DNA from: Hysterangium stoloniferum
Taxonomy: Eukaryota; Basidiomycota; Agaricomycetes; Hysterangiales; Hysterangiaceae
NCBI GenBank assembly: GCA_015178975.1
Contig: WHVD01000002.1
Span: 806,001-870,000, forward strand
Direction: 5' to 3'
DNA: 64,000 bases
Part shown: in pieces, positions 1 to 64,000 of the stretch
Layout of the letters: every line of letters starts with the position of its first letter
Numbering within the stretch: position 1 is the first letter of the stretch
Translations under genes and position numbers: made by a program
Notes under the pieces: generated by a model
Told to the model about the DNA's origin: nothing
Databases searched by the model: none
What the model saw: the letters and a program-made list of their open reading frames with translations, nothing else

Positions 1-180
1 GATTGAAATGAATAAATGCGCCGGATGACTTGGACTGCTTGTCAAGACCATTTTGTGCCAGTACAATGCAATGCAATCATCTGGCTATATAATGGGAAAA
101 TGATGAAACAAATAAACGGGATCACTTTTCAGAGAACATGCCTGGCACCTGATGATTAGATCGGTCCCCACGTGGAATTA
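1..180. repeat. dispersed direct repeat, copy 1
   Basis: This stretch matches 17858-18037 in the same orientation with scattered differences, many of them C-to-T or G-to-A in this copy. Both copies end at the same point (..GGAATTA), after which the sequences differ, so this is probably the edge of one mobile unit. No coding potential is seen. Confidence 0.7.
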
Positions 181-196
181 ATCTGTCCAAAACAGT

Positions 197-323
197 ATTA
201 TTAGTATATAATCCCCGTAGTTACACATGTGACCCCCCATGCGTTTATAACCAACAATATAACTCAGACAGTATTGCGCTCGTCCTCTATAAGTCTGATC
301 ATATTTTTGCTGAAAAGTTAACA
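197..323 (-). mobile_element. truncated LTR (203-bp family)
   Basis: The stretch is homologous to the complete solo LTR at 38399-38601 and ends in the same GTTAACA. Its outer part is missing. It is followed, as at 38602, by GGAAGTGGGTCC, which is promoter DNA of the F-box family, so the LTR copy was carried here with that flank. No F-box gene sits next to it, so 324-534 is an orphan F-box upstream region. Confidence 0.6.
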
Positions 324-534
324 GGAAGTGGGTCCTCTGGTGCCCATTCTCGACCAATTAGTACATGTGTGTGTGCACGTGCCGGTACCACGGTAGCGAG
401 TGAATCACATGTCCCTAAGCATTTACTCGCCAACATGTAATGCACGAAGTTATGCTAAAGCAGAAGATGCTAGCTACCATTGTTAGAATTACTGTGCGCG
501 AGCTATTATATCTACCGCCGCACAGGGCTAATTC

Positions 535-1969
535 TGTACAAAGTTGACGTTGTAATGAAGACGGACAAGGTTTATTTTCAATGACTAAGCTACTGTAAAG
601 TATGAAATAGCTGAGCGTTGAAATGCATCAACGGCTTGCAATACAACATATGCTAACATGCCCACTTTGCAAGTCGTTGAGATGTGTAGTAAGTCCATAC
701 ACATGAAACATGAGAAATAAATTATTTTTACCACACAAAAATATTGTGCCCACAATGCAAAATCCATCCCGAAGTTGACACAAAAAACCCGCTGCGCCCA
801 CTAGATGCAGAACTGCTCAAAATTTTTGAGAAACTCGCTGCGCCCACTAGACGCAATATTTGTCTGGTACATTTGGCGTCGAACTGAACCTCAGAGCATC
901 CTCGCTCTTAGAATGTGTTCCCCCAACCTCCCAGAAACCAAAAATGCCGGACCTTGGAGCCCTGCTCGCAACTCCTAGTCCACGCAACAATTTCAAACAC
1001 ACAAGATAAAGCTACTCTCCACTGTACTCGTAGTGAGAGCCTCTGGATTTTCAGTGGGTGATCCACTTGAAGACGAGTCAACCAGTTTCGGTGCGGGACA
1101 AGAACGCGCGATGTGACCTTCGCCATTGCATCTATAACATTTTTTCGACCGTTTCACATTTTGTGAGTCTGTTTTTATTTTCATCGCAATTTGACTCTCA
1201 TTTTCTTTCCAGCCTTTCAAATGGCTTTCTTCTTCTACCAGTGCCACAGAAATATCCTCAACGATAAGTGATCCAACACGCTGCATAAGAGCGGTCGCTA
1301 CTGCACCAAATTCTGGAGCCAAACTGTAAATGAGGACATCCAGCACATCCTCATCTCATAACTCGACTCCAATTGCTCGAAGCTGCGAAGCGAGAGTCAA
1401 AATGCCGTGGACATATTCCATGACCGGCTTTTTGATATCATGCTGGTATGTATAGAGCTGGCATTTTAATGAAATCTGATTGGCCCGATTATTTGCCTGA
1501 TAGATTTTTGCAAGTGCTTGCCATGCCTCTGGTCCAGGGGTGCAATCCCGAATATACAATTGTTGGCTTGACGTGATTGTGAGTCCAATTGCAGTGTAAC
1601 CATCCTCTAAATGCTTTGCCCATTCCAAATACTCCTTGCTATTCTCATCCTTAGGTGCCTTTGCTCCACCACTCACAACACTCCACGATCTGGCACGCCG
1701 CAGAACCATTGAAAGTGAAAACTTCCATTCATGGTAGTTATCACCCGAGAGTTTTGGGATGCTTGCTAGTAGGGCATTGATGTTGGACATTGAATAATGA
1801 GATATTAATGCAGCTCTTTAAAGCAACAGGGCAGGGCCCATAACCTGTATGAAGTTGACATTGTAACGAAGATGGACAAGGTTTATTTTCAATGACTAAG
1901 CTACTGTAAAGTACGAAATAGCCGAGCGTTGAAATGCATCAACGGCTTGCAATACAACATATGCTAACA
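535..1969 (-). mobile_element. short copia-type gag-only LTR retrotransposon
   Basis: Two 124-bp direct repeats (535-658 and 1846-1969) with TG...CA ends flank 1187 bp of internal DNA. The five bases AATTC occur on both sides (530-534 and 1970-1974). The uninterrupted site is present at about 6340 and 38820. On the minus strand the order is LTR, a possible primer site next to 1845, a copia-type Gag, noncoding DNA, a short purine-rich tract, LTR. There is no protease, integrase or reverse transcriptase, so it resembles the non-autonomous class called TR-GAG. The two LTRs differ at several positions, so the insertion is not brand new. Confidence 0.85.
993..1790 (-). pseudogene. copia-type Gag with zinc knuckle, one in-frame stop
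   Basis: The minus-strand frame encodes a UBN2/Ty1-copia Gag. The N-terminus carries the usual LSGDNYHEWKFSLSMVLRR motif and the C-terminal part carries a CCHC zinc knuckle (CYRCNGEGHIARSC). The two halves are in the same frame and are separated only by one TGA codon, near 1350, plus a few residues. It ends after the zinc knuckle, with no pol. In complete copia elements Gag packages element RNA; here it could act only if the stop is read through. Confidence 0.8.
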
Positions 1970-1974
1970 AATTC

Positions 1975-2932
1975 TCCTAAAGACTACCGCATTCCCATAA
2001 TATATATAAGTATGCACAAGAAGATTTTTCTTATTTTATCACTAAATAAGACAAAAAGCAATGTACCAACACACGACTACGAAACGCAGGTAGCATCGCC
2101 ACAAGGGAGATGTTAGGGTGTATGAAGATACGCTCAGACAAAAATAAAGAACCCGAAGGATTGCGAGGCTCAAATAAAAAATAGTGAATATGAGGCTTCG
2201 CCGGTGTATTCAAGGTGATAGTGTGGAGTAATCAAAGGACTCGGGCGATTTCTCAACGTTGAAGCCTCGTATTAACCAGAAAATGGATGCACTCAGGGGC
2301 GTGGCTGTGGTTTACGACCTGCCACTAGCATAATACCCCATCAATGTTCATAACAATCATATTTTAAATGCGATACGCATGAACTCAGTATTGCGTTTGA
2401 CAATCACTATCACGGGTTCGTCGACACCCTTCGCATGACGCATGACAGGGAGCGTTTCAAGTTGTAAAAAATAGTTGAGTGGCCACTCGTCTCTGGACAC
2501 TTATACCTGTTGGTTTTTCCCCAATAATAGCATATATATCTCGTTGTACCGCTAGCCCGGACCCCACTCTCTCTTTGATGTTCGGAATTCGTATTATGAT
2601 TTCCTTGCTAGTGACACGCTTCGCCATTAAGCAAGGGGAGGTTTATTAACACTACAGTTTATTACCTCTAATACCTTATAACGTCTTTATTAGATATCCT
2701 TAATTCACCTATGCTTTGGCTATAAATACTAACAGCGGAATTAATTGGCACACCCCTCAGTGCGTAAATCGGAATTCCCGACGTACTAGTCGGCGAAATC
2801 GTCATACAAATATTGCCAAAGGAACTTCAGTACAAACAATTGGTATAATGCGACATGGGTGATGATTTATAGAATTGTGCGCAGCACTTTCGTTCTGATG
2901 GGAACGATGCCGCATATCGCAAGGTTGGCATC
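1975..2932. other. downstream spacer of F-box gene A
   Basis: No gene is seen. This is the roughly 1-kb 3' module found behind every F-box copy, with related stretches at about 6340-7289, 9330-10003, 38818-39973, 50700-51533 and 53577-54249. Conserved landmarks include the CCTCAGTGCGTAAATCGGAA block near 2757. The left edge is joined to the gag-only element insertion site. Confidence 0.65.
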
Positions 2933-4585
2933 CTAGCGGTGTCTTAACCCGCCGTAATAAAAATCATCGGAGTACTTCATTCCCGTCCACATCTCAAACG
3001 ACGGCCTAGTGTCGTTACCTGAATCTCCGCCTCTTCTCTCGACTGTCGTATATCCGCGCATGTTCGGGTCATGAACCCTCCGTATTTCGATAATTTTCCC
3101 CTCCTCATAAAAATCATTCTCATCATCATAGAATTGGACGCTGAGGCCTTCCAAAATGGATAGTATCGTGGTGACCTTTTTGCGTATAATACTAGCGTCG
3201 GGTAACCGGAGTAAATCAGCGAACAAATAAAGGTATCGCAAGTTAGGAAATTTGTATAACTGGCCGAACTAGAACGGAGGGGTTTGTCGGCGGAAACAGA
3301 TGATAGGCTATTACCAACATACGTACAAATTGGTCTACATCATGCCGTTCCCTGCGTATACACGTCAAGTCCAAAACTTGAAGATTCGGCAGCACTCTCA
3401 GTTCCATCAACGATGAATAGCGCTTGATCGAGACTTTCAAGATAACTAATTCAGTCATGTGCGAGAGCAGAGAACAGCGTTTTGAGCCTAGTGTGGTGGT
3501 AAGCTCGAGGTGGCGAAGTTGTTTACCGAAGCCAACAGGCAAAAACTCTATCCCGGTTCCAAACGGCCTTATACTCAGACTTGTCAAGCACGGGAGGCTG
3601 TTTGGATGGAAATTACCCGGTGAAACAAGTGGTCCCTTCAACGAAAGACTCGTTAACTCGTTATGCCTTCTGAAGAAGTTGAACATGATGTCTTGTGATT
3701 CATCGCCAATGATGGATTGTCTAGAAGGCCATGTGCCTACGCCGTGAAGGGTAAGGCGTAAGAGTTCTGGTAAATGGACTTCGCGGAGTGTCGCAGCTAA
3801 ACAGTAAGATATCTCGATACATAAATCTCGTAGTCGTGGAGTGAGACGAAGGATGGTCAGGAGGTTCTCGTCAAAATCTGGGCGCGGCTCCCAGGAGCCG
3901 ACCATAATAGAGAGTTGAGTAAGAAATGAAAGGTGGAAAATCTAATTTCGATGTTATTATTATTCGACATTCCGTGCACAAAAGCCCACCTGAAGCCGTT
4001 CATTGGGTACACCAAAGTCGTGAAAACACATTTCTCGAACATGGCTAGGAACAATTTGCTCCAACGTGTTTGGAAAGCCCAGGGGTGATACAAAATCGCT
4101 TTCCTGCATAACGAATATAGAGAAACAGTGTAGGTTAACCATTGACCTTAGAGCCGCGCGGAAAGTAACTAGACAGGAGGCTCTCTCCTCTTTGCTTAGT
4201 TCCATTACAGAATACGATTGATCATCTCGAAGGTACCTGCGTACTAAACTGTCATGACCCGGTGGGTATACGGAATGTTCCCCTGTAGTTATATCTAGGA
4301 TGTGGACACGGGATGCCAGATCGCGTCTAGAAGCAATGTGTTCCCAAAGGCCAATATCCGAGAGCTTAGCAAAGATGACTCGATACCGGATATGCCACGG
4401 AATTATCAAATCCCTAAAACGTTTTTGAGTCAATGCCAGGTGTAATAAATCCCAGGGATTTTGTATTTCTGATACAATGGCGTCCAAAATCTCTTGTGGT
4501 TGATCACATAGCGAAGTAGTAGCAGTGTGGGAATACCTAAAGAAAAAAGAGGTTAGACACTAATGTACAGGGGCGGAACATACAT
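2933..4585 (-). CDS. F-box protein with LRR-like C-terminal region, paralogue A
   Basis: Predicted exons on the minus strand are 4585-4584 (only AT), 4536-3990, 3887-3327 and 3259-2933, giving 478 residues with no stop. The N-terminus holds an F-box (LCDQPQEILDAIVSEI..WDLLHLALTQKRFRDLI), the motif that binds Skp1 in SCF ubiquitin ligases. The rest has irregular leucine-rich repeats (LPELLRLTL, LPCLTSLSI, LPNLQVLDL), a likely substrate-binding surface. The first intron (GTATGT..CTAAC..TTTAG, 47 bp) splits the start codon. The other introns are about 102 and 67 bp. Relative to copy E it lacks a few codons at the end of exon 2 but stays in frame. F-box identity is clear; the target is unknown and the splicing is predicted. 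Confidence 0.8.
4537..4583 (-). other. 47-bp intron splitting the start codon of F-box A
   Basis: On the minus strand the sequence reads CAT|GTATGT...CTAAC...CTTTAG|GTATTCCC. Removal joins AT to G and makes ATG TAT. The donor, branch site and acceptor are conserved at B, C, D, E and F, while the middle of the intron varies in length (47-76 bp). Confidence 0.65.
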
Positions 4586-4660
4586 GTTCAGGAGTACGGC
4601 TTTAGGGTTCTGAGTGATGGAGTTGCTTCAAGTGGGAAGTGGTTCCTCTGGTGCAAAAAA

Positions 4661-4696
4661 ACGTGCGTGCACGTGCACGTGTGCCGGTAGCGTGTG
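4661..4696. promoter_or_regulatory. CACGTG-rich motif upstream of F-box A
   Basis: About 80-110 bp upstream of the predicted start lies an alternating run of CGTG/CACG containing the palindrome CACGTG, followed by GCCGGTA and GTGTGAATCAC. The same block lies upstream of E (41708-41745), and a related GCACGTGTACCTGTGCAC lies upstream of B, C and F. CACGTG is the core site of bHLH activators in fungi. A regulatory role here is inference. Confidence 0.35.
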
Positions 4697-4730
4697 AATC
4701 ACAATTACTGGCCAACAATTGGCAACCTGA

Positions 4731-5712
4731 AAGCCCCGGCTTGGGCTCGGCTGGGACGCCTTGGCCCAGGCCGCGGGTAAAAATGGTATAAGATGGCATT
4801 TATAAACTTGTAGTCTACTAATAAAATAAAATAAACTTCTCAAAAATACTATGAATGTATATTACACATAAATTTCCTCTTCATCAGAGGATAGCTCAAC
4901 TTCAAGTAATGCGCCCTCTGAACAAAACGATCTATATCTCTAGTCTTATTTTTGTTCTTTGTCATTTCCTCTCCAATCTCTTCAATACCATCCATATCAT
5001 TGCATATCACATCCTTACTTGTGTTACCCACTGGGGCATCTGAGGCTGAAATAATATTTAAATAGATTATATAATTTGTGTTAAATATATTTGAATTTCA
5101 AAAACACACCATTGACAGGAGCAGTCATAGCCGACTTGCTCTCTTTTTTCCAGGGCCTGTTTCACGTACAATCTCCTCTATTGGTAGGCTATGTTCCAAT
5201 GAATTTTTTGATCCCATTTCAGTGGTGGGCGCATCAGCGGGCATGTAGCTGAAGACTCAACTACACTTTGCGGAACTTGTCTCAATTCAATGTTCGGATC
5301 ACAGAGCACCATTGTATGGCTCCGTGGGACTTACTTGGCTGTCCCAGGCAGGATTTTGACTTTGGGGGCATTGTGTACAAAGGGACTGAACAGAAATTGA
5401 ACTCAGAAGAAATGTTGACTTTTCCGCGAAAATATAACCAGACCTATAAAGGACGAGCGCAATACTGTCTGAGTGATATTGTTGGTTATAGACGCATGGG
5501 GGTCTCACGCGTAACTACGGGATTATATACTCAGAACAAGAGCGGTAATGAATGTGACTCCGGCTGCTCGTTTTTTTACCAAAAAATCTAACAAGAAAAT
5601 ATGACCATCCTTGGCCATGCGGTACCTTGTCTTTACCTTGTGGCCACGAGCAGGCCGCGGCCTGGCGGTCCGGCTTGGGCTTGAAATATCCCAGGCCAGG
5701 CCCAGAGTGGAC
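4731..5712. mobile_element. hAT-like deletion derivative (copy next to F-box A)
   Basis: GC-rich ends of hAT type (AAGCCCCGGCTTGGGCTCGG at the left, CCCAGGCCAGGCC at the right, roughly inverted) bracket AT-rich DNA. The only protein-like part is a minus-strand frame, 5031-4849, rich in acidic and basic residues. It could be the N-terminal exon of a transposase, but no catalytic region is present. The same unit lies at 42352-43400. It contains the solo LTR 5413-5593. Assignment to hAT rests on the ends only. Confidence 0.4.
5413..5593 (+). mobile_element. solo LTR (203-bp family) with target duplication AGAAA
   Basis: The sequence starts TGTTGACTTTTCC and ends AAAATCTAACA. The flanks are AGAAA on both sides (5408-5412 and 5594-5598). 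It is inverted relative to the copy at 38399-38601. An equivalent insertion at 43080-43286 has the same target duplication, so this LTR was in place before the A/E segment was duplicated. Strand is given relative to the present reading, since no internal region fixes it. Confidence 0.8.
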
Positions 5713-5715
5713 GGC

Positions 5716-5940
5716 CGCCTTGATCGTTCAGATAATAAGCCGACGGAGGAAATCAGCCTTGAGGACCGCGCAAGATTGGTTAGTGAAGCCTTTGCTCGCC
5801 TTCTACCGACAGCCAGAAGTTTCCATCGCCAACTTTCTGAATATTTGATGGAGCTAGGTAATTGTCTGCAGTATTATTTACCAATTGCTACTGATTAAGT
5901 GCATAGCTTCACACCCTTTTGACAAAATTGGCTCAATACA
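5716..5940 (+). pseudogene. inverted fragment of the APH-like kinase gene
   Basis: This matches the middle of the kinase genes at 12124-13414 and 62849-64000, but on the opposite strand. It contains the end of exon 2 (RSDNKPTEEISLEDRARLV..), the intron after LMELG and the first bases of exon 3, where the match stops (GGCTCAATACA). Because the intron is retained it is a DNA-level copy, not a retrocopy. It is joined at both ends to unrelated repeat DNA. Confidence 0.85.
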
Positions 5941-5967
5941 GGAAAGACCGTTGTTTAGCAGAAATTT

Positions 5968-6124
5968 TGGGGCACTAATGCTCACATTCATTACCGCTCT
6001 TGTTATCAGTATATAATCGTAGTTACGCATGTGACCCCCCATGCGTTTATAACCAACAATATAACTCAGACAGTATTGCGCTCGTCCTCTATAGGTCTGG
6101 CCATATTTTCGCCGAAAGTTAACA
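5968..6124 (-). mobile_element. 5'-truncated LTR (203-bp family)
   Basis: Nearly identical to 38444-38601, ending GTTAACA|GGAAGTGGG. The first part of the LTR is missing. It carries the F-box promoter flank behind it (6125-6340) but no F-box gene, so this is a second orphan promoter region. Confidence 0.7.
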
Positions 6125-7289
6125 GGAAGTGGGTCCTCTGGTGCCCATTCTCGACCAATTAGTACGCGTGCGTGTGCACGTGCCGGTACCACGGTAAGCG
6201 TGTGAATCACACGTCCCTAAGCATTTACTCGCCAACATGTAATGCACGAAGTTATGCTAAAGCAGCTTTTTGAGAAGACGCTAGCTACCGTTGTTAGAAT
6301 TACTGTGCGTGAGCTATTATATCTACCGCCGCACAGGCTAATTCTCCTAAAGACTACCGCATTCCCATAATATATATATATATAAGTATGCACAAGAAGA
6401 TTTTTCTTATTTTATCACTAAATAAGCCAAAAAGCAATGTACCAACACACGACTACGAAACGCAGGTAGCATCGCCACAAGGGAGATGTTAGGGTGTATG
6501 AAGATACGCTCAGACAAAAATAAAGAACCCGAAGGATTGCGAGGCTCAAATAAAAAAATAGTGAATATGAGGCTTCGCCGGTGTATTCAAGGTGATAGTG
6601 TGGAGTAATTAAAGGACTCGGGCGATTTCTCAACGTTGAAGCCTCGTATTAACCAGAAAATGTATGCACTCAGGGGCGTGGCTGTGGTTTCCGACCTGCC
6701 ACTAGCATAATACCCCATTAATGTTCATAACAATCATATTTTAAATGCGATACGCATGAACTCAGTGTTACGTTTGACAATCACTATGGCGGTTTCGTCG
6801 ACACCTCGCATGACAGGGAGCGTTTCAAGTTGTTAAAAATAGTTGAGTGGCTATTCGTCTCTGGCCAATTATACTGTTGGTCTTTCCCCAATAATAGCAT
6901 ATATATCTCGTTGTAACGCTAGCCCGGACCACACTCCCTCCTTGATGTTCGGAATTCGTGTTATGATTTCCTTGCTAGTGACACGCTTCGCCATTAAGCA
7001 GGGGCGGTTTATTAACACTACAGTTTATTGATTCTAATACCTTATAACGTCTTTATTAGATATCTTTATTTCACCTATGCTTTGGTTATAAATACTAACA
7101 GAGGAATTAATTGTCACACCCTCAGTGCGTAAATCGGAATTCCCGAAGTACTAGTCGGCGAAATCGTAATATAAATATTGCCAAAGGAACTTCAGTACAA
7201 ACAGTTGGTATAGTGGGCCATGGATATAGAATTGTGCTCAGCACTTTCGTTCTGATGGGAATGATACTGCATATCGCAAGGTTAGCATT
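6125..7289. other. F-box upstream remnant joined to the downstream spacer of F-box B
   Basis: 6125-6330 is F-box upstream DNA (GGTACCACGG, CACGTCCC, TTACTCGCC) without a gene. 6340-7289 is the downstream module shared by the family. About 5990-6720 is nearly identical to about 38470-39190. It includes a short (TA)n run near 6370. No gene is supported. Confidence 0.6.
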
Positions 7290-8961
7290 CTAGCGGTGCC
7301 TTAACCCGCCGTAATAAAAATCATCGGAGTACTTCATTCCCTTCCACATCTCAAACGGCATGCTAGTGCCCTGTCTCTCATTTGTGGTATATCGACACAT
7401 GCTCTGGTCATGAATCCACTGTATTTCGATGGTTTTTGTGTCCTTCCCATCATGAAATTTGACCCTGAGGCCTTTCAAAAGGGTTAGTATCTCAGTAACC
7501 TTTTTGCAGATAATACTAGCATCGGATGAGCTGAATAAATTGTTGTACATAGAGAGATATCGCAGGTTGGGAAATTTGTATAACTGGCTGAGCTAGAACG
7601 CAAGCTTTGTCAAAGGAAACAGATCACAAGTTATTATCAGCATACGTACAAATTGGTCTAAATCATGCCTCTCCTTATATAGGAGGTAACACGTCAAGTC
7701 CAAAACTTGAAGATTCGGCAGCACGCTCAGTTCCATCAACGAGGAATAGCACTTTACCGAGACTTTCAAGATAACTAATTCAGCCATGTGCGAGAGCAGA
7801 GAAAAGCATTTTGCATCTAGTGCTGCGGTAAGCTCGAGGTAGCGAAGTTGTTTACCGAAGCCAACGGGCAAAAGGTCTGATATCCCAGTTTCATACGGCC
7901 ATATATCCAGACTTCTCAAGCCCGGGAGGCTGTTTGTATGGAAAATACCGCGTGCAAGAAGTGGACCCGTCAATGAAAGGCTCATTAACTGGTCATGCCT
8001 TCTGAAAAAGTTGAACATGATGTCTTGTGATTCATCCTCCCTGAGAACCTCATTTCTGCCTTTTACGCTTTGAATGGTAAGGCGTAAGAGTTCTGGAAAA
8101 TGTACATTGCGGAGTGCCGCAAGTAAAGGTTGTGCGTAGGGTATCCCGATATATAAATCACGTAGCCGTGGGGCGAGACAAAGAATGGTCAGGAGGTTCT
8201 GGTCGGCATCTGGGGGCGGCTCCCAGGAGTGAACCGCAATAGAGAGTTGGGTAAGATATGAAAAGTGGAAAATCTAATCGAAATGTTATTATTTTATTAT
8301 TCGACATTCCGTGCACAAAGCCCACCTGGAGCCATTCATTTAAACTATTGGTGGACACATCAAACTCATGAAGACACAGTTCTCGAATATGTCTGGGAAC
8401 TATTTGCTTCAACGTGTTTGCAAAACCCAGTGGTGATACAAAGTCGGTTTTGAAACTCGATGATATAAAGAAACGATGTAGGTTAACCATTAACCGTAGA
8501 GCCGCGCGGAAGGTAGCTAGACACGAGGCCTTCTCCTCTTTGCTTAGTTCCATTGCAGAATATGACTGATCATCTCGAAGGTACCTGCGTACTAAAATCT
8601 GACGTCCCGGCGACTCCATTGAATGTTCTCCTGTGGTTAAATCTAGCATGTGAACACGGGATGCGAGATCCCGTCGAGAAGCGATGTGTTCCCAAAGGCC
8701 CACATCCGAGATCTTAGCAAAGATGACTCGATACCGGATATGCCACGGAATTATCAAATCTCTAAAACGTTTTTGAGTTAATGCCAAGTGCAATAAATTG
8801 CAGGGGGTTTCAATTTCTGATACAATGGCGTCCAAAATCTCTTGTGGTTGAGCACATAGCGTAGCAGCAGCGGTGTGAGAATACCTAAAGAATAGGAAAC
8901 ACGTTAGAAGCTGAATATACAGCCGTGACATATTCTTAATATGCAGCAGTGGAACATACAT
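7290..8961 (-). CDS. F-box protein with LRR-like region, paralogue B
   Basis: Predicted exons are 8961-8960, 8884-8326, 8219-7650 and 7583-7290, giving 474 residues in an open frame. The F-box (LCAQPQEILDAIVSEIETPCNLLHLALTQKRF) is at residues of about 10-50. Leucine-rich segments follow, with a family-specific tail (FEMWKGMKYSDDFYYGGLRHR, minus its first residue in some copies). The introns are 75, 106 and 66 bp, the first splitting the ATG. It is nearly identical to F (51534-53204), including the variable loop before ESQDIMF. Function as an SCF substrate adaptor is inferred from the F-box. Confidence 0.8.
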
Positions 8962-10003
8962 ATTAAAGAGTAAGGCGTTAGGGTTCTGAGTGATGTGTTG
9001 AAGGGTGATGTGGGTTGCTTGTGGGCTCTCGGGTGCCCCGACCAATTAGCACGTGTACCTGTGCACGGATACTGGCTGACATGGTATTGCACTGAGATTT
9101 TCTAATACTTAGGTTTTCGAGGAAAAGGCTAGCTACCATTGTTAGAATCGCTGAGTTATTATCATGCATATGAAATATTTTTCTTGTCTTATGAACCAGA
9201 TGAAGAGATAAGCCGAAAAACAATTTATTGACGCATGGCCACCAGACGCAAGTAACGACGGCACGAGGACGATGATGGGCTCAACAAAAAAACAAAGAAC
9301 TCGAAGGATTACGAGTTTAAAAAAGTAAAGGGTGTTGGGTTTAAGGTGATAGTGTCTAAGGACTCGACTCCCCTAAATTCTGAACGTTTAACCAGAAAAA
9401 TCATCAATGGTTTACGACGTACGTCCCACTAGCAGATCAATACCCTAATCAGTCACGTTTTATAAAAATTTTATTATAAATGCGAGATCCATGAGCTCAG
9501 TGTTATACAATCACTATCACGGTTTCGTCGACACCCTCGCATGACAGGGTGTGTTTCAAGTCGTAAAAAAATAGTTGAGTGGCCACTCGTCTCTAGCCAC
9601 TGATACCTGTTGGTTTTGTAATGCCAGCTCGGACCCCACTCCCCACTTCATGTTCGGAATCCGTGTTCTGATTTCCTTGCTAGTGACAGGTTTCGCCATT
9701 AAGCAAAGGGAGGTTTATTAACACTACAGTTTATGAATTCTAATACCTTATAACGTCTTTATTAGATATCCTTATTTCACCTATGCTTTGGTTATAAATA
9801 CTAACTGAGGAATCAATTGTTACACCCTCAGTGCGTAAATCGGAACTCCCCAAGTACTAGTCGGCAAAACCGTAATATAAATATTGTCAAAAGAACTTTA
9901 GTACAAACAGTTGGTATAGTGCGACATGGGTGACAATTTATAGAATTGTGCTCAGCACTTTGGTTCTGATGGGAACGATACTGCATATCGCAAGGTTAGC
10001 ATC
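8962..10003. other. spacer between F-box B and F-box C
   Basis: The left part is the promoter side of B (GCACGTGTACCTGTGCAC near 9050). The right part is the downstream module of C. It is almost the same as 53205-54249, between F and G. The part at 9331-9545 has a CpG-poor relative at 35292-35503. No gene is seen. Confidence 0.6.
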
Positions 10004-11674
10004 CTAGCGGTACTCTAACCCGTAATAAAAATCATCGGAGTACTTTATTCCCGTCCACATCTCAAACGACGTCCTAATGCCCTGTCTCTCACTTGTGGTA
10101 TATCGGTACACGTTCTGGTCATGAATCCACCGTATTTCGATAACCTTTATGCCCGTCCCATGATAAAATCTGACCCTGAGGCATTCCAAAAGGGTTAGTA
10201 TCTTGGTAACCTTTGTGCAAATAATACTAGGATCGGATGAGTCGAATAAATCGTTGTTCACAGAAAGATATCGCAGGTTGGGAAATTTGTATAACTGGCT
10301 GAGCTAGAACGCAAGCGTTTGTCAAAGGAAACGGATCACAAGTTATTACTAAAATACGTACAAATTGGTCTGGACCATGCCCCTTCCTATTTGGGAGGAA
10401 ACACTCCAAGTACAAAGCTTGAAGATTCGGCAGCACTCTCAGTTCCGTCAACGAGGAATAGCACTCTATCGAGACTTTCAAGATAACTAATTCAGTCATA
10501 TGCGAGAGCAGAGAAAAGCATTTTGCGTCTAGTGTGGCGGTAAGCTGGAGCTGGCGAAGTTGTTTAGCGAAGCCAACGGGCAAAAGGTCTGATATCGCTG
10601 CTTGATACGGCCATATATTCAGACTTCTCAAGCTCGGGAGGCAGTTTGTATGGAAAATACCGCGTGCAAGAAGTGGGCCCAGCAATGAAAGGCCTATTAA
10701 TTTGGTATGCCTTCTGCAAAAGTTGAACATGATACTTGGTGAATCATGGCCGCTGAAAACTTCGTTTAGACCTTGTCCGCCGTCAAGGGTAAAGCGTAAG
10801 AGTTCTGGCAAATGTACATTGCGGAGTGTCACAAGCAAAGGTTGTGGGTAGGGTATTTTGATATATAAATCACGTAGTTGTGGTGCGAGACAAAGAATGG
10901 TCAGGAGGTTCTCGTCGGCATCTGGGGGCGACTTCCAGGTGTAGACCGCAATAGAGAGTTGAGTAAGATATGAAAAGTGGAAGATCTAATTGAAATGTTA
11001 TTATTTTATTATTCGACATTCCGTGCACAAAGCCCACCTGGAGCCATTCATTTAGACTATTAGTGGACACATCAAATTCACGAAGACACAGTTCTCGAAG
11101 ATCTCTGGGAACTATTTGCTTCAACGTGTTTGCAAAACCCAGTGGTGATACAAAGTCGGTTTTGAAACCAAACGATATAAAGAAACGATGTAGGTTGACC
11201 ATTAACCTTAGAGCCGTGCGGAAGGTAGCTAGACACGAGGCCTTCTCCTCGTTGCTTAGTTCCATTGCAGAATATGACTGATCATCTCGAAGGTACCTGC
11301 GTACTAAAATCTGACGTCCCGGCGACTCCGTTGAATGTTCCCCTGTGGTTATATCCAGGATGTGAACACGGGATGCGAGATCCCGTCGAGAAGCGATGTG
11401 TTCCCAAAGGCCCACATCCGAGAGCTTAGCAAAGATGACTCGATACCGGATATGCCACGGAATTATCAAATCTCTAAAACGTTTTTGAGTTACTGCCAAG
11501 TGTAATAAATCGCAGGGATTTTCAATTTCTGATACAATGGCGTCCAAAATCTCTTGTGGTTGAGCACATAGCGTAGCGGCAGCGGTGTGAAAATACCTAA
11601 AGAATAGGAAACACGTTAGACGTTGAATATACAGCGGTGACATATTCCTAAATATACAGCAGTGGAACATACAT
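10004..11674 (-). CDS. F-box protein with LRR-like region, paralogue C
   Basis: Predicted exons are 11674-11673, 11596-11038, 10931-10362 and 10294-10004, giving 473 residues without a stop. It has an N-terminal F-box (PQEILDAIVSEIENPCDLL) and irregular leucine-rich repeats (LPSLRSLNI, LRQLQLTATL, LPNLQALYL). Its loop (GGQGLNEVFSGHDSPSIMF) and C-terminus (YYGLEYR) differ from the A/B/E type and match G. The first intron (76 bp) splits the start codon. The neighbour downstream of its promoter is the kinase gene, also on the minus strand, and this pairing is repeated at G and the second kinase copy. Confidence 0.8.
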
Positions 11675-12123
11675 ATTGAAGAGTAGGGCTTTAGGGCTCT
11701 GAGTGATGGATGTATTGAAAGGGTGACGTGACGAGTTGCTTGTGGGCTCTCGGGTGCCCCGTTCTCCCTTGACCAATTAGCACGTGTACCTGTGCACTTG
11801 CACTGGGATTTTCTAACAGGTTTTCGAGGAAAGGCTAGCTACCGTTGTTAGAATCTCTGAGCTATTATCATGCATGCAAAATATTTTTCTTATCTTATGA
11901 ACCAGATGAAGAGACAAGCCGAAATATAATTTATTGACGCATAGCCACCAGACGCAAGTAACGACGGCACGAGGACGATGATAGGCTCAACAAAAAAACA
12001 AAGAAACTTGAAGGATTACGATTTTACACAGTACAGGGGATTGACAATACAGATTTCATTGGCAATGAACTCCTCACCGTTACTCCCCTCGCCTTCCCCC
12101 GTCATCTTATTCTATTTATTAGA
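11675..12123. other. promoter side of F-box C and 3' end of the kinase gene
   Basis: The sequence holds the GCACGTGTACCTGTGCAC block (about 11780) and the AT-rich stretch common to F-box promoters. About 11931-12123 matches 62659-62848. The corresponding DNA between about 11540 and 11930 is absent in the second copy of the block, where transposons lie. Confidence 0.55.
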
Positions 12124-13414
12124 CTATTCGTCAGACTCATCACCCTCGCCGTCACCCTCGCCGTCACCCTCGCCATCGCCGTCAATGCCACCATCGTCGC
12201 CATCGCCGTCACTATCATCCTCGGCCTCGAGTTCTTCCAATACAAGCGAGATCTGATGACAAGCAATTTCAATTTTCAAAGCCTGCTCAAATTCGGTTCT
12301 ATGGTCCAGACTTTCTGTTAGTCTCTCCAGTGTAGCTTCATCCTGCAAAGGGCTTCCAGAGGGGTATTTAATACCCTTCAGGGCAGTTTTCCAGACTTCC
12401 CTTTCGTTCATTAATGTATAAAAGTTCTCATAGGTGAAAAAAGGGTAGGTAAGAAAAGAGGGGAAAGGCACAGTGGTCCCAGGGAAATCTATTATCCCTG
12501 TGATGTTGAAGTCATCATCCACCTGAATCATAATTGATCCATTGAGTTCGATTGAGAGAAATCATGGTCACATGTTGACTTACAAGAATGTTGGCGCTGC
12601 TCAAATCATCATGTTCAATAACAAATGGTCCAGTCTCAAATTCGGGGAGTGCAAGCAGGTCTGCCACCTGACGGCACTGGCGTACGGATGATAGATATTT
12701 GGAATCACTGTCCGCGCTGGCATAGTGCAGACCCACTGTCTCATTAAAATCCATGATTGCGGAATAGAAACTCGAGGCTCGTGTGTATGGTCCTTTCAAT
12801 GGGAGTCGTAGTGCATTCCAAACCCTCTGACGCGCCTCACTACTCACCAAGGTGGGAGTGACATACTCTTCAACCACAATGTATTGAGCCAATTTTGTCA
12901 AAAGGGTGTGAAGCTATGCACTTAATCAGTAGCAATTGGTAAATAATACTGCAGACAATTACCTAGCTCCATCAAATATTCAGAAAGTTGGCGATGGAAA
13001 CTTCTGGCTGTCGGTAGAAGGCGAACAAAGGCTTCACTAACCAATCTTGAGCGGTCCTCAAGGCTGATTTCCTCCGTCGGCTTATTATCTGAACGATCAA
13101 GGGGAATATCGCTTAGACTGTCAACATTCGTAAGGAGAACGCTATGTCCCGGTAAACGTTCCATCAACATGTAGGACACTCTGACCCTATTATCCGGCTC
13201 TGATTTGAGATGGCACGCAAAACAAACAAAAATATTAATTACCACCCCATATTTTCTCGCCGATTGTACAGTGTAGCCCATTTCGGAGGCGTGATGCGTT
13301 GGCACCAAGTTCGTCTGTATGAACTGAAGATTCGACAAAGTTAAGTAGCTCTTCAATTTCTCGACATCCAGAGGACAGCAATGAGTCGTTCGATCTAGAT
13401 GTTGGCGTTGACAT
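12124..13414 (-). pseudogene. APH/ChoK-like kinase (fungal phosphotransferase family), frameshifted
   Basis: Predicted exons are 13414-13243, 13199-12963, 12913-12584 and 12522-12124. Landmarks are an N-terminus with ASRLRNGLHCTIGEKI, then YMLMERLPGH, PFDKIGSI, a catalytic loop EHDDLSSANIL, and, after a clean intron (GTAAGT..TTCAG), the metal-binding segment ITGIIDFPGTT. The protein ends in an acidic Gly-Asp-Glu tail. Two things are odd. The exon 1-2 junction leaves out most of the usual N-lobe, including the region that carries the ATP-binding lysine. Exon 3 also needs a one-base shift just after PFDKIGSI (near 12882), otherwise TGA follows. The second copy shares both defects. The substrate is unknown. 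It is either a dead kinase gene or a degenerate pseudokinase. Confidence 0.75.
12139..12200 (-). repeat. Gly-Asp-Gly-Glu microsatellite in the kinase tail
   Basis: A six-base repeat (reading GCCGTCACCCTC on the plus strand) encodes the acidic tail. This copy has more units than the one at 62866-62900, so the tail length differs by four residues between the two gene copies. Confidence 0.7.
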
Positions 13415-13719
13415 AATAACGAGTAAGATGTGAAGACTCCGTAAATTTGCTCTGCCGAAAGAGAAATTGATTACCCTGTCATACGTTCGAACTCCGCAAA
13501 CCAGCAAAAGAATTTTGATACAAGTATGCTGTGACCAGATAAAATAGATTATTAAAAGTAGAGGATGGTGAACATCGTTGATAGCAAAAAGGTTCAGTAT
13601 TACTAAGCAACTGTAACAATACATAGCCTAATACCTAGTTACCCAGAAATATCCATTAAAGTTTCAATTACCATTTTAACATAGATTGAGGGTGGTTTTG
13701 ATACGGTAATTTACGTTTA

Positions 13720-14010
13720 TTATCGTTCAAATAATAGCAAATAGTGGAGGAATACAGGTGTTGGAATATATCGCGATGTGTCTGTGTCACATGACAGTGT
13801 TTTTTTTTTTTTTTTTAATACATTTATATACCGCATCGCATAACGAAGATACATAGCGGTTGGGGAGAGAACTACCCTAACGGTCGGTGGAGAAAAGGTG
13901 GGATGTGAATGCAGCGGGTTGGGATACGTGGGAGGGTCTAATGACAGTGTTTGGGTCCAAGACCGTCCGGCCTTAGCTAGCTATGCCTGTAATTAACCGC
14001 GTGTCCGTAG
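13720..14010. repeat. repeat carrying a retroinserted fragment
   Basis: 13730-13800 plus 13950-13965 match the reverse complement of about 22660-22760 continuously, so the DNA between them is an insertion. The unit begins near GGTGTTGGAATATAT and could be an LTR edge. Its own family is not identified. Confidence 0.6.
13801..13940 (-). mobile_element. 140-bp poly(A)-tailed retroinsertion, SINE-like
   Basis: On the minus strand this 140-bp insert ends in 16 A residues. The nine bases ATGACAGTG flank it on both sides (13792-13800 and 13941-13949). The related copy near 22680 has the uninterrupted site. Poly(A) plus a variable-length target duplication is the signature of LINE-type reverse transcription. 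No tRNA-type A and B boxes are obvious, so it may be a SINE of another origin or a retrocopied transcript fragment. Confidence 0.8.
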
Positions 14011-15074
14011 GATTAATCTCAATTTTCTCTGTCAGAGCTCCTTAGCACTAATATTGCATCGTTCACAGGATAATGCGATGTCTGTCCCAACGTCATGTAC
14101 GAGTGTCCTCTTCCCATCATCCCATTATATCGTGTTGTTTGTGTTACGACGACCATCATGCACTTTTTGTGTATAACTTCACCATCTCGCCACATTGCTC
14201 TCAAACTCAAAGTACCGATGTGCTTGCTCTCTCAGAAATCGAAAGATCGTGCAATTACATAATGGCCATCATGAGCGGAGTCCATAGCTTCTGCGGTTCA
14301 GATCTTGGTGTCTTGAATTTACCAGAATGTCCCTCACGCCGGTTCAAAGTAAATATATACCAAATTGGAGGTAATCTGATATATTTTCCCTATCACTACC
14401 TATTAACATCGAAATCCTATGTTTGGGAAACCTCTTACTGACCTAAACAGGGCGCAACATTGTAATCTAATGCCGCTCATGGCAAATTATCTAAAACAGC
14501 GTTTTGCGACACAGCCTATCTGAGCCCAAGTGACTATGTCACTGCGACAATGTACAGATGTCCGATTCTTGCATCTCGCTTGTTGTTAGAAGATCAGTTT
14601 TAACGTTAAAATCATGTTACATACTTTTCATGTTTTGGCGGCTGATGGGTCAGGGCGGTGTGAAGACTTCTGATACTAACGGAATAGAATGACCGCAGAC
14701 CCCGTCTATTAGTGGAAAAACGACCAACATCCACTTCGGGAAAGTCAATTCAGACTTAACACAATCATAGGTTATCCAAATGAGAAACGGACTCAACTAG
14801 TTTACCTTAGTCTTCCGGAATCCGGATGCACATAGCTGTTCATATATATAATATGGCACGTCAGTCGTCTGCAGAGTAAATGAAAGAGTTAGAAGCCTGG
14901 CAAACAACATACATTTTCAGGGGCATCCTAATTCAAAGCCATCTTGCAACGCGTCAGGAATCATACTAGTAGATGCCCGAATCAATTTCCCTGTTATCGG
15001 GTGGTTAGGCGCATCTCGAACAAATGGATGTATGAGTTGATTATAAGGCGACATTTTTTCACACGCCACCCATA
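13950..15074. other. intergenic DNA without recognisable genes
   Basis: Short frames occur on both strands (for example 14073-14441, plus) but show no known motif, no intron logic and no repeat in the window. CpG is present at ordinary frequency, unlike 18-36 kb. Confidence 0.4.
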
Positions 15075-15753
15075 GCTGTTCCGAGTACCTAAGGCGGAGT
15101 TCAAAGTTTTAAAAAAAATTCCGCTTTCGACCCACAGACAAATTGTGCTGTATCTCAGGAAAGGGACCCAATTAAGACAAAGGTATTTGGGGTGTGTACT
15201 ATATAGTATATATTTATGTATATAGTTGGCCTTATGAGATGCTATTTAATATTCAGTGAAATATCAGTGCAATGGTTCCCCTTCATTCAATTCTTCCTCG
15301 ATTTGCATATAAGCTGGTGGGACTAATACTATATATTGTGTATAAATATATCCTAAGCTGTGAGGCTTAATACCACCTTTTGAACAATTTGTGCCACTTA
15401 CTGTATGTGCACTTGATAGTATGTAGTATAACTTGTTCAAAAGGTAGTATTAGGCCTCACAACTCAGGTGATGTTTGGATACAATACATATTATTGATTC
15501 CACCAGCTTATATGCAAATATAGAGAGAATTGAATGAAGGGGAATTATTGCAATGATATTTCACTGAATATTAAATAGCATCTCATAAGGCCAACTATAT
15601 ACATAAATATATAGACCTATATATATAGTACACACCCCAAATACCTTTGTCTTAATTGGGTCCCTTTCCTGAGATACAGCACAATTTGTTTGTGGGTCGA
15701 AAGCGGAATTTTTTTTAAAAACTTTGAACTCCGCCTTAGGTACTCGGAACAGC
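15075..15753. mobile_element. 679-bp palindromic foldback element
   Basis: The sequence reads GCTGTTCCGAGTACCTAAGG.. at the left and ends in its reverse complement at the right. The arms pair along about 315 bp each, with scattered mismatches. The central loop is about 45 bp (15392-15436). The arms carry AT-rich stretches and no coding potential. Long imperfect inverted repeats of this kind are typical of foldback or MITE-like DNA transposons. No clear target duplication was found. Confidence 0.85.
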
Positions 15754-16341
15754 GTAAGTAACAGAAAAATTACAAGATAACCTTGATCTTGAATATTAAT
15801 TTGGCTCTACCACTTTTTGAAGAGAATTTTAATTTACTATTTTGGGCCGGACAAAAGGACTGCGAGACGAATCTTTCGCAAGAGTTTCTTCTACGTGCCA
15901 AGGACGGATCTCACACTTTATATTCCTTTTCACATGTTGTACGTCTGCACGTTCCCATTATTTTGTCGAACAGGAACAAATCGCCGGCGGGATACTACTC
16001 CGTGCATTTGTTCGGTATCGTTCCCAACCGTCCCAGACTCCTGATACACTTTACTAGTATTTGATTTGTTACGTATCTGATATACGATATGATGACCTGT
16101 AAACTATAAAGTCAGCCCACATTTTCGAGAGTCTCCGTTAGACTCAGTTGCCCGACTTGCGACAATTTTTGCAACAAAGTGCATAACTTTCCCCTTGCTG
16201 GGATACGAACTGACATTCATTTTTCAGACTGAGCATCAACATCAACACCAATCCAGTTCCACCTCACACCTGACTCTCTTAACTGTTTGTATGTTCCCTC
16301 TCTCCGACCGCGTCCATCCCTTATACTGTACTATAGACAAT
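15754..16341. other. intergenic DNA
   Basis: Three overlapping plus-strand frames (15783-16064) are open in parallel but have no recognisable motif. Nothing else is supported. Confidence 0.35.
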
Positions 16342-16595
16342 ATGGTTTTAGCGACTCATCATTGCAGAATATGCCGCAAAACAGCGCTCGACGACTGCGT
16401 TCGTAAAGGCCATATCTTAAATGTTCGCAACACAAGCATTACTATCAGCGTGGTAGTAGATGCAGGAAGTGCACCTCGATAGCAGAGGCTGAAGCGCGAG
16501 CACTCGCGCAAAGGCAGAGAGGGGAGGGTAGCACCTTTCAAGGTCAGTGGAGTGGAAATCGCAAAACTAAATCAGGTGCTCCCAAGAGGAGGTAA
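16342..16595 (+). pseudogene. small Cys/His-rich (zinc-ribbon-like) protein, frameshifted
   Basis: The ATG at 16342 opens HHCRICRKTALDDCVRKGH. After a one-base shift near 16420 the frame continues as CSQHKHYYQRGSRCRKC, then an Ala/Glu/Arg-rich helix (TSIAEAEARALAQRQR) and a basic end (KTKSGAPKRR, TAA at 16593). The CxxC..C..H..C..H..CxxC spacing suggests zinc binding. Small proteins of this look occur in fungi, but I cannot name a function. Either the gene is broken or an unrecognised splice corrects the frame. Confidence 0.55.
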
Positions 16596-17857
16596 TGTGT
16601 AGAAATTCACCTATGCGGAGAAGACCTCAAACAATACCTGTAACATCACATTCAACGATTCAAGTGATTCATGCCAATGCTAGACTGCGAAACGCCACTT
16701 TGTGGCCATGTAGTACCTATCAGAAACTAAACCGTGTCTGTAAACTTCTGAAGTAGTTCGGACGTCTTTTAATTGTCAAGTTCTGCAGGGGATATGCAAT
16801 TAATTTGAAATGGATTATTGAAAACTAACGAGGACGTGCAATTGTTTACAGGGACATATCCATGACACTCTAGTACTGTGCCTTCGCAAGCAGATGTGCT
16901 TTTTATAGCTCAGAATGCAGTACACGCTGACATGCTGACACGCTTAATTTGTAGTTCGAGGTTAGGCAATTCCCAGCGAGCTCAGAACACAATTTCAACA
17001 AAAATGGTTTTGTAGTGCAACGATCAAAGAAGGATTAGTGTATGCTCGCTTATGGTAACCCTTTGTTGGGGTCTCGGCATGCCAATTCAGGTAGGGTAAG
17101 ATGACTGTTATCATCGGCTCTGTCATATCAAATATCAGGAGGGAACACAAAGGGATTGCTGATCGCACTGGCAACCGGATAATGTATACTATGTCCTTAG
17201 GCAGTTGCAGAAACAGTCTGTTATCGGCACTGACGGAAAGCTTCACTTCATCATTGGATGGGTCATAAAAAAATTCCGATGAAAAGAAGAGTTCGAGTCA
17301 ATATATTTGAAATAATACAAGGAAAGAATCTTTTCAATGCCAAATATTTCCTCACTTCTTATACCGTGGAGTCAACGGGAGGATACCGCGAGCGGTAAGG
17401 AAGGCAGGAAACGCCATATTCGCACAAGGCCGTTGCCGTGTCCGATTTACACCCGATGCTCTTGAATGCTTCAAGCTATGAAAGGTTGTGCTGAACCCCC
17501 ATTGATATAGGAAGAGAAATAACGACATTGTGAAATTTCAAATTGGCTGAAAACCAATGCTGTGAAGGTAATTACAGTAAATCCAAACTCTCTTCAGAAA
17601 GAATATACGTAGTGTCACTGCGTCTATTCCTATTACTTATCAAGTTTTTCCGGTTTCGTCCTCAACGCGCCAGATTTTCCCTATCTTCTATCTTCTGTTT
17701 CATTGTACCTCACAAAGCATCTGTTAATAAGTATAAAATTCATACTATGGCCTTATGAATGGGAATCATTTTCGGACCCGGCCCCGCCACAGTCTGGAAA
17801 CACGTGAACTTTTATATAGAACAGCCCGAGTCATCCTACCCGAGCTTCTAAAAATGA
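16596..17857. other. intergenic DNA without recognisable genes
   Basis: No motif-bearing frame and no long repeat was found. The base composition is ordinary and CpG is retained. Confidence 0.35.
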
Positions 17858-18037
17858 GATTGAAATGAATAAATCCGCCGGACGACTCGGACCGCTTGTC
17901 AAGACCATTTCGTGCCAGTACAATGCAGCAGAATCATCCGGCTATATAACGGGAAAATGATGAAACGAATAAACGGGATTGCTTTTCAGAGAACATTCGC
18001 GGCACCTGAAGATTAGATCGATCCCCACACGGAATTA
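17858..18037. repeat. dispersed direct repeat, copy 2
   Basis: Matches 1-180 of the window in the same orientation and ends at the same base pattern. This copy retains more CpG. It abuts the CpG-poor transposon island that starts at about 18040. Confidence 0.7.
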
Positions 18038-18319
18038 AGGTGGCAAATGACATGGTGAAGCGATGCAAGGAAAAATGGGATGGAGTGGCTAGAAAATGAA
18101 GTCATTAAGTGGGTGAGTTGTCAGTACACTGTCATCAGATATGTTGATTCAGGAATACCAATGTCAGGATGCCAGAGTATAGGTTGAAAACACACATAGG
18201 GTCCTAAATGACATAGTTCCTAACAGGTAGGTTCTAACTCAATATTTGAACTGGAGATAAGTAGAATATAAGACAATAATTTATACTAAAATATTTAATG
18301 AGAGACAGATGAGTAGAAG

Positions 18320-18499
18320 GGGAGTATGAATGAGAATAAATGGGAAGCTGAAATGTACAGAAGCCCTCAATATGACATAGTCACAGAAGGTAATACAAAC
18401 TGCTGATGTAGTTTAAGTTTAAAGACATTATTATTGATCCACCACATCGCAAAGACTGAGTCAAGTTGTGGGGTGGTAGCATGGTGGGGGCTTGCCCCC
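18320..18499. repeat. repeat shared with 34660-34866
   Basis: Common blocks are AATGAGAATAA.TGGGAAGCTG, GTCACAGAAGGTAATACAA and GTTGTGGGGTGGTAGCATGG. Both copies lie next to LTR family beta, so the stretch may be the 3' internal end of that element, with GGTGGGGGCTTG as a purine-rich tract. Confidence 0.55.
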
Positions 18500-20031
18500 T
18501 GTTAAGGAGTGCATGGAGCTTAGTGGAGGGTTCCGGGGAACCCACAGATATTCCAGTAGGATGTGGCTTCAGCTTATAGGCTGCGCCCTCACAAGATCAT
18601 TTTGTCCAATTTGAGACAGGTGAACGGGAATCCTGGGGAGTCTGAGAGTAGGTGATAAGTTGGAGGTTGAGTAACAGGTCAAGTTGGAGGTTGAGGGTTG
18701 AGTAACAGGTTGAGTCTGTTATGACCATGTCGTAACCGTGTCACAACCCGACAGTCCCCAAGGATACTACCATCTACTGATGTTTCAAGTTATTGATCAA
18801 GTCATTGTATCAGCAACAGTCAGTAACCTGACACTGATGTATACCTTCATGGTGATCAAACCCCATTTACACCCCTGTCAAATTATACTCGTACTATCTG
18901 GTTATGCTTTGATACATCCCCTTTTTATTATGATGATCTGTTCTACTCTGTGTTTCACATATGCCCATATATACTTGTAGCCTGTGGACTATTCCCTTTT
19001 CTCGTAATCCCACTCTCGGCTAATCACGGCTCCCGATCTTGTCATAACCTTCCAGTTTCTAGTCAAGTTTATTTGTCAAATAGCATTTCCGCTCTTCCCT
19101 TAGTTAGTAGTTACTAGGCAATCAGAATATCGACTCAGAACACTCACATACAACTCTCAATAGTCTCGCTCTGAAGTATCTCACTCACCTCCAGTCTCCG
19201 ACCCTTCGACTCGACACTCGACTTATCCTTCAGTCTCTGATCGGTAACCCACCGTGAGGCTTACCAATAGCACTAGTTTCTGCCCACCTGAAATTTACGG
19301 ACACCTGACGGTAATCTGTGAGGGCACAGCATATAAGCTGAAGCCAAGTCCTTCCATTCAGTCCCTGTTGGCCTACTGATATCAGTCAGTTTTCTGTTCT
19401 TAACAGAGTTGAAGGTAGAGATAGATAGGTCGGAGCCTATGGGCTCTGACAGGATAAATAGCGGTGTGTTTCAAAGAGAGGAATAGAGCAGGAAATCTTA
19501 AGCTGAAAACTTGGTTGATTTTCTGACCGGATTGTATGTACAACATTAGCTAGTTTATATAGACTGCTGATTGTATGCAGTACCAAATCCAGTAATAATG
19601 AGATCCAAACAAGTAATCATGAAACAAGGTAAGTAAACACCAAGTTTGGTGTTAGGAACAGAACAGAGCAGAGCAGAGTCCAAAATGTGACAGGTCATTA
19701 GATCATAATGGGAATGGAGTGGGAGCGGAGTCCGAAATGTGACAGGTCATTTGTCCATAATGGGAATGGGGCTCAGTTAGAGAGCTGATGGGTTCTCCGA
19801 GAGGAGTCTGGTGACTGATGTGTGGGACAGGATCAGGGATAGACAAGACAGACATGCATGGGTCCCAGGTGGGTATTCCGGTGACTCATACATGAGACAG
19901 TGAAGGTTGGGCATGAGCAGGATTGATGTCTGGGTCCTGGCAGGTATTCTGGTAAACTGATAACTGGTGCATGTAGGGTGTGGGTGCATAAGGGTAATGC
20001 CTGGAGTCTGGCGGGTTTTTCAGTCATAACA
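18500..20031 (-). mobile_element. LTR family beta, interrupted by LTR family alpha
   Basis: The outer parts (18500-18716 and 19406-20031) align with the solo LTR 28204-29028 on the same strand. The ends are TGTTAAGG..CATAACA. Orientation is taken from the core motif CATAAGCTGAAGCC-like stretch, which reads on the minus strand here. The interruption is the element at 18717-19405. Confidence 0.75.
18717..19405 (+). mobile_element. solo LTR family alpha nested in LTR beta
   Basis: 689 bp starting TGTTATGACCATGTCG and ending GTTCTTAACA. It is flanked by GAGTC (18712-18716) and GAGTT (19406-19410), a target duplication with one C/T change. It is homologous to 29243-29917 and to the gypsy LTR at 58792-59517. 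Confidence 0.8.
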
Positions 20032-20239
20032 GTACCCTCCCTTTATGCTGAAGTCCCAAAGAGGCTCTAGAACTTGATAAGGTTTGTCGGTTATGTGCAT
20101 GTGTCAGAAAGTCATGTCAGTTACATGTATGTGTCAAAGAGTCATGTGATCTGGAAGGTAAGGTTCAGACACGATGAGCCTATATAAAAAATTGAAAAAA
20201 TGACATTTCTTTTTCTTTATTACCCCCATTGTCTTCTCA

Positions 20240-21094
20240 ATCATGGGTCCAAAGCCCACGCCTCACAAGCTGATCCCAACAGCCACGCCCTCCACAGGTC
20301 CTTTGTATTGGGCTCCACTCTCTGCTTCCCAAATTCTGGCACAGCAGGAGGAGCAATGTTGACAGTGGGAGGAAGTGGAGGAGAAGGCCAAGGAGGCCGA
20401 GGAAGCATTGGAGTGGGACTATCAGGCAGCACTGACCATGGAGAAAGAAGCCGAGGAGTAGAGGAATAGGGATGAGGAGGGAGCATGGCTTGCCGTGGAA
20501 CAACCCAGGGCAGCTGCTGATGGGGCCGTGGTTGCCACAGGGAAGGTAAGTCCCAACGAGCATCATGATAGACTTAACTGACTTTTGCTTCAGCGCAAGG
20601 CAGCAGAGGTCAAGTTGGAGTCTGAGGGGGAGCCGGAGAGCCCCCAAAATGTAAGTCTCAGGTCCATGGGGTATTCCGGGGACTAACCACATCAACAGAA
20701 AGCAAGGAAAGTGGCTCCAGTCTGTTTGCAGGTGAAAAATGACTTGCCGTGTTCTGGTTGTAATGACTGAAACACTGACTGTCATAGAAAGTCCGGCTGG
20801 GGACCAGGCTGTTGGCAATGTGCACACCTCAAAATGAGGTACTCACTTGTTCATGAGGAGCCCACAGGATCCATGGCATGGGACATGGGCAGTTCAGATG
20901 GGCTGGGGGGCTTGGAGGAGGTTCTGGGATGGATAGCTGTGGGCATAGAGGCCCAGAATGATTTGATTGCAAAGAGCAACTGGGTTCAGGTGGTCATGGC
21001 CAAGAACCTCAAGGAGCTCCACAGGGAGTTTTGGGCTTTCCTGGCAGAGTATGGCAGGTATGTGTACACTGAGCTGCAGATCAGGAGTTCTTAG
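20240..21094 (+). pseudogene. degenerate Gag-like or unknown retroelement ORF
   Basis: In a plus-strand frame from ATG 20243 (MGPKPTPHKLIP) the sequence encodes a Glu/Gln/Ala-rich coiled-coil-like region that stops near 20460. Further open pieces follow, including LEEVLGWIAVGIEAQNDLIA and LKELHREFWAFLAEYG (20834-21094). The composition resembles N-terminal parts of fungal retroelement ORF1 proteins, but no zinc knuckle is seen. The family is uncertain. Confidence 0.35.
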
Positions 21095-21099
21095 GAGCC

Positions 21100-22480
21100 T
21101 GGCGAGGATGAGGCCGGGGTTCCTGAGGAGATAGCACCTCCACAAGAAGCATAAGGAAGTTGGGCAGAAATATAAACTGAAAAGTAATAATAAAGTTTTA
21201 ATAGTTTTTTTTTTGTTTGTGTGTCTGATAAAATGAAACAGGGATTTCCAATTGTCCTGTTGATAGTTGCAATATACACAGAGGTATTGTTCCAATGTCT
21301 GATTGATGCGTTTGGTTTGTCCGTCGCCTTCTGGGTGATGTCTGGACATGAAATGTAACTTCATGTCCAAGGATTTCCCGAGGGATCTAAAGAAGTGAGA
21401 TACGAACTCTGATCCTCGATCAGAAGTTATGTGGGATGGAACTCTGTGCTTGGAAAATACATTGATAATAAAAAGTTCCACTGACTGCATGGACATGATG
21501 GTATCATGCATGGGAATGAATATACCTTGTTTTGAGAATCTGTCAACAATGACTAGAATGGCAGAACAGCCTTCAGAGTCCAGTAGGTGTTCAATGAAAT
21601 ACATAGAGATTGAATACCACAGATGTTCTGGTACTGTATGATGTGTGGCACTGTGATTTAGAGTGTGGACAAGTAATGCAAGATTTACAATAGTGCTTAA
21701 TGAATCCTCGGAGTGTGGGCCAAGTATATTCTCTTCTTATAATTGATAGAGTCTTGTTGAACCTGAAATGTCCTGAGAGTGGATGGTCATATTTGTACTG
21801 GAGAATCCTGAGGCAAAGGCCGTCGGAGTCTGGTACATAGATACAATCGTCAAGTCTAATGAAACCATGCTGATCAAGAGACCACCGGGGTTGACTGGGG
21901 TCCACGGGATTGTCAAAGTGTGCTTTAGTTATCAGGTCTAGCAGAATTGCTGATAGAATATCTTGATGTAACTTTTCAATATCCATAATGATAATTCCAC
22001 AGACAATGGGATGGATGAGGAAAGTTGCACGGACTGATGTGGTAAGTTGCTGATTCGTGAAAATAGGTTTCAAGTTGTGCAGGTTTACCATGGCATAGTT
22101 GTTTCTCCCCTCTTTAGGATAGACATCCCATCATCTAGTTAAAGTGTTGGGTTTGCCACCAAGATGGCCAGGTCAAAAGCAGATAATCATGTTAAAGGCT
22201 GACAGATATTCAGACCAGCGGGCCTGCTGGTGGGTCAAAAGTTTCATAGTAGAAAAGTATTCCAGGTTATTGTGATCTGTTATAACATCAATTGGAATTC
22301 CCAAGCCCTCCAAATAGTGTCGCCACGTTTTGAAAGCTGAAAAATTGCTAGGAGTTCCTTATCATGAATGTCGTAATTGAGCTCTGCTCCGGTGAAAGTC
22401 CGGGACAGAAAAGCCCCAGGGTGGACCTCTCCGTCAGAGTCCTGGATAGACAGACAGAATGGCTCCAAGTGCATATGGTC
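21100..22480 (-). pseudogene. Ty3/gypsy pol fragment: RNase H and integrase
   Basis: In minus-strand order: an RNase H tail ([20 protein letters not shown], 22474-22280); the integrase HHCC zinc domain (H..H..CKSCITC, around 21700); and the integrase core (VIVDRFSKQGIF, TSDRGSEFVS and HPEGDGQTKRINQTLEQYL, 21604-21220). Several frameshifts separate the pieces. The reverse transcriptase and the C-terminus are missing. CpG is depleted. Confidence 0.85.
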
Positions 22481-22639
22481 TTTCTGTTGTAGTAGTTTGA
22501 AGCTATAGCAAATATACTAATAACAGATCAGTATTAGTTAGGGATGATTATTTCTAGAATATCCACTAATCTCAGTCTCGTATAAAGTAAATGAGAACTG
22601 AGGAAAAACTTTTCAACTCAGACTAATAGAATATAATGC

Positions 22640-22770
22640 TTTTTTGACATCGCATAAATGTGACAGTTGTGGACGTGGACCCAAAACTGTCATGTGACAC
22701 AGACACATTGTGATATAATCCAACACCTGTATTCCTCCACTATTTGCTATTATTGGAACAATAATGACTT
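22640..22770 (-). repeat. repeat homologous to 13730-13965, without the insertion
   Basis: The reverse complement of this stretch runs uninterrupted through the site that holds the 140-bp poly(A) insert at 13801-13940. It supplies the empty site for that event. Confidence 0.75.
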
Positions 22771-22835
22771 CGATTCTGGGACTACCTCTTGAGTTTGAAA
22801 CCAGCGCTGGTACTCACACATCCAAGGTGATGCAC

Positions 22836-24120
22836 TTAAGGAAGCTTCGTTGTTGTTGTCATCACTACTTTTGAGTTCAAATAAAAGCTGTGATAGCTTT
22901 GTGGTTTTTGGGTATTTAGGCTGAATGCTTTATGTACCTTTCCCGAAACTATAAAAATGATTGAAAGTCGAAAAACACAGATTCTCACTATTTTTTCAAC
23001 ATGCTCAAGTGCCCGATTTTTTAATTTGGCACCCCAGTACTTCTTGAAATGCTGCACTTTTGGTGAGGGATTAAGCACTGTGAATATCAGGGACTATGAA
23101 GTGGGACAGATCAGTATAATGTATATGACATACCCATGGCAATGAGATAGGCATTGGATTCCTCAGTTTTGTTATAGTATTCAGCAATTTTTGCAATTCT
23201 GGCTCCTAGGGGTGAAATGAACAATGGGCTACACTTAGAATGACACTTTGACCATGCAGCATGCAATCCCTCAAGTGCCAGAATTGCCAAATAAAGCGTA
23301 GGATAATTTTCCGATGAGAAGGCTTGTTGTGCAGCATCTGCATACTGATAAAACCAATTCAATGGGTAATTAGATGGCGTGAAATTGAATAAAATACTTA
23401 CACTTATTAATTCTCGAAATTCCTGGATCTCATCCCATTCTGCCATATCCAATGCAATTGAATGAAGTTTTGCATGCCTCATGGTGTCGTTCTCTTTGGC
23501 TGTTATGTCAAATATAAAGTGGTCCACATGCTGTAAACCAATATAAAATATCAGAATAACCAAGTATCATCTCTGTTTTAACAGTTACATCCTGTAAAAG
23601 ATATGCCTGGTTCACCATAACAAAAGTAGATGACCAACGAACTGGCATATCTAATAACAGTGTTTGTGGGCGATCAGAGCCTTTGTCCTTTTGTAGTTTG
23701 AGAAATAGTTCTTTTCTTTTGCTTGAGATTCGAACCTGAAGTATATAGATAGTATCAGTGTGAACTGAATGGATCTTTTATCACATACCTTCACAACTAT
23801 GGCATGAACCATCCCCAATACATCCTTCTTGTCACCTGTGCCTTGAGTCAGAAGGTGTGCTTCTGGGCCATGTCGGTTGTAGTGTTTAGCACCCAAATAT
23901 GTTGAGATAATTGCTTGAGTGGCCAAATTAATGACATGCACAAGACAACTGTAATTTGAATGTTATTTAATGTTAGTATTGTATAAAACAGACATAATGA
24001 AAAACTCACCAAATCCGATGTTCTTTCCGATCATATTTTTCACCTGTTGCTCCTTCAAAAAGGACCATGAACTCTCATCATTGTGCCATTGTTTGCTGCA
24101 TTGTCAGATGTGATCCAACC
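22836..24120 (-). pseudogene. hAT transposase relic
   Basis: Minus-strand pieces in order: GWITSDNAANNGTMM (about 24110), HVINLATQAIIST (23941 onward), MVNQAYLLQD (about 23610), EWDEIQEFRELI, then IAEYYNKTEESNAYLIAMG (23160-23110) and VQHFKKYWGAKL (23078-22836). These are the RNase-H-like core regions of fungal hAT transposases. Frameshifts and two probable introns (one near 23741-23790) separate them. The C-terminal dimerisation region is not found. Confidence 0.8.
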
Positions 24121-24699
24121 AGTCTATTAAACTATATTAAATAATGGCTTGTAATGTTGTAATTGTTATACATATGTACTTACTTTTTTGATAATATCAA
24201 CCTGGCTGATAAGTTTGAATAGTGCTACTTACCACATACACCACCATTCCCAATCACTCCCTTTGTTTGACTACTCAAGCATTCCTTGTGCTGCCACTCA
24301 ATTACCCTTGACAATTGTTCTCCCATCAACCTTTATTCTCCTTTTCCTGCCACATCTTCCTTGCCTTCAGACACCTTTTGTTACCACAATCCTATTGTTC
24401 CAAGCAGATATATAAGTATACATTCTACAGTGATAAGAGGGGAATCTTTTCGACCATAAAATACTTTCCCACTATTCCCTAGGGAGCCTCACATTCATCT
24501 TGTATCATACTGCTATTAAAATAAAGAAAATTTAGTCCTGTCTGTGTTGACCAAATGAGGCTGATAACAACAGCCTTTCAAGTTCAATGCCAATGAAATC
24601 TGTATTAATACCATTATCTGGGAGCAATGACTGTAATGTGTTCAAAATGAAATGCACTACATTGGATGACAGAACATCTTCACCATTCCTCTAATAACA
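24121..24699. other. CpG-poor DNA without recognisable content
   Basis: It lies between the hAT relic and the Helitron relic. An open plus frame at 24188-24415 has no recognisable motif. A terminus of either element may lie here, but none could be fixed. Confidence 0.35.
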
Positions 24700-25890
24700 A
24701 TCCTTTTTTGGAGGTTGTTGTCTATCTGGAAAGATCAGATTACTTATACTTGAAGATGTCCTTCAACCATTACATCATTTACTAGAGAATCCTGAAGATG
24801 TAGATTCTAAAGAGTTTTATAAAAAAATATCCAGGCATATAATTCTGTTTTAGTATTTACTTCCCTGGGTGTTTGATGGGGAACATGGTCCTTATGTCTT
24901 TAAGCTCCATGGGGAACTTAGACATAATCATGTTGCTCTGATCCCTAATGAGGGTCAACCCCTTCCTATGCTTACCTCTACTTTTATGAAGCAGATGTTG
25001 CATTAGAGAATAGGTATGCACCCAACCAGGACAAAAGAATCAATGCTTTCTGGATTACAGGATATGATGTTAAAATTTAATCCTTTTGTTCACATCTATA
25101 AACAGGCCATGACACATCTGAGAGACCACCCAATCACTCCTTTGCTACAGGGCAGGCTGACATATAAGGCACATACAGATCCAAGACTATACAACATTAC
25201 AACAGGGGATGAGTTGGCAGCCATCCTTCCGGGGGATGGCACTTGTACTGACAGAAGGGACATTGTGCTTAATTATCAGGGTGGAGAATTTAAAATAATA
25301 TTTGAAACTAATCCTTTATATGCCCCACTACATTATGTGCTATTCTTTTCAAGAGGAGAGTGAGGCTGGAGCTGGGATATTCCCTATGCAAATGAACCAC
25401 TCCCTGCTGAGATTGCTCCAGACACAGAAGTCTTTGAACCAGCTCCTGGGAAGATAGTATCTGAATTTCCAGAGGTGGTTATTCCTCCTCCCACCTGAGA
25501 AAATAAATATACCAGTTGATGATGCTATGCCACCTCCTGAGCCAGCTATGGAGCAGGATGAGGTGCAAGGAATTACTGAAGAACTTGAACTGAACAAGCT
25601 GAACAAGTGACAGAGGATAAGCAGAAGAAGAAAAGCAGACAAAGGTCTCCCAGATACAATATTATGCTTTTTGACTCTTTCAAATAATTGGTGAAGCAAC
25701 AACAATTCTGAGGGGTAGAAAGCTGCTTCAGCAATATATTGTAGATGGGCAGCAGCAGAGCAAAGGATAAGACTCAATCAAAGCACTTTACAGGCTGAAA
25801 TGTACTATCAGATAGTTGATGCCATCACAGTACAGGCTATGTAATAACCAGCAACCTGAGCCAAATGAAATTGGAAGTAGATTTATACTG
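24700..25890 (+). pseudogene. Helitron Rep, N-terminal helitron-like region
   Basis: Recognisable pieces are FKLHGELRHNHV-like residues (about 24900), the stretch TKESMLSGLQDMMLKFNPF, LYNITTGDELAAILPGDGT and YAPLHYVLFFSRGE (25016-25363). After shifts come LLQQYIVDGQAAAEQ and GSRFILPA (25690-25890). These correspond to the conserved Helitron N-terminal domain. The reading stops where the LTR at 25898 begins. Confidence 0.8.
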
Positions 25891-25897
25891 CCAGCAA

Positions 25898-26089
25898 TGT
25901 AAGCCTGGTGGCTTATGACATACATACTGAATACATTATCACAGATGCATGTAGTATCATTTTTAGTAAATCATTTTTACTTACTGTTATCATTGTGTAT
26001 CATACTCACCATTCTTGAGGAATACAGTTTCATCCTATCAACATTTGGACCGATGCCAATGTAAGGCTGCATTAGACAGCAGCATTTCA
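25898..26089 (+). mobile_element. 192-bp LTR, same family as 39631-39814
   Basis: Starts TGTAAGCCTGGTGGCTTA and ends CAGCATTTCA, and aligns along its length with the reverse complement of the solo LTR 39631-39814. Both have short hairpins at each end (GTAAGCC..GGCTTAC). This copy is CpG-poor. Two later stretches start TGTAAGCCTGG or TGTAAGTCTGG after purine runs (27027 and 27147) and could be remains of its partner LTR. Confidence 0.7.
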
Positions 26090-27336
26090 CTTTTTTTTGA
26101 TATTGACTTTCCTTTTCCAACAATGCAAACACGTCACCTTCAACTCATTTGCATCCACTCATTTTTTATCCGACATCCTCATTCGACTCTCCCAATCAGG
26201 AATCATCATACTGCTCTCACCCTTGCTCAACATAAAATTCAAGTCATCACATCTGCAAACATTATCTTCAACATCGCCCACTGTTGAAACTTGTCCAAGA
26301 ATCATAGCTCCAACTCTGTGTTGCACTTCCACCTTCACTGTCATTGTCTCATTGCCATTTTTACATTGCCTTGCAATCATAACTTCAATTTCATGCCACA
26401 CTTGCAGTTGCACTTGCAGTTACACCTGCAGTCACACCTGCACCTGCACTTGCACTTGCACCTGCACTTGCACCTGCACTTGCACTTGCACCCACACTCA
26501 TTTTCAGTATTGCACTCATCACTGCTGGTCATACAACATTATTGTTGAACCAATTGAACCATCCCATGCTTGGCCCACACCTGTGCCTATTTTGTGATGT
26601 CCATCATGATTGTCACAGTTACCATCACTACTGCCACTGCCACTCAATGTTGACCACAACTTATAACCCCAGTACACAGGTTATTCCCATTGTCGAAAAT
26701 CACCCTATCCTACACATTGCTGCACCATTCATCTTTGTCTTATTCACAACACTGGGATATTGACTCATTACAGGACCCACTCATTCAGTTCCTTTGTCAA
26801 TCCAATCTCAGTGCCATTTGAGATTGACTCTAGCCTCTATCATTCTATTCCAGCACCACAATAGAAGCCACAGCAATTTCCCAGATCTCTATTATCTTCA
26901 TTTTCACCATTGAATTGATTTCATCTACCATAGTGTTTGTCAATCCACAACTCATCTGCTGTTAGGGATTGACATGTCTGCCAACTTGGTTGTTGGGAAT
27001 ATTGTCTATTTTGATCAGGGAGGGGTGTAAGCCTGGATCTGCCATGCACTCCAGACCATTTTTTTGGTTTCACAAATATGCTATTTCTCACTCTTTGTGA
27101 ACTGTGCCTGTATCCAGGTTTTCAGGTTCTGAATAGAGAGGAGTGTAAGTCTGGATGAATATCAACAGTCTTGTTTTAGGTTTTGCTTTACTTGTTCATT
27201 TTATATCTGTTTTCATGACCACACCCCCTCACATGCACTGCAGTATTCATTATCAGTGTCTCTCATCACCTGTTTCCCCCCATATTGTACATCGTTCATT
27301 GTGTTCCTTTTGCAATTTTCATTGTTTCACCTCATT
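26090..27336. other. internal DNA of the insertion in the Helitron Rep region
   Basis: No retroelement domain is recognisable. It includes a hexamer minisatellite (26401-26495) and long Cys/His/Thr-rich frames that follow from that repeat, so they are not treated as genes. Confidence 0.4.
26401..26495 (+). repeat. hexanucleotide minisatellite (CACTTG/CACCTG)
   Basis: About 15 tandem units of CACTTG, CACCTG, CAGTTA and similar. The encoded Thr-Cys or Leu-His repeats in the overlapping frames are by-products. Confidence 0.8.
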
Positions 27337-28203
27337 ATGAAGAAAAATATCCTTGGCAAAACAGTTGCCCATATCCATACCATTGAATTTCAGAAGTGTG
27401 GACTGCCTCATACATGTCATATGGTTTGAATATGGAGAAAAGCTTTGGACTCCTGCAGAAGTTGATTCTAAGATATCTGCAGAGTTTCCAGATCAAGACA
27501 AGCACCCATAGCTTTACAAGTTGGTATCTGAGCTCATGACTCATGTATGTGGTGAAAAATATATTGAAGATAACAAATGCACAAAGCATTTTCCCAAGCC
27601 CTTCATGAATCTACAAGTATTAATGAAGATGGCTATTCAAAGTACCACTGTAGAAATGATGGCAGAAAACATAAAGTCAGAAGTCATAAGTTGGACAATC
27701 AAAATGTTGTTCCTTACTGTGCTGCCCTTCTTCTCATTCTGGAATGTCATATTAATGTTGAGATGACTTTTAATAATTTCTCCAATAAATATATTCACCA
27801 GTATATATGAAAAGGACATGATTGTACAACAATGGAGTTTGGAAAGAACAAGGATGAAATTCAGCAATATATTGATGCCCACTATGTCAGTGCACATGAG
27901 GCCTTTTGGACACTTTTGGAAAACAAGATACATACTCAAATACCTGCTGTAATAGCCCTCCCTGTACATTTAGAGAATCAACAGTCAGTTATCTTTGATG
28001 GCATGGATGGTCCAGAAGAGGCCTTGGATGCTACCCATTGTTCCAAGACTAAGTTGATGGCATACTTTAAGACTAATGCTAAAAATGTAATAGGCCTTAA
28101 TGGTCAAGCAGCCAACTCAATTTACTATGTTGGGTTTCTGGAATTTTTCACATGGAATTCAAAAAAAAAAAAACAGAAAATGGAATACAAGGAAAAGGGG
28201 ATT
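27337..28203 (+). pseudogene. Helitron Rep catalytic region
   Basis: Segments in order are VAHIHTIEFQKCGLPHTCHM (the HUH-type histidine region, here with one extra residue between the histidines), CTKHFPKPF, VVPYCAALLLILECHINVE with the following KYIHQYI (the Rep tyrosine region) and DEIQQYIDAHYVSAHEAFW..IPAVIALPVHLENQQ (27832-28140). Frameshifts lie between them. The sequence is cut at 28203 by LTR beta. Confidence 0.85.
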
Positions 28204-29028
28204 TGTTAGGATACGTACAGGGCGGGTCTCTGGAGAAACCCGCAGAATATCCAGTAGGACTTGGCTTCAGCTTATAGGCTGTGCCCTCACTAGATCGTGT
28301 TGTCCAATTTCAGACAGGTGGATGGGAATTCCGGGGAGTCCGGGCAGGGGTTGTGGTCGAGAGGTCGTAGGTTGGAGGTTGTGGGTCGAGAGGTCGTGGG
28401 CGGTGAGAGAGATAGATGTGCCGGAGCCTGTGGGCTCTGACTAGTGTGAGCAGTATAATTCAAGTAGGGTTTTAGAGTGGAAAATGTATTAGATTACTGG
28501 GGGGAATCTAAGCCGATTTTCTGACTGGATTGTATGTACAACATCTGCCAGTTTAAATAGACCATGGAGTAAATGTCATACTGAATCCAGTAATAATGAA
28601 ATGAAATGAGCAAAACATAAAACAGGAATAGTAAACACCAAATTGGTGTTAGGAATGGAATGGAATGGAGCAGAATGGAATGGAGCAGAGCGGAGTCCGA
28701 ATAGTGACAAACCATAAACCATAACGGGAAATGGAGCGGGAGTGGAGTCTGAATGGTGACAGGTCATTTGACTAAAATGGGAACGGGGCTCGGTTAGAAG
28801 GATGACGGGTATTCTGAGTGGGGTCTGGTGACTGATGCGCAGGACGAGGTCAGACATAGACAGAGATGGAGTCTGGTGGGTTTTCCAGTGACTGAAACAC
28901 AATGTAACGAAGACGAGTATGACGTACAGAGTCCAGCAGGAATTCCGGTAAATTGATAATGGGTGTGTGTAGGGCATGGGTGTGTATAAGTTAGTGCCCA
29001 GAGTCCGGCGGGATTTCCGGTTGTAACA
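28204..29028 (-). mobile_element. solo LTR family beta with target duplication GGATT
   Basis: 825 bp with TG...CA ends (TGTTAGGATACG..GTTGTAACA on the plus strand), flanked by GGATT at 28199-28203 and 29029-29033. The Helitron coding relic continues on the far side. Orientation follows the LTR core motif, which reads on the minus strand. Confidence 0.9.
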
Positions 29029-29242
29029 GGATTTGCCATTGGACATATTTATTTTGCAGGACCCTCAAGTGGCCCAAGATTTTTCTTCTGTACTTTGCTC
29101 ACTGTTGTCAAAGGGGCAACTTCTTTTGAAGATCTCAGGACCTATGCCTTCATTTCAAGCAGCCTGCATGGTATGTTATCTACTTGAAGATGGGAAAGAA
29201 TGAAAGTTGTGTCTTCAAGAGGCAGAGGCTGTGCAGACTGGA
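29029..29242 (+). pseudogene. Helitron segment before the helicase
   Basis: Encodes, with one shift, LLTVVKGATSFEDLRTYAF and FQAACMVCYLLEDGK, which match the conserved block that links Rep to the Pif1-like helicase in Helitrons. It is cut by LTR alpha at 29243. Confidence 0.8.
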
Positions 29243-29917
29243 TGTTATGACCGTGTTGCAACCCACAGGTAACTGACAATACTACCAGCTTACAACACCA
29301 AGTTATTGTTCATGTCCTCATATCGGCAACCATCAGTATACTCAACACTGATGTATACTTTCACAGTGATCAACACCACTTACAACTCTGTCAAGTTATA
29401 CTCATACTATCTGGTTATACTTTGATATGTCCTTTTATCCTTTTGATGATCCATTTCACATATGCCCATATATATACCTGTAACTCATGGACTGTTTCCT
29501 TTTTTGTAGTTACTGCCCTCAGTTGATCGTGGCCTCTAACTTTATCGTAACTTTTCTGTTCTTAGTCAAGTTTATTTTGTCACCATTGGACACTTCTGCT
29601 TTTCCCTTAATTAGTATTTTGAGACACCAATAGCCCATATATAAACCCAGCTGTAATGTAGCTACAAAGCAATCAGAATATCGACTTAGATACACCTCTA
29701 GTCTCTGACAACTTCAATATCAACTTCAATATTTGTCACTTCAGTTTCTGACTGTTCACATACAGCTCAGTTTCCAATCACTGAGTATTACCCTATACAT
29801 TTGAAATTTAAGGACGATTGACAAGTACCTTTGTGAGGGTGCAGTACATAAGCTGAAGCCAAGTCCTTCTGTTTGGTCCCCATCAGTTCCCCAAACCTCC
29901 TGTTCCAGTTCTTAACA
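29243..29917 (+). mobile_element. solo LTR family alpha in the Helitron
   Basis: 675 bp, TGTTATGACCGTG..GTTCTTAACA, flanked by CTGGA (29238-29242) and CTGAA (29918-29922). It is homologous to 18717-19405 and 58792-59517. CpG is depleted compared with the last of these. Confidence 0.85.
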
Positions 29918-30363
29918 CTGAAGCTCAATTATGGAGAATGTTTTCTATTATTCTCAGCCAATGCCTTTCTTCTGATCCAGCTGCACTCTGGCATGGATTC
30001 AAAGCAGACATTTGTGATAACTTGAAATACATTCTTCAGATACATCTTCATCAGCCAGACCCATCTGATGAGACAGTCCATGACTTTGGCCTCTTTAAGC
30101 TTGATTAAATTCTTGTTAAAGTGGGAAACCACTCTCAGAGTACCCTCATATTCCTCAATATACATACAGAGTCAGGGGAAGAGAGAGTGGGAAATTGATT
30201 CATCAATGAACAGAGGGCTTATGACCAGACAACTGAGCAAATGAAAGTAGATATGATTATTGAAAAGTTGAATGAGGGCCAGAGAGTTGCATACAATGAA
30301 TGTATGAATGCTGTCATTGCAAGGCATGAAACTGGAGTAGATGGAAAACTTTTCTTTTTGACT
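29918..30363 (+). pseudogene. Helitron helicase start
   Basis: The end of this piece encodes MIIEKLNEGQRVAYNECMNA and GKLFFL, the stretch directly before Walker A of the Pif1-like helicase. The Walker A motif itself is missing because the copia fragment begins here. Confidence 0.8.
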
Positions 30364-31414
30364 GCATATTTCATTTCATCACATACACCCATTTGTTCTT
30401 AACAGTGGTCCAGCCTTCTGGTAGACTGAAGGCTTATTATCTGCTAGTGATGTGATTTCTTCATTCATAGCTTGCTTCCAAAGGTATGCTTCGGGTCTCT
30501 TCATGGCATAAGTGTAGGTGCTAGGATCTCCAGTTGGTGTAATACTCGCAGCAGCTATGAAGGCTTCTGGGGAATCATCCCAGGCATTGGCAGCCCAGGG
30601 TGTAACCCTTGTTGTATGTGTTCCCGATCAGGGTGTGCATTCATTGGATCATTTCCCCATATGCCCCGGTTCGGTCTGGTGGACCTACGAAGTGGTGGAA
30701 GTGGCTCTTCAGGCAGAGGTGTTGGAGGGGGTGCATTTGAGCCCAGCAATGTAGGTGTATGCACACTTGTATGCGGTGGTATGTGATCTTCATCATCACT
30801 CTCAGGTAATAAGAGGTCAAGTAGTTCAGTGTTGCTGTGTGGGGTCACAGATGATGGTTCGGTTTGGACAGGTTTGATTGTATGAGGGCGAAAAGGGAAG
30901 ATACTTTCTTCAAAGGTAACATCAGTTGAAGCTATGAATCTTCGTGCCATGGGGTTCCATAGTTGATATCCTTTTGTAGTTGGTTCATAGCCTGTGATTA
31001 TAAGTTTTTCTGATGTAGCAGCAAGTTTGGTTCTTGCCATTGTAATGTGCCTATATGCGAGGCAACCAAAGACTCTGAGGTAAGATAGGTCAGGCAGATG
31101 GTTAAAGAGCCGTTTATATGGGGAAATATACTCATTGACTTGTGAGGGTGCACGATTTCTTACATGGGTGGCCATGGATACAGCACCCTCCCAAAAAGTG
31201 TTTGGCAACCCGGTAGATTGTAACATGGCCCGGGCAGCTTCCGCTATTGTCCTATTTGCTCTCTCAGCTACGCCATTTTGCTGTGGTGTGTGGGGTGTGG
31301 TGAGTTCATGTTTTATTCCCTTTTCTTCCAAGAATTTGATGAAGTCTTTTGATAAAAACTCCCCCCCCTCGATCAGAACGTATGGCCCGTATGTCTGTTT
31401 GAGATATGCTTACC
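30364..31414 (-). pseudogene. Ty1/copia pol fragment: integrase C-terminal half and linker
   Basis: On the minus strand: GGEFLSKDFIKFL, the integrase segment TPHTPQQNGVAERANRTIAE with its catalytic Glu, LRVFGCLAYRHI, a Pro/Thr-rich linker, then, after shifts, MKRPEAYLWKQAMNEEI at the entry to the reverse transcriptase. A run of eight G near 31365 breaks the frame. Both ends are truncated, and no LTR of its own was found at the junctions with the Helitron. It replaces the Helitron helicase part after GKLFFL. Confidence 0.85.
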
Positions 31415-32095
31415 AAGGACATTTATTTTGGAGGTATTACAGTAGCATGGGGTAGTGACTTTCAACATTGCCTGTCATTCCTAAAGGTTCAATGAATATA
31501 TTATTGGTGCATGTATCTCATGGGCTCACCTTTGGAACAATGTCAAGATTCTTTTTTTGACTGAGAATATGTATGTAAATCCTATGATCAAGAGAGTGCT
31601 GTTTTTGTTCAGTGGCTTTTGGATATTGGACATGGAAAGGACACACTTCTTGATCATATGTTTAAAGTCCCTGAACACATGCTATGTGGACCAACAGTGG
31701 ATAATTTAGTCTCAACTATTTATCCAAACATACATGATCCTGAGGTTCTTACTGATGGAGTTTTTATTGGAGCAGGCATGGAGGCGATGATATAATGTCT
31801 GACATTATATCCTCCTGAGTACTTAAACTGAATCAACTTTGGAGGATTGTCACCAAGTAAATTGCATTTGAAACCTGGAGTCCATTGATGCTTCTTCATA
31901 ATTTGGATCCAGGACAAGGACTCTTTAATGGAACAAGACTGTGGTTAATACAAATGACTCACAGAGTACTTCAAGTAAAAATCATTGCAGGACCATCAGC
32001 AGGAGAGCTGGCATTCACCCCTCAAATAAAAATTATTCCAACTACAAAACAAGTGCCATTTGAACTGCATCATTGGAGGATATCTGAAAACTATT
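31415..32095 (+). pseudogene. Helitron helicase C-terminal part
   Basis: Pieces in order correspond to FGGITVAWGSDFQ (helicase motif II-III region), LTENMYVNP, QWLLDIGHGKD, LVSTIYPNIHDPEVL and, from 31885, LHNLDPGQGLFNGTRLWLI through PQIKIIPTTKQVPFELH. Several stops and shifts are present. Confidence 0.85.
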
Positions 32096-32422
32096 AAGTA
32101 TACCAAATTCTAATATACTCTAAAGGTCATTTAAACATCTGGGATGTGATTCAAACATAATTTGGCTTTTAAAACTTTTTGAAAGATTTAAACTCTCTCA
32201 TACATTACAAACTAAAGAATCTTTCTGGACACAAGTAGACAATAAAAAAAATTAGTAGTTTGAAACACTAATACTTTTAAAAAATAGATACCTTTAGATA
32301 GTTCATTCCATGCATATGTATATCATTGGCACCTCTAAATACATATGTATTACTTTGGAATGGATCTGTCAATCTGAACAGATTTCTACTTGATTCAACA
32401 TATCCAGAATATATAGGGGGTT

Positions 32423-33558
32423 TGTTACAACCGGAAATCCTGCTGGACTCCGGGCACTAACTTATACGCACCCACACCCTATACACACCTGTTATCAGTT
32501 TACTGGAATTCCCACCAGACTCCGTACGTCAGACTCGTCTATGTTCATCTTCGTTACGTTGTGTTTCAGTCACTGGAAAACCCACCGGACTCCATTCTGT
32601 CTATGTCTGACCTCATCCCACGCGTCAGTCACTGGACCCCGCTCAGTAAAGCCCATCACCTCTCTAACAGAGCCCTGTTCCCATTTTAGTCAAATGACCT
32701 GTCACAATTCGGACTCTGCTCCTGCTCTGTTTCCCATTATGGTTTATGATTTGTCACTATTCGGACTCCGCTCCATTCCGTCCCGTTCCTAACACCAATT
32801 TGGTGTTTACTATTCCTGTTTTATGTTTTTCTCATTCCATTTCATTATTACTGGATTCGGTATGACATTCACTCCACGGTCTATTTAAACTGGCAGATGT
32901 TGTACATACAATCCAGTCAGAAAATCGGCTTAGATTGTTGGAATATGAGGTATCATCTATTAGTATGACCTCATACCTTGTATTGTGACTGCTTAGGTTA
33001 TCGCCGGTTCATGGACTTCTGTGATAGTATTATTAGTTTAGTGACGGAGTTCCGAGTTCCTTGTGAGCACAGACCCATGCACTAACCATGTAATATAGTA
33101 TATAGTTAGCCCCAGTTGAGGAGTAGAAACCTCAACTGGAAGCCTAGTTATAGCATCGGTTTATTTCTACACCGCTCTATCTAAGTCGCATTCTCTGCCC
33201 TACATAGAGAGTCATTCAACTTGCTCCCCAGGCTTGCAGTTTATTCTAATATAGATTCCCCCCAGTAATCTAATACATTTTCCGCTCTAAACTCCTACTT
33301 GAATTACACCGCTCGCACTAGTCAGAGCCCACAGGCTCTGGCGCATCTATCTCTCTCACCAATCTCAACTCACGACCCATGACCTCCGACCTACGACCCC
33401 TCAACCCACGACCCCCACCCAGACTCCCCAGGATTCCCGTCTGCCCGTCTGAAATTGGATGACACGATCTAGCGAGGGCACAGCCTATAAGCTGAAGCCA
33501 AGTCCTACTGGATATCCCGCGGGTTTCTCTGGAGACCCGCCCTGTACATATCCTAACA
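32423..33558 (+). mobile_element. LTR family beta, interrupted by a copia solo LTR
   Basis: Begins TGTTACAACCGG and ends TATCCTAACA. Outside the insertion at 32936-33251 it aligns with the reverse complement of 28204-29028. A purine run (ATATAGGGGG) stands directly before it, so it may be a 3' LTR whose internal region is gone. No matching target duplication was found. Confidence 0.8.
32936..33251 (+). mobile_element. 316-bp copia-type solo LTR with target duplication TAGAT
   Basis: Starts TGTTGGAATATGAGG and ends TTCTAATA (CA changed to TA). It is flanked by TAGAT at 32931-32935 and 33252-33256. The uninterrupted sequence is seen in LTR beta at about 28500. A truncated relative lies inverted at 43415-43645. 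Confidence 0.85.
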
Positions 33559-34254
33559 GCCAAGTTTCCAATAAAATCATCATATCACACACACATTTTA
33601 CTGCACAGCTCAGAAGCTTATCTAATCATCCTAAGGACAATAATAGCCTCAGTCTGATACACTAAATGCAAGCACCTACACTTGCAGAATCTTGAATCTT
33701 TGTCTGCACTTTTGAACTTACTGTAGCTAATCATCTAAGCTTCCCCCAGCCTCACAGCTACCTTTAGGCTTACTAAATACATAGTAAACCTAAAATAAGT
33801 ATCCTTACTGAAATCCCTGCCAATACTAGATTATTCAAGGATCCTTAAGCTAGTGAATTAATCAAGTACAAGCACACAAGAAATTCAATACAAATTATTT
33901 TCTCTATTAATAAATTATTTAACACCCTGTTAAATATATATTAATAGCTACAAATAAGCATACAAGAATCCGAAGCTTTATATCAAGTCTCTGCTAAGTT
34001 ACTGTGTATATACTCAGCTTCTAGCCCCTATTCTCAAGGAATAGTTCTTTTATTTGCTGAAAGAGTCATATATTGTTCTATTGAACCTTTCAATAATCAA
34101 AATAAGCATTGATTTGAGTTGTTTAAGCTTAATAGTGCAGCTCATTAATCTATCAGTATTTAAATTACTGGACCTTTGCTTGTTTTATTGTTGAAGCTCT
34201 GTGACACTATAGCATATATTGAGCTATCTAAGAGAAACCCTTGAATACATTACA
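33559..34254. other. AT-rich CpG-poor DNA
   Basis: No frame with a recognisable domain. Possibly the decayed internal region of an LTR element next to LTR beta. Confidence 0.35.
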
Positions 34255-34620
34255 GAGTGGAACAGAGTCCAAATCATGACGGGTCATTTGACCATAATGG
34301 GAACGGGGTGGGAGCGGAGTCCGAAATGTGACAGGTCATTTGTCCATAATGGGAATGGGGCTCAGTTAGAGAGCTGACAGCTTTTCCGAGTAAAGTCTGG
34401 TGACTGATGTGTGGGACAGGGTCATGGATAGACAGGGATGGCATGCATATGGTCCAGGTGGGTATTCTGGTGACTGGTACATGAGATAATGAAGTCAGGC
34501 ATGGACAAATCTGACATCCAGGTTCCAGCAGGTATTCTGGTTAACTGAAAACTGGTGTATCTAGAGTGCGGGTGCATATCAGTTGGTGCCCGGAGTCCAG
34601 CAGGTTTTCCAGTCATAACA
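34255..34620 (-). mobile_element. truncated LTR family beta
   Basis: Aligns with 19670-20031 (for example GAATGGGGCTCAGTTAGAGA) and ends in the same CCAGTCATAACA. The other end is missing. It is followed by the repeat 34660-34866 that also borders LTR beta at 18500. Confidence 0.7.
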
Positions 34621-35291
34621 ATATAATTCTGAATAATGTAAACTTCAATCACTTTAAACATAAGTTTCTGAATGAGAATAACTGGGAAGCTGGAATGTAC
34701 AGAACCCTCAACATGACATGGTCACAGAAGGTAATACAACAGTTATGTGATGAAGTATTTGAAAATATTATTCCAAGACAGAAGACAGATATGATTAGGC
34801 ATTATTATTGATTTACCAGGTCATGAAGTGACTGAGTAAAGTTGTGGGGTGGTAGCATGGTGGGGGCTTGCACCCCACAGGTCATAGCCTTGTACTGAAG
34901 TGAATCCATGAATCCCCCTTTTCTTTATTATGCCATCACTTAACCACAAAGTTGCTGAGCATGCAAGTTTAACCCATATAGATGACGAACATCCTGTCTT
35001 CCAATAACCAATGTATACATCTTAGATGTGAGTGCTATTTGTGATACATCAATTATATATTGACTATACAATGCAACAAGCATCCTGCCAGGCACTGATA
35101 ATTCCCATGTGAGGTAGGAAGGTTAGAAATCGAGACCAATATGCAAATACCATGGTGCTGGCATTAGGTGACATAGTTTATCTGTTTCGCCTCTGTCCAG
35201 CAGGGAATATTTACTACTAGTATCTTAACTCAGTCACACTATGGGAAGATAATGCGCCTTTGGGGGATGGTGGTCAATATTGGTTATATGA
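34621..35291. other. CpG-poor repeat and unidentified DNA
   Basis: 34660-34866 repeats 18320-18499. The remainder has no recognisable feature. Confidence 0.4.
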
Positions 35292-35503
35292 CAGTGTTGG
35301 GTTTAAGGTGATAGTGTCTAAGAACTTGACTCACCTAAATTCTGAAAATTTAACCACGAAGATTATGAGTGGTTTATGACATATGTCCCACTAGCAGATC
35401 AATGCCCTAGTCAGTCATGTTTTGTAACAATTTTATAAATGTGAGACCCATGAACTCAATGTTATACAATCACTATCATGGTTTCGTAGACTCCCTCATA
35501 TTA
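35292..35503. repeat. CpG-decayed copy of F-box spacer DNA
   Basis: Aligns with 9331-9545 and 53577-53795 over its whole length. Nearly every CG of those copies is TG or CA here (for example GACTCGACT to GACTTGACT, ACGACGTACGT to ATGACATATGT). No F-box coding sequence is attached. Confidence 0.85.
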
Positions 35504-36657
35504 CAACAATGCGCTTGTTAAAAGAGGTGGGCAAGTGGCTATCCATCCTCAGGCTACTTGCCTGTCATATTCCTTCATTCAACGAATCCACCCTCACGAA
35601 TGTGACATGCTTTCATATAAACACTTATTATAACCACAATTAAAAAATAACTACACACTGGCTCCCCACAATTGTCACACAAAACATGGATCATACAAAA
35701 CATGGAGCCAGTGTGATTTAGCCTCCTTTGATCATGTGGAAAAGAAAGGGATTTTATATTTACCAAGCAGTTGGAACAAAGGAGAGTTAAACTCAATTAT
35801 AGAGCATCTAACAGATTCTATATCATTTTGTAATTCCGTCAAATTCAGGGATGTGAATGGGATTTTAAATTGAGTGATTATACACATGTTCTATGTGATG
35901 ATGTTAAATCCTGCAATCACATCTGGGGAGTTTTGTGGATTTTTAATTGGATCATCCTCTGACACGTCACAGGAAAGATAAAGGGATACAAAATATCACT
36001 GGACTATACAAAATTGAAAAAGTTTATATTCCATGATATAGTTGATAATGTTTAGTATCTCCTCCATTATACCCCCACTTGTTATAAATGCTAAATTACA
36101 CTGAGGGATCACAGTGCCACACCCACCCTGGTAGTATGCTTCGAACTGTCGCAATGTGTGGCATATATAAATTTGTAGCTCCAAAGAGAGAAAGTGCAAT
36201 CGTGTGTGCAAACTTGGAAGGTGACAACAGTAAATATGATCAGTTTTCACAATTAGTAATAATACTATACATGCACAAATTATTTTCTCTGATCTTTAAG
36301 TTGACAATTGCGCGATCGATTGAAGCATTCAACAAGTTGTATTTGGGACAGGACATATATCAAATGACGATCAACGTAGCCTTGCGCGTTGCTCATCCGC
36401 GAGACTAATCAACAATGAGGTTGTTCTACTAGTATAAAGATGTTTGATTATTGTCAGCGAAATCAAAATTCTCGATCAAGTTGAGCGAAATCATGGTATG
36501 AATATTACTAAGGAACTTCAGTCCAAGTCGTTGGTACAAATGGACATGGGTGAGAATGTGTAGAATCAGTGTGCTCAGCATCGAGTTTGTTCTGGTGGGA
36601 ACAATACTGCATGCCATGGGGCTGGCATTCTAGCTCCTGCAGCATAATATGTCAAAT
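35504..36657. other. edge of the CpG-poor island and 3' flank of F-box D
   Basis: Frames at 35575-35796 (minus) and 36088-36408 (plus) have no recognisable domain. CG returns at about 36290. 36500-36650 resembles the end of the F-box downstream module (GGAACTTCAGTCCAAG..GGTACAA). Confidence 0.45.
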
Positions 36658-38316
36658 CTACGATGCGTTGAGCCTTAACCTGCTATGATAAAAATCATCG
36701 GAATAATTCATTCCCGTCCACATCTCAAATGTCGTCCTATTGTTATGAACATGATTTGAGTTTCCGCTCCGCCTTTCGACTGTCGTATATCGGCACATGT
36801 CCCGGGAACGAATCCTCCGTATTTCGATAACTTTTGTGTCACCGAAGTCGTAGTAAAATTCGACCACGAGGCATTCCAAAAGGGGGAGTACCGTGGTGAA
36901 CTTGTCGCGTATCACACTAGCATTGGATAAACTGAATATATTACTGAACACCTTAAGGTATCGCAGATTGGGAAATTTGTATAACTGGTCGACCTAGAAA
37001 GAAAGGGTATGTCATAGGAAACAAATATTTATTTATTACCGCCATACGTACAAATTGGTCTACATCTTCTTCATCTGGGGGCATGGATTTTAACAACTGT
37101 AAGTCCAAAACCTGAAGATTCGGTAGCCTTCTCATTGCCATCAACGGGAACACCCAGTCCATCGAGACATGCAAGATAACTAATTCAGTCATGTGCGAGA
37201 GCGTGGGACCGCACCTTACATCTAGTTTGGTGCTGAAGTGGCGAAGCTTTTCACCGAAACCAACAGGCAAAAAGTCTGATATCTCGACTTCATGATGAAA
37301 TATGCTCAGATTTCTCAAGTCCGGGAAAATGTCTCGACGGAAAACGCCGCGGGGAATATGCAGGTCATACAAAGAAAGACCTATTAGTCGGTTATGCCTT
37401 CTGAAAAAGTTGAACATGATGTCGACTTGTGATTCGTCACCGATGAAACGGTATCGTCCACCGTGAAGGGTAAGGCGCAATAGTTCCGGAAGATGTACAT
37501 CGCGGAGTATCGCAACTAAGCTTTGTGAGCGAGGTATGCGAAGACGGAAATCGCGTAGTTCTGGAAAGTCACGAAGGAGGGGCAGGATATTCTGGTGCCA
37601 ATTTGGTTGTGGGAAGTAGATCGAACAAGAGATTTGAGTGATATGTGAAAATTGGACAATCTAATTCGAATGTTATTATCATTCGACATCAGTGCACAAA
37701 AACCCATCTTGAGCCATTCATATAAACCATCAGTGGACATATCAAATGTATGAAAGCACACTTCTCGAGTATGTCCAAGACGTATTTCCTTTAGCGTGTT
37801 GTCAAAACCCAATGGTAGTACAAAATTGGCACCGTGAGTAAAGGATATAGAGAAACAATGTAGGTTAACCATTAACCTTAGAGCCGCGCGAAAAGTAACT
37901 AGACACGAGGCCTTCTCCTCTTTGCTTAGTTCTATTGCAAAATACGACTGATCATCTCGAAGGTACCTGCGTACTAAACTGTTATGACCCGGTGGGCATC
38001 TTGAATGCTCCCCTGTAGTTATATCTAGGATGTGGACACGGGATGCCAGATCGCGTCTAGAAGCAATGTGTTCCCAAAGGCCAATATCCGAGATCTTAGC
38101 AAAGATGACTCGATACCGGATATGCCACGGAATTATCAAATCCCTAAAACGTTTTTTAGTTAATGCCAGGTGTAATAAATCCCAGGGATTTTTTATTTCT
38201 GATACAATGGCGTCCAAAATCTCTTGTGGTTGATCACATAGCGAAGTAGTAGCAGTGTGGGAATACCTAAAGAAGAAAGAGGTTAGACACTAAATGTACA
38301 GGAGCGGAACATACAT
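36658..38316 (-). pseudogene. F-box/LRR-like paralogue D, probable splice-site loss
   Basis: Expected exons are 38316-38315, 38266 to about 37706, a third to about 37056, and about 36980-36658. F-box and leucine-rich segments are open in each exon (PQEILDAIVSEIKNPWDLL; LPNLQVLDLQLL), and the split ATG is kept. At the end of exon 2 the family donor CAG|GTGGGC reads AAG|ATGGGT, so the GT is lost. The usual acceptor GGGAG before PDFDENLL is also changed. The next GT and the nearest AG do not restore the frame. This is the most divergent copy (tail YHSRLRLNAS). It could still be a gene if different sites are used. Confidence 0.65.
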
Positions 38317-38398
38317 ATTCAGGAGTACAGCTTAGGGTTCTGAGTGTTCTGAGTGATGTGTGTTTCAATGAAGGTGACGAGTTGCTTCAAGTGGGAAG

Positions 38399-38601
38399 TG
38401 TTAGATTTTTGGGTAAATCGAGCAGCCGGAGTCGTATAGTGACCGGGGGCACTAATGCTCACATTCATTACCGCTCTTGTTATCAGTATATAATCGTAGT
38501 TACGCATGTGACCCCCCATGCGTTTATAACCAACAATATAACTCAGACAGTATTGCGCTCGTCCTCTATAGGTCTGGCCATATTTTCGCCGAAAGTTAAC
38601 A
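38399..38601 (-). mobile_element. solo LTR (203 bp) in the promoter of F-box D
   Basis: TGTTAGATTTTTGGG..AAAGTTAACA, flanked by GGAAG at 38394-38398 and 38602-38606. The empty site is present upstream of A (about 4636) and E (about 41675). It lies 82 bp upstream of the predicted start AT of D, between the start and the CACGTG block. Strand is arbitrary because no internal region is attached. Confidence 0.85.
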
Positions 38602-39630
38602 GGAAGTGGGTCCTCTGGTGCCCATTCTCGACCAATTAGTACGCGTGCGTGTGCACGTGCCGGTACCACGGTAAGCGTGTGAATCACACGTCCCTAAGCA
38701 TTTACTCGCCAACATGTAATGCACGAAGTTATGCTAAAGCAGCTTTTTGAGAACACGCTAGCTACCGTTGTTAGAATTACTGTGCGTGAGCTATTATATC
38801 TACCGCCGCACAGGCTAATTCTCCTAAAGACTACCGCATTCCCATAATATATATATATATAAGTATGCACAAGAAGATTTTTCTTATTTTATCACTAAAT
38901 AAGCCAAAAAGCAATGTACCAACACACGACTACGAAACGCAGGTAGCATCGCCACAAGGGAGATGTTAGGGTGTATGAAGATACGCTCAGACAAAAATAA
39001 AGAACCCGAAGGATTGCGAGGCTCAAATAAAAAAATAGTGAATATGAGGCTTCGCCGGTGTATTCAAGGTGATAGTGTGTAATTAAAGGACTCGGGCGAT
39101 TTCTCAACGTTGAAGCCTCGTATTAACCAGAAAATGTATGCACTCAGGGGCGTGGCTGTGGTTTACGACCTGCCACTAGCATAATACCCCATCAATGTTC
39201 ATAACAATCATATTTTAAATGCGATACGCATGAACTCAGTATTACGTTTGACAATCACTATCACGGGTTCGTCGACAACCCTTCGCATGACGCATGACAG
39301 GGAGCGTTTCAAGTTGTAAAAAAATAGTTGAGTGGCCACTCGTCTCTGGACACTTATACCTGTTGGTTTTTCCCCAATAATAGCTTATATATCTCGTTGT
39401 ACCGCTAGCCCGGACCCCACTCTCTCTTTGATGTTCGGAATTCGTATTATGATTTCCTTGCAGTGACACGCTTCGCCATTAAGCAAGGGGAGGTTTATTA
39501 ACACTACAGTTTATTACCTCTAATACCTTATAACGTCTTTATTAGATATCCTTAATTCACCTATGCTTTGGCTATAAATACTAACAGCGGAATTAATTAG
39601 CACACCCCTCAGTGCGTAAATCGGAATTCC
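38602..39630. other. F-box D promoter flank and downstream spacer of F-box E
   Basis: 38602-38810 is the upstream flank with CACGTG and GGTACC. 38818-39630 is the downstream module of the next unit, nearly identical to about 6340-6720 and then to 2340-2770. No gene is seen. Confidence 0.6.
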
Positions 39631-39814
39631 TGAAAGGCTGCTGCCTAATGCAGCCTTACATTGGCATCGGTCCAGACGTTGATAGGACCAAACTGTATTC
39701 CTCGAGAACGGCGAGTACGATACACGATGATGACGGTAAGTAAAACGATATGAAAAAACTACTATGCGCGTCTGTGATAATGTAATCAGTATGTCGTAAG
39801 CCACCAGGCTTACA
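39631..39814 (-). mobile_element. 184-bp solo LTR with target duplication ATTCC
   Basis: Runs TGAAAGGCTGCTGCC..GGCTTACA, flanked by ATTCC at 39626-39630 and 39815-39819. The empty site is at about 2772 in the A copy. It is homologous to the LTR at 25898-26089 in the opposite orientation. CpG is retained here. Confidence 0.9.
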
Positions 39815-39973
39815 ATTCCCAACGTACTAGTCGGCGAAATTGTCATACAAATATTGCCAAAGGAACTTCAGTACAAACAATTGGTATAATGCGACATGGG
39901 TGATGATTTATAGAATTGTGCGCAGCACTTTCGTTCTGATGGGAACGATGCCGCATATCGCAAGGTTGGCATC

Positions 39974-41611
39974 CTAGCGGTGTCTTAACCCGCCGTAATA
40001 AAAATCATCGGAGTACTTCATTCCCGTCCACATCTCAAACGACGTCCTAGTGTCGTTATCTGAACCTCCGCCTCTTCTCTCGACTGTCGTATATCCGCGC
40101 ATGTTCTGGTCATGAACCCTCTGTATTTCGATAATTTTCCCCTCCTCATAGTAATCATTCTCATCATCATAAAATTCGACCCTGAGGCCGTCCAAAATGG
40201 ATAGTATCGTGGTGACCTTTTCGCGTATAATACTAGCGTCGGGTAACCGGAGTAAATCAGCGGACAAATAAAGGTATCGCAAGTTAGGAAATTTGTATAA
40301 CTGGCCAAACTAGAACGGAGGGGTTTGTCGGCGGAAACAGATGGTAGGCTATTACCAACATACGTACAAATTGGTCTACATCATGCCGTTCCATGCGTAT
40401 ACACGTCAAGTCCAAAACTTGAAGATTCGGCAGCACTCTCAGTTCCATCAACGATGAATAGCGCTTGATCGTGACTTTCAAGATAGCTAATTCAGTCATG
40501 TGCGAGAGCAGAGAACAGCATTTTGCGTCTAGTGTGGCGGTAAGCTCGAGGTGGCGAAGTTGTTTACCGAAGCCAACAGGCAAAAGGTCTATCCCAGCTC
40601 TATACGGCCTTATACTCAGACTTGTCAAGCACGGGAGGCTGTTTGGATGGAAAATACCCGGTGAAACAAGTGGTCCCTCCAACGAAAGACTCGTTAACTC
40701 GTTATGCCTTCTGAAGAAGTTGAACCAGATGTCTTGTGATTCATCGCCTCCTCCGCCGTAAAGGGTAAGGCGTAAGAGTTCTGGTAAATGGACTTCGCGG
40801 AGTGTCGCAACTAAACAGTAAGGTATACTGATACATAAATCTCGTAGTCGTGGAGTGAGACGAAGGATGGTCAGGAGGTTCTCGTCAAAATCTGGGGGCG
40901 ACTCCCGGGAGTAAACCATAATAGAGAGTTGAGTAAGAAATGAAAGGTGGAAAATCTAATTTGGATGTAATTATTATTCGACATTCCGTGCACAAAAGCC
41001 CACCTGAAACCATTCATTTAAACCATTAGTGGGTACATCAAAGTCGTGAAAACACATTTCTCGAACATGGCTAGGAACAATTTGCTCCAACGTGTTTGGA
41101 AAGCCCAGGGATGATACAAAATCGGTTTCCTGCCTAACGAATATAAAGAAACAGTGTAGGTTGACCATTGACCTTAGAGCCGCGCGGAAAGTAACTAGAC
41201 AGGAGGCTCTCTCCTCTTTGCTTAGTTCCATTACAGAATACGATTGATCATCTCGAAGGTACCTGCGTACTAAACTGTCATGACCCGGTGGGTATACGGA
41301 ATGTTCCCCTGTAGTTATATCTAGGATGTGGACACGGGATGCCAGATCGCGTCTAGAAGCAATGTGTTCCCAAAGGCCAATATCCGAGATCTTAGCAAAG
41401 ATGACTCGATACCGGATATGCCACGGAATTATCAAATCCCTAAAACGTTTTTGAGTCAATGCCAGGTGTAATAAATCCCAGGGATTTTTTATTTCTGATA
41501 CAATGGCGTCCAAAATCTCTTGTGGTTGATCACATAGCGAAGTAGTAGCAGTGTGGGAATACCTAAAGAAGAAAGAGGTTAGACACTAATGTACAGGGGC
41601 GGAACATACAT
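39974..41611 (-). CDS. F-box protein with LRR-like region, paralogue E
   Basis: Predicted exons are 41611-41610, 41562-41004, 40901-40368 and 40300-39974, giving 473 residues in an open frame. It is the closest relative of A, with the same F-box and tail (FYYGGLRHR), but a shorter variable loop (YGGGGDESQDIWF). The first intron (47 bp) splits the ATG. Leucine-rich segments include LPELLRLTLYG, LPCLTSLSIRPY and LPNLQVLDLTC. Its downstream spacer holds the solo LTR 39631-39814. The upstream side holds the foldback element 41803-42351. Predicted role: Skp1-binding adaptor, target unknown. Confidence 0.8.
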
Positions 41612-41704
41612 GTTCAGGAGTACGGCTTTAGGGTTCTGAGTGATGTGTTTTTCAATGAAGGTGATGAGTTGCTTCAAGTGGGAAGTGGTTCCTCTGGTGC
41701 AAAA

Positions 41705-41745
41705 AAAGTGCGTGCACGTGCACGTGTGCCGGTAGCGTGTGAATC
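41705..41745. promoter_or_regulatory. CACGTG-rich motif upstream of F-box E
   Basis: The same CGTGCACGTGCACGTGTGCC block as at 4661-4696, about 95-130 bp upstream of the predicted start. Conservation between A and E may simply reflect recent duplication. Confidence 0.3.
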
Positions 41746-41802
41746 ACTCGTCCCTAAACATTCATTTACTGGCCAACATATAATTAGTGATTGGCAACCT
41801 GA

Positions 41803-42351
41803 CACATCAGGAGTTACAACATTTAAGGCGGCACTAAAATATTATCTAAACCTGTTTACAAAACTTTAAGTCCTAAAATGGATTTGAACTCAGTTATTAC
41901 TTCAATTTTAGATGTGATCTGAACTTGTTGTTTAGGACACACTTTTACCAGAGTTTTTATTCTAAGTCCAGACAAATGTTTACCCCTTATAGAAACCTCA
42001 AGCCTGAACATAGGTTTAAAAATAAAATAAAACCCTAAGTTTTGTAATGACCTTAAACTAATTGCCTGCATGAGTGGGTGATGAGTGGGCAATTAGTTTA
42101 GGGTCATTACAAAACTTAGGGTCTTATTTTATCTTTAAACCTATGTTCAAACTTGAGGTTTCTATAAGGGGTAAACATTTGTCTGGACTTAGAATAAAAA
42201 CTCTGGTAAAAGTGTGTCCTAAACAACAAGTTCAAATCACGTCTAAAATTGAAGTAATAACTGAGTTCATATCCATTTTAAGACTTAAAGTTTTGTAAAC
42301 AGGTTGAGATAATATTTTAGTGCCACCTTAAATGTTGTAACTCCTGATGTG
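41803..42351. mobile_element. 549-bp palindromic foldback element with TGA target duplication
   Basis: The ends are CACATCAGGAGTTACAAC and its exact reverse complement. The arms pair over about 260 bp each. The centre is a short spacer around 42070 (CATGAGTGGGTGATGAGTGG). It is flanked by TGA (41800-41802 and 42352-42354). The A copy has the empty site (CCTGA|AAGCCCC at 4730/4731). Frames in the arms are mirror images and not genes. A 3-bp duplication fits several DNA-transposon superfamilies (PIF/Harbinger, CACTA); the family is not decided. Confidence 0.9.
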
Positions 42352-43400
42352 TGAAAGCCCCGGCTTGGGCTCGGCTGGGACAGCTTGGACCTGCCAATAT
42401 CTCAGGCCGGGCTTTAAGAGACAGCTTGGGCCCAAGCCGCGGGTAAAAATGGTACAAGATGGCATTTATAAACTTGTAGTCTACTAATAAAATAAAATAA
42501 ACTTCTCAAAAATATTATGAATGTATATTACACATAAATTTCCTCTTCATCAGAGGATAGCTCAACTTCAAGTAATGTGCCCTCTGAACAAAACGATCTA
42601 TATCTCTAGTCTTATTTTTGTCCTTTGTCATTTCCTCTCCAATCTCTTCAATACCATCCATATCATTGCATATCACATCCTTACTTGTGTTACCCACTAG
42701 GGCATCTGAGGCTGAAATAATATTTAAATAGATTATATAATTTGTTTTAAATATATTTGAATTTCAAAAAACACATTGTTGACAGGAGCAGTCATAGCCG
42801 ACTTGATCACTTTTTTCCAGGGCCTGTGTCATGTACAATCTCCTCTATTGGTAGGCTATGTTTCAATGAATTTTTTGATCCCATTTCAGTGGTGGGCACA
42901 TCAGCAGGCATGTAGATGAAGACTCAACTACACTTTGCGGAAGTTGTCTCAATTCAATATTCGGATCACAGAGCACCATTGTATGGCTCCGTGGGACTTA
43001 CTTGGCTGTCCCAGGCAGGATTTTGACTTTGGGGGCATTGTGTACAAAGGGACTGAACAGAAATTGAACTCAGAAGAAATGTTGAATTTTCCGCAAAAAT
43101 ATAACCAGACCTATAGAGGACGAGCACAATACTGTCTGAGTGATATTGTTGGTTATAAACGCATAGGGGGGTCTCACGTGTAACTACGGGATTATATACT
43201 CAGAACAAGAGCAGTAATGAATGTGGGCAATAATGACCCCAGTCACTATACGACTCCGGCTGCTCGTTTTACCTAAAAATCTAACAAGAAAATATGACCA
43301 TCCTTGGCCATGCGGTACCTTGTCCTTACCTTGTGGGGCCACGAGCAGGCCATGGCCTGGCGGTCCAGCTTGGGCTTAAAATATCCCAGGCCAGGCCATA
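42352..43400. mobile_element. hAT-like deletion derivative (copy next to F-box E)
   Basis: A second copy of 4731-5712, with the same GC-rich ends, the same minus-strand frame (42697-42515) and the same internal solo LTR. The left end carries an extra stretch (GACAGCTTGG..CGGGCTTT) relative to copy A. Confidence 0.4.
43080..43286 (+). mobile_element. solo LTR (203-bp family) with target duplication AGAAA
   Basis: The same insertion event as 5413-5593, with AGAAA on both sides (43075-43079 and 43287-43291). It retains a 26-bp segment near 43228-43255 that the A copy has lost. Confidence 0.8.
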
Positions 43401-43414
43401 TAAATCATTGATCT

Positions 43415-43645
43415 TATTAGGATAAACTGCAAGCCAGGGAACCACAGTATGAGACTCTCTATCTACGTACTAAGTAACTTAGATAGAGCGGTGTAGAATA
43501 TAAACCAGTGATATAGCTGGGCTTCCAGTTGAGGTTTCTACCCCTCAACTGGACTAACTATATACTGTACTAAGTGGTCAGTGCATTGGTCTGTAGGACT
43601 ATCTGCTCAGGAACTATCTAATAATAACTATCATGACGGTTATTC
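43415..43645 (-). mobile_element. truncated copia-type LTR
   Basis: The reverse complement of this stretch aligns with the 3' two-thirds of the solo LTR 32936-33251 (AACCTCAACTGGAAGCC, ACCGCTCTATCTAAG, GGCTTGCAGTTTAT). Its outer 5' part is lost. Confidence 0.65.
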
Positions 43646-45272
43646 AAATAGGTGGCATTTTCGCCGGTTTTGACTTGTACAATGGAAACAATAGATAAGT
43701 CGAAGTTTGACGTGAATGGATGCCATCGCTTCGCCCAAACTGGGCGGCTAGGTCAGACATGGGCTTTTAACATTCCTTGACAAGAAATCCATATCGATCG
43801 CGCGAGATAAGTCACGAGTCAACATCCATTTCAGAGTCGCTTAAAATTGAACGGTACAAACGTAGGTAACGTTCTTACAGAAACAGCGCCCGTCGCTACT
43901 CGCCTACCTTACCCTTTCGCATTATCGTACACACTTGCTTATCTCGTCTCGATATCGATGTATAACGCTGGTAGAACCTCCCAAGGCCGTGTATTTGAGC
44001 ACCTTGTTATGAAGAATCCGCGCAATTAATATGCAAAGCGCATATACCCAACAAATCCGCGGATGAATTGACGCTACCCAATCATCGCGCGCATATTTGA
44101 CTAGGAATGTAAATTTTTAACGTATCAGTTAATCTATCTCCTACCGAAGGGCTTCACCATGCTAGCATTCCCCCTGCCATCTTTAGCCCCACCTGATGTC
44201 GTGTCACAGGTTTAATGTTATACCAAGTCAATGCACTACCGATGCCATAGACCCTACGACTACCCCAGTCAAGAAGGGGGGTAGGTAGTCAACGAATTTA
44301 ACTCGGCCTCCCTAGATATAAACACCAATACATGTTTCTCGTCATTATACAGTCTCCACACTTGAGCCATGTATTTCGGCTGTTTCAGCCCTCCTGGCGA
44401 TCCTCCACCATTTGATGGGTGCTCCAAGCCTCGTGTGATTGTGACCAGTGTGACCACTCAAGAAGCCAGGCTAAAAATAGAGCCGATGTCTCCGTATTAA
44501 ATCCACAATTCAAAAAGCAGGGGCAAATAAAGAATTTGATCCCCGAGACGTCCGAAAATCGGCTCAAATACTATACACGAGTCACGTAGCACAGCCTACG
44601 GCCTCCCATGACCGACATGAACATTAGCGACTTGCTTATCATGGGTCCCAAAGGCACCCATGTCAGATTAAGCGCCATCAAGAAGCATCCTTCCACCGCT
44701 TAAAACAGGCGATCCCGATCACACATCGATGCTTCGTTTCTCAACCGTCTGGTCTTTCTGCGTCTATGGCCAAATAGAAGTTGTGTAGGGTATCGGCCTC
44801 TATGATTTAATTACATCTAAAACAATAAAGATAAATACTCTTATTTTTTTTGTCCATAAATAATTCAGAATTATCGTCATTCCGCTGATGTCAAAAGGAA
44901 AAAAAAATAGTTTACCGATTTGTACTTTGTCCATACTCAGTGGGGTGATCCCTGATTTAACCCATGTATACCCAAACTATCACCAAACCTATCATGTCAG
45001 AAGGTGATTCACTGTTCACTGACTGACACATTGATTCGTACAAGTACTTCATTACAAGCTTATTGAACCATTGTAGTTTGTGCATTGACATTAACCCAAC
45101 CCATACTTTTTTTTTAATACATAATCAACGGAATTTTATAGCTTGATCTATTCCTAAGAAAACGCGTCAGGCTGTGCGGGACACTTGACAATCACTATTC
45201 ATTGCCTTGATAAAGATCTATACAAACTGCCCCGCATTTCTTGATCTTCCAAGTTTGGATGCATGGTTCCTA
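43646..45272. other. intergenic DNA upstream of the membrane-protein gene
   Basis: Short frames (43847-44029 plus; 44369-44500 plus; 44269-44567 minus) have no recognisable motif. A poly(T) run stands near 45110. Promoter elements of the downstream gene must lie here but none is distinctive. Confidence 0.35.
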
Positions 45273-47847
45273 ATGCTATCAATTGATATTTTTGGCGCTC
45301 TAATATTGCCCATTGGTATAGCCTTGTTCCTTACCACCCCACCACCGAATCCAAAAATCATAACTTTCACAACAAAGATGAAGCCCCTCGGCTTCACCAA
45401 AACTATTGTGGTCCGGAGCGGAATCACTCTGACGGCCGTGATAATCCTAGCAATGTTCCTGTATTTGTACGTGTATCTGCCCTTCTTTCTCCCATTCCAC
45501 CATACTCATATTACTGCCACAGCACCAATGTCAACACCGCCTTGCAAAGAATATTATCAGTAATCCTTCACCACTGCGTCTCGGATACGCAGTTCAAGGT
45601 ATTGGATATACTGACGGATATATCCATATTACTTGGCTACCAGCTCCCGCGTTTCAACCAAGGTTTCAGGCCCGTCGCGGCTGCCGTCACAGGATTCAAG
45701 CTATTGGCAAACATCGAGTTAAACCTAGAGCAGGCTGCAAGGTTGTTTGGTTTGCTTCCAGTGAGTGACATGAAACACTCCTTATATTCGGTTTGCTACA
45801 ACGATGTGTGAGTGGCGGTGGCTATTCTTTGTTGCCTGTGATGTTGTCACTTACCGGTTACGTTCCCGTTAGATTGCATCCATTCTCAAAAGGCAGCCTT
45901 GCCACGGCGTTGATGAGCAAGGCATTCAAAGGCGAACCTAGCAGCGTCGCGCACCTGCCACACGCCCTGCGTGTACACGTCGAGGAGACGATCTGTCGTG
46001 AGCTCAAGCAACGGTCAGTGTTATATGTAGCGATCAATAGTGAGATACTTGACAATGATTTTCATAGACATGCTGCGGTGATCGGCGATGCGTGTATTGC
46101 CTTGATATACATCGCTCTCGTATTCACGCTGTTCTGCGCCATCGTCTATTTCATATACTCTCGTTTTCAAAACGCGCACGTGGCTGATCGCGCACCGGCG
46201 GTGGATGACGGGAATGTCGAGGGCATCGACCCGGCTGATCACCCACCCGCTGTGGATGCGGGTCATGTCGAGGGCATCCCGGATGATCACCCACCCGCTG
46301 TGGATGACAGGAATGTCGAGGGCAACGACCCGGCCTATAACTCATCTGCTGTGGATGACGGGGACGTCGAGGGCACTCACGCCAATTCCGACTCTACCCC
46401 TCGTATCTCGTGGGAAGACAAGGGAAAGGGAGTCGATCCCAGAGAGTATGGGCCTCTTATGCTGAATGGATCACTGTTCACAGGCTCATATTCCCAGCAC
46501 TTGCAAGGTTTGTCCGACGCGTGTAATTAATGTCATCATATACTGACTTAATTTGAGCAGGACCCAATGCTGGCACGTTCCATCCCCACATCGTTCCCAA
46601 GGCGAATACCACCATCCGCCCAAAGTCACAAACTGCCGGTGATGATGGATCGGAGTATATGGTACCGGGTTCGTGTGGTTTATTTTTACTTTTCATAATA
46701 TATTACTTAACTGTCCTACTATTCACAGAATCTTCCCTTATCCACCACGACGATGAAGCCACTGATCAGAAAGTGTTCGCCAGTACGGGCACGCAGACAG
46801 ACTTGTCTCCAGTATTTGGTTCGTATCATCCCTTTGCCCGGATCTATAAAAACTCATCAAAATCCGCGATAATTGCAGATATGCCTGTGACAGCGTTGCT
46901 CCCGGTTGTCCCATTCGTTCACCATGCTGTGTCTTGCCAACTCGACCCCCCGCACGCTAGCGCTACCCCCACCGCGATGGTCAGTGAAGGGATCAATAAT
47001 CATGGATACGGACAAGGTAGTTACTCCTTAATTCTAATGTGTCATTGACTAAATTGATATTTTGTGCAAATATAGAAGTTTATGCAGACACGTCGTCTAG
47101 GGGCATCTGGGGCGGCTCATCATCTAGTACGCAGTACGTTGCACCACTCTTTTCTCTCATACGTCCTTGACTCTCATTAAATTAAGGAACTGCCCTCACA
47201 CGACGGTACTTGGCACGGTGTGCTTGCCGGACGAGCTTCTGAGCAGCCCGGATCCTGTGCCGAGGCCAAGGTCTTCACCTCCTGACTTCCCTGACTTCAA
47301 ATATCAGGAAATACCTCGTTAGTTGTGACTTATTTTAATACCAAATTAAACACAAAAGTGACGACCACCCTAGCGGTCGCAGCTCCTAAAGTGACACCAA
47401 GCACAAGCTCTCCGACCGATGGACATCCCAGGCGTCCTTACCGGGACGAAGCCGAATCTAACGGGTCGCCTGCATCAATGCGCTACACTAAGAACCAGAG
47501 CCGGTATAAAGGACATGGTGATAGTTCGCATGTCTCACACAATCCGTCCTCCGGGGCGGGAACGTCTTCGGGTTGCAGGTGAATCCCGTCGGCCATATTT
47601 CTGACACCAACTAACATTGATTTCTTAGCAGAAAAAAGCGTTTCAAACATAAGTCGTTAACACCTCAGCCCCATTACGATAGAAAGAGAAAAGAGAGGCG
47701 AGACAAGGCCTTTAATAACAGCGGAGAACCGCCAACACGGTTAGACAAGTATGATTTCGTGTCATTAATCTTGGCGATTATACTTACCTGTTACCATCTA
47801 GGCAATTGGCTAATGCCTCGGTGCGACAGCACTTACGCCTGAACTGA
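45273..47847 (+). CDS. probable membrane protein with acidic tandem repeats, 10 exons
   Basis: Exons are 45273-45460, 45523-45807, 45873-46507, 46561-46668, 46729-47016, 47076-47133, 47187-47317, 47359-47578, 47629-47748 and 47802-47847. All nine junctions keep the frame, giving 692 residues. The start is the first ATG in the open frame; an earlier exon cannot be excluded. The N-terminus has hydrophobic segments (LSIDIFGALILPIGIALFL; ITLTAVIILAMFL). Near residue 250 is a strong transmembrane helix (ALIYIALVFTLFCAIVYFIY). It is followed by four imperfect acidic repeats of about 16-19 residues (PAVDDGNVEG type), then a Ser/Thr/Pro-rich part and a basic end (SRKKRFKHKS, DRKRKERRDK). I recognise no family. 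Exon 2 also contains an in-frame 45-bp stretch (GTATTG..CCAG) that could be a further intron. It is the only unbroken single-copy gene in the window. Confidence 0.7.
46186..46377 (+). repeat. tandem repeats within exon 3 of the membrane-protein gene
   Basis: Four units of about 48-57 bp encode PAVDDGNVEG-like blocks separated by DPADHP-like spacers. Unit lengths are multiples of three, so the frame is kept. Confidence 0.8.
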
Positions 47848-49700
47848 GGTGGCGACAGGTTGGAAAACGAGTCCCGCATGCACAACGACCCACTGCAACG
47901 TTCGTCAAAGACACTTGGCGGACCTCTAGCTGCTCGGATGGAACCATTGCCTCGGGCTGCGCCTCCACCGCAACGTAACCGACGGCGGAAAGAGAAGAAA
48001 GCCGATTAAGCAGGGGCAGAAGCAAAAGCAGGGGTAAGAGGGGCAACGGCGGACGAATAGTAGGGGCAGCGGCGGACGAGGAGTAGTGGCAGCGGGCAGA
48101 CATAATTCTTTCTTTTCCAGTTCTCCTCCTTTTTCTTCTTTCTTTGGATATTTCTACTTCTTTCTTTTCATCCATTTCTCTGGTTAATGGGCTAGTGGGG
48201 TCACTCGGTTGGTTCTGGCTCGTATCTTTGAGAACGGGGTGCGTTGTTTTATCACCTTTCTCGAGTTGACCCATTCATTATCGTTCAGCTGTGTCTGTTT
48301 GTGAGTACTGTGTCTTTGGAGTTTCCTAGGCCGAATACCTGCTGTGAAAGCACCTGAGACGTCACTGAGGAGGTTCTGCGTGGTGGATAATTAAACGTAC
48401 GTCCATCTCTCAAACCGTCGTAGTCCTTTCTAACGTTATCTTCCCTCTTTCTTGGTCTTTCAGCGGCTTGGTACCGGGGCATCCACTCAAGGCCTGGTTG
48501 GCAATTCCTGACTGCTGAAGTACGCCGCATTCTCATTTGTTTTGGTCTCGTCTAACACAAATGTTTCAGTACCGTAACCGAGGCACGGCTGCGTCAGCAC
48601 CCACTTCTGCCAATTCGACATAGTACTGAGCCGACTCAAGATTGGCTGGTGGACCTGAGACAATGTTCAAAATTATCACCCAGTGAGTTGTTTATTATCC
48701 TATATATTGCGTAAGTTAGACAATAACACCTCTATACACCTATATATTTCTTTGCAGGAAGTCAATATCGGGTTACTAACTCGATTTCGTAGGGTTTTCT
48801 TGGCTTCGACCCCCCCCTCCCGCGACAGCTCTGTTAGCGGCCTACCTCGGACTGTATCAGCTGGGATGCGTGAAATCCGGCGAATGGCGGCCCTGAAACG
48901 ATGTAACTGTAAGTTCCTCTCGCTCCCGTACAGTGATTTTTTCGTCCTGAGCTCATCCGATCTGCAGCGGTCCCAACTAACGGTTTGGTTGTCCATCGCC
49001 AGCACTCCCCCTCTGTGGCCGTCTCAGAGTGTAACATGGTTATCAGCCCTCTCGAAACTCTGGTAAGCTTCCGTTCATGATAAACATTTTGAAACTGCAT
49101 TCTGACATCTTGTTTAGATGACACATAAGTACTAACAAACAGACCTTTAGATCCAGCCATGTTCTTGAAGTTAACGAGTTGAACCAAGCCGCGTTTCACC
49201 CTTGTCCAAACCAAATATTTTCATTCTTTTTGTTGACTTTCTCTGATTGCATCATTTTTTGTTCGGTTTCTTTTGGGTTTGGTTCCGATTACTTGCCACT
49301 TGCTCTGCCGCCGACTGCTCTCAGACTATCAAGCTTATCGTGCTTGAAACATAAAATGTACTATATGTAATTTGTGAATAATCCAAAGCAACTTGACACG
49401 GTCTGATAAGGAGACACCTGATTAAATACAAAATTGTGACGCACAATTGTTCGTACGTAAGTTAAGCGGCAAGTAGTCACAAACGCCTTCAAGCTTTTTT
49501 CTCGCTGAAATCCACGTACATACTCGTTATGATGTAGAACGTAGTGATTATTTTACGAAGATACGTTTGATGTTGCAAGGGTGCATGAAGAAACCACATT
49601 GCTTGCCATTACCCTTACTAGACTATCATTGAGTCGGGTTTCTTCTTATTACAAATTTTGATACAATTAAACGGGAAGCACGGAATCTCGCCGGATAAAT
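47848..49700. other. unassigned region downstream of the membrane-protein gene
   Basis: A minus-strand frame at 48274-47810 begins with ATG and is very basic (KERRKRRRTGKER) but overlaps the 3' exons of the gene opposite and ends in Ala/Leu repeats. Plus-strand pieces at 48683-49066 and 49179-49370 have no motif. Nothing is supported as a gene, though possible splice signals (GTGAGT near 48680, TTTGCAG near 48757) leave room for one. Confidence 0.35.
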
Positions 49701-49762
49701 GCACGCTATAAGTGGCAGTGTGAATGACCCTCAATAACGAGTATAAATATCACCCACCCACG

Positions 49763-49840
49763 ATGTCACTCGCGAAAGTCACCGAGGGCGAGGCTGAGTT
49801 TTATGTCGTAGCTGCAGGCAAACCTTGCAAGACAGGGAGA
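49763..49840 (+). pseudogene. possible N-terminal fragment of a proline-iminopeptidase-like hydrolase
   Basis: ATG 49763 opens MSLAKVTEGEAEFYVVAAGKP.. and then C-K-T. This resembles the N-terminus of fungal proline iminopeptidase-like alpha/beta hydrolases, where VTEG..F.V..AGKPCKT precedes the first strand. The sequence after residue 24 no longer matches, and no catalytic Ser, Asp or His motif follows, so at most a 5' remnant is left. The open frame runs on to 50068 without resemblance. Confidence 0.35.
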
Positions 49841-50614
49841 AGCTTCAAGAACGATGCGGTACAACTGTCTGTAAACCATATAGAGATTTGGGTTGACGCG
49901 TGGGTGACCCACCCACCGTTGTTAAGATATCCACCAACAAGATGTCCGACGTCGGCCCGTATCGCAGTCATGTCGAGGACTGGGGAATTATCTCACGGAG
50001 TCATGGGACATCTTCAAGTGTTGGAAAAGGCCCCGGGTGTTACTGTGGACTCTGTTTGGAAAGGATGAATGAAAGTCTTCCATAGTGCAAAGAAAGCTTC
50101 GCTGATGGCCAAGCTGACAATATACAGGTAAATCATAAGTCGGTTATCTCAAGATGCTGCCTTGAGCAAGTTTCTACGCAGCCGTCTAACGCTACCAAGA
50201 CTGGAAAGAATACTCCAAGAGACTGTCGATTTAATGAAGTAAGGATAACTCAGCGTCAATGTTGAATACACTCGAAATTCCGACATCTTTGTAGACCCAC
50301 ATATCCACTTCAAATTGAACGAAGAGCCCCAATGGTGTTAAATGATTGGTTCCCGGTGCCTTTACTTTGTATACGGTAGCAAAGGTCACACTACTTGCGT
50401 TATGCCATCTTTCGCTTCGGCCTTCATATGGTTTTCCGGTGGCTATTGATTAGATAGGAATAGGTCAACTGCGATTAAGCCATCACGTTACAACATTTTA
50501 GTCAAGTCACCGCTACACACTAATTTTGATGAGGTTGCATCAACATTTATCATACACATTGCACATTATCTATCAGAATTTCGTCACTGCTTTCCAGAGT
50601 TGGACGGCCTAAGT
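49841..50614. other. intergenic DNA
   Basis: No motif-bearing frame or repeat found. CpG is ordinary. Confidence 0.3.
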
Positions 50615-50690
50615 ATTACTCGGCCCAGCTCGGCTTGGGCTTTTCAGGGCCCGGCTCAGCCGGCCCACGGCCTGAGGCCGGCCAATTACT
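50615..50690. mobile_element. GC-rich hAT-type terminal fragment
   Basis: Consists of CTCGGCCCAGCTCGGCTTGG followed by CAGGGCCCGGCTCAGCCGGC and GGCCTGAGGCCGGCC. These resemble the ends of the hAT-like units at 4731 and 42352. It joins directly to F-box spacer DNA at about 50700. Confidence 0.4.
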
Positions 50691-50699
50691 ACATAATGC

Positions 50700-51533
50700 A
50701 CTAAGTTTTGTGCTATAACAGCTTTTTGAGATGTACGAAGATACGCTCACTCAAAAATAAAGAGCTCGGAGGATTGCAAGGCTTAAATAAAAAATAGTGA
50801 ATATGAGGCTTTGCCGGTGTATTCAAGGTGATGGTGTGGAGTAATCAAAGGACTCAGGCGATTTCCGAACGTTGTAGCCTCTTATTAACCGCAAAATGAA
50901 AGCACTCAGGGGTGTGACTGTGGTTTACGACCTGCCACTAGCATAATACCCCATTAATGTTCATAACAATCATATTTTAAATGCGATACGCATGAACTCA
51001 GTGTTACGTTTGACAATCACTATCGCGGTTGCGTTGACACCTCGCATGACAGGGAGCGTTTCAAGTTGTTAAAAATAGTTGAGTGTCTATTCGTCTCTGG
51101 CCAATTATACTGTTGGTCTTTCCCCAATAATAGCGTATATATCTCGTTGTAACGCTAGCCCGGACCACACTCTCTCCTTGATGTTCGGAATTCGTGTTAT
51201 GATTTCCTTGCTAGTGACACGCTTCGCCATTAAGCAGGGGCGGTTTATTAACATTACAGTTTATTAATTCTAATACCTCATAACGTCTTTATTAGATATC
51301 CTTATTTCACCTATGCTTTGGTTATAAATACTAACTGAGGAATCAATTGTTACACCCTCAGTGCGTAAATCGGAACTCCCCAAGTACTAGTCGGCGAAAC
51401 CGTAATATAAATATTGCCAAAGGAACTTCAGTACAAACAGTTGGTATAGTGCGACATGGGTGACAATTTATAGAATTGTGCTCAGCACTTTGGTTCTGAT
51501 GGGAACGATACTGCATATCCCAAGGCCAGCATC
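50700..51533. other. downstream spacer of F-box F
   Basis: Nearly identical to about 6490-7289, behind B. The last part (51320-51480) instead matches the C/G-type spacer (AACTGAGGAATCAATTG), so the module is a mosaic. Confidence 0.6.
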
Positions 51534-53204
51534 CTAGCGGTGCCTTAACCCGCCGTAATAAAAATCATCGGAGTACTTCATTCCCTTCCACATCTCAAAC
51601 GGCATGCTAGTGCCCTGTCTCTCATTTGTCGTATATCGACACATGCTCTGGTCATGAATCCACTGTATTTCGATGGTTTTTGTGTCCTTCCCATCATGAA
51701 ATTTGACCCTGAGGCCTTCCAAAAGGGTTAGTATCTCAGTAACCTTTTTGCAGATAACACTAGCATCGGATGAGCTGAATAAATTGTTGTACATAGAGAG
51801 ATATCGCAGGTTGGGAAATTTGTATAACTGGCTGAGCTAGAACGCAAGCTTTGTCAAAGGAAACAGATCACAAGTTATTATCAGCATACGTACAAATTGG
51901 TCTAAATCATGCCTCTCCTTATATAGGAGGTAACACGTCAAGTCCAAAACTTGAAGATTCGGCAGCACGCTCAGTTCCATTAACGAGGAATAGCACTTTA
52001 CCGAGACCTTCAAGATAACTAATTCAGCCATGTGCGAGAGCAGAGAAAAGCATTTTGCATCTAGTGCTGCGGTAAGCTCGAGGTGGCGAAGTTGTTTACC
52101 GAAGCCAACGGGCAAGAGGTCTGATATCCCGGCTTCATACGGCCATATATCCAGACTTCTCAAGCCCGGGAGGCTATTTGGATGGAAAATACCGCGTGCA
52201 AGAAGTGGACCCGTCAATGAAAGGCTCATTAACTTGTTATGCCTTCTGAAAAAGTTGAACATGATGTCTTGTGATTCATCCTCCCTGAGAACCTCATTTC
52301 TGCCTTTTACGCTTTGAATGGTAAGGCGTAAGAGTTCTGGAAAATGTACATTGCGGAGTGCCGCAAGTAAAGGTTGTGCGTAGGGTATCCCGATATATAA
52401 ATCACGTAGCCGTGGGGCGAGACAAAGAATGGTCAGAAGGTTCTGGTCGGCATCTGGGGGCGGCTCCCAGGAGTGAACCGCAATAGAGAGTTGAGTAAGA
52501 TATGAAAAGTGGAAGATCTAATCGAAATGTTATTATTTTATTATTCGACATTCCGTGCACAAAGCCCACCTGGAGCCATTCATTTAAACTATTGGTGGAC
52601 ACATCAAACTCATGAAGACACAGTTCTCGAATATGTCTGGGAACTATTTGCTTCAACGTGTTTGCAAAACCCAGTGGTGATACAAAGTCGGTTTTGAAAC
52701 TCGATGATATAAAGTAACGATGTAGGTTAATCATTAACCGTAGAGCCGCGCGGAAGGTAGCTAGACACGAGGCCTTCTCCTCTTTGCTTAGTTCCATTGC
52801 AGAATATGACTGATCATCTCGAAGATACCTGCGTACTAAAATCTGACGTCCCGGCGACTCCATTGAATGTTCTCCTGTGGTTAAATCTAGCATGTGAACA
52901 CGGGATGCGAGATCCCGTCGAGAAGCGATGTGTTCCCAAAGGCCCACATCCGAGATCTTAGCAAAGATGACTCGATACCGGATATGCCACGGAATTATCA
53001 AATCTCTAAAACGTTTTTGAGTTAATGCCAAGTGCAATAAATCGCAGGGGGTTTCAATTTCTGATACAATGGCGTCCAAAATCTCTTGTGGTTGAGCACA
53101 TAGCGTAGCAGCAGCCATGTGAAAATACCTAAATAATAGGAAACGTTAGACGCTGAATATACAGCGGTGACATATTCTTAAATATGCAGCAGTGGAACAT
53201 ACAT
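51534..53204 (-). CDS. F-box protein with LRR-like region, paralogue F
   Basis: Predicted exons are 53204-53203, 53128-52570, 52463-51894 and 51827-51534, giving 474 residues in an open frame. It is nearly identical to B, with few substitutions (for example HNKL for HDQL, MINLHRYF for MVNLHRFF). The split ATG and intron 1 (74 bp) are conserved. An internal ATG stands at codon 5 of exon 2. Members of the block keep order and strand: F then G then the kinase copy, as B, C and the kinase. Confidence 0.8.
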
Positions 53205-54249
53205 ATTAAAGAGTAAGGCGTTAGGGTTCTGAGTGATGTGTTGAAGGGTGATGTGGGTTGCTTGTGGGCTCTCGGGTGCCCCGACCAATTAGCACGTGTA
53301 CCTGTGCACCCTGTGTGGATACTGGCTGACATGATATTACACTGAGATTTTCTAATAGGTTTTCGAGGAAAAGGCTAGCTACCATTATTAGAATCGCTGA
53401 GTTATTATCATGCATATGAAATATTTTTCTTATCTCATGAACCAGATGAAGAGATAAGCCGAAAAACAATTTATTGACGCATAGCCACCAGACGCAAATA
53501 ACGACGGCACGAGGACGATGATGGGCTCAACAAAAAAACAGAGAACTCGAAGGATTACGAGTTTAAAAAAGTAAAGGGTGTTGGGTTTAAGGTGATAGTG
53601 TGTAAGGACTCGACTCGCCTAAATTCTGAACGTTTAACCAGAAAAATCATGAATGGTTTACGACGTACGTCCCACTAGCAGATCAATACCCTAATGAGTC
53701 ACGTTTTATAAAAAATTTATTTTAAATGCGAGATCCATGAGCTCAGTGTTATACAATCACTATCACGGTTTCGTCGACACCCTCGCATGACAGGGTGTGT
53801 TTCAAGTCGTAAAAAAATAGTTGAGTGGCCACTCGTCTCTAGCCACTGATACCTGTTGGTTTTGTAACGCCAGCTCGGACCCCACTCCCCACTTCATGTT
53901 CGGAATTCGTGTTCTGATTTCCTTGCTAGTGACAGGTTTCGCCATTAAGCAAGAGGAGGTTTATTAACACTACAGTTTATGAATTCTAATACCTTATAAC
54001 GTCTTTATTAGATATCCTTATTTCACCTATGCTTTGGTTGTAAATACTAACTGAGGAATCAATTGTTACACCCTCAGTGCGTAAATCGGAACTCCCCAAG
54101 TACTAGTCGGCAAAACCGTAATATAAATATTGTCAAAAGAACTTTAGTACAAACAGTTGGTATAGTGCGACATGGGTGACAATTTATAGAATTGTGCTCA
54201 GCACTTTGGTTCTGATGGGAACGATACTGCATATCACAAGGTTAGCATC
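53205..54249. other. spacer between F-box F and F-box G
   Basis: Almost the same as 8962-10003, including the GCACGTGTACCTGTGCAC block upstream of F (about 53292). Confidence 0.6.
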
Positions 54250-55774
54250 CTAGCGGTACTCTAACCCGTAATAAAAATCATCGGAGTACTTTATTCCCGT
54301 CCACATCTCAAACGACGTCCTAATGCCCTGTCTCTCACTTGTGGTATATCGGTACATGTTCTGGTCATGAATCCACCGTATTTCGATAACCTTTATGCCC
54401 GTCCCATGATAAAATCTGACTGAGGCATTCCAAAAGGGTTAGTATTTTGGTAACTTTTGTGCAAATAATACTAGGATCGGGTGAGTCGAATAAATCGTTG
54501 TTCACAGAAAGATATCGCAGGTTGGGAAATTTGTATAACTGGCTGAGCTAGAACGCAAGCGTTTGTCAAAGGAAACGGATCACAAGTTATTACTAAAATA
54601 CGTACAAATTGGTCTGGACCATGCCCCTTCCTATTTGGGAGGAAACACTCCAAGTACAAAGCTTGAAGATTCGGCAGCACTCTCAGTTCCGTCAACGAGG
54701 AATAGCACTCTATCGAGACTTTCAAGATAACTAATTCAGTCATATGCGAGAGCAGAGAAAAGCATTTTGCGTCTAGTGTGGCGGTAAGCTGGAGCTGGCG
54801 AAGTTGTTTAGCGAAGCCAACGGGCAAAAGGTCTGATATCGCTGCTTGATACGGCCATATATTCAGACTTCTCAAGCTCGGGAGGCAGTTTGTATGGAAA
54901 ATACCGCGTGCAAGAAGTGGACCCAGCAATGAAAGGCCTATTAATTTGGTATGCCTTCTGCAAAAGTTGAATATGATATTTTGGGATTCATGGCCGCTGA
55001 AAACTTCGTTTAGACCTTGTCCGCCGTCAAGGGTAAAGCGTAAGAGTTCTGGCAAATGTACATTGCGGAGTGTCACAAGCAAAGGTTGTGGGTAGGGTAT
55101 TTTGATATATAAATCACGTAGTTGTGGTGCGAGACAAAGAATGGTCAGGAGGTTCTGGTCGGCATCTGGGGGCGACTTCCAGGAGTAGACCATAATAGAG
55201 AGTTGAGTAAGATATCAAAAGTGGAAGATCTAATTGAAATGTTATTATTTTATTATTCAACATTCCGTGCACAAAACCCACCTGGAGCCATTCATTTAAA
55301 CTATTAGTGGACACATCAAATTCACGAAGACACAGTTCTCGAATATGTCTGGGAACTATTTGCTTCAACGTGTTTGCAAAACCCAATGGTGATACAAAGT
55401 CAGTTTTGAAACCAAACGATATAAAGAAACGATGTAGGTTGACCATTAACCTTAGAGCTGTGCGGAAGGTAGCTAGACACGAGGCCTTCTCCTCGTTGCT
55501 TAGTTCCATTGCAGAATATGACTGATCATCTCGAAGGTACCTGCGTACCAAAATCTGACGTCCCGGCGACTCCATTGAATGTTCCCCTGTGGTTATATCC
55601 AGGATGTGAACACGGGATGCCAGATCCCGTCGAGAAGCGATGTGTTCCCAAAGGCCCACATCCGAGAGCTTAGCAAAGATGACTCGATACCGGATATGCC
55701 ACGGAATTATCAAATCTCTAAAACGTTTTTGAGTTACTGCCAAGTGTAATAAATCGCAGGGATTTTCAATTTCT
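54250..55774 (-). pseudogene. F-box/LRR-like paralogue G, 5'-truncated and frameshifted
   Basis: Nearly identical to C from the middle of the F-box (IENPCDLLHLAVTQKRF) to the stop. Two lesions are visible. The sequence leaves homology at 55774/55775, where retroelement DNA begins, so the first codons, the start intron and the promoter are gone. In the last exon two bases are missing near 54420 (CTGAC|TGAGG against CTGACCCTGAGG in C), which shifts the frame. Exon 3 remains fully open. Confidence 0.85.
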
Positions 55775-56631
55775 CTGCAACCTTCGACATCTTTTGAAGT
55801 ACGGATATTTCGGTATCTGAGTCTTCCGGGGTAGTGATGAACAACGGCCGACGAATCGACATACAAGTTGTGGTTAAAGAAACAAAAACCTTAATTCGAA
55901 TATTTGGAGGTTTTTATACTCAGAATAACAGCCGAAACTCTCACCTCCATATTTGCGTAAATTTCACGACACATAACAATCAGCCGTCGCTTCAAACACT
56001 TGGTACCTAATCGCCTCTATGGGATTTCGGCCTAACAGGGGGGTACTGTTACGACCCGTTCCCGGATGTTTCAATATCCGACTTCCGGTCTCCCACTCCC
56101 GACTTCCGATCCCCGACTTCCGACTTTGACCTCCGACTACGGAACATCATAGTTACCGTATCATCCGCATTCTTCCCTTGTTCCGCATTTGGTAATTTGT
56201 CCGTTGACAAGTATTCACTCGTTTGTTTGTTATATTCCTGTTACGGAATATTGCCTTCCTAATATGTCTTATTGTATTTCCATTTTAAGAACACTTCCGT
56301 TTCCATCTTATTATGGTCTTAGTTTGTAGTACAATAACGAGCAGACTTATATTAGTTTCCGCGAATTTGTACTTTACCTTAGATCTGATATCGACTTAGT
56401 TTCTTATTCCTTCTCCCGTCTTTCTGTACGCTCGATATTCGGAACTCTTCAGAACTCTGAATATCCGTAACTCCCATCACAAGTCTCACCTCCGAAATTA
56501 AGGACATTGAGCGTTTGCGTAGAGGCGCAGCACATAAGCTGAAGCCGACGTCCTGACCCTATCTAGTTGTTCCCGACTTTCCGGTGACTTCCCAATAGTT
56601 CCGGAATAAGTTCCCGACACGGCACTTAACA
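55775..56631 (+). mobile_element. 3' end of a gypsy-type element: tail, purine tract and LTR
   Basis: 55775-56034 is noncoding or degenerate internal DNA. 56035-56046 is a purine tract (ACAGGGGGGTAC), directly followed by an LTR from 56047 (TGTTACGACCC) to 56631 (CACTTAACA). The LTR core motif CAGCACATAAGCTGAAGCC reads on the plus strand. Most of this LTR differs from 58792-59517, so it is a separate subfamily. Its 5' part is missing. Its right end joins the gypsy protease region without an intervening flank. Confidence 0.7.
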
Positions 56632-57600
56632 AAACTGGGCCTAGGGGCAGATGTGAACCATCTTCAATATCAATTTTCAAATCGTAAGGCCTGTGAGGGG
56701 CGAGTCGATCTGCTTTTTGTTTACTGAAGACATCTGCAAATTCATGGTATTTTTTGGGAACACCTTCCAAATCTGTGATTGGTTCGGCCACCGGGGATGC
56801 AAAGCGACCGGTGACTTTGTCAACTTTAAGATTGACTGTAAATGCTCGGGAGCCGTCCAACTTGATGGCTCTCATAAAAGCTGCGGCATTTATTAGAGAG
56901 ATGGGCGGCGGAGAGCTCGGATTTGCCACGGGGGCCGGAGGTGCTGTAGAGGCCATATTTGCTGAAACAGGTGGAAACGGACCAGTCGTATCAGGTGCCG
57001 ACGGGGTTCGGAAATGGATACTGCCCAATACCCAATCAATCAACGGATTGTAGCGGGTGAGCCAGTTATGTCCTAGAACCACAGAGCAACTCGGGTCCAA
57101 CTGTGTTACAAAAAATGTAACTGTCTGAAAGGTTCCACATGAGAACTGAAGTTGGAGTTTGCAGGCTTGTGAGATTATGGAGTTTGAGGTACCATCAAAG
57201 AGTCGGAGCTGAATCGGATCTATTGCATAGGTTTTTAACTGATTTTTTCGGGAAAAACTTGTATCTATAAAACAATGGGTTGAACCTGAATCTATGAGAG
57301 CTCGAAAAGTGAGATTCCCGAGAGGTTCCGAAGTAAGATTTATGAACAAAGAATTAGGATCATACAAGGCAGATGTGTTAAGGTGACAATTTTCCAGTGT
57401 GCGAGGAGATTCAACGCAACTCTCCAATCGCACGGAATCCAGAGAGTCGCTTAATCTTTTTTCAACTCGGCAGCTGGCTTGGCCGGTTGCGAGGTCGTGG
57501 CCGTATTGGCCGATCAGGCTTTTGTGGCTTTTGGGCATGCAGCAACTCGGTGTCCGGGATCTGCACACAACAAACAAAGGTTGTTGTCCATTTGGCATTG
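56632..57600 (-). pseudogene. Ty3/gypsy protease region, truncated
   Basis: On the minus strand an aspartic protease with the active-site block ALIDSGSTHCFID is followed by VVLGHNWLTRYNPLIDW and the approach to the reverse transcriptase (YHEFADVFSKQKADRLAPHR, DLKIDIEDGSHLPLGP). The reading is cut exactly there at 56632 by the LTR of the plus-strand element. The reverse transcriptase, RNase H and integrase are absent. Confidence 0.85.
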
Positions 57601-58753
57601 CTTTTCCTGTGGTAGGAGCTTGCCATCGGAGCCGAGTTTGCCAGTTAAGTTGGGTTTGTCTTTGTCTTGAGACTTACATATTTGACTGTTTTCCCTTGCC
57701 TTTTTTGTCGTTAGACCCTTTGTTTTCAGGCTTCTTATCGGAGGTCGAGTTGCCACTGTTGTTGGTGTTTTGATTACCAGACTTGTTGGCATTCTTATTG
57801 TCTGACGATTTCTTGTCCGAGGGGTTTTCACGACTAATTTCCGAATGTTGTTCCCAGTATCGGGCATCTGCGTTTTGGGCTTTCAGATGCATGAGAGGGA
57901 GGGTCTTCAGCTTGCCAGTCTCTCCTTTGGAAACTTCATCTTTGAGGCAAGACGGAAGGCCGGAGTAAAACTGGTAACAGAGGGCCGAATCGCCCCAGTC
58001 GCAACGCACGGTGAGGTTGTTGAACTGGACGATGTAATCGGTGATGCGCTGGGTGTCTTTCATTTTGAGCTTAGAAAGCATGGTTTTGGCATCGCCGGTT
58101 TGGTCATAGGGACCGAAGTTGGTTTCTAGTTCCTCAACAAAGGCATCCCAATCGTGAAGCCAATCAGGGTCTTCGGAGGTGAGGCCAGAGAATGCAGGTT
58201 CAAACCAGGCTGCTGCAGAGTCCTTCAGGTATGAGAGTGCAAGGTTTACCTTTCGGTCATCCTTTGCGAATGCAGCCGGGTGGTCCCAAAAGTTGAATCG
58301 ACATTGCATAAGAAATCTCGGCAATTTCTTTGGGTTTGAGCGAGTGAATGGCTCGGGTTTGTTGACTCGGGTTTGCCCAGGTTCCTTTTCCTTGATATTG
58401 CTTTCAAGGAATTCGTTAAGGGATCCTAGTGTACCTGAGAACAATTCCCATGTCTCTTCAGGGTTGAGAGCCGGTTTCTTTTTTGTGGACTTCTTGGAAC
58501 CGCTAGCCTGAGGTTGGTCGCCATCCTCGGGTTCATGTTCCGGAGCTGATTGGTTGTTAATCTCTTCAGTTGCTTCGGGTTTGGTTGCTTCAGTTACTTC
58601 TTCAGCATCGCCGGTAATCTCCACAAAGCGAGGTTCTTTGGAGGTTTCTGGTAGCGGGGTTCTCTGAGTAGCTCGGGCTGTATACAGGAAAGGAGCCTTG
58701 AGAGTGGAAGATTCTGCTTCGCCGCTAGGCTTGGCATTTTTTCTCGGAGGCAT
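57514..58753 (-). pseudogene. Ty3/gypsy Gag with zinc knuckle
   Basis: ATG at 58753 starts a 359-codon frame (MPPRKNAKPSGEAES..). It contains the capsid motif WLHDWDAFVEELETNFGPYD and the matrix-like QFYSGLPSCLKDEV. A second frame overlapping its end supplies the knuckle CLLCADPGHRVAACPK (about 57570-57520). A further shift leads into the protease. Gag-Pol shifts can be natural, but two changes suggest decay. The capsid motif is of the type common in Agaricomycete gypsy elements. CpG is retained, so the element is young compared with the 18-36 kb relics. Confidence 0.85.
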
Positions 58754-58791
58754 GATTGAACGGAAAATGCGAGTGTGAAATCAGAATATAC

Positions 58792-59517
58792 TGTTAAGAA
58801 CTGAAAACTGACTAATGTCGGTGGCCGATGGGGACCGATCGGAAGGACTTGGCTTCAGCTTATGTGCTGCGCCCTCGCAAATATCCGTATGGTGTCCTTA
58901 GATTTCAGACGGGTGAAGACTAAATCCTAAGAAGTACCTTTCGGCGAGATACCGATTGGAACTGAAGGACAAGTCGAGTGTCTGGCCAAGGGGTTGGGCC
59001 CGAGAGTGGGCGAGCGCATGTGAAGACGGATAGGGGAATTCTTAGTATGAGACTGTTGCAGACATATGAGGGTATTCTGAGTCGATATTCTGATTGCCTA
59101 GTAACTACAACTACAGCGGGTTCATATACAAGTAACAGGCGTCTAGAAAATACTAATGGGGAGAAAGGTGGAAAGCGGCATTAACAATAAGCTTGACTAG
59201 GAACGGGAAGTTTATGATTAGTTCGGAGGCCGATGATAACCGAGAGCAAAATTACAATAAAAGGAAATAGTTCGAGGACTACAAATATAGATAGACATAT
59301 GTGAAACATAGAGTGAGACGGATCAACATAATGAAAGGGACGTATCAAAGCATAACCAGATAGAAAGGCGTAGTTCGGGTTTGATTGACCGGAAGGCATA
59401 TGTCAGCGTCGGGGGACCGACGGCCTCCGAGATATCGTCTTGATTGAAAAAGGATAACTACGACGATATACCATCGGTTACTGTCGGCGTGCGAAGGGTT
59501 GCGACACAGTCGTAACA
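58792..59517 (-). mobile_element. 5' LTR of the gypsy element (family alpha)
   Basis: 726 bp with TGTTAAGAACTG at the left and GTCGTAACA at the right on the plus strand. It is oriented with the Gag, which starts 39 bp downstream. It is homologous to the CpG-poor LTRs 18717-19405 and 29243-29917. The right flank CTGGA is inside the Ngaro-like reverse transcriptase frame. The matching left flank is lost. Confidence 0.85.
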
Positions 59518-60900
59518 CTGGAGCGGATTATTGGACTGTTCCAAACGTCGCCCTTGGGGCTAATACCAAAACCAAATTCAAGTACTTACCGCTTAATACA
59601 AGACCTATCCTTTTCCCAGGGGGACCCATCCCATTCTTCCATAAACAGCCACATAAACCCCAGCGACTTCCCAACAGAATGGGGCACCTTCACAGATGCT
59701 GCGGCATTGATTCTCTCACTCCCAAAAGGTTCTGTAGCAGCCACATTTGACATCTCGGCAGCATACAGAATGACGCCAGTAAAGCTGGGCCAGCAGAATG
59801 CCTGTTGCATCTGCTGGGATGGCCTGGTGTACGTCGACCATGCAGTGGCATTTGGTCTGGCTTCGAGCGTTGGGGTGTTTGGCAGCAGAGCCGACATGCT
59901 GATAGCTCTATATCGGAAGGCTGGCTTTGGACGCCTACTCAAATGGGTAGACGATTTCCTGGCCGTGCGCCTCCCAGGTCAGAAATGGACCGAAGATGAG
60001 TTCATTGCCCTGACAGCACAATTCGGTGTGCCATGGAGCCAGAGCAAGACGAGACCATTTTCGTCGATCCAGAAGTACATAGGTTTTTTGTGGAACCTGG
60101 ATACCAAGATGGTTTCAGTACCAAAGGAGAAGCTAGATGCAACGCTGAACTTGATCAAGGGCTGGGCAGTGGAAGATGCACGTTTCTCAGGGAAGGAAGC
60201 AGACAGACTGCATGGGAAACTAGTGCACATCTCATCCATTTTTCCGTGGATAAGACCTTTCTTACGTTCCATCGCCTCATTCGCAAACAGCTTCAATCCG
60301 AGGAGAGCATCATTATCCCCAGGTGCAGCAGTCCAGGCAGATATATCATGGATCCAGTATATACTTCTCCACCTACCAAATGAGTTACCAATCGCATCAC
60401 CAGAGGTAGTGGACATGGGATGGTGGGGCGACACCAGCACATCCTTCGGGTTGGGTGTCGTAGTAGACAACCAATGGGCAGCATGGAGGTGGGAACCCAG
60501 CTTCAAAGTGGGTCCACATTGCCAGTGCAACATTGGCTGGGCCGAAGCTGTCGCAGTCGAGATGGGCCTACGGGTGGCATTACAGCAGGATTGGATGTGA
60601 CAGCGGAGCCCGGAACAGTCGACATTTTTGGTGCAGTCGGACAACTGTGGCGTGGTAGCTGTTTTAAACAAAGGCCGATCACGCAGCAAGGAGACAAACA
60701 ATATTCTAAAAGAGATTTACAAACTGTTAGTATCAAACCGTATACAGCTGAAGGCAATATACGTACCATCAAGGGACAATGTTTCAGATGCCCTATCACG
60801 AGGGCATATTGGCGAATTCCTCAGAGGTTTTCCAAAAGCTGAAACACAAGCCAGAGTCGATATTCCTGGGCACCTGGTGCATCAGATCCAATTATTGTAG
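59518..60900 (+). pseudogene. reverse transcriptase and RNase H of the Ngaro-like element
   Basis: The frame is open from the LTR boundary (RIIGLFQTSPLGLIPKPN). It includes the catalytic aspartate in TFDISAAYRMTPV (about 59750) and the VDD box in WVDDFLAVR (about 59950). The RNase H acidic residues follow in GDTSTSFG, WAEAVAVEMGL, QSDNCGVVAVLNKGRSR and NVSDALSRG. A single in-frame TGA (60598-60600) interrupts RNase H. The frame then stays open to TAG at 60898-60900. The N-terminus is missing. Confidence 0.85.
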
Positions 60901-60941
60901 CAACCGTGTTGACATCAGCACCGTTTGCCCCTACATTACAA

Positions 60942-62093
60942 ATGTCAGCACCGAGCCGGTTGCAAGGAGTTCCATCGAATCTCAGACCACCATGTAAGGC
61001 AAACGAGAGGCTATTCAAATGGAAAGGGACCATTGCCCCACCACCATCCACAATGAGGCATCCAGTCTTGCAGGCAATTGCATCCTTGGCCTCAGAAGCA
61101 TCACTGAAGGAGGAGAATAGTTATGGAGCCGGCCTGCGCAAGTTTCACATCTTCTGCGACATTTTTTCTGTGGTGGAATCAGACAGGCTCCCTGCATCCT
61201 TCCCAGTCTTACACTCATTTGCATTATGGGCAGCAGCAGACCCATCATTGCTAGGAGAGGAACTAGTGGCTGGGACTGCCTTCGAGATGAGATCAGTCAG
61301 CATGACGTGAAAGTATCTGTCAGCAATTAGGGCCTGGCACATAGCCCAAGGTTGGCCACCGCCACTGTCAGATGATGAGCACACAAGGGTTGAATGGTCA
61401 CTACGGGGGTTAGAGAACCTACAAGGGAGTACACGTAGACGACCTCCAAGGCCTCCAGTGAAGTTGAATATGCTGTTCACATTAAAATCATCTTTGGATC
61501 TGGAGGACCCCTTTGATGCCTGCATTTGGGCAGTATCGACATGCGCCTTTTGGGGTCTAATGCGTTTTGGAGAAGTCACAGTACCATCTAGGTTGCGTTT
61601 TGACACCAGAAAGCACCTGAAACGAAAGGACGCCATGATTAGTTGAGACGACAATGGAAAGCGCTATGCACGCTTGGACTTACCTGCATTGAAAACAGCC
61701 AAAGCCGGTATCACACAGTCAGTATTCTTGACAGAGCAACAAGAAACATGCCCAATCGAAGCCTTGATCAACTTATCGAGAGTGGTGCCGGCCGGGCCCA
61801 GCGACCCACTGTTCTGCTGGCGAGACACCAAAGGCGATATCAGACCAGTAGTCAGAACTGCAGCTCTCGAGCGGATAAATTCAATTCTTACTCACAAGGG
61901 ATGGGGAACATCCTTCGGCCACTCATTCCGTATCGGTGGTGCTTCCTTTTTCCTGGCACAGGGAGTTGACCCCGAAATAGTAAGGTTAGCGGGCAGATGG
62001 AAATCACTAGCATACCAGACGTACATTAGGGCCTTCGAACAGATCGCATTGCATCATTTAAGGAATCTTTCAAACAGGACAGCAGCTGCCTAG
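60942..62093 (+). pseudogene. tyrosine recombinase of the Ngaro-like element
   Basis: From ATG 60942 the frame runs to TAG 62091-62093 with only two interruptions, both TGA (61308-61310 and 61644-61646). Motifs are KYLSAIRAWHIAQG in the N-terminal part, the catalytic arginine in FWGLMRFGEV, HSFRIGGASFF with the H-x-x-R pair, then LAGRWKSLAYQTYIRAF with the tyrosine nucleophile. The protein would resolve and integrate the element DNA. The spacing of catalytic residues is normal for the family. Confidence 0.85.
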
Positions 62094-62150
62094 GGTGGTT
62101 GGGTGGGTGGCATAGTCTCGCCGCGTTGTTTGTAGGCAGCCATTGTGGGT

Positions 62151-62250
62151 GAGCGGCGAGTCTTCCCACGCATACGCGGAGAGCTAACACTCTCCCCCTA
62201 CCCAACCATACAACTTTGCGCAGATCAGTCCGAATTGGACAAGGCTGGAT
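62151..62250 (+). repeat. split direct repeat of the Ngaro-like element, copy 1
   Basis: Starts GAGCGGCGAGTCTTCC and ends CAAGGCTGGAT. It differs from copy 2 at about two positions. Confidence 0.85.
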
Positions 62251-62559
62251 AGTGTCGAGTGTCGTACGATCCCACGCTTGCCAGGAAAGTACGACACTCA
62301 ACGTCCAGCTGAGCAGATGGGGGACTCCCACGCATTCTTTTCCTGACGACGACGACAAGCGATTCGCAGTCGTTATAATTTTACTCATTACACATTATCT
62401 TTCTTTAATCCTTCTGAATTAGTTTACCCACCCACCCTTGCCCTTAGGCTGAGAACAGTTTTAATACAGTAATAATCAGTTTAATATCGAGAGATATTTG
62501 AATTTCGTTTATTGGATTATCTTTGCAAGGTTGTAGATGCATGGGATGCCCGCCCTCCC

Positions 62560-62659
62560 GAGCGGCGAGTCTTCCCACGCATACGCGGAGAGCTAACACT
62601 CTCCCCCTACCCAACCATACAGCTTTGCACAGATCAGTCCGAATTGGACAAGGCTGGAT
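62560..62659 (+). repeat. split direct repeat of the Ngaro-like element, copy 2
   Basis: The same 100 bp as 62151-62250. It forms the right boundary, after which the sequence continues as in 11933 of the first block copy. Confidence 0.85.
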
Positions 62660-62848
62660 TGACGCATAGCCACCAGACGCAAGTAACGACGGCACGAGGA
62701 CGATGATAGGCTCAACAAAAAAACAAAGAAACTTGAAGGATTACGATTTTACACAGTACAGGGGATTGACAATACAGATTTCATTGGCATTGAACTCCTC
62801 ACCGTTACTCCCCTCGCCTTCGCCCGTCATCTTATTCTATTTATTAGA

Positions 62849-64000
62849 CTATTCGTCAGACTCATCACCCTCGCTGTCACCCTCGCCATCACCGTCAATG
62901 CCACCATCGTCGCCATCGCCGTCACTATCATCCTCGGCCTCGAGTTCTTCCAATACAAGCGAGATCTGATGACGAGCAATTTCAACTTTCAAAGCCTGCT
63001 CAAATTCGGTTCTATGGTCCAGACTTTCTGTTAGTCTCTCCAGTGTAGCTTCATCCTGCAAAGGGCTTCCAGAGGGGTATTTAATACCCTTCAGGGCAGT
63101 TTTCCAGACTTCCCTTTCGTTCATTAATGTATAAAAGTTCTCATAGGTGAAAAAAGGGTAGGTAAGAAAAGAGGGGAAAGGCACGGTGGTCCCAGGGAAA
63201 TCTATTATCCCTGTGATGTTGAAGTCATCATCCACCTGAATCATAATTGAACCATTGAGTTCGATTGAGAGAAATCATGGTCACATGTTGACTTACAAGA
63301 ATGTTGGCGCTGCTCAAATCGTCATGTTCAATAACAAATGGTCCAGTCTCAAATTCGGGGAGGGCAAGCAGGTCTGCCACCTGACGGCACTGGCGTACGG
63401 ATGATAGATATTTGGAATCACTGTCCGCGCTGGCATAGTGCAGACCCACTGTCTCATTAAAATCCATGATTGCGGAATAGAAACTCGAGGCTCGGGTGTA
63501 TGGTCCTTTCAATGGGAGTGGTGGTGCATTCCAAACCCTCTGACGCGCCTCACTACTCACCAAGGTGTGGGAGTGACATACTCTTCAACCACAATGTATT
63601 GAGCCAATTTTGTCAAAAGGGTGTGAAGCTATGCACTTAATCAGTAGCAATTGGTAAATAATACTGCAGACAATTACCTAGCTCCATCAAATATTCAGAA
63701 AGTTGGCGATGGAAACTTCTGGCTGTCGGTAGAAGGCGAACAAAGGCTTCACTAACCAATCTGGAGCGGTCCTCAAGGCTGATTTCCTCCGTCGGCTTAT
63801 TATCTGAACGATCAAGGCGAATATCGCTTAGACTGTCAACATTCGTAAGGAGAACGCTATGTCCCGGTAAACGTTCCATCAACATGTAGGACACTCTGAC
63901 CCTATTATCCGGCTCTGATTTGAGATGGCACGCAAAACAAACAAAAATATTAATTACCACCCCATATTTTCTCGCCGATTGTACAGTGTAAGTGTAGCCC
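62849..64000 (-). pseudogene. second copy of the APH-like kinase gene, incomplete at window edge
   Basis: Nearly identical to 12124-13250, with the same introns, catalytic loop (EHDDLSSANIL) and metal site (ITGIIDFPGTT). It shares the one-base shift after PFDKIGSI and adds a two-base insertion near 63566 (AAGGTGTGGG against AAGGTGGG). The acidic tail is four residues shorter. At 63985 a six-base duplication (GTGTAA) appears in exon 1. The first codons lie outside the window. Confidence 0.75.

Follow-up and report, generated by a model that had tools for sequence, protein, structure and literature searches.

Start codons that are interrupted by an intron are known from fungi and also occur in animals and plants. 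For Yarrowia lipolytica, the sections of the published survey considered here list 561 introns in the 5'UTR, 42 in the start codon, 1700 in the ORF, and 118 in the 3'UTR, with splicing efficiency being highest for introns near the start codon (PMC13309789). These 42 introns include cases with the donor after the G, and the number of introns truly splitting the ATG is not given in these sections (PMC13309789). The genes described in this study resemble them as nuclear genes of a fungus in which the donor directly follows one of the start-codon letters (PMC13309789), but they differ in forming a single tandem gene clade with sisters in the other state, which makes the origin of the split start traceable. 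According to the same excerpt, 5'UTR introns containing an upstream ATG and a stop are thought to be repressive if they are retained (PMC13309789). Likewise, retention of the first intron in the genes A, C, D, E, and F described below would give a reading of 8-10 codons from the same ATG; in contrast to these 5'UTR introns, however, this ATG doubles as the start codon of the spliced message rather than being a separate upstream one. An engineered split start is used in the plant system RETS, in which it is rejoined by trans-splicing ribozyme halves (PMC12363958). As far as the excerpted account of RETS goes, a reporter cut at the U of the AUG was expressed after splicing, indicating that a split AUG can gate translation (PMC12363958). 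RETS is artificial, ribozyme-based, and acts in trans, whereas the intron of the genes considered here is natural, lies in cis, and has ordinary splice signals. No closer natural case was found in the open-licence PMC literature, a limit by which this result is no evidence of novelty. The gene structure is of a known kind, here with a within-genome series. In the family of Hysterangium stoloniferum described here, it is likely that the split AT|G is the normal translation start of an F-box-like domain (the box) in one clade, that this state is derived, that the old ATG has been lost, and that the intron is probably removed constitutively.

The window, i.e. the whole stretch of 64 kb that was analysed, contains seven family matches when the N-terminal 175 residues of gene A are used as the query, all of them on the minus strand. 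Six of these genes, A to F, have the arrangement AT|GTATGT...CTAAC...TTTAG|G in common, and removal of their first intron (47-76 nt) results in an ATG in frame with the F-box-like exon. The frames and coordinates thereby bear out the split-start architecture that had been proposed for these six genes in an earlier, sequence-only reading. The features of the seven copies are as follows.

4584 to 4585, minus strand: gene A, end of exon 1, AT, which supplies the opening two letters of the start codon
4537 to 4583, minus strand: gene A, intron 1, 47 nt, GTATGT..CTAAC..TTTAG
3990 to 4536, minus strand: gene A, exon 2, F-box-like part; its first base (4536) is the G of the start codon
3942 to 3989, minus strand: gene A, predicted intron 2, 48 nt, GTGGGC..TTAG
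3243 to 3941, minus strand: gene A, exon 3, C-terminal part through the stop; full model 415 aa
8960 to 8961, minus strand: gene B, AT of the split start
8885 to 8959, minus strand: gene B, intron 1, 75 nt, a multiple of 3 and open, so that the retained form is in frame
7593 to 8884, minus strand: gene B, exon 2 (8884-8326), predicted intron 2 (8325-8274), and exon 3 (8273-7593); 413 aa
11673 to 11674, minus strand: gene C, AT of the split start
11597 to 11672, minus strand: gene C, intron 1, 76 nt, with two ATGs in the frame of exon 2
10227 to 11596, minus strand: gene C, exon 2 (11596-11038), predicted intron 2 (11037-10986), and exon 3 (10985-10227); 439 aa
38315 to 38316, minus strand: gene D, AT of the split start
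38267 to 38314, minus strand: gene D, intron 1, 48 nt
36953 to 38266, minus strand: gene D, frames of exon 2 and exon 3; downstream model doubtful
41610 to 41611, minus strand: gene E, AT of the split start
41563 to 41609, minus strand: gene E, intron 1, 47 nt
40284 to 41562, minus strand: gene E, exon 2 (41562-41004), predicted intron 2 (41003-40956), and exon 3 (40955-40284); 410 aa
53203 to 53204, minus strand: gene F, AT of the split start
53129 to 53202, minus strand: gene F, intron 1, 74 nt
51837 to 53128, minus strand: gene F, exon 2 (53128-52570, codon 5 being an in-frame ATG), predicted intron 2 (52569-52518), and exon 3 (52517-51837); 413 aa
55114 to 55890, minus strand: G, family member without the split start and without the first part of the box

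In all six genes, the donor is GTATGT, the acceptor is TTTAG, and a branch-like CTAAC has its first base 20-23 nt from the 3' end of the intron. No in-frame ATG that is open into exon 2 was found within 200 nt upstream of the junction in A to F; in E, two in-frame ATGs are located upstream of the junction, each closed by a stop. The assertion that the split ATG is the only in-frame initiator thus agrees with the upstream regions of all six genes, but not with F and its ATG at codon 5 of the spliced frame. The early stop behind the unspliced ATG, which had also been pointed out, is found in five of the six genes. The long intron type (74-76 nt; 8885-8959, 11597-11672, 53129-53202, and others) appears by eye to be a partial tandem duplication with a second AATATG. 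It also carries a weak second donor, AT|GTCACC, which would likewise yield AT|G if it were used.

Once intron 1 and the predicted intron 2 (48 or 52 nt) are removed, open frames of 410-439 aa follow the split start in five of the six copies, namely A, B, C, E, and F. An alternative in-phase donor of intron 2, GTGCAC, is present in B, C, and F (416, 442, and 416 aa, respectively) and was set aside for the shared GTGGGC. In D (37661-37735), AT is found where the GT donor of intron 2 is expected, which makes the downstream model doubtful, although the frames of exon 2 and exon 3 are still open; this copy may be a recent pseudogene or may be spliced otherwise. In G, a close relative of C (98/85), non-aligning sequence takes the place of the 5' end together with the beginning of the box (55114-55960). 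Between and beside the copies, retrotransposon-like open frames resembling pieces of integrase, gag, and reverse transcriptase were noticed by eye at 20894-22130, 30555-31409, 56498-58780, and 59458-60600.

The F-box-like label for this family rests on kinship and is reasonable but weakly supported. The N-terminal part of A matches the F-box-like family PF12937 weakly, with 18.2 bits compared to a cut-off of 24.3; a further copy, L023, is also below this cut-off with 18.8 bits, and no match to PF12937 was found in L032 and L033, in which respect these proteins differ from members of PF12937. The distant paralogue L060 (C220:12825-13055), 38 % identical to A with E 6.7e-8, is over the cut-off with 29.5 bits and may tie the family to PF12937, as far as the deep branches of the tree allow. 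A whole-genome search for the F-box family PF00646 yielded 13 matches, none of which is on C112, the contig of the window. For exon 3, a sub-threshold match to LRR_4 was the only result with Pfam. A PDB sequence search led to a single match (E 0.22) to a SusD homologue, which looks unrelated and was rejected.

The genome that was searched comprises 111 Mb in 554 contigs and contains 99 matches to the first 175 residues of A. It also has 18 hydrophobin matches, as would suit a mushroom-type basidiomycete. From these, 90 loci were fetched (L009-L098), and the 5' end could be placed in 85 of them, L037, L090, L091, L092, and L096 having no usable 5' end. For counting the junction, 38 close family loci were compared. 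AT|GTATGTT with the acceptor AG|G is present in 24 of these (L009-L028, L030, L031, L039, and L040, with L016, L021, and L018 being B, C, and F, respectively), it has decayed to AT|GTGTGT in L044, and it is absent from 13 (L029, which is G, and L032-L036, L038, L041-L043, L045, L047, and L055). Accordingly, the split start does not extend to the whole family, contrary to the earlier claim. With the 5' regions of C and A as queries, the same split-start loci were recovered, and the 24 copies are a lower bound, with one further 5'-region match at C112:884262-884383. Every one of the 24 copies has a GTATGT donor, CTAAC or CTAAT 20-24 nt from the intron end, and an AG acceptor. Two groups of copies, L024, L025, and L026 (contigs C336, C460, and C237) as well as L023, L027, and L028 (C528), are near-identical and represent either very recent duplicates or uncollapsed haplotypes.

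Evidence for the position of the start comes from the distribution of indels. They were counted in 49 pairwise comparisons within three subgroups, which cover 18 of the 24 copies with a split start. Indels not divisible by 3 amount to 87 for the final 60 nt of exon 1, 23 for the intron, and 0 for both the exon-2 start segment and the next 450 nt, and those divisible by 3 amount to 22, 0, 5, and 0 in the same four segments. As many of the copies arose by recent duplication, the counts are non-independent, and the exon-2 start segment is short and represented by few events, its five in-frame counts being one deletion in L010 seen in five pairs. In these comparisons, frame-breaking indels are thus confined to the region before the junction and to the intron. 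Together with the loss of the ordinary ATG in 23 of the 24 copies, this comparison makes the assembly of the start codon by splicing, as originally suggested, a well-supported interpretation, and we infer that the intron is spliced and the resulting ATG used. At position -3 relative to the spliced ATG, 23 copies have A and one has G.

The conservation of the splice sites was assessed by a Fitch count in 19 of the 24 copies, leaving out L024 and L025, which are located at contig ends with little upstream DNA, and the truncated L031, L039, and L040. No changes were counted in the six sites of the donor GTATGT and the two sites of the acceptor AG, compared to 23 changes in 35 sites of the intron interior; in 65 codons of the box, there are 25, 6, and 30 changes at codon positions 1, 2, and 3, respectively. 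This conservation of the splice sites supports a working intron. The AT before the donor is also without changes, but it comprises just two sites, for which about 1.3 changes would be expected at the interior rate of 0.66 per site; by a hand estimate, its invariance would arise by chance in about 1 in 4 cases at this rate, and it was dismissed as proof of function. Hence, the contrast between conserved boundaries and a variable interior that the sequence-only reading had described applies to the splice sites (0/8 vs 23/35) but cannot be extended to the AT. The rate of change in exon 1 (81 changes in 44 sites) was left unused, as the alignment is poor there.

A different location of the true start is unlikely. 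In this case, translation would begin in an upstream exon, at a transcript start inside exon 2, at Met5 of F, or at a near-cognate codon such as the ACG found in place of the ordinary ATG in the C type, and AT|G would be a fortuitous upstream ATG next to an intron of the 5'UTR. Such starts are available in some copies, since an upstream ATG in exon 1 is open into the spliced frame in three of the 24 (L015, L019, and L022) and F has Met5. However, in-frame upstream ATGs are not common to close copies, and frame-breaking indels are frequent in the last 60 nt of exon 1, on which grounds a conserved upstream coding exon was rejected. Of the 24 split-start copies, 11 have ACG as the fourth codon before Gln-Pro of the box, the site of the old start, and ACG can act as a start in fungi. 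At this site, however, six copies have TCG and another six have TCC, neither of which is known as a near-cognate start. The remaining copy, L040, has ATG. This truncated and broken copy (C112:895900-898500) has a stop directly after the spliced ATG, and the ATG at its old start position resembles a one-base reversion from ACG.

It is quite improbable that regulated intron retention silences the family at the level of translation under some conditions and that the split start has been kept for this purpose. This possibility is related to the proposals that translation is strictly dependent on splicing and that retention is an off switch. If the intron is kept, there is no in-frame start before the box in 13 of the 24 copies (L009-L014, L023-L028, and L030), which then have a short or out-of-frame reading. 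Strict dependence therefore holds in these 13 copies, and among the genes of the window it holds in A, D, and E but fails in B, C, and F. After retention, nine copies still possess an in-frame ATG, within or at the intron, that reads into exon 2 (L015, B, L017, L019, L020, C, L022, L031, and L039), and F has an extra one in exon 2, so that an off switch common to the family would leak. The unspliced ATG of B opens a frame of 267 aa that runs across the intron and into the box, and the two intron ATGs of C are found at +4 and +31, both of them in the exon-2 frame. For eight of the nine copies, the first ATG gives an 8-codon reading, and use of the later ATG would thus need leaky scanning, which B does not need. 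The splice sites are unchanged in the 19 copies tested, as would be compatible with regulated retention, but this is the expectation for any intron, and no sign of regulated retention was found in the sequence comparison of the 24 split-start copies. The off-switch reading is therefore unsupported and partly contradicted.

The retained form of nine of the 11 long-intron copies (74-76 nt; including B and C, and with two of the nine being truncated) would have an extra N-terminal part of about 16-26 residues, which is partly hydrophobic. The open retained intron of this type was rejected as evidence for coding, as a run of 25 codons would stay open by chance with a probability of about 0.3 (61/64 to the power 25, estimated by hand) and indels of 1 and 2 nt set B and F apart from their relatives there.

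It is less probable still that the junction is a mere passenger of recent tandem duplication in a decaying cluster and has no present function. Several copies are indeed broken (L031, L039, L040, G, and probably D), and the copies on contigs C336, C460, and C237 are near-identical, but 21 of the 24 split-start copies have an exon-2 frame that stays open over 190 aa or more after splicing, and the eight split-start pairs with a dS of at least 0.298 have dN/dS values of 0.35-0.45. Across all split-start pairs that were computed, selected from a set of 12 loci and including deep pairs with a dS of 0.3-0.47, the point values of dN/dS over 150 codons are 0.35-0.64, and judged from these values exon 2 is under moderate purifying selection. 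The least probable of all readings, with hardly any credence, is that splicing of intron 1 serves as a control point throughout the family and has diverged from one subfamily to another, silencing some paralogues and re-addressing others; if this were true, the A-type copies and the copies on C528 would lose the box protein upon retention, whereas the nine long-intron copies would make a protein with the extra N-terminal part.

The likely function of the split AT|G as the normal start of the box leads to the question of its origin, for which the loci without the junction are informative. An ordinary ATG four codons before Gln-Pro of the box (Leu-Pro in L055) is present in 10 of 12 such loci, with G and L044 left aside. 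In the other two, an ATG is found at the aligned place by eye (L047) or has been lost by deletion (L036). In L038, L043, and L045, this ATG is out of frame of the protein match, and these loci are probably frameshifted copies. DNA that aligns with the intron but has no GTATGT donor is present in L033, L035, L038, and L043, with TTACGTATT at the acceptor position compared to TTTAGGT in the split copies. The decayed or partial copies L042, L047, and L055 have a GTATGT-type donor, a CAG|GTA acceptor, and a downstream ATG, and there is no split ATG at that donor; L047 would obtain AT|G by use of a GTGTAT donor located two bases upstream. The ATG at the place of the junction may be older than its split use, because L032, L034, L036, and L041 carry ATATG without a GT donor at the aligned place.

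In a rooted protein tree of 30 hand-chosen loci, L033, the sole representative of its contig C518, is placed outside, followed by L032, L034, and L036 (contig C508; 94/93) and then by the split clade (100/99). The split start, itself well supported, is confined to one clade. As the rooted tree nests the split clade within copies with an ordinary ATG, we infer that the split start was probably derived once, inside these copies. In a DNA tree of the 38 loci, the split state requires one change without G and two changes with G, and the old-ATG state requires two changes, which is due to L040 (G and L036 left out). Among the outgroups, L074 has an ATG at -4 (MLTNQP) and L060 at -3 (MLQQP); in the others, the nearest in-frame ATG is at -3 (L048 and L052) or at -6 to -47, and two have none. 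As the ATG of the outgroups is thus mostly located elsewhere, an ancestral start at -4 is not borne out beyond this subfamily.

Read most simply, these data would mean that the start codon moved once, from within exon 2 to the splice junction upstream. Most likely, the ancestor would have carried an intron in its 5'UTR and started translation at an ordinary ATG a few codons into exon 2. With AT immediately preceding the GT donor and an in-frame G opening exon 2, splicing would then have provided an upstream ATG. Subsequently, the old ATG would have decayed to ACG, TCG, or TCC, by which the dependence on the intron would have become fixed. Removal of intron 1 is probably constitutive, and copies unable to splice it would lose the box protein in about half of the cases.

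For gene annotation, this structure implies that predictors seeking an intact ATG may place the start of these genes wrongly or miss the genes. The genome of H. stoloniferum contains apparent stages of the birth of a split start, namely a 5'UTR intron with an ordinary ATG, followed by a split ATG with the ordinary one lost. The family would thus provide a concrete case of a neutral UTR intron turning indispensable for translation.
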